Virus record (IMG/VR): IMGVR_UViG_3300021961_000525
Coordinates: 1 to 26,851 of that record
DNA from: a virus
Length of the DNA: 26,851 bases
Reading direction: 5' to 3' (one strand)
Shown here: in pieces, positions 1-26,851 of the stretch
Layout: the number at the start of each line of letters is the position of its first letter
Position numbering within the stretch: the first letter of the stretch is position 1
The notes under the pieces: model-generated
The model's database searches: none
What the model saw: the letters and a program-made list of their open reading frames with translations, nothing else
Told to the model about the DNA's origin: nothing
Translations under genes and position numbers: made by a program

Positions 1-1374
1 CTTAAGCTAGATACACTAGTAACAGGCTCCGGTGCGGATGACTTTAACAATAATAAGTTTTCTCTTTCAAAAGTTGCTCTTTACAATCAGCCTGCAAGTG
101 CAGATCAAGACTTAGACTCGGCAATTACCAATACAATTACAGGTTCAGTATCCGAGCACATGGTTCAAGCAGCGTATATTAGAAATGGTTCGATTCTAAA
201 ACCTAGATATACAATTAAGGACGATGGAACAGGCAATCTTGAAAGACTTACTTTTGGATCTCTTGTTGCAGGTAGTTCAGCAATTACCTTTAATAGATTT
301 TCTGAATACATGAAGTTTACCAACATGTTTTATGGAGGCTATGACGGTCTAAACTTACTTGACAAAGATCAGAGAAAAATGAACGATAAGGCAGCTTCTA
401 TTGACGCAGGTGGAAAAGCCGCAGGAGATGCAACCGGTTATGTAGGTCTATCTCCAGATTCTTCTCCCGGTGCCGGAAAAGAAAACAACACAGTTAGTTC
501 TTATAGAACAGCTGCTAGAATCATTACAGATCCTTTTGCTTCCAGAGTTAATATTGTTGCAATACCAGGAATAAGAGATACCTACGTAACAGATTATACA
601 TCTGATCTCACTAAAGAGTACAGCAAGGCAATTTATTTGATGGACATCAAAGATTATGATGATACTCCTACACGACTGTACGATGATTCTTCAACAAGAC
701 CCAATGTTAGAAAAACAATTGAGAATTTTGAAGGAAGAGCTATTGACAACAATTACGTAGCAACTTATTACCCTGATGTTATTATTGAAGATGAATCAAC
801 AGGTGAATCAGTAACAGTCCCTCCCTCAGTTGTTGCATTAGGTGCACTTGGATACAATGACAAGGTTGCTTATCCATGGTTTGCCCCGGCAGGTTTTAAT
901 AGAGGGGCCTTAAGTTCAGTTTTGAATACTGAAGTTAGGCTTACAGCAGAAGACAGAAATATTATGTATGAAGCAAGAATTAATCCTATAGCTAATTTCC
1001 CGGACGGTGGGTTTGTAATATTTGGTCAAAAAACACTTCAGCAAGCTAAATCTGCACTTGACAGAGTAAATGTTAGAAGAATGCTTCTAGAAGTTAAGAG
1101 AATAGTTTCAGAAATTGCAAACGGTCTTATTTTTGAGCAAAATACTCCTGCTACTAGATCAAGATTTATTCAACTTGTAAAACCAAAACTTGCAGCAATT
1201 CAAGGAAATCAAGGAATTGACAGCTTTAAAATTGTTATGAACTCTTCAAACAATACAACAGAAGATGCTGAGCAGAATAGATTAAATGGTAGAATTATTC
1301 TTGTTCCTACTAGAGCAGTTGAATTTATTGCAATGGACTTCATAATTACAAATTCAGGTGTAAGTTTTGAATAG
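1..1374 (+). CDS. Tail sheath protein, C-terminal part (5' end outside window)
   Basis: The reading frame is open from base 1 with no stop, so this is the last 457 residues of a longer gene. The ATG at 160 is internal. The product would form the contractile sheath around the phage tail. The C-terminal 350 residues align by eye with the C-terminal part of the next gene: GGYDG..LDKDQR near residue 111, PPSVVALGALGYND, YPWFAPAGF near residue 291, SALDRVNVRR, then a C-terminus DFIITNSG. This block is the conserved sheath core of T4 gp18-like proteins. The gene is followed after 27 bases by the second sheath gene with its own ribosome binding site. Assignment as sheath rests on family knowledge plus the neighbouring tube gene. 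The full length cannot be judged here. Confidence 0.88.
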   Translation, partial: LKLDTLVTGSGADDFNNNKFSLSKVALYNQPASADQDLDSAITNTITGSVSEHMVQAAYIRNGSILKPRYTIKDDGTGNLERLTFGSLVAGSSAITFNRFSEYMKFTNMFYGGYDGLNLLDKDQRKMNDKAASIDAGGKAAGDATGYVGLSPDSSPGAGKENNTVSSYRTAARIITDPFASRVNIVAIPGIRDTYVTDYTSDLTKEYSKAIYLMDIKDYDDTPTRLYDDSSTRPNVRKTIENFEGRAIDNNYVATYYPDVIIEDESTGESVTVPPSVVALGALGYNDKVAYPWFAPAGFNRGALSSVLNTEVRLTAEDRNIMYEARINPIANFPDGGFVIFGQKTLQQAKSALDRVNVRRMLLEVKRIVSEIANGLIFEQNTPATRSRFIQLVKPKLAAIQGNQGIDSFKIVMNSSNNTTEDAEQNRLNGRIILVPTRAVEFIAMDFIITNSGVSFE

Positions 1375-1401
1375 TTATATTAGATACATGGAGAATAAAA
1401 C

Positions 1402-4386
1402 ATGGCAGAGTTAACATTTAAATCAGCAGGTGTAAGTACTAGAGAGATAGACCTGTCAGGTCCTACCCCTACCGGGCCTGTTGGTGTCCCGGCTGGCATC
1501 GTAGGTACTTCTAATGAAGGACCTGCCTTTGTTCCGCTTACATTTGCCACTTATGGACAATATAAACTTACTTTTGGTGCGTCAGATGGCGAAAAATTTG
1601 GCCCATTAGCTGTAAGTGAATGGTTAAAAAATGCTCAAGCTGTTACATACGTGAGAGTTCTTGGTGCAGGAAATGGCAAGAAAAGAAGTGATACGACAGG
1701 AAATGTTACTTCGGCAGGATTCGTTGTAGGTGAAAGACAAGTACAGGCAAATGGTATTGTGGGAAATAATCCCTATGCAAACACCGGAGCAACTACTAAT
1801 GAAGCAAAAGGAAGAACTTACTTCTTGGGTTGCTTTATGTCTGAATCTGCAGAAAGTACAATATTTAGTGCAGCAGGTATTCAAAACTCTGTTTCTGGCT
1901 CTGCAATTCTTAGAGGGGTGGTTCTTGCGCCCTCAGGTGTTATTCTAACTTTAAGTGGAAACTTAGCTGGAACAAATACAAAGCCTGTTTCAAGTAACAA
2001 TGCTGATACTTTGACAGGATTTAGAACAGGTTCGGTCAACTTATCAGGAGGTGGATCTGACTTTGTCATGTTCATGAATGGATATAAGGGCACAGCTTCT
2101 AATCCGACAGCGATTACTGCTTCTTTTGACATGAGATCACCTAATTATTTTGCAAATGTGTTCAATACTGATCCTCTAAAACTGGAAGAAAAAGGACACC
2201 TGCTTTACGGTCATTATGATATTCATCCAACAATGGCTTCGGTTACTGGTTCTGGGATAATTAAAGCAGGCTCATATGCAAATAACGAAGAGCCTATTGC
2301 TTTTATTCTTTCTTCTTCACAAGGTAGACTTGAAAGAGGTGCTACTGACACTAGCGGTGGAGCAACTCCCGTCTATGAATCTTTTGAAGACAGATTTTCA
2401 AATGCTTCTTCTCCTTATATTATTTCTCAAAAGTTTGGTGCAGCACCTTACGACTTGTTTAAATTGGAAACACTGTCAGATGGTTCTGGGATAACTGACA
2501 AGTTTAAACTTTCTATCGAAAATATTTCAAAATCTACTTCAAGCACAGATAAATTTGGAACTTTTGATCTAGTAGTAAGACAATACAGTGATTCGGATGA
2601 TGAAAAGAAAGTATTAGAAAGCTTTAGAGGACTTTCTTTAGATCATAGTTCGCCTAGATACGTCGGAAGAGTTATTGGTGACAAGAAAATATACTTCAAC
2701 TTTGATGCTGATGCTGATTCTCAAAAAATTGTTGTTGAAGGATCACATGATGTCAGATCACGTTATGTAAGAATAGTTCTGTCAGATGCTCTCAAGAGCA
2801 AAGAAGTTCCTGACGAAGCTCTACCCATGGGCTTTAGAGGCCCTAGACACTTGCTTACTTCTGGATCCTTGTTGTGTAACGTACCTACTGATGGTATTTT
2901 AAATATCTCAGATATTCATAAGAGAGTTATTGAACCTCCTGTTCCCTATAGAGAATCAGTCACGCAAGGTACAGGGCTTTCAAAAAGAGTTGATACTAAT
3001 CTTTACTGGGGTATTCAAACAAATATTAAAAAATCTCCAAGCGCACCTAATTCAATATCAGCTTTTGATGATTCGTTTAACACTTACACTAAGTATTTTC
3101 CTTCTCATAGAACAGATACTTTAAACTTTTCTGAGGGTGATAATGCAGGTGTAGCAGATGTTGCCGGCACCGTAAGAGACTCAGATCGATTTAATAGAAA
3201 TAAGTTTACTTTAGAAAATATTCAAGTAAGAACAGGATCAGCAGGTACAGCAGATCCAGACCAGTGGTTAAGTGCTTCATACGTTAGAAGTGGTATTATT
3301 GCAATTAATAATACAGATAAAACACGCGGTCTTTCAATGAATGACTTGGATGTCGTCGCAAATAGAAAATTCTTAAAGTTTACTATTCCTTTCCAGGGTG
3401 GATTTGACGGTGTAAATATCTTCAACAAGGATCAAAGAGATCTTTCCAACAACTCTGTAAAAAGAGAAATTGATGATGAATTAAATCAGGGAGGCACATC
3501 AGGCCCGACAATAGGTGCCTACAGAAAGGCAATAGATATAATGGGTTCTACATCAGACGTAGATATTCAATTGTTAACTATTCCTGGAATTAGACACGAA
3601 TCTGTAATTGATTATGCAATTTCAACTGTTGAAAATAGATTTGATGCAATGTTAATTTCCGACATTGAAGAAAGAGATCAGTTCAATGCGGTTATTACAT
3701 CTTCAGCACAGTCTCCTCACGTAAGTAATACAGTTAATGCATTTAAGAATAGAGTCTTAGACACATCTTTTGCCGCTGCTTACTTCCCAGACGTCACTAT
3801 GCAAGATCCAGATACGGGTGGTTTAGTAACTGTTCCTCCTTCTGTTGTTACAATTGGTGCATACTCACTTAATGACAGAGTTGGTCATCCTTGGTTTGCA
3901 CCAGCTGGGTTCACAAGAGGTGTACTTAACAGTGTCGAAGTTCCTAATGTTCTTTTAAATAGAACTAACTTAGATGATCTTTACGATGCTGACATTAATC
4001 CGCTTGCTCAATTTCCTGGAAAGCCTCTATCAATCTGGGGTCAGAAAACATTAATGGCAAACTCTTCAGCTCTTGATAGAGTCAATGTTAGAAGACTTCT
4101 AATTGACATACGTAGAAAAGTTAGAAATGTTGCAAATACTCTGCTCTTTGAGCCCAATAGAACAGAAACTCTTGAAAGATTCTCTAACTTGGTTAATCCA
4201 ATTCTACAGTCAGTACAGGACGGGCAAGGGGTTGATAGGTACAAGGTAATAATTGATACTACAACAACCACACAAGCTGACGTAGAAAACAATACAATTA
4301 GAGGTAAAATTTACCTACAACCCACCAGATCTATTGAGTTTGTTGCACTTGACTTTGTTGTCACAAATGCTGGAACAACTATCTAG
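1402..4386 (+). CDS. Tail sheath protein, second large paralogue (994 aa)
   Basis: A contractile tail sheath subunit of 994 residues, about 335 longer than T4 gp18 (659 aa). The N-terminus (FKSAGVSTREIDLSG, then PTPTGPVGVPAGIVGTSNEG) is typical of sheath proteins. The C-terminal third repeats the pattern of the upstream gene: GGFDGVNIFNKDQRDL near residue 666, PPSVVTIGAYSLNDR, HPWFAPAGF near residue 829, SALDRVNVRRLL, and DFVVTNAG at the end. The region between roughly residues 150 and 640 has no counterpart I recognise and probably forms surface-exposed insertion domains. Start chosen at ATG 1402 behind GGAG. The tube gene follows at 4420, as expected for a sheath-tube pair. Confidence 0.9.
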   Translation: MAELTFKSAGVSTREIDLSGPTPTGPVGVPAGIVGTSNEGPAFVPLTFATYGQYKLTFGASDGEKFGPLAVSEWLKNAQAVTYVRVLGAGNGKKRSDTTGNVTSAGFVVGERQVQANGIVGNNPYANTGATTNEAKGRTYFLGCFMSESAESTIFSAAGIQNSVSGSAILRGVVLAPSGVILTLSGNLAGTNTKPVSSNNADTLTGFRTGSVNLSGGGSDFVMFMNGYKGTASNPTAITASFDMRSPNYFANVFNTDPLKLEEKGHLLYGHYDIHPTMASVTGSGIIKAGSYANNEEPIAFILSSSQGRLERGATDTSGGATPVYESFEDRFSNASSPYIISQKFGAAPYDLFKLETLSDGSGITDKFKLSIENISKSTSSTDKFGTFDLVVRQYSDSDDEKKVLESFRGLSLDHSSPRYVGRVIGDKKIYFNFDADADSQKIVVEGSHDVRSRYVRIVLSDALKSKEVPDEALPMGFRGPRHLLTSGSLLCNVPTDGILNISDIHKRVIEPPVPYRESVTQGTGLSKRVDTNLYWGIQTNIKKSPSAPNSISAFDDSFNTYTKYFPSHRTDTLNFSEGDNAGVADVAGTVRDSDRFNRNKFTLENIQVRTGSAGTADPDQWLSASYVRSGIIAINNTDKTRGLSMNDLDVVANRKFLKFTIPFQGGFDGVNIFNKDQRDLSNNSVKREIDDELNQGGTSGPTIGAYRKAIDIMGSTSDVDIQLLTIPGIRHESVIDYAISTVENRFDAMLISDIEERDQFNAVITSSAQSPHVSNTVNAFKNRVLDTSFAAAYFPDVTMQDPDTGGLVTVPPSVVTIGAYSLNDRVGHPWFAPAGFTRGVLNSVEVPNVLLNRTNLDDLYDADINPLAQFPGKPLSIWGQKTLMANSSALDRVNVRRLLIDIRRKVRNVANTLLFEPNRTETLERFSNLVNPILQSVQDGQGVDRYKVIIDTTTTTQADVENNTIRGKIYLQPTRSIEFVALDFVVTNAGTTI

Positions 4387-4419
4387 AAAATACTATATAT
4401 TAATAACAGGAGATTTTAA

Positions 4420-4908
4420 ATGGCAGAGACTCTATCAGTCACAGATATGCTTCCTAATAAGTTTGAGCCTAAAAGACAGTATCGATGGGTTCTTGCTATT
4501 GAAGGTATTGACTCATTCTTAGTGACAACAGCAAATAGACCTAGCGTCACTATCAGTGACAAAAAAATAGATTACATCAACAGCTACAGAAGAGTAGCTG
4601 GTAAGCTTGAGTTTGGTGATCTTTCTATTAAATTGCATGACCCAATAGCTCCATCAGGTGCCCAACAGATGATGGAATGGATTAGAACACATTACGAGTC
4701 TGTTTCAGGAAGAGCGGGCTATGCTGACTTTTACAAGAGAGATATTCAGTTAAAAATGTTAGATCCGATCGGTACTGTTGTTGAACTTTGGGATATAAAA
4801 GGTGCATTTTTAACATCTGTCAACTTTAATAGTTTAGACTATGGTGCAGACGATATCATGATGATAGATGCAACTATCAAGTTTGATAATTGCGTCTTAC
4901 AATTCTAA
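4420..4908 (+). CDS. Tail tube protein, T4 gp19-like
   Basis: A 162-residue protein, almost exactly the length of T4 gp19 (163 aa), the subunit of the inner tail tube. It starts MAETLSVTDMLPNKFEPKRQ, contains RPSVTISDKKIDYIN and AGKLEFGDLSIKLHDPI, and ends with a beta-rich stretch (DYGADDIMMIDATIKFDNCVL). This is the usual gp19/PF06841-like layout. ATG 4420 is preceded by AGGAG. It lies directly after the two sheath genes and directly before an intrinsic terminator, so the sheath and tube genes form one end-of-operon block whose products are needed in high copy. Confidence 0.9.
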   Translation: MAETLSVTDMLPNKFEPKRQYRWVLAIEGIDSFLVTTANRPSVTISDKKIDYINSYRRVAGKLEFGDLSIKLHDPIAPSGAQQMMEWIRTHYESVSGRAGYADFYKRDIQLKMLDPIGTVVELWDIKGAFLTSVNFNSLDYGADDIMMIDATIKFDNCVLQF

Positions 4909-4934
4909 TTTATTTTAAGTTTTACTCAAAAATT

Positions 4935-4966
4935 AAACAGTCGTATAATTAATACGACTGTTTTTT
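4935..4966 (+). terminator. Rho-independent terminator after tail tube gene
   Basis: A perfect 12-bp stem (AAACAGTCGTAT at 4935-4946, ATACGACTGTTT at 4952-4963) with a 5-base loop, running into a T tract to 4966. It sits 26 bases after the tube stop codon and just before the Shine-Dalgarno of the next gene. It should reduce transcription of the chaperone/tape measure genes relative to sheath and tube. Confidence 0.9.
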
Positions 4967-4978
4967 AATGGAGTAAGC

Positions 4979-5806
4979 ATGTCTAATCATGAAGTAACGC
5001 CAGAACTTGGCGGTGTAATGCGTCAAAATGTTATGAAAGAAGAATTTGGATGGGAAGTACCTATAGAAGCAATACCTATTCCTTCAAAAGGTGTAATTTA
5101 CCATCCGGACTCAATTCTTTATAATAGAGAAGTTTTAAAAATCAAGTCAATGACAGCTAGAGAAGAAGATATATTAGCTTCTCCGGCATTTCATAGAGAA
5201 GGTACATCTCTTTCTCACCTTATTCAGTCTTGTTTAATTGAAAAAGGTATAGATGCAGAAGACATGATTATGGGTGATAGAACCGCTTTGATGGTAGGCA
5301 TTAGAGTGACAGGATACGGCCCTGAATATCATGTTGCTTCAAACTGTCAACAGTGTGGCACAAAAAATAATTTTGTTGTTGACTTATCAACTCTTCCTAT
5401 CAAAAGATTACAAATAGCACCGACTTCTCCTGGTCTAAATCAGTTTGAATTTACTTTACCCGTTACAAAAAAGAAAGTTGTATTTAAATATAATACAGCT
5501 AGAGAAGAAAGAGAAAGAAAAATGGCTTCTGCTAGCCTTCAAAGAGTGACTGGCGCATCTTCTACAAATAGTATTACTTCTTTCTTAGAAAACTCAATTA
5601 TTTCTATTGAAGGTGTTTCCGATAGAGCTAAAATTAAACACTTTGTTTTAAATATGCCTGCTTTTGATTCAAAAGCACTTAGAAAATATATTGTTGATAA
5701 TGAGCCAGGTATGGACATGAGCTGCAAGTTCGTATGTAAAAATTGTAGCTCTTTAAATGAAACAACCTTACCTATGACATCAGAGTTTTTTTGGCCCACT
5801 ACATAA
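4979..5806 (+). CDS. gp26-family baseplate/tail assembly protein with zinc ribbon; likely frameshift donor
   Basis: A 275-residue protein resembling the T4 gp26 family ('T4 bacteriophage base plate protein', PF12322). Visible features are the N-terminal VPIEAIPIPSKGVIYHPDS, which marks this family, and two CxxC pairs (C123/C126 in NCQQCGTKN, C253/C256 in CKFVCKNCSS) able to form one metal-binding ribbon. It ends SEFFWPTT. ATG 4979 follows GGAG with 5-base spacing. Its place between tube and tape measure is that of the G tail assembly chaperone of long-tailed phages. Its last codons contain a run of seven T (5786-5792), and an ORF in the +1 frame continues immediately after it, so a minor 352-aa fusion product is plausible. 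Family recognition is by eye. Confidence 0.8.
   Translation: MSNHEVTPELGGVMRQNVMKEEFGWEVPIEAIPIPSKGVIYHPDSILYNREVLKIKSMTAREEDILASPAFHREGTSLSHLIQSCLIEKGIDAEDMIMGDRTALMVGIRVTGYGPEYHVASNCQQCGTKNNFVVDLSTLPIKRLQIAPTSPGLNQFEFTLPVTKKKVVFKYNTAREERERKMASASLQRVTGASSTNSITSFLENSIISIEGVSDRAKIKHFVLNMPAFDSKALRKYIVDNEPGMDMSCKFVCKNCSSLNETTLPMTSEFFWPTT
5786..5792 (+). other. Candidate ribosomal frameshift slippery site (T7)
   Basis: Seven consecutive T read in the zero frame as TTT TTT TGG. A P-site tRNA-Phe can re-pair after a +1 slip (or a -2 slip), and either enters the frame of the downstream ORF at GGC 5793. The downstream frame is open from 5778 and has no ATG, GTG or TTG before TTG 5838. The site is three codons before the zero-frame stop, the usual place for tail-chaperone frameshifts. 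Confidence 0.55.
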
Positions 5807-5808
5807 CT

Positions 5809-5844
5809 GGAGAGAAGCATTTTTAGAAGAATGCTTTTTGCTCC
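5809..5844 (+). promoter_or_regulatory. Stem-loop downstream of slippery site
   Basis: GGAG (5809-5812) pairs with CTCC (5841-5844), and AAGCATT (5815-5821) pairs with AATGCTT (5830-5836) around an 8-base loop, giving an interrupted 11-bp hairpin. It begins 16 bases after the slippery run, and its 3' side contains the TTG codon at 5838. It may act as a frameshift stimulator. The spacing is longer than the 5-9 bases typical of -1 sites, so the role is inferred. Confidence 0.4.
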
Positions 5845-6038
5845 AGATGCATCTAGGTATGAGTTACACAGAATTGCAAAGACTGCCAGTTAGATATAGA
5901 CACTGGTACGTTAAACGCTTGTCAAAGCATTTTGAAAAGAAAAACGAAGCTGCAAAATCTTCTGTTGAGAAAAAATCAAATAATCAAGACTTACCTTTTT
6001 CTAGAATTGAAGAAATTCTAAAGAAAAAGATGGAATGA
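5838..6038 (+). CDS. Small tail chaperone-like ORF, probably expressed as frameshift extension of the gp26-like gene
   Basis: As a free gene this would begin at TTG 5838 (66 aa), but that codon has no convincing Shine-Dalgarno and sits inside a hairpin. The coding pattern extends upstream in the same frame: NWREAFLEECFLLQMHLGMS is read from 5805 on, giving a W..E...EE.FLLQ.HLGMSYTELQRLPVRYR.WYV.RL helix-turn-helix-like pattern. This resembles the short proteins that follow gp26-like genes in contractile tail clusters (DUF6760-type by eye). No standard start exists upstream in frame (open only from 5778). The simplest reading is a 271+81 residue fusion made by +1 (or -2) frameshifting at 5786-5792, analogous to G/GT chaperones. 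The tail is basic and hydrophilic (KKNEAAKSSVEKKSN) and ends KKKME. The tape measure gene follows 24 bases later. Confidence 0.6.
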   Translation: MLQMHLGMSYTELQRLPVRYRHWYVKRLSKHFEKKNEAAKSSVEKKSNNQDLPFSRIEEILKKKME

Positions 6039-6062
6039 CATAATTATTTGTAAGGAGTAAAA

Positions 6063-8282
6063 ATGGCTGACATTGATTTAACACATTTATCTGATGCTAT
6101 TCAAAATGCAATTACAAGTGGCTTCAATAGCGTTGCTGCAAAAATCAATGCAGGAGGTGGTCTCGGCGGAGGTATACCCGGAGGAGGAGGCCCAGCTGGG
6201 CCTGGAGGAGCCGGTGGTGGTGGGCCTGCAGCTCCGACTAGCCTACAAGCAAGTACGCAAGCAGCAGCTGCTTTGCCGGCCGTGCCTGATGCTGGTGATC
6301 CTAGGGTTACTGGTATCGGTGAGACAATAGCGACAGATGTTGTTAATGGTGCAACTAGAGGATTAAAAGTACTTAATAGTATTTTCGAAGATGCAATTAA
6401 AAAACAACAAAGTTTTGGTTTTACTCAAACTGCTAATTTAATAAAAAAATTTGGTCCGGAAATTAGAAAAGTTACACAAGAAGCCTTTAACGCTGGCGAT
6501 TTTTCTGCTATGTTTAACGAAGGTGAAAAAGCAGCCGCACGATCTGTCAGGTCCATGTTGAATTATGCTAAAGAACTTCACCAGTATGAAGGATTAGATT
6601 TAGAAGAAATAGCAAGTCGAAGAAGCGAAATTATTAATAGTTTTGGAACATCTAACGTTAATTTACTTCAACAGCATAATGATGCCATGGTACAAGAATC
6701 AATTAGGTTTTCAAATGCAATGGACATGTCTGCATCTGATGTTGCTGATTTGATTGGGGTCTCATTTGCAGAAACAGGAGAGGCTTCTGGAGATATTTTA
6801 ACAGAAATTACAAATCAAGCATCAGCTGTGGGTAATGCTGTTGGTGTTCCTCTCAAAGAGATGGCCCATGGAATTAGAGAAGTTAAAAAAGACATGTACA
6901 CCTTTACTGATATGACTGTAGAAGGCGCTGCAAGAATGGTTGCAAGCTTAAATCAGCTAGGTATGTCCCTTGATACTTTTAAAAATCTAATGCAACCATT
7001 TAGAGATTTTGATTCAGCAGCAACTAAAATGGGTGATCTTTCAGCGATGTTTGGCGTTCAAATGGATGCCATGGAAATGATGTATCTCGCCAACGAAGAT
7101 GAAGAACAATTCTTGCATAAGATGAGAGAACAACTTCTCGATCAGGGTCTTGATGTTGAAAGCATGTCAAAAACTAGACAACGTGCCTTAGCTGATCAGC
7201 TAGGTATGGGTGTTAGAGAAATGAAAATGTTTATGGCAACAGGTCAACAGTTTGCTGATCAGTCTGATCTTCAAGCAGCTTCTCAAGAAGGCGCAACTAG
7301 AACTCAAGCAGAAGCCATGGAAACACTAAATAGTAGTATGATTAAAGCAACAAGAAGCGTAGAAGATATGGAAAAAGCTTCTCAACATTTAGTAGCTGCT
7401 TTTTCCGGGCCTTCTCTTATTAAGCATACTGAAAATATAGGTGCCTTTCAAAACAAAATTATTGAAGCCACTACAAATACTACCGGTCTTTCTAGAGTTG
7501 TTGTTGAACACCAGCAAAAATTAAATGAAATGATGGCGTCTTCATCAGCGTTTATTGGTCAAATTGCGGAAGGAGGCATCAATTCTCTAGAAGGTACTAA
7601 TGAAAAACTATTAATAGCAGCCGAAAAAGGAATTGCAGGAGTGGCTGAGGTGTTTAGCACCGTTGGTCCTCGTTCGGCATATTCTGCCGATGAAAGCATT
7701 CGAAATAGTGATATTGCGGCTCATTCTTGGCCAAAAGCATTTTGGCATATTGCAAGATCTTTTGCAGATACATCTGTCCCAGGCGGTGCTGAGATGAAAG
7801 CTTATTATGAAGATTCTATTAAAAGCTGGGGAGAAATATTTTCAACTTCAGTTTCATCTGCTATAGAAGACATAAACAATTCTGCAAGCTTCGAAGAAAT
7901 GGTTTTGAAATTTAAAGAAGCATCAGCAGAAATCAAAAATATTTCTCAAAATATTGACACTTCAATAAGTGCAGTTTCTTCTGGTAATTTTGAAATTGCA
8001 AATCAAGGGTCAGTTACGGTAGAAATAGAAGCAAATAATTTAGCAAGTAATCTAACAAAAGCTGTCAAAGAAGCTCTTTCGGAATTGGAAAAAGACCCAG
8101 TAGCTGTTAATGTGTCCGTAGATATTGAAGCTATCAAAAGTGATTTAATAGAGACAATTAAAGAAGGCTTTAAAGACATTGAATATAGTTTTGACATGTC
8201 CATCGATAGACAAAAGTTAGCAACTATTATAGCAGAATCAACTGTGTCTCATGGAAGAACCTTTCAAATGAGAGCCATATAA
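6063..8282 (+). CDS. Putative tail tape measure protein (739 aa)
   Basis: The predicted product is long, predominantly helical and acidic, without signal peptide. Residues 1-28 form a short helix. Residues 30-58 are a glycine/proline/alanine-rich linker (GGGLGGGIPGGGGPAGPGG). The rest is helical, with a recognisable core near residues 327-385 (GVQMDAMEMMYLANEDEEQF, then LADQLGMGVREMKMF) that I associate with tape-measure-type virion proteins of T4-like and jumbo phages. Position supports the call: directly downstream of the tail tube and chaperone-like genes. ATG 6063 follows AAGGAG. At about 1.5 angstrom per residue a 739-aa ruler would correspond to a tail of roughly 110 nm (inference). A baseplate or other structural role is possible. 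Confidence 0.62.
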   Translation: MADIDLTHLSDAIQNAITSGFNSVAAKINAGGGLGGGIPGGGGPAGPGGAGGGGPAAPTSLQASTQAAAALPAVPDAGDPRVTGIGETIATDVVNGATRGLKVLNSIFEDAIKKQQSFGFTQTANLIKKFGPEIRKVTQEAFNAGDFSAMFNEGEKAAARSVRSMLNYAKELHQYEGLDLEEIASRRSEIINSFGTSNVNLLQQHNDAMVQESIRFSNAMDMSASDVADLIGVSFAETGEASGDILTEITNQASAVGNAVGVPLKEMAHGIREVKKDMYTFTDMTVEGAARMVASLNQLGMSLDTFKNLMQPFRDFDSAATKMGDLSAMFGVQMDAMEMMYLANEDEEQFLHKMREQLLDQGLDVESMSKTRQRALADQLGMGVREMKMFMATGQQFADQSDLQAASQEGATRTQAEAMETLNSSMIKATRSVEDMEKASQHLVAAFSGPSLIKHTENIGAFQNKIIEATTNTTGLSRVVVEHQQKLNEMMASSSAFIGQIAEGGINSLEGTNEKLLIAAEKGIAGVAEVFSTVGPRSAYSADESIRNSDIAAHSWPKAFWHIARSFADTSVPGGAEMKAYYEDSIKSWGEIFSTSVSSAIEDINNSASFEEMVLKFKEASAEIKNISQNIDTSISAVSSGNFEIANQGSVTVEIEANNLASNLTKAVKEALSELEKDPVAVNVSVDIEAIKSDLIETIKEGFKDIEYSFDMSIDRQKLATIIAESTVSHGRTFQMRAI
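6151..6240 (+). other. GC-rich glycine/proline linker segment
   Basis: The bases encoding the Gly/Pro/Ala linker of the tape measure candidate are far richer in G and C than the AT-rich surroundings and include a perfect 14-bp palindrome, GGCCCAGCTGGGCC, at 6189-6202. The composition follows from GGN and CCN codons, so this is most likely a protein-level feature rather than a DNA site. Confidence 0.6.
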
Positions 8283-8573
8283 ATGAATAAAAATAGTTTT
8301 GTAGATGAAATAGTTGTTCAAAAAAATATAATTGTTGAAAACTTAACAGAAGACGAAAAAAAAGAAGTTGATATTTATTTAGATGAAATTTTAAAAGAAA
8401 TGTCAGATAGTATTAAATTTCTTGAAAAATTAAGACTTAATGATGAAAAAAGAAAAAACATTGCTGGTGCTTTTAAATCAGAAATTGAGGAACAAAAATG
8501 GCTAGAGAAACTCTCAAAGACTTTTTACGATCGAGCGGATATTCAAGACCCAACGAAAACCCAGAAGGAATGA
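8283..8573 (+). CDS. Small acidic helical protein of unknown function
   Basis: A 96-residue, highly charged, helix-predicted protein (LTEDEKKEVDIYLDEILKEM, then KFLEKLRLNDEKRKN). I do not recognise the family. ATG 8283 directly follows the stop codon of the tape measure gene, suggesting translational coupling. The 3' end overlaps the next gene by 76 bases, in a different frame. The overlap and lack of cysteine, membrane segment or signal peptide fit a small assembly factor or tape measure partner, but this is inference from position only. Confidence 0.65.
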   Translation: MNKNSFVDEIVVQKNIIVENLTEDEKKEVDIYLDEILKEMSDSIKFLEKLRLNDEKRKNIAGAFKSEIEEQKWLEKLSKTFYDRADIQDPTKTQKE

Positions 8574-11500
8574 TTCAATATTCGCTGCAAGATCCTAGTA
8601 ATCCTGAGAGTGATCTAGATATTGATTCCCATACGGGAGCTCCACTAATAGATTTGGAAAACGAAGGTTCAGAGAAAGGGCTTGTAGGAAACTTTTTACA
8701 ATATACATCAAGGCAAGCAGGCAATTTTTATGAATTTAAAAAAGGGAATCAAGAAACTTATGCGGGTAACAGAGGCGAAGATTTACAAGATCAAGATAAA
8801 TTTTTAGCAGAACCTCCTTTTGTTCCTCAAGGAACAGTAGAAGATTCTTTGATGGAGCAATACAGCAATAGTAGATATTTTGACAATCCTGCAACATTAG
8901 AAGATGATTTACCTACCAAAATCATTAATAAAGTTTCAGGAGAAGTTCCTATTTTTGCTGGTTTGCAAGGAAGAAATTCTAATGAACTTCTTGGAGGTGT
9001 AAAAGATAATAATGACTATCTAGTAGGGCATACTGTTAGAGCACTTAAAAGAAATAGCAGATTTAATATGGATGAAGTCTATCCTGATCCTGATTTGAAA
9101 ATAGATGAAAATCGTTTTGGTTTTGTTAAAGAAAATTTAGAATTTGATTCTTCTTTAGAGGCATTAAAAAATGCAGGTGCTTCTCAGCTCTTAAAAGCAT
9201 CCGGGTATATGAAAGTCATAGATCCTTCTAACCCAAATGCTGTTTTAATACAAGAACTGTCTATATTAGATGAAAATACCGGTCCTGAAAATGAATCAAA
9301 AGTCAATATGCCTAGTAACGTAGAGGGGTTAGAAGTTCCTAAAATTAGTGCAGAAGCTTTGTTGGGCATGAATGCCACAGGTGTTCCAAAAGACGGTGAA
9401 AAATCAGTTCGCGCAGGCACAGGAGTAGAAATACCTTACGAAGAAGGTTCATCAAATTCTAGTTCTTTTGGTGTTATTTACAATCAAGCAATAAAATTTG
9501 AAGACATAACACCTACACACAAAATTAAAACTGCGCTTCGCATGATTACGCTATACACGCTAATTAAGTCTCTTTACAAAGAGATTATTGAAGAATTAGT
9601 TAAAGAAGACATTGAAATTATTAAAGATGATTTAAAAAAAATTGCTGCCTCACCAAATACAACAAACGCAGGAAAGCTTGCCCTAGGCTTGTGTAGAAAG
9701 TCTAAAAAATTTACTGCAAACAATTATTTATTTGAAAACTTTTTAACTCCAACAGACTTTTCCTATGAAGAATGTTTTAATCGAGGAATAAATGTTATTT
9801 TTGGAAAAGAAACAGATGCTCCAGAAAAAGTTTCAAATAATATAAATAGTATCTATAATTCTCCGGGTTTTTGGCTTGCAATATCAAACTCAGCAATAAA
9901 GAAAACTTTTAGATTTAAAAATGCTTTTGAAAATTTAGATATAGCTTCTTCTGGTCAAGGACAAAAAGAAGCTATTAGGTCAATTATTAAAGAGTTTGGA
10001 AACGTTGCAAAGATTGCCAATATTATTGCAATTATTGGTGAAAAAAGTCTTCATCATACAAACGGGTCTACAGATGTTAATGACATTACAAAAAAAGTTG
10101 CTAATGTTAGAGACGTTGATCAGCTAGACAATATTCCAGGAAATAGAGTTGGTAAAAGCAGAAGAAAAAAAGATTCTGACGGTGCTGGTGAAATAGGTAG
10201 CGAAACGACACTTTTTTGGGAACAAAGTGCAGTCCCCTCTGCATATTTACTCCCGTTAAACATAGTTAGGGCTGCATCTGATCTTAATAATACTTATTCT
10301 AGAGTTAATCCAGCAAGAGGAATGCTTGGAAGCAGAATGGTAAGAAACACTTACACAGGCTTAGGTACTGATGGGTCTGGTGCAAGAATTCCAAATAGTG
10401 TTGTTAAAATTTTAGAAGACAGATTAGATGCTGAATATGTGCCTTTTTATATTCAAGATCTTAGAACAAATGAAATTGTTTCTTTTCATGCATTTTTAAC
10501 TCAACTTACAGACTCTATACAGCCTCAATTTAATCAAACGCAAGGATACGGTAGAATCGATCCTGTTCAAACCTATCAGTCAACAACTCGCTCCATTCAA
10601 GTAGGATTTACACTTTATTCCACTAATAGAGAAGATTTTGATGAAATGTGGTACAAGATTAATAAATTTGTGACTTTAATGTATCCTCAATGGACTCAAG
10701 GATCAATTGTTGAAACGGGGGAGGCTGATGATAAATCTCTTGGATTTGGATTTGATCAACAATTTAAAGGATCAAGATTTGTTCAGCCCTTTACTCAAAC
10801 TGTAGGTGCAACGCCTGTCGTTAGACTAAGAGTAGGTGATGTTATTAAATCTAATTATTCAAGATTTGCACTAGCAAGAACTTTTGGTATAGGTGACCAG
10901 GGAGTCAAAGCTAATCCTATGGGAAAAAGTACAAATCTTCTTTCTTTCGGCTCAGATTTTATGCGCACATGGAGAGACATTGGATTAACTGCATTTGGTG
11001 CTCTCGTCGGTTCACCGCAAGATTTATTAAATTCTGCAGCAGGCGCCGCGGCTGGGGCTGTTGACAACTTATTACTAAAGGCAGGAATAAATGCTGCTGC
11101 TGATGCGGGTGCTGCACTTTTAGCAGAAATTCTTATCAATGGATTTGCAAGCCCACTAGCTGTAATAGAAACTATTAGAAAGTTAAAAGATCCTAATATT
11201 TCAGATGGGGCTGGGCGAACTAGTGGAATAAGTGGAATTACTTATGTGTATATTAATCCTAATATGATAGACGGGTATCAATCTGAAGAAGGAGAAAGAT
11301 TTTATACCTCAAAAAGAGTCTTGGGCGTTGTTCAAAAAGAAGCTAAAGATGAACTGGGTAATAAAGTAATATACAAAGTAAAAGTTTTTGATCCTACCAA
11401 CGAAAGCATAAACAAGAAAATACTTTTAGTAAGACACGAAGACATATGGAATGATCCAACAGAAACTTTTAGTAAGTCTGTATTAGGAATTGCTTATTTA

Positions 11501-12004
11501 GTAGCTGGATTAGATGCAGTCGGTTTGACTGACTCTTTACTAGGCGCAGTTTCTAAAAAAGGCGGTTTGGGAGCCATAGCAACAGATCTTGGTGCTGAAG
11601 TTGCTTCTTTGTTTTTAGAAAACCCAGAGTCTGCTTTTATGAGGCCAGAAGTCAACCCATTTACAAGAGCGTTTCACTCTACAAGAGGAAGAGGTCTGGC
11701 AGGTGTTGTCAAAGGTGTCACTTTTAACTGGTTAGAAGACTTTCCTTGGGAAACTGATCATAATGCCAGAGCACCTATAGGCTGCAATATTACATTTTCT
11801 TTTGATGTCATTCATGACCTTCCGCCTGGTCTGGATCATACAGGATACAATAGAGCACCACTATATAATGTTGGTGAAGTTATGCGAAATGTTGCAGGAG
11901 ATGTTTATGATGATAGATTTTCTAGATCAGAAAGAAAATTTAGAGAAGGCGGAAAGTCTGTTGTAACACCTGGAAAAGTTATCACAAAGTCAGGTAAAAA
12001 GTAA
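8498..12004 (+). CDS. Large baseplate/tail structural protein (1168 aa)
   Basis: Probably a baseplate or tail-tip protein. The N-terminal 300 residues are polar and low in recognisable motifs. Around residue 646 is the stretch VPFYIQDLRTNEIVSFHAFL, followed by GRIDPVQTYQSTTRSIQVGF and a segment ending KFVTLMYPQW. Near residue 1077 is FPWETDHNARAPIGCNITFS with VIHDLPPG. These two blocks are a pattern I associate with virion proteins of marine T4-like phages that sit next to LysM-type baseplate proteins. Between them (residues 845-894) lies an Ala/Gly-rich hydrophobic segment (SAAGAAAGAVDNLL, INAAADAGAALLAEILINGF). The C-terminus is basic (KSGKK). ATG 8498 follows GAGG inside the preceding gene. 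The specific T4 counterpart is not assignable by eye. Confidence 0.6.
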   Translation: MARETLKDFLRSSGYSRPNENPEGMIQYSLQDPSNPESDLDIDSHTGAPLIDLENEGSEKGLVGNFLQYTSRQAGNFYEFKKGNQETYAGNRGEDLQDQDKFLAEPPFVPQGTVEDSLMEQYSNSRYFDNPATLEDDLPTKIINKVSGEVPIFAGLQGRNSNELLGGVKDNNDYLVGHTVRALKRNSRFNMDEVYPDPDLKIDENRFGFVKENLEFDSSLEALKNAGASQLLKASGYMKVIDPSNPNAVLIQELSILDENTGPENESKVNMPSNVEGLEVPKISAEALLGMNATGVPKDGEKSVRAGTGVEIPYEEGSSNSSSFGVIYNQAIKFEDITPTHKIKTALRMITLYTLIKSLYKEIIEELVKEDIEIIKDDLKKIAASPNTTNAGKLALGLCRKSKKFTANNYLFENFLTPTDFSYEECFNRGINVIFGKETDAPEKVSNNINSIYNSPGFWLAISNSAIKKTFRFKNAFENLDIASSGQGQKEAIRSIIKEFGNVAKIANIIAIIGEKSLHHTNGSTDVNDITKKVANVRDVDQLDNIPGNRVGKSRRKKDSDGAGEIGSETTLFWEQSAVPSAYLLPLNIVRAASDLNNTYSRVNPARGMLGSRMVRNTYTGLGTDGSGARIPNSVVKILEDRLDAEYVPFYIQDLRTNEIVSFHAFLTQLTDSIQPQFNQTQGYGRIDPVQTYQSTTRSIQVGFTLYSTNREDFDEMWYKINKFVTLMYPQWTQGSIVETGEADDKSLGFGFDQQFKGSRFVQPFTQTVGATPVVRLRVGDVIKSNYSRFALARTFGIGDQGVKANPMGKSTNLLSFGSDFMRTWRDIGLTAFGALVGSPQDLLNSAAGAAAGAVDNLLLKAGINAAADAGAALLAEILINGFASPLAVIETIRKLKDPNISDGAGRTSGISGITYVYINPNMIDGYQSEEGERFYTSKRVLGVVQKEAKDELGNKVIYKVKVFDPTNESINKKILLVRHEDIWNDPTETFSKSVLGIAYLVAGLDAVGLTDSLLGAVSKKGGLGAIATDLGAEVASLFLENPESAFMRPEVNPFTRAFHSTRGRGLAGVVKGVTFNWLEDFPWETDHNARAPIGCNITFSFDVIHDLPPGLDHTGYNRAPLYNVGEVMRNVAGDVYDDRFSRSERKFREGGKSVVTPGKVITKSGKK

Positions 12005-12017
12005 AGGAGTCTAACCA

Positions 12018-12311
12018 ATGGCCATGTCAAGATATTTAAATGTATTTGGACCTTCAAAAGGTACAAAGTCTATGAGTTTAATCAATGCGGCTATAAGAAA
12101 AGGTGTTCAGCAAGGAGTTATTAGTACACAAGAAATAATTCTAGAAGAGAATAGAAGACTAGATCAGCTTTCTGGTCAATATTACGGAACAGGATCGTAC
12201 TGGTGGGTTATTGCAGCAGCAAGCGGAATTGGGTGGGGTTTGCAAGTACCTGCCGGTACTATTATTTCAGTACCTACAGACATTAATCAAATCTTGAGTT
12301 TAGTAGTATGA
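12018..12311 (+). CDS. LysM-like small baseplate protein (gpX/gp53-type)
   Basis: A 97-residue protein whose C-terminal half (residues 48-86) has the LysM-like pattern RLDQLSGQYYGTGSYWWVIA followed by GWGLQVPAGTIISVP. This is the motif of P2 gpX-like and T4 gp53-like baseplate components, where the fold binds other baseplate proteins or peptidoglycan. ATG 12018 is preceded by AAGGAG; a second ATG two codons later (12024) is also possible. Its stop overlaps the start of the next gene in an ATGA, indicating translational coupling with the hub protein. Assignment to gpX versus gp53 is open. Confidence 0.72.
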   Translation: MAMSRYLNVFGPSKGTKSMSLINAAIRKGVQQGVISTQEIILEENRRLDQLSGQYYGTGSYWWVIAAASGIGWGLQVPAGTIISVPTDINQILSLVV

Positions 12312-15300
12312 GTTCTAAAACAGAAAATGTAGACGTTGCTTTTCAAATGATCAATGAAGCAGTAGACGAGTATGAAAATTTTTTGCTAGGAATTCCAGAA
12401 GGAAACATCTATCAAAGAATAATGGATTTAAAAACAACAGGTTCATCAAATGATACAGGTGACAAAGAAGCAAGAAAAGTTATGTCAGCAATACTTGATA
12501 GAACAAATGGAGGACTATCGCTTAACAATATTGGTGTTGAAAGAAGCACGCTTTTCAAAGATCTACCAGGAACGTCTGAGTCTGTTATTAGTATTGTTCA
12601 TGGAGATCATAGATTTGGTATCTCACAAGAACACTATGAATCGGGTCCCGGTAGTGGCGGTATTTACGTTTTGTACAAAAATTATGAAATGAATTCAGTA
12701 CTAATGTATGTGGATCCTATTCAATTTAAGTCCAGAACAATTACTCCTAAAACAATACCAACGGGTTCAGAAAATACTACAAACAATCCTGATCCTAGAC
12801 AGGTAACAGGCACAGAGCTTGCTGAGGGCACCCTCTATGCTCCACCAAAAGGTTTAAATGAGCTAATAGGGACTGGACCAGGCAAAAAAGGATTTAATAA
12901 AACTCAAAACCCTTCTTTTGGTGCAGTTATAGTTAGAGATCCTATTTTTGGGTTTAATTCTAGAAATGCTAATCACATGCCTGTCTTTTTAGGAGCTGTT
13001 ACTCCTTTAGAAATGTCTAGATGCACACCCTACTTAGATATCAAAGTAATTACAAAAAAAAGAAGCCCGAATAGCTTTAGTAAACTAGGGATTCATAATT
13101 TTCTTAGATACGAAAAGCCTGTTCGAGACAATGAGGGCTTTTCATTATTCGAAGACTCAGTACCTGCTGGGGGAGAATTCAAAGAAGTTATTGATGGCCA
13201 TTTTGATTTTATGAATGTCTTCACATCGCCTCAAACAATGGTAAATCCAGATATCAATAGAAATAAAAGATCTGCCTTGTTGACAATTTTAGGCGTTTTT
13301 GGCGTCGATACTAGAAGGCCTGATTATGATTTGGAAACTGTAAGAGACCCATTTCAACCTTTTATGACCCTTCTGTCTTTTAATGCTTCAATTACGGGCA
13401 TCGGGCACGGTCTTTTAGCCACCAAAAAAGCTTCACTCAAGATTAAGCTTCATGACAAATCAAGAATGAAAGATTTGTCTGCGCTTTTATCACCTAATGA
13501 ATTTTCTGGAACTAAATTTATTATTGAGCACGGGTGGAGTCATCCTGATGGCGCTGTTGATTCAAGCAACACAATAGGGAAATACTTGAACGCACTGAGA
13601 GATTTGAGTGTGTATCAGCTGGTTAATGCAGATTATTCTTTTGGAAAAGATAACTCAGTTGACATTACTCTTAATTTAGTTTGTTCAGGATTTCAGCAGC
13701 TAAAAACAATTTCAGCTGCGGGTGGAATATATACAAACTTAGATACTGTTGTTGATGAAATTCAAGAAGACATTGAAGAAGCTTTTAAAGATGAGAGTCT
13801 ACAAGCAGTTCTAGGTATTGCATCTAGCAATAACGAAAGAGGTAAAAAAATAAAAGAAATTAGAGGTCAACTAAGAATAAATACAAGTGATCTAAATAGT
13901 AATTCAACTTTAGTAAAATTTGAAGATTTGCAAAAACTTAAAGAAGGACTTGAAGAACTCGCCGGCGGAGGTTCTGATAAAGAAAAAATCTTTGATGCAC
14001 TTATAAGGCTAATTTATGGAATTGATGAAGGTGATTCGGTCTCAATTACAAAAATTAAAGATGCAATAAGTTCGGGTGACGATAAGTTGTTAAATGAGAT
14101 TAAAGCAAATTTAGATAGCAAAAAAGTTAACGCCGGAGATATTATTTATGCAAAATTTAGATCTCTCCCTTTAGGAATCGATCCTTTTAGGGCACAAACA
14201 GTCAGATCATTTTATGAAACTGCTTTAGAAGGAAATTCTTCGCCAAAGAAAAAAGTTCATGAAGTTCCTTTAATTGGAATAGAAAAAAAGTACGGAGAAA
14301 AAGCTATAGATGATCATGTTTCTCTAGGAAAAATTATTTCTTCTTTTATAGGTTACCCCATGTCAACCTGCGGACTCTATGATGAAGTTCAACTCGTTTT
14401 TTACCCTGTCAATAATCAATCAGCAGCTGCTAGAAAACATACCACCGCAAGCTTTCCAATTAATTTAAAAGATTTAGAAAAAGAATTGCATAAAAGGACC
14501 AAGGCAGGTGAACAGTCTTTTAGAAATTTAAGTGTTCATGCATTTTTTGCAATTCTAGAAAGAATTGTGTCAAAGCAAACAGCATCTGCTTACGATTTAT
14601 TTCCAGAAGATGCTGAAGGTAATACAAAGTTTACCCCATTAGAATCTTTTAGGCAAAAGTCTAGAGAAGAAAAATATAAGGAGGCTTCTGGAGCAAGCGG
14701 GTTTAACGCAAGTGAAATCGAAGCACAGGCAGCGGCTGAAGCTGAAGAAGCTGGATCTGCTATAACCGCTGACGCACTTAAAGACTTGCAAAAGTCGAAA
14801 GTTATTGAAGCTTATCAAGAATTTTTAGCAAAAGAAGTTCAGAAATTTATAGATGAAAGACTTAAAAAAGTATATGATGAAGAAGAAGTATATTTTCCAG
14901 GCTACTTTATAGACAAAGAAAAGTTTTCACTCGTAAACTTGTCAATGTTTTTTGAAACTTTTTCTCCTAAAAATAAAAATGAAGGTGGCGCTGAAAGTAA
15001 ATTAGAGAAGTTTTTAGACGTATTCGGTGCTTTTGAACCAGGAAAAAGAAGAAACACAGTTGATAATGGAAAAGATGTTACAAAAACAATATTGAGAATA
15101 CACATTTATGACGAAAATTCAAACATGGGACCAGATATTAGTTTATACGGTGCCAACGCTGTCAACATGAGTAAGACTGCAAATGCAAATAAATCTAATT
15201 TAGGAAATAGAGCTTTTATAAAAAGCTTAATGATGAAAAGACAACCTACTATTATTCACGGAGCTAGCTCTGGTGTTGTAAATAGCATAACAGTTTCTTC

Positions 15301-15673
15301 AAATACTTCTGGGCAACTTTCAAACATTCTTATGGTTGAAGCTTATGGACAGTCATTAAATGCCTCTAGTGATACAGGAGGAGAACCTGAAAGTTTTGAT
15401 GAAGTTGTTATGCTTCCGACGACTATTAATTTAGAAATGATGGGTTTTCCTATGCTGGCAAGAGGACAACAAATTTTTATTGATTTTGGAACGCAAACGA
15501 GCTTAGATAACCTTTATACTGTAAAGTCTGTTGATCATGAAATACAAGCAGGATCCTATAAAACTTCTGCTATTTTAGTTGCAGCCAACCAAATGATTTT
15601 GTCTTCATTCAGAAATAGATTACAGAGTCTGATTGATAAAGCAGTAAAGGGTAATGAACCGAGCAGCAATTAG
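12308..15673 (+). CDS. Putative baseplate hub protein (1121 aa)
   Basis: A large virion protein coupled to the LysM-like gene by a 4-base overlap. Residues about 345-470 include DPFQPFMTLLSFNASITGIG, KKASLKIKLHDKSRM and FIIEHGWSHPDG, a beta-rich domain resembling tail hub proteins. The last 90 residues (LEMMGFPMLARGQQIFIDFG, then DNLYTVKSVDHEIQAGSYKT) match the 'G-P-x-GQ-FID ... DN-YT---DH-I--G-F-TS' pattern common at the end of gp27/gpD-like hubs. The middle (residues 490-900) is helical and charged and includes an Ala/Glu-rich coiled-coil-like stretch near residues 800-850. No lysozyme or protease catalytic motif was seen. The function is inferred from these patterns and from the baseplate neighbourhood. 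Confidence 0.6.
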   Translation: MSSKTENVDVAFQMINEAVDEYENFLLGIPEGNIYQRIMDLKTTGSSNDTGDKEARKVMSAILDRTNGGLSLNNIGVERSTLFKDLPGTSESVISIVHGDHRFGISQEHYESGPGSGGIYVLYKNYEMNSVLMYVDPIQFKSRTITPKTIPTGSENTTNNPDPRQVTGTELAEGTLYAPPKGLNELIGTGPGKKGFNKTQNPSFGAVIVRDPIFGFNSRNANHMPVFLGAVTPLEMSRCTPYLDIKVITKKRSPNSFSKLGIHNFLRYEKPVRDNEGFSLFEDSVPAGGEFKEVIDGHFDFMNVFTSPQTMVNPDINRNKRSALLTILGVFGVDTRRPDYDLETVRDPFQPFMTLLSFNASITGIGHGLLATKKASLKIKLHDKSRMKDLSALLSPNEFSGTKFIIEHGWSHPDGAVDSSNTIGKYLNALRDLSVYQLVNADYSFGKDNSVDITLNLVCSGFQQLKTISAAGGIYTNLDTVVDEIQEDIEEAFKDESLQAVLGIASSNNERGKKIKEIRGQLRINTSDLNSNSTLVKFEDLQKLKEGLEELAGGGSDKEKIFDALIRLIYGIDEGDSVSITKIKDAISSGDDKLLNEIKANLDSKKVNAGDIIYAKFRSLPLGIDPFRAQTVRSFYETALEGNSSPKKKVHEVPLIGIEKKYGEKAIDDHVSLGKIISSFIGYPMSTCGLYDEVQLVFYPVNNQSAAARKHTTASFPINLKDLEKELHKRTKAGEQSFRNLSVHAFFAILERIVSKQTASAYDLFPEDAEGNTKFTPLESFRQKSREEKYKEASGASGFNASEIEAQAAAEAEEAGSAITADALKDLQKSKVIEAYQEFLAKEVQKFIDERLKKVYDEEEVYFPGYFIDKEKFSLVNLSMFFETFSPKNKNEGGAESKLEKFLDVFGAFEPGKRRNTVDNGKDVTKTILRIHIYDENSNMGPDISLYGANAVNMSKTANANKSNLGNRAFIKSLMMKRQPTIIHGASSGVVNSITVSSNTSGQLSNILMVEAYGQSLNASSDTGGEPESFDEVVMLPTTINLEMMGFPMLARGQQIFIDFGTQTSLDNLYTVKSVDHEIQAGSYKTSAILVAANQMILSSFRNRLQSLIDKAVKGNEPSSN

Positions 15674-15717
15674 AATTGTTAATTGTAAAATATAAAATAG
15701 CAAATCAATAATAAAGC

Positions 15718-16791
15718 ATGATTAAGCAATATAAAAGACTAAGTATTAATAAACTGAGTGTTGATAGAGCATTTGATTGTCAGTCTATTAATAAGATTAT
15801 TAGTATCAATGGCGAAGGTGTAAATACTTCTATAGAAAAAATTAATCAAATTAGAAGAATTTCTAATTTAGAAAATATTTTAAACTTATTTGAATACAAC
15901 CACAAAATATGCAGTATTCTAAATATTAAACAGGGTGATATTGTAAATTGGATGGAACTGATAGGAGTAGATAATTGTAAAATCTATACAAAAAATCTAT
16001 TAAAAGAGTTAAGATTTTCAAATCAGTTAATAACAACTTATCACTCAGATATTCTTCCAAAAAGAATTAGCCTTTATAAAGATCTAACGTCAGTACTAGA
16101 TAGTAAAGGAAATGTATTAGAAATACCCGAGTACAGTCATGCAAGTGTATCAGGAAGAACTACTATTTTGAATGGTTATAATTTTCTAACTTCTACAAAA
16201 GAATTTAGAAAAAGTTGTACTTCTATAAATTCAGAGCACTTAGTGAGTATTGATTTTAAAGCATGTGAACCTAATCTCTATCTGAGAGCTATCGGTAAAA
16301 AAATAAAAAATTCAGATGTTTACAATCACCTAATGAATGAGTTAAATATAAAAGTTGATAACAGAGCACAGTTAAAAAGAGGCATACTTTCAGTTTTGTA
16401 CGGAGCATCAGATGATACAGCAAAAAGAATATTGGGAGGGAATAAATCAACTTTAGAAGATATTAAACAATTTTTTGAGATAGAAGAAAAAACAAAAGAA
16501 CTTCAGAAAGAGTTTGATAAGCAAGGTTTTATATTTAACATGTATGGCAGACCAATTTTCTCAGACAAAAGTATTTTAAATAAATGGATTCAATCTTCAG
16601 CAGTTGATTTTTGTAGTCTAGCTTTTCTAGATTTTTCTAGAAAAAACAATCTCCGTGTTGCTTATCTCATTCATGACGACATGGTAGTAAACTGCAGTAA
16701 AAAAGAATTTCAAAAAATTAATTCAGAAAAATCTTTGCAAGATCCTCTAACTAAAATTAGCCTACCTGTAGAAATTACTATTTTGTCATGA
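15718..16791 (+). CDS. Compact family-A DNA polymerase (palm/fingers only)
   Basis: A 357-residue protein carrying the three polymerase motifs of family-A enzymes. Motif A is IDFKACEPNLYLR, with D179 and E184 in the D-x4-E spacing of Pol I. Motif B is R216AQLK220...LYG229, the RxxxK...YG O-helix. Motif C is IHDDMVV, with D320 and D321 after H319. A TGR-like element (SVSGRT, near residue 145) precedes motif A. The 3'-5' exonuclease domain and any 5' nuclease are absent; only about 140 residues lie before the TGR element. Pol I-type enzymes are usually 550-930 aa. No strong Shine-Dalgarno precedes ATG 15718. It sits among virion genes rather than in the replication operon downstream. It could be a repair or specialised polymerase; whether it is the main replicase cannot be told here. 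Confidence 0.85.
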   Translation: MIKQYKRLSINKLSVDRAFDCQSINKIISINGEGVNTSIEKINQIRRISNLENILNLFEYNHKICSILNIKQGDIVNWMELIGVDNCKIYTKNLLKELRFSNQLITTYHSDILPKRISLYKDLTSVLDSKGNVLEIPEYSHASVSGRTTILNGYNFLTSTKEFRKSCTSINSEHLVSIDFKACEPNLYLRAIGKKIKNSDVYNHLMNELNIKVDNRAQLKRGILSVLYGASDDTAKRILGGNKSTLEDIKQFFEIEEKTKELQKEFDKQGFIFNMYGRPIFSDKSILNKWIQSSAVDFCSLAFLDFSRKNNLRVAYLIHDDMVVNCSKKEFQKINSEKSLQDPLTKISLPVEITILS

Positions 16792-16801
16792 TATTTATTT
16801 T

Positions 16802-18334
16802 GTGAAAAAAAGTAAACTAAAAGAGTATTACGGAACCCAGCGACCTTCTTACGCTGGTGGGCCAGGCGTAGGAAGTAACTTCTATAGCGGAAAAGATCTA
16901 GGTATTCATAGTAAAGGAAGCTTGGGTACCCGAGGCGCAGACTCTAATTTTTCGAGGATTGTAATGCAAAGAATTGTCCCAAATGATTATTATGAATTGT
17001 CAGAAGAAGATGAAGAATTAATTGATGAAGATGTCGTAGTTGAAAATTCAAAATATTCTTTAGAAAAAACACTTGAGATTGTAAAAGAATGGGTAGAAGG
17101 ACCAGATGGTGTTTACGATCCTGAAGAAGGTGACGTAGAAGATATAGTTGCATTAACTAAGTCTGAAGAGTCTTGGAAAGATTTGGCACTTGACGTTGTT
17201 TTAGATACAAAAGCAGCTGGGAGCCTTACACAAAAGTTTTTGAAAGCAGCTAAAAATAAAGCTCCTGGAGTCAGCGAAATGGCTTCAATATACGCTTTTA
17301 TAAAGTCTTACTTAAAAGTTTCTAAAAACGCTGACAAGCTTATAAAAATAAGCGACGAATTAGACAAAGTATTAGAAAAAACGCCTATGGGAGAAATGGT
17401 CCCCCAAAAACAAAAATATATTCAGCGATTTGTAAGTGGAATAAAAGAAGTAGAGAAATTACAAAGCTCTATATACGAAAGTATAGGCGAAATGGCTGAA
17501 CATCTTATCAAGCTTTTACCGACAGAATATGGAACTGGAGCCGCCGGAGGAGCCGCAACCGCGCTTGGCGGACCTGCTGCAGCAGGCGGCATGTCAGCTG
17601 GTTACTTGTTAGGAAAACAACTTGAAGGCATGACAGCAACTGGGATAGGTGAATTAATAGAAGATTTTGTACAAACCTTTGTCGAGTCTCAAGAAGTTTC
17701 AGATTCACAATCATTTACCGAGTGGTTGACAAAAAATGACAATCCTAATTCTATCGGGCTAAGAATTTTAATATTTTTTACTGATATGTTTACTTTTCCT
17801 GGATCAAAAATACTTGAATGGTTTCCAGGAATAGGAGGCGTGATTCTAATAAATAGAGTTTTAGATGGTCTTCTAAAAGGTGCTAAAGTTCAAAATATTT
17901 TGGTAAAAAAGATTAATCAACTTAAAAATCCAGAATTAGTATTTGATGATGCTGACTTAGAAATGAGTGATAGTACAGAACTATCGAGTAGTTCTGATTC
18001 GTTATCAAATGCAGGTACATTTTTAAGAAAGCTTTTTGTTTCTAAGCCTAGCGATACTGCTTTATTTGCAGAAAGTTTAAATAATAGATCGTTGGCATAT
18101 CTAATAGAAGAAAAAGATTCTGTTTTAGATGAAGATTTAGAAGAAGAAATAGCAGAGATAGAAGAGTTTTCTGCCGCCGGTGGTGTTGCAATCGGAACAC
18201 TTCCTCTAGGCGCTTCTACTAAAGGTCCAAAAGGAGCACATAGCAGCACAAGAGGCGGCAAGGCTTTCCCATACAGTAAAAATTCTAGAAATAAATTTAA
18301 AAATTACGCTAAAAAGACTTTTGGTGGCAAATAA
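16802..18334 (+). CDS. Protein of unknown function, possibly virion-associated (510 aa)
   Basis: I do not recognise a family. GTG 16802 is the only start before an internal ATG at 16964 and has no clear Shine-Dalgarno, but the N-terminal Gly/Tyr-rich sequence (YYGTQRPSYAGGPGVGSNF) looks like genuine protein. Residues 50-130 are acidic, and residues 130-235 are helical. A small-residue hydrophobic segment (GTGAAGGAATALGGPAAAGG, about residues 246-265) precedes two further hydrophobic stretches (RILIFFTDMFTFPG, WFPGIGGVILINRV) that could insert in or cross a membrane. A second acidic, serine-rich region (390-450) follows. The C-terminus is basic and glycine-rich. The short element EEFSAAGGVAIGTLPLG near residue 450 resembles a short linear motif I have seen at the ends of several T4-like phage proteins. 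An ejected internal virion protein is one possibility, unproven. Confidence 0.6.
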   Translation: MKKSKLKEYYGTQRPSYAGGPGVGSNFYSGKDLGIHSKGSLGTRGADSNFSRIVMQRIVPNDYYELSEEDEELIDEDVVVENSKYSLEKTLEIVKEWVEGPDGVYDPEEGDVEDIVALTKSEESWKDLALDVVLDTKAAGSLTQKFLKAAKNKAPGVSEMASIYAFIKSYLKVSKNADKLIKISDELDKVLEKTPMGEMVPQKQKYIQRFVSGIKEVEKLQSSIYESIGEMAEHLIKLLPTEYGTGAAGGAATALGGPAAAGGMSAGYLLGKQLEGMTATGIGELIEDFVQTFVESQEVSDSQSFTEWLTKNDNPNSIGLRILIFFTDMFTFPGSKILEWFPGIGGVILINRVLDGLLKGAKVQNILVKKINQLKNPELVFDDADLEMSDSTELSSSSDSLSNAGTFLRKLFVSKPSDTALFAESLNNRSLAYLIEEKDSVLDEDLEEEIAEIEEFSAAGGVAIGTLPLGASTKGPKGAHSSTRGGKAFPYSKNSRNKFKNYAKKTFGGK

Positions 18335-18336
18335 TT

Positions 18337-18365
18337 TTGTAAACAAACACTCTTTTATGTATAAT
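18337..18365 (+). promoter_or_regulatory. Sigma70-like promoter for the SSB gene
   Basis: TTGTAA at 18337-18342 and a perfect TATAAT at 18360-18365 with a 17-base spacer, in the 88-base gap before the SSB gene. Transcription would start near 18372, giving a leader of about 50 bases. That leader contains short inverted GCAATT/AATTGC elements (18372-18377, 18395-18400), which could matter for autoregulation of a gp32-like gene. It is the best host-type promoter I see in an intergenic region here. Confidence 0.65.
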
Positions 18366-18422
18366 GCTTAAGCAATTAAACATTGCAACTTACAAATTGC
18401 ACATTATACAAAGGAGTTAAAA

Positions 18423-19217
18423 ATGGCAGTTGATTTTGAAGCAATTAAAGCAAAGCTAGCCCGTTTAAGCGGAGCAAATACAAATCGCAATATTACCTGG
18501 AAGCCTGAAGAGGGAGAAGAATATACAGTTCGTCTTATTGCTTTCCCCGACAACAATGGTCAGCCTTTTAAAGAAATTCAGTGGTATTATAACATTCCTG
18601 GCACGCGCGGAATTGTGGCACCTTTTCAATTCGGAAAAAAAGATCCTGTACAAGAGTTAATTACCAAACTTCGTGAAGAAGGAACTAAAGAGTCTTATGA
18701 AATGGCTAAGAAGCTCTATCCTAATATGAGAACATATGCAGCTGTTGTTGTCCGTGGACAAGAAGCTGAGGGCGTGAAGATTTGGAGTTTCGGAAAGACT
18801 GTTTATCAAAAGCTTCTTGGTCTAATGCTAGACGAAGATTATGGTGATGTTACTGATCCTCTTACGGGCCGCGATATCAAAGTTGTCTGTACTAAACCTC
18901 CGGGAAAGAAGTACGCAATGACTGATGTTATGCCTCGAGGAAAATCTACTAAACTTTCTACAAACAGTAAAACTTCTGAAGAGTGGCTTAGTAATATTCC
19001 AAAAGTAGAAGATTTGTACACTTTGAAGTCTTACGATGAAATTTCTGGAGCACTTGAGCGCTGGATTAACGGAGACGATGAAAGTGTCGAAAGCGAAGGA
19101 ACAGAGCATCCCACATCTTCGTCTAGTGATACTAGTAATGATGCAAGTAATGATGCAAGTTCTTCTAGAAGCGATTATGATAGTCTCGACGATGCATTTG
19201 CTGACTTGATGGATTAA
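18423..19217 (+). CDS. Single-stranded DNA-binding protein, gp32-like
   Basis: A 264-residue protein of the T4 gp32 type, which coats ssDNA during replication and recombination. The N-terminus has a short basic element (KAKLARLSGAN). The central OB-fold region (about 24-190) contains ITWKPEEGEEYTVRLIAFPD, the block RTYAAVVVRG and the block KIWSFGKTVYQKLLGLM. The C-terminal 40 residues are Ser/Asp-rich and end in DSLDDAFADLMD, the acidic tail that contacts replication partners. A gp32-type zinc site is not evident. ATG 18423 follows AAGGAG. The gene has its own promoter and a strong terminator, as expected for an abundant protein needed in stoichiometric amounts. It lies directly before uvsX and the helicase genes. 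Confidence 0.88.
   Translation: MAVDFEAIKAKLARLSGANTNRNITWKPEEGEEYTVRLIAFPDNNGQPFKEIQWYYNIPGTRGIVAPFQFGKKDPVQELITKLREEGTKESYEMAKKLYPNMRTYAAVVVRGQEAEGVKIWSFGKTVYQKLLGLMLDEDYGDVTDPLTGRDIKVVCTKPPGKKYAMTDVMPRGKSTKLSTNSKTSEEWLSNIPKVEDLYTLKSYDEISGALERWINGDDESVESEGTEHPTSSSSDTSNDASNDASSSRSDYDSLDDAFADLMD
19134..19160 (+). repeat. 12-bp tandem repeat in SSB linker (2.25 copies)
   Basis: AGTAATGATGCA occurs twice in a row (19134-19145, 19146-19157) followed by AGT, encoding SNDASNDAS in the flexible linker before the acidic tail. It is likely slippage within a disordered segment. Confidence 0.9.
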
Positions 19218-19240
19218 TTATTCTAATAAAACTTTAGATT

Positions 19241-19269
19241 TGGCGAGCAAGAAATTGCTCGCCATTTTT
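19241..19269 (+). terminator. Rho-independent terminator after SSB gene
   Basis: A perfect 10-bp GC-rich stem (TGGCGAGCAA at 19241-19250, TTGCTCGCCA at 19255-19264), a GAAA tetraloop and five T. It lies 23 bases after the SSB stop codon and isolates that transcript from the downstream replication operon. Confidence 0.93.
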
Positions 19270-19317
19270 GTGTAAATGATCAATAAGCTGTGTAGACTTT
19301 ATAAGAAAGGAGCATTT

Positions 19318-20502
19318 ATGAAAAATGATGATAATGATAATTTTACTAAAGATTTAATCAAGTCTCTTAATAAAGAGCAAGGCACACGTATAGCTTATAA
19401 TCTCTCGGAAGATGAAAGTCCTACGCATGTCAAACGTTGGATTAGCACAGGATCAAGAATGCTTGATTGGATTTGTGCAAATAAAAAAAATGGAGGATTA
19501 CCAGAAGGTAGAATTGTAGAAATTTTTGGACCACCTAGCATTGGTAAGTCACACATAGCAACTCAAATTGCCAGATCTACCCAGAAAATGGGAGGAATTG
19601 TTGTATATATCGATACTGAGAATGCAACTTCTGTAGAAAACCTTCAGGTGTTAGGTGTTGATGTTTCTAAACGTTTTGTATATGTTGATACACATTGCAC
19701 AGAGGAAGTCCTTTCAATTGCAGAAAAGACTATTTTGAAAGCTAAAGCACTTGATAAAGATGTTCCTGTAACTGTCATTTGGGATTCTGTTGCTGCTTCA
19801 TCTCCCAAAGCAGAACTATTAGGAGACTATGACAAAGAAAGCATTGGCTTACAAGCAAGAGCAATAAGTAAAGGAATGAGAAAGATTACAGGTGTTATTG
19901 GACAAACCAATAGTTTATTTGTAATTCTCAATCAGATTAGAACAAATGTAGGAGTTTTGTATGGAGATCCTGATACTACACCCGGAGGTAAGGCGATCCC
20001 TTTTCACTCATCTATACGAATCAAATTAGGTGCAGGACAACAAATCAAAGATGGAGATGATGTCATTGGTATTCAAGTTTGGGCAAAAACTGTTAAGAAT
20101 AAAGTAGCACCTCCTTTTAGAAAATCTCATTTTCAAATTCATTTTGGAAAAGGTATCGTTGAACACGAAGAGCTATTTGATCTCTTAAGAAAACACTGTT
20201 CAAGCAGTGATGTCGTACACGAAAATTTGATGTATAACATCACAGGATCAGGTGGGTGGAAAGAAATAAGCATCACTGATACTCTCACCGGTGAAGTTGT
20301 TGCAGATAAAAAATTTAGAAAGTCATCATTTAATGAAATTCTTGAAGATGAAGAATGGATAGAAGCAATTGATATTCTAACGGAAGCTGCAATGAAAAAG
20401 AAGCTAGGATCTATCGAAGGTGTAGACATTGATCCTGAGTCTTATGAAGAAGTTCAAGCTTTGGCTAGCGAATTAGAAATGGATCTAGATATAGATGTAT
20501 AA
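19318..20502 (+). CDS. uvsX: UvsX/RecA-family recombinase
   Basis: A strand-exchange ATPase of 394 aa, close to T4 UvsX (391 aa). Walker A is GPPSIGKS (residues 71-78). Walker B is VTVIWDS with D156. The NQIRTNVGVLYGDPDTTPGG stretch (from residue 205) is the RecA-type signature and L2-like region. The C-terminus is acidic. I chose ATG 19318 because it follows AAAGGAG with good spacing. An upstream in-frame ATG at 19276 would add 14 residues but lacks a ribosome binding site and lies a few bases after the terminator T tract. It overlaps the exonuclease gene by 8 bases. It would pair with the SSB in recombination-dependent replication. Confidence 0.92.
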   Translation: MKNDDNDNFTKDLIKSLNKEQGTRIAYNLSEDESPTHVKRWISTGSRMLDWICANKKNGGLPEGRIVEIFGPPSIGKSHIATQIARSTQKMGGIVVYIDTENATSVENLQVLGVDVSKRFVYVDTHCTEEVLSIAEKTILKAKALDKDVPVTVIWDSVAASSPKAELLGDYDKESIGLQARAISKGMRKITGVIGQTNSLFVILNQIRTNVGVLYGDPDTTPGGKAIPFHSSIRIKLGAGQQIKDGDDVIGIQVWAKTVKNKVAPPFRKSHFQIHFGKGIVEHEELFDLLRKHCSSSDVVHENLMYNITGSGGWKEISITDTLTGEVVADKKFRKSSFNEILEDEEWIEAIDILTEAAMKKKLGSIEGVDIDPESYEEVQALASELEMDLDIDV

Positions 20503-21460
20503 AGATAGAGTCATACTTGTAGACGGCTTAAATTTGTTTACAAGGCACTTTATGGCAAACCCTACGATGTCTGAAAACGGCGATCACGTCGGAGGCATCG
20601 TAGGGTTTTTTAATGCTACGATGCGTCTTATAGAAAAATGCAAGCCCGAAGGAGTTGTTGTTGTCTGGGAAGGCGGAGGGTCTGTTAAAAAGCGAGGTCT
20701 ATACAAAGATTATAAGCAAAAGTCAAAACCTCAAAACTTAAACAGATTTTATGAAGATGATATTCCTTCAACTTATCAGAATAGAAATAATCAAATAAAA
20801 ACCCTTATTGGACTTTTATCTAAAGTACCCATTTGTCAAACTTATATTGAAGAAGCAGAAGCCGATGATGCAATTGGGTACATGTGCAAATATTTACTCA
20901 AAGATAAAAATAAAATCATAGTCTCTTCAGACCATGATTTCTATCAACTTATAGATGAAAAGACAATTATTTGGTCGCCCACTGTAAGAGACTTTGTTAA
21001 TGAATCAAAAGTCTTAGATAGATTTGGTGTTCATCCTGCAAATTTTTATCTTGCAAAGAGCATTGTAGGAGACACTTCAGACAACATTCCTGGCGTCAAA
21101 GGTGTAGGATATAAGACACTGGCTAAGAGGTTCCAGAAGTTCACAGAGGGATCGGAATACCTACTCTCAGACCTGCTAATAGAGGCAAAGGTAAATGCAG
21201 TTCCTAAATCTCCTAGAATATTTCACAATATTGTAAATGAAGAGACTTTAATAAAAAGAAATATAAGGCTAGTACTTTTAGACTCTAATAATTTAAGCAT
21301 TTCACAGATACAAAAGCTTGAAAATGATATTGAAAATTTTGCTCCTACATGGGATAATATAGGTGTACACAAAATCTTAAAGGAATCAACTATTACTTCA
21401 ATTGATATCCAAAGATGGAGTTATCTTCTAAAAAACCTAAAAAAGGGCACAATTAAATGA
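20495..21460 (+). CDS. 5'-3' exonuclease / FEN-type nuclease (T4 RNase H-like)
   Basis: A 321-residue flap-endonuclease-family protein. Metal-binding motifs are visible in order: LVDGLNL near residue 9, EEAEADDA (E119 to D125), SSDHDF (D146, D148) and VGDTSDNIPGVKGVG (D193, D196), the last being the helix-hairpin-helix DNA-binding region. In T4 this role (Rnh) removes RNA primers. The gene overlaps uvsX upstream by 8 bases and the helicase gene downstream by an ATGA, so the three are one translational unit. A terminator-like inverted repeat lies within its first 130 bases. Confidence 0.9.
   Translation: MYKDRVILVDGLNLFTRHFMANPTMSENGDHVGGIVGFFNATMRLIEKCKPEGVVVVWEGGGSVKKRGLYKDYKQKSKPQNLNRFYEDDIPSTYQNRNNQIKTLIGLLSKVPICQTYIEEAEADDAIGYMCKYLLKDKNKIIVSSDHDFYQLIDEKTIIWSPTVRDFVNESKVLDRFGVHPANFYLAKSIVGDTSDNIPGVKGVGYKTLAKRFQKFTEGSEYLLSDLLIEAKVNAVPKSPRIFHNIVNEETLIKRNIRLVLLDSNNLSISQIQKLENDIENFAPTWDNIGVHKILKESTITSIDIQRWSYLLKNLKKGTIK
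20557..20624 (+). promoter_or_regulatory. Intragenic inverted repeat resembling an attenuator
   Basis: A perfect 13-bp inverted repeat (AAACCCTACGATG at 20557-20569, CATCGTAGGGTTT at 20596-20608) enclosing 26 bases. The run of T ending the right arm continues to 20611. The right-arm core GCATCGTAG (20595-20603) can instead pair with CTACGATGC at 20616-20624 across a 12-base loop, so the two hairpins are mutually exclusive. The repeat lies within the exonuclease coding sequence. The structure is seen; a regulatory role is inferred. Confidence 0.5.
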
Positions 21461-22833
21461 GTTATGAAAATCACTTTTCTAAGTACGGAAAAGACTTTCA
21501 AGAAAAAATCTTTCAATCATTAATGACCGACCGGCAGTGGGCAACTCAAATGGTTGAAGTAATGACACACGATTATTTTGAGTTAAAATATCTGCAATAT
21601 TTGTGTAATAGATTTTTTGGCTTCTACTTGAAGTATAAGAGCTTTCCTACAATGAAAATTCTTGTCTCTATTATTAGAGATGAATTGACTGAAGGTGATG
21701 ATGTAATTTTAAAAGGTCAAGTTATTGAGTTTCTTTCTAGAATTAAGTCTTCTCCTGAGCTAGGTGATTTAGAATATGTAAAAGAAAAAACGCTCGATTT
21801 TTGCAAAAAGCAAGTTCTACAACAAGCTCTTGAAGAAAGCGTGAAAGCTATTCAGGCAGAAAACTACGAAGGTGTCTTGAATATTATGAAAGACGCTGTA
21901 TCAAAAGGTAGTGGTTCTTCTGTTGGTCACGAGTTCTTTAAAGATCACGAAGCAAGATTTGCAAAAATCAATCGTATCTGCTGCCCTACCGGTATACACC
22001 ATCTTGATGCAAAAGATGTTTTTAACGGAGGACTTTCAAGAGGAGAGATTGGGGTTGTTGTTGCACCAACAGGTGTAGGTAAATCTCACTGGCTTGTTGC
22101 AATGGGTGCCGAAGCTCTTAAGCGTGGCAAAAATGTTATTCATTACACATTTGAGCTGTCTGAGACAGCTGTAGGTATTAGATACGATAGTAATCTTACA
22201 GGAATTAATTCTTCAGATATTATTGAAAACAAAGAAAAAGTGTTAACGCACTATGAACAAAACGACTTCGGAAGACTAATTATTAAACAGTACCCAACAG
22301 GAACTGCAAGTATTGTGACGCTTAGAAATCATATTGAAAAGCTAGCAATGAAAGACTTTATTCCATCTCTTATAGTTATTGACTATGCAGATATTATGAG
22401 GTCTACAAGACAGTTTGATTCTCTTAGACATGAACTTAAATTGGTATATGAGGAGCTTAGAAATCTTGCAATGGAAATGAATATTCCTGTATGGACAGCA
22501 TCGCAAGCCAATAGAGACGCTTCAAACTCTGAAGTTGTTGGCCTCGAAAATATGTCCGAAGCTTACAGCAAAGCTATGGTTGCTGACATTGTCGTTTCTA
22601 TCTCTAGAAAGCCCACAGAGAAAGCTTCTGGCATGGGAAGACTATTTGTTGCTAAAAATCGCGCCGGAAAAGATGGAATTCTTTTTCCAATTAAAATCGA
22701 TACAGCACGTTCTAGAATAGACGTTATTGAAGACCCAAGTCAAATGTCTCTTGTAGATATTTATGAATCTCATAATACAGGAACAAAAGACATGTTAAAA
22801 TCTAAATGGAAAGAAATTACAGCAAGCAAATAA
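21457..22833 (+). CDS. Replicative DNA helicase, DnaB/T4 gp41-like
   Basis: A 458-residue hexameric helicase of the DnaB-like superfamily, similar in length to T4 gp41 (475 aa). The N-terminal about 150 residues are helical, as in the DnaB N-domain. The RecA-like core begins near residue 175 (PTGIHHLDAKDVFNGGLSRG). Walker A is APTGVGKSH (residues 203-211, K209). The Walker B acidic residue is D309 in LIVIDYADIM. Further elements are WTASQANRD (motif H3-like) and FVAKNRAGKDG near the C-terminus, which contains the usual helicase arginine. The ATG overlaps the exonuclease stop by 4 bases. A primase partner is not in the window. Confidence 0.92.
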   Translation: MSYENHFSKYGKDFQEKIFQSLMTDRQWATQMVEVMTHDYFELKYLQYLCNRFFGFYLKYKSFPTMKILVSIIRDELTEGDDVILKGQVIEFLSRIKSSPELGDLEYVKEKTLDFCKKQVLQQALEESVKAIQAENYEGVLNIMKDAVSKGSGSSVGHEFFKDHEARFAKINRICCPTGIHHLDAKDVFNGGLSRGEIGVVVAPTGVGKSHWLVAMGAEALKRGKNVIHYTFELSETAVGIRYDSNLTGINSSDIIENKEKVLTHYEQNDFGRLIIKQYPTGTASIVTLRNHIEKLAMKDFIPSLIVIDYADIMRSTRQFDSLRHELKLVYEELRNLAMEMNIPVWTASQANRDASNSEVVGLENMSEAYSKAMVADIVVSISRKPTEKASGMGRLFVAKNRAGKDGILFPIKIDTARSRIDVIEDPSQMSLVDIYESHNTGTKDMLKSKWKEITASK

Positions 22834-22842
22834 GAGAAAACA

Positions 22843-24975
22843 ATGACCTATACACACGAACAAGTAATTAAATCTTCAACAGACTATTTTCAAGGAGATG
22901 AGCTGGCTGCCAATGTCTTTGCTGGAAAATATGCACTTCAAGATTTAGATGGAAACTACCTAGAGTCTAACCCGGGTGACATGCACAAACGTCTTGCTAG
23001 CGAATTTGCAAGAATTGAGCAAAAATATTCAAATCCTATGTCTGAAGAAGAAATTTACAGCTTATTTAAAGACTTCAAGTACGTCGTACCTCAAGGCTCA
23101 CCTATGAGCGGAATTGGTAATGACTACCAGATACAGTCTATATCAAACTGCTTTGTGATTTCTTCTCCAGAAGATAGCTACGGTGGTATTCTTAAGACTG
23201 ACCAAGAACAAGTTCAAATTATGAAGCGAAGAGGAGGCGTTGGGTTTGATGTCTCTAATATTCGACCAAAAAATCTTGCAACATCAAATGCTGCAAAAAC
23301 AACTTCTGGTCTAGAAGTATTCTTAGACCGATTTTCAAATTCATGCCGCGAAGTAGCACAAGGCGGCAGACGTGGTGCACTAATGATTTCTCTTTCAGTG
23401 CACCACCCACAAATTAGAGATTTTATTAAAATTAAGAGAGATCTGACACGTGTAACCGGCGCAAACATCTCAATTCGCTTAAGCGAGGAATTTATGCGCG
23501 CAGTCCGAGGGGGTGATCCAATACAACTGCGTTTCCCTGTAGATGCCAAAGAGCCCATTGTAGAAGAGTGGGTTAGTGCCCAAGATCTTTGGCATGAGAT
23601 TGTTGAGTCCGCACACGCGTCAGCCGAGCCTGGCCTTCTGTTTTGGGATACAGCGAAGAGAATGACTCCGTCTGATATTTACGAAGCAGAAGGCTTTGGC
23701 TCAACCTCTACGAATCCTTGCGGCGAAATTATTCTGTCACCTTATGACAGCTGTCGTCTAATGCTAGTTAATCTCACTTCTTTTGTCAAGAATGCCTGGA
23801 CAGACAGAGCTGAGTTTGACTTTACACACTTTGGAGAAGTTGCACAAAAAGCACAGCGTCTAATGGACGACATGATCGATCTTGAAATAGAAAAAATTGA
23901 CAAGATTCTTGCCAAGATCGAATCAGACCCAGAATCACTAGATGCTAAACAGCCAGAGATGAATCTATGGAATACTGTAAGAGCACAAGCAGTTAATGGT
24001 CGCAGAACTGGCTTGGGTATTACAGGTATCGGTGATGCTTTCGCGATGTTAGGTATTACATATGGTAGCCAAGAAAGCATTGAAATGACTGAAGCAATTT
24101 ACAAGTCTCTTGCTGTCAATTCATATGTTTCTTCAATGTTTATGGCCAAAGAGCGAGGATCTTTTGGCGTACATGATGCTAATAGAGAAGAAGATCATCC
24201 TTTCTTAAATAGAATCTTTGATGCAATTGATGAGACAGATCTTCTTCAAGGTGTAATGGTCGAAAGACTTACTTCTAGAGAGTGGAATAGAAGATGGGGC
24301 CGCAGAAATATTGCTAATACTACAACAGCACCTGCAGGTTCAGTATCTGTTCTTACTCAGACAACAAGCGGGATTGAGCCAGCATTTATGCTTCACTACA
24401 CTCGTCGCAAGAAAATTAATCCAAATGACAAGGATGCAAGAGTTGATTTTGTTGATGAGCTAGGTGATAAATGGTCAGAGTTTTCAGTTTATCATCATGG
24501 ATTTAAAAACTGGCTTGAAAGTTTAGAAAAAGCTTCTTCAGACATTAAAGAAATGATTGATATAAGTCCATACGCTGGAGCAACTGCTAATGAAATCGAT
24601 TGGGTTTCTAAGGTAGATTTGCAGGCCGCAGCCCAGAAGTGGGTGTGCCACGCAATTTCGAATTGCGTTCCAAAAGATACGCTAATAACAACTGATAAAG
24701 GCTTGTTGTATTATGATGAAATTGTGGACATATCAGAACACGGCGATGGTTTTCAAGAGTACCGGTCTGAGATTAAGGTAAAAACAATGAGCGGTGAGTT
24801 TGTGCTGCCGGATCAAACATATAACAACGGTGTAAAAGAAATCGTAAAAATTAAATTTTCTAATGGCGTAGAGCTGAAGTGTACACCTAACGAACCAATC
24901 GCATGTTTTATTGATGGTCGGCAAGTATGGGTCAATGCTTCTGATTTGATTGCCGGGGATATTGTGCTAAAATAA
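22843..24975 (+). CDS. nrdJ: NrdJ N-extein fused to intein N-half (class II ribonucleotide reductase, fractured gene part 1)
   Basis: A 710-residue product: residues 1-607 are the N-terminal part of an adenosylcobalamin-dependent ribonucleotide reductase and 608-710 are the N-half of an intein. Reductase features are YFQGDELAANVFAGKYAL at the start, C103 in SISNCFVI (first redox cysteine), N291PCGEI with C293 (thiyl radical site) and E295, C304 in SYDSCRL-like context (second redox cysteine), and an APAGSVSVL phosphate loop. The extein ends QKWVCHAISN, where a normal NrdJ continues with TTNLP. Instead the frame runs into C608VPKDTLITT and stops at 24973. The ribosome binding site is GAGA before ATG 22843, 9 bases after the helicase gene. 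Class II enzymes need no NrdB partner. This protein alone lacks the final NrdJ segment and should be inactive until joined to the product of 26024 onward. Confidence 0.92.
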   Translation: MTYTHEQVIKSSTDYFQGDELAANVFAGKYALQDLDGNYLESNPGDMHKRLASEFARIEQKYSNPMSEEEIYSLFKDFKYVVPQGSPMSGIGNDYQIQSISNCFVISSPEDSYGGILKTDQEQVQIMKRRGGVGFDVSNIRPKNLATSNAAKTTSGLEVFLDRFSNSCREVAQGGRRGALMISLSVHHPQIRDFIKIKRDLTRVTGANISIRLSEEFMRAVRGGDPIQLRFPVDAKEPIVEEWVSAQDLWHEIVESAHASAEPGLLFWDTAKRMTPSDIYEAEGFGSTSTNPCGEIILSPYDSCRLMLVNLTSFVKNAWTDRAEFDFTHFGEVAQKAQRLMDDMIDLEIEKIDKILAKIESDPESLDAKQPEMNLWNTVRAQAVNGRRTGLGITGIGDAFAMLGITYGSQESIEMTEAIYKSLAVNSYVSSMFMAKERGSFGVHDANREEDHPFLNRIFDAIDETDLLQGVMVERLTSREWNRRWGRRNIANTTTAPAGSVSVLTQTTSGIEPAFMLHYTRRKKINPNDKDARVDFVDELGDKWSEFSVYHHGFKNWLESLEKASSDIKEMIDISPYAGATANEIDWVSKVDLQAAAQKWVCHAISNCVPKDTLITTDKGLLYYDEIVDISEHGDGFQEYRSEIKVKTMSGEFVLPDQTYNNGVKEIVKIKFSNGVELKCTPNEPIACFIDGRQVWVNASDLIAGDIVLK
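24664..24972 (+). other. Split intein, N-terminal half (IntN, 103 aa)
   Basis: The segment begins with Cys1 in the block A pattern CVPKDTLITTDKG..YYDEIVD. It continues through VKTMSGEFVLPD and a block B region VKIKFSNGVELKCTPNEP, ending NASDLIAGDIVLK and a stop. The size (103 aa) is that of naturally split IntN domains. The block B TxxH histidine is replaced: the motif reads T74-P-N-E77. No endonuclease domain is fused. The joining partner is the IntC segment at 26024-26311. Confidence 0.9.
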
Positions 24976-24986
24976 TTGGAATATTT

Positions 24987-25026
24987 TTTGTCATGCTATA
25001 TTTATTGTTAGACATGGCATGACAAA
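24987..25026 (+). promoter_or_regulatory. Hairpin abutting the ribosome binding site of the nuclease gene
   Basis: A perfect 10-bp inverted repeat (TTTGTCATGC at 24987-24996, GCATGACAAA at 25017-25026) with a 20-base AT-rich loop. Its 3' arm overlaps the first bases of the AAAGGAG Shine-Dalgarno (25024-25030). No T tract follows, so it is not a terminator. Partial sequestration of the ribosome binding site is the likely effect, reminiscent of translational control of T4 homing endonuclease genes (inference). Confidence 0.55.
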
Positions 25027-25037
25027 GGAGCTTCTAT

Positions 25038-26036
25038 ATGAAAAAATATTCTGGCAGGTTTATTAAAGTGATGGTTGCAACAATCTCAAATCATGATCAA
25101 TTAGAAAAATCTTTAGTTGAAAAATGGGATCATTCTTCTCTCAAAAAGAGATATTCGGATATCCGAGCAGCTTCTACAAAAAAGTCTTATTCAAAATGGA
25201 AAGCTAGCATGGATAAAAAAGAAACTACATTCTCTGGTAGAGCAAAAGCCGGCATGATAAAGTGGTCTATCAAAAATGGTGCCACCGGCACAGAAGAAGA
25301 ATTGTTAGAATATGCCAGAGATAACATGAAAGGAAAAGACCATGGTTCCAAATGCATGCAAGGGATTCATGCAATTCATGGTGATATTGCTAGTGAATAT
25401 AATCGTAGGATGAAATTAAAAATAGCTAGATACTACGATATATCTGCCACTTCTGTTGACCAAGAAAAAATTAATAAATATTATAGTGATATTAAGTTTG
25501 GAAATCAAGATGCCCTTGAATGGAAAAGATCACACCTAGATGTTTTATGTAGGGATGCACCGCCCGAAGAAGTTGAAAAGCTGTATTCTGAATATTTGTC
25601 AGATCGATTCAAATCTTCAATGCTGCAGACCCAAAATGGGTATTTAAGGACTACTAGAGAATGGTATCAATTTGAGAATATTGACAGAAAGCTTTTCTGC
25701 AGATCTTCTTGGGAGATAGAGTTTTGCAAAATATGTGATATATTTCTTAAGGAAGGAATAATAAAAGACATTTCTACACCAGATAGAATTAAGTACTTTC
25801 GATCTGATATATTACAGTGGCGACACTACTATCCAGACTTTAAAATTGAAACTGGCAACAGGACCTTCATTATCGAGATAAAGCCTTTTTTCAAATGTAG
25901 TGATCAACAAAACTTAGACAAATTTTCTAGAGCAAAAGAGATATATCATGATTCTTTTGTAATTGTTACGGAATACGAATTAAAATTAGAAAAACTTAAA
26001 AAATTATATAACGGGGAGAAACAATGGAATTTATAA
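25038..26036 (+). CDS. Free-standing PD-(D/E)XK nuclease, probable homing endonuclease
   Basis: A 332-residue protein encoded between the two halves of the split intein, in a frame different from both. The C-terminal nuclease domain shows RSSWEIEF (E226), YYPDF (D267) and IIEIKPF (E280, K282), a complete PD-(D/E)XK active site like those of small phage nucleases. The N-terminal 200 residues are basic and helical (KKSYSKWKASMDKK, FSGRAKAGMIKWSI) and probably bind DNA. No LAGLIDADG, HNH or GIY-YIG motif is present. ATG 25038 follows AAAGGAG. The 3' end overlaps the IntC-NrdJ gene by 13 bases, coupling their translation. From context it would cut intein-less nrdJ alleles and spread the locus. 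Target specificity is unproven. Confidence 0.78.
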   Translation: MKKYSGRFIKVMVATISNHDQLEKSLVEKWDHSSLKKRYSDIRAASTKKSYSKWKASMDKKETTFSGRAKAGMIKWSIKNGATGTEEELLEYARDNMKGKDHGSKCMQGIHAIHGDIASEYNRRMKLKIARYYDISATSVDQEKINKYYSDIKFGNQDALEWKRSHLDVLCRDAPPEEVEKLYSEYLSDRFKSSMLQTQNGYLRTTREWYQFENIDRKLFCRSSWEIEFCKICDIFLKEGIIKDISTPDRIKYFRSDILQWRHYYPDFKIETGNRTFIIEIKPFFKCSDQQNLDKFSRAKEIYHDSFVIVTEYELKLEKLKKLYNGEKQWNL

Positions 26037-26311
26037 AATCAGGAAGATTACCAATTGAGGCAAGAACAACAATTGAAAATGCTTCAAAATTTTTATCATG
26101 GGTAGAAAGTGAATTTACCAAGGAACAGGTATCAAATCCTGATGTGTATACCCTAGCATCTTGGGCAAATTATCCGCTTTTCAATAATTCTGGTCTGGCT
26201 GCAGATCACTTGGTTGTAGAGTCAGTTGAAAATATCGGTTTAGAGCAGACTTATGATTTTTCAATCCCAGAACACCACAATTACATCGCAAATACTGTAG
26301 TTTGCCATAAC
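26024..26311 (+). other. Split intein, C-terminal half (IntC, 96 aa)
   Basis: The last about 37 residues hold intein blocks F and G: GLEQTYDFSIPEHHNYIAN, then TVVCHN, with the terminal Asn at 26309-26311. The +1 extein residue is Thr, an accepted nucleophile. Typical natural IntC pieces are about 35-45 aa, so the first 55 or so residues (MEFIKSGRLPIEART to PLFNNSG) are an extra segment I do not recognise. Confidence 0.88.
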
Positions 26312-26851
26312 ACTACGAACCTTCCTGCTGATATTGATGTAGAGACTGTTAAGCAAGTTTATATGCGCGGATGGGAAAGTGGGTGTAAAGGTGTAACAGT
26401 CTATCGTGACGGGTCCAGATCAGGTGTCCTTGTTAGTAGCGAAACTTCAAAACCTAAAGATCGTGCAGATATGAAGTTTGTTGACAACACAGCACCAAAG
26501 AGACCTGAATCACTACCTTGTGAAATTCATCATGCAACGATCAAGGGCGAAAAATGGACGCTCTTAATTGGGTTAATGGATGGGCGTCCTTACGAAGTTA
26601 TTGGAGGATTGAGCAAATATGTAGAAATTCCAAGAAAGCACATACTTGGTGAACTTCGTCGTAGACAAAGAAAAACAATGCTTTCTAAGTATGATCTATA
26701 CTGCGGAGAAGGTGAAGAAGAATTTGCAATCAAAGACGTTGTATCTGTCTTTGACAATCCAAATTATGCAGGATACACAAGAACAATTTCACTTGCATTG
26801 AGACACGGCGCACCAATTCAGTATATTGTTGAGCAACTTCAAAAAGATAAA
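26024..26851 (+). CDS. nrdJ: Intein C-half fused to NrdJ C-extein (fractured gene part 2, 3' end outside window)
   Basis: The frame is open from ATG 26024 (GGGGAG upstream) to the end of the window, 276 residues so far. Residues 1-96 are the C-half of the intein ending in His-Asn. From residue 97 the reductase resumes with TTNLPADIDVE, GWESGCKGVTVYRDGSR (the class II/class I conserved ending motif) and a C-terminal region (KWTLLIGLMDGRPYEVIGG, RKHILGELRRRQR, TISLALRHGAPIQYIVEQL) typical of long NrdJ proteins with a TSCPD-like domain. Its terminal redox cysteines lie beyond the window. It must be spliced to the product of 22843-24975 to rebuild a NrdJ of at least 787 residues. The start overlaps the nuclease gene by 13 bases. 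Confidence 0.9.
   Translation, partial: MEFIKSGRLPIEARTTIENASKFLSWVESEFTKEQVSNPDVYTLASWANYPLFNNSGLAADHLVVESVENIGLEQTYDFSIPEHHNYIANTVVCHNTTNLPADIDVETVKQVYMRGWESGCKGVTVYRDGSRSGVLVSSETSKPKDRADMKFVDNTAPKRPESLPCEIHHATIKGEKWTLLIGLMDGRPYEVIGGLSKYVEIPRKHILGELRRRQRKTMLSKYDLYCGEGEEEFAIKDVVSVFDNPNYAGYTRTISLALRHGAPIQYIVEQLQKDK

Follow-up and report, generated by a model that had tools for sequence, protein, structure and literature searches.

A split intein with a TnsA/gp4-type nuclease gene between its halves in a phage nrdJ: a probable variant of the fractured gene

Introduction

Can a phage whose ribonucleotide reductase gene is broken into two genes, each carrying part of an intein, still make one reductase, and what is a nuclease gene doing between the pieces? 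The window analysed here spans an entire viral record (26,851 bases) and raises both questions. It encodes T4-like proteins (tail sheath, tail tube, baseplate, SSB, a UvsX-like recombinase, an exonuclease and a DnaB-like helicase), and at its right end are three open reading frames, each in a different frame: the N-terminal part of the reductase NrdJ fused to an intein N-terminal half (IntN), a nuclease, and an intein C-terminal half (IntC) fused to the continuation of NrdJ.

Natural split inteins are rare and serve as protein-ligation tools, and gp41-1 and NrdJ-1 originate from metagenomic loci of this kind. Dassa and colleagues reportedly found in 2009 that such fractured genes belong mainly to phage, with a Vsr-related nuclease in about half of the loci, and that apparent control elements had been brought in along with the endonuclease gene. 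According to passages of PMC3653736 that cite the original description, fractured genes were described in 2009 from metagenomic data, with seven nrdA and two nrdJ cases (PMC3653736). A first-pass annotation of the window had called the locus a fractured gene with a split intein; all of the features of that proposal that sequence can test fit, and the arrangement recurs in two other phage contigs.

Results

A reductase coding region split at one point

The three frames lie where the first-pass annotation had placed them (Table 1), with an overlap of 13 nt between the second and the third. It had also credited each frame with its own Shine-Dalgarno sequence, which holds for the nuclease and IntC, where the sequences are good, and does not hold for nrdJ itself, where it is weak. 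The N-extein scores 427.9 bits against the NCBIfam model NrdJ_Z (TIGR02504; curated cut-off 399.95) and matches Pfam Ribonuc_red_lgC with an E-value of 4e-75, and the TIGR02504 match resumes in the C-extein at model position 566. In the viral NrdJ sequences closest to it, at 82-88% identity, no interruption is present, and the alignment passes directly from N-extein residue 607 to C-extein residue 1 with no residue gained or lost, just as the annotated join of HAISN to TTNLP had it. Because the exteins join without a gap in these relatives, both splice points are fixed to the residue, and they agree with those first annotated: a Cys1 codon at 24664-24666, His-Asn at 26306-26311 and a +1 Thr at 26312. 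The C-extein is 84-89% identical to the sister alleles. A conserved enzyme coding region is here split at one point into two separate genes, as is characteristic of fractured genes, with the break at the end of the barrel and ahead of the C-terminal domain. A group I intron was considered in place of an intein and rejected, there being no Rfam match within the window.

Table 1. Features of the interrupted nrdJ locus, in window coordinates.
Feature	Position	Strand	Description and basis
ORF N-extein + IntN	22843-24975	+	710 aa; stop 24973-24975
NrdJ N-extein, residues 1-607	22843..24663	+	class II, B12-dependent reductase; TIGR02504, Ribonuc_red_lgC
IntN	24664..24975	+	103 aa + stop; Cys1, blocks A and B; TIGR01445, PDB match, L004/L095 conservation
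Glu77 codon of IntN, block B position B:10	24892..24894	+	alignment of three members and 8 inteins
RNA hairpin over nuclease Shine-Dalgarno	24984..25029	+	between IntN stop and nuclease start
Nuclease ORF, free-standing gene	25038..26036	+	332 aa; helical N-terminal region 1-~205; TnsA/T4 gp4-type PD-(D/E)XK domain ~206-325
ORF IntC + C-extein	26024-26851	+	276+ aa; runs off contig
IntC N-terminal extension	26024..26212	+	~60 aa (~63) beyond Hint fold; conservation, predicted helical unit
IntC core	26213..26311	+	blocks F and G, ending His95-Asn96; TIGR01443, Spl DnaX mini-intein
NrdJ C-extein	26312..26851	+	+1 Thr onward, first 180 residues; incomplete, contig ends

Recurrence in divergent phage contigs

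The sequence comes from a metagenomic contig, and faulty sequencing or assembly of an unbroken intein gene might therefore have produced the break. Two independent contigs, L004 (182,840 bases) and L095 (22,373 bases), carry the same three-gene layout in intact frames, with the same insertion point and the same order of IntN, nuclease and IntC, at 39-73% identity to the window (IntN 73% in L004 and 53% in L095; nuclease 56% and 39%; IntC 61% and 45%). The C-extein, cut short by the contig end in the window, reaches its full C-terminal end in both L004 and L095. Because the layout recurs in these contigs, chance and assembly error are excluded, and we give the latter practically no credence. 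Searches of viral and genome collections for further relatives of the nuclease or IntC returned none other than L004 and L095, so that three members of the family are known. The split nrdJ of crAss-like phages (cr108_1, PhiCrAssBcn18) was rejected as a case of the same intein, since it is interrupted at NPCG/EI by an element with a LAGLIDADG-like gene.

The element is carried by 3 of the 83 NrdJ sequences compared. The window belongs to a clade of eight; its seven sister alleles, at 82-88% identity, are all without it, and L004 and L095 group elsewhere in the NrdJ tree, in another supported part. Such scattered occupation of a single precise site, alongside alleles that are intact and empty, is the pattern of a homing endonuclease. 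The IntN identity between the window and L004 exceeds that of their exteins (59.5%), which suggests that the cassette moved and was not inherited from a shared ancestor. Around the insertion, no co-conversion tract was recognised; a drop in identity at -150..-60 is also seen in several pairs of sister alleles.

The nrdJ of L095 is in four pieces, with three split-intein loci and one nuclease gene per locus. Its junctions are ...MISIS/CNHPEIE... (locus A), ...TTAPAG/SVSTLTQ... (locus B) and, at locus C, the same site as in the window, and at all three the motifs of uninterrupted relatives are restored. Nuclease A matches DUF559 and Vsr clearly, and nuclease B resembles the Vsr-like type weakly. 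A literature search, incomplete in coverage, turned up no account of three split inteins in one natural gene.

Intein halves with a glutamate in block B

Both intein halves are present at the break, and the whole Hint fold is accounted for. The NCBIfam model intein_Nterm (TIGR01445) covers residues 608-685 with 26.9 bits (cut-off 24.5), and IntN matches the Pho RadA intein in the PDB (E 1e-5), with a likeness to the Mxe GyrA intein as well. At the other end, intein_Cterm (NCBIfam TIGR01443) covers residues 76-97 with 24.6 bits (cut-off 15.6), and the IntC core matches the Spl DnaX mini-intein (E 0.003); the ends of mini-inteins resemble IntC residues 64-96 only. As IntN and IntC 64-96 resemble the start and the end of known inteins, the split lies at the usual endonuclease insertion point. 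The splice residues of a class 1 intein (Cys/Ser1, C-terminal Asn, +1 Cys/Ser/Thr) are present in all three members, among which Cys1, the penultimate His95, Asn96 and the +1 Thr are invariant.

Block B departs from the class 1 pattern. In place of the usual Thr-x-x-His, the family has Thr-Pro-Asn-Glu (Thr-Glu-Asn-Glu in L095), with Thr74 retained and the histidine replaced by Glu77 in all three members, whereas all 8 of the comparison inteins aligned, the other two split inteins of L095 among them, have histidine there. According to a 2014 review, no intein residue is more conserved than the block B histidine, with two exceptions known at the time: a pseudogene and an intein that uses lysine (PMC4031507). 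The Thr-x-x-His motif has been called near-universal and not absolutely defining (PMC7664689). Because of Glu77, the main doubt about splicing concerns its first chemical step.

It is conceivable, then, that the intein does not splice, its Hint halves acting as a dock or being dead weight, and that NrdJ works as a complex of two chains. The loss of a near-universal histidine from all three members would fit, as would the position of the break just before the C-terminal domain, and a reductase in pieces can function, as reported for phage Aeh1, whose NrdA is interrupted by the nuclease gene mobE and acts as two associated chains (PMC3653736). Docking, however, would not need Cys1, His95, Asn96 and the +1 Thr, all of them invariant in members whose identity falls as low as 45-53%. 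Moreover, pN/pS indicates purifying selection on all parts (0.18-0.61) and is lowest in IntN and the IntC core (0.18-0.45), and inteins without the block B histidine are able to splice through compensation (PMC4031507, PMC7664689). We therefore regard an intein that no longer splices as unlikely, and favour one that does.

IntC also has an N-terminal extension, 56% and 43% conserved in L004 and L095, respectively, and under purifying selection. Helices are predicted at its residues 2-47 (pLDDT up to 84), and it is predicted to form a small helical unit, which was absent from all other sequences searched. Homology to the TerL, Alexandra or Dulem inteins was rejected, reliable alignment being confined to the IntC core and the part over the extension being gapped or due to chance. 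A fold search with a model of IntC plus the C-extein, itself a poor model, gave no meaningful match. We speculate that this extension makes up for the absent histidine of block B.

A nuclease of the TnsA/gp4 type

Judged by profile matches and a structural model, the nuclease is a TnsA/T4 gp4-type PD-(D/E)XK enzyme and not a Vsr-like one. Its domain matches phrog_218 (head closure) with an E-value of 1.5e-11 in the window and of 1e-10 to 3e-14 over the three members. The Pfam TnsA N-terminal domain (PF08722) is found in the window nuclease with an E-value of 3e-5, below the curated cut-off, its score being under the cut-off for the L004 nuclease as well and over it for that of L095. The best solved structure retrieved by Foldseek for the AlphaFold model, whose quality over the nuclease domain is fair to good, is TnsA (1t0f; probability 1.00, E 4.5e-3). 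The PD-(D/E)XK set Glu226, Asp267 and Glu280-x-Lys282 is invariant across the three members. No Vsr/DUF559-type domain was matched in the window nuclease, and a sequence search against the PDB returned nothing credible.

Foldseek also retrieves head completion nucleases, and because of this resemblance the enzyme may have a function different from homing. The enzyme might be a repurposed phage nuclease of the TnsA/gp4 type, serving for example in head completion or repair, that is located in the intein by chance, a reading in keeping with the top profile match to a head closure family. Chance placement is hard to reconcile with three divergent contigs that share the gene, its intein and the insertion site, and among the 21 related phage records searched only the two that bear the intein have the nuclease. 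It also has a region of some 205 N-terminal residues beyond the gp4-like domain, and in L095 the corresponding position in each of the two other split inteins is taken by another nuclease gene. Such a repurposed enzyme thus seems to us improbable, and a homing nuclease the better reading, for which the helical N-terminal region could be the place of DNA recognition. A literature search for phage homing nucleases of the TnsA type found none described, weak evidence for their absence, and to our knowledge the TnsA/gp4 class is not known in inteins.

A hairpin over the nuclease ribosome-binding site

The nuclease Shine-Dalgarno sequence (AAAGGAG, 25024-25030) lies mostly within the 3' arm of an RNA hairpin that is more stable than all of 200 shuffled sequences (z -7.8) and ranks as the most stable among 56 gene starts tested. 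L004 and L095 have counterparts, those of L095 being weaker (z -1.8 to -3.0), and the L004 hairpin contains a compensated base-pair change (TTGTCATGC/GCATGACAA to TTGCCATGC/GCATGGCAA). Across the three contigs, base pairing takes up part or most of the ribosome-binding site in every one of the five nuclease genes (unpaired probability 0.16-0.45), and the site is open at every one of the five IntC starts (0.62-0.98); the chance of so complete a separation is 2/252. Stable hairpins hide the ribosome-binding sites of T4 I-TevI and Aeh1 mobE, homing endonuclease genes within another gene (PMC2988022), and the window hairpin masks that of its nuclease gene in the same manner.

On the loop side of the hairpin is the motif TATATTTA (24997-25004), found in the loops of both the window and L004. 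In a close relative it is over-represented upstream of genes, for example a baseplate gene, where it again lies within a hairpin, and it may be a late promoter, although the motif is only suggestive of this. The classic T4 late promoter TATAAATA was looked for in the hairpin and is absent.

Discussion

We conclude that the locus is probably a fractured gene, in which trans-splicing would rebuild NrdJ and a free-standing homing nuclease would spread the cassette. A homing endonuclease gene inside a phage nrdJ intein would have divided that intein into halves carried by separate genes. The N-extein with IntN and IntC with the C-extein would be made by separate translation, the latter from its own open ribosome-binding site, and the docked intein halves would trans-splice, linking Asn607 to Thr608 of NrdJ; the ligated protein would carry the junction peptide ...HAISNTTNLP... 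(...AISNTTNLPADIDVETVK). On this reading the phage may, as the first-pass annotation proposed, depend on trans-splicing for dNTP synthesis. In a mixed infection, the targets of the nuclease would be nrdJ alleles lacking the intein, cut at the conserved site that encodes HAISN/TTNLP, and repair of the cut allele from the occupied copy would copy the whole cassette. On long nrdJ transcripts from upstream, the hairpin would hold translation of the nuclease low while IntC is freely translated, and a promoter within the hairpin, as in T4 I-TevI, would permit late expression of the nuclease.

The layout is of a rare but known kind, and the nuclease class, the block B residue and the IntC extension make it a variant. 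The first-pass annotation had missed the hairpin, the change from histidine to glutamate and the extension; the nuclease type, the contrast between the masked nuclease start and the open IntC start, and the four-piece NrdJ of L095 are likewise new. It is possible, and we propose it tentatively, that the three members represent a separate lineage of naturally split inteins, splicing with a block B glutamate with help from the IntC extension and spread by a TnsA/gp4-type homing nuclease, and that in L095 four proteins must be joined by three trans-splicing reactions to give the reductase.

A conserved block B glutamate together with an added IntC segment would offer a test of the first splicing step without the usual histidine, and a TnsA/gp4-type nuclease at the intein position would extend the nuclease classes of intein homing. 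With its four-piece NrdJ, L095 shows that a single important enzyme can undergo fracture more than once, and it makes the cost and control of trans-splicing in nature directly testable.

With previously described fractured genes, the window locus shares a DNA-metabolism enzyme in two parts, a split intein and a free-standing endonuclease gene between the parts; it differs from them in its TnsA/gp4-type rather than Vsr-related nuclease, its ISN/TTN site, the block B glutamate and the long IntC extension. Like the NrdJ-1 split intein, it is naturally split, has a Cys1 N-terminal half and resides in a class II reductase. NrdJ-1 has the native junction NPC/SEI and an obligate +1 Ser (PMC13123727), whereas the window intein lies at HAISN/TTNLP, another position in the protein, with a +1 Thr and an IntC of 96 aa; the insertion point and the nuclease type are thus both its own, as had been claimed. 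The hairpin masking a homing endonuclease gene is common to T4 I-TevI and Aeh1 mobE, but the host element here is a split intein and the hairpin promoter is only suggested, by the TATATTTA motif. TnsA of Tn7 and the T4 gp4-like head completion nucleases have the same C-terminal nuclease domain with E...D...ExK, and differ in lacking both the additional N-terminal region and the intein location. Lastly, the Tko CDC21-1 intein also has no block B histidine (PMC4031507), but it is archaeal and uses Lys58, whereas the window intein is split, belongs to a phage and has glutamate.

Further interruptions of nrdJ and of other genes

On one of the viral contigs that share the split intein, insertion site and nuclease of the window (L095), NrdJ is encoded in four pieces, parted by three split-intein loci with one nuclease gene each; one of these genes is Vsr/DUF559-like, one has weak similarity to that type, and one is of the TnsA/gp4 type. 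This contig also has a broken UvsX-like recombinase gene (locus L101). The split intein there lacks a nuclease gene, its ORFs overlap, and its IntN is very short at approximately 36 residues; a few codons further on, a group I intron (match to RF00028, E = 7.6e-18) interrupts the gene again.

HNH-like residues are present in the contiguous intein that the second such contig (L004) additionally holds in its N-terminal nrdJ gene. The element that splits nrdJ in two crAss-like phage loci (L104 and L105) looks like an intron but had no Rfam match at gathering score.

Coordinates of the interrupted genes and of other features
Locus	Positions	Feature
L095 (IMGVR_UViG_3300007513_000220)	921-8361	four-piece NrdJ
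L101	7767-9766	UvsX-like gene
L004	1364-4966	N-terminal nrdJ gene, intein at NP/CGEI
L004	95-1345	helicase gene upstream of nrdJ, further intein
L007	3220-6723	NrdJ, contiguous intein at NP/CGEI, endonuclease-sized insert
L104	3477-7085	nrdJ broken at NPCG/EI, LAGLIDADG-like gene in element
L105	3489-7193	as L104
Window	1-1374	tail sheath gene
Window	1402-4386	tail sheath gene
Window	15718-16791	357-aa protein
Window	4909-4978	hairpin, baseplate gene
Window	18335-18422	hairpin, SSB gene

Hairpins and other genes of the window

The two neighbouring tail sheath genes are very unlike in length, and the short 357-aa protein matched DNA polymerase I profiles only in part. Strong hairpins directly precede the start codons of the baseplate and SSB genes; in a relative (L114, minus strand), the baseplate-gene hairpin has TATATTTAG in its loop. 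The two window hairpins possibly reflect general late-gene control, and they resemble in style the hairpin ahead of the window's nuclease gene.
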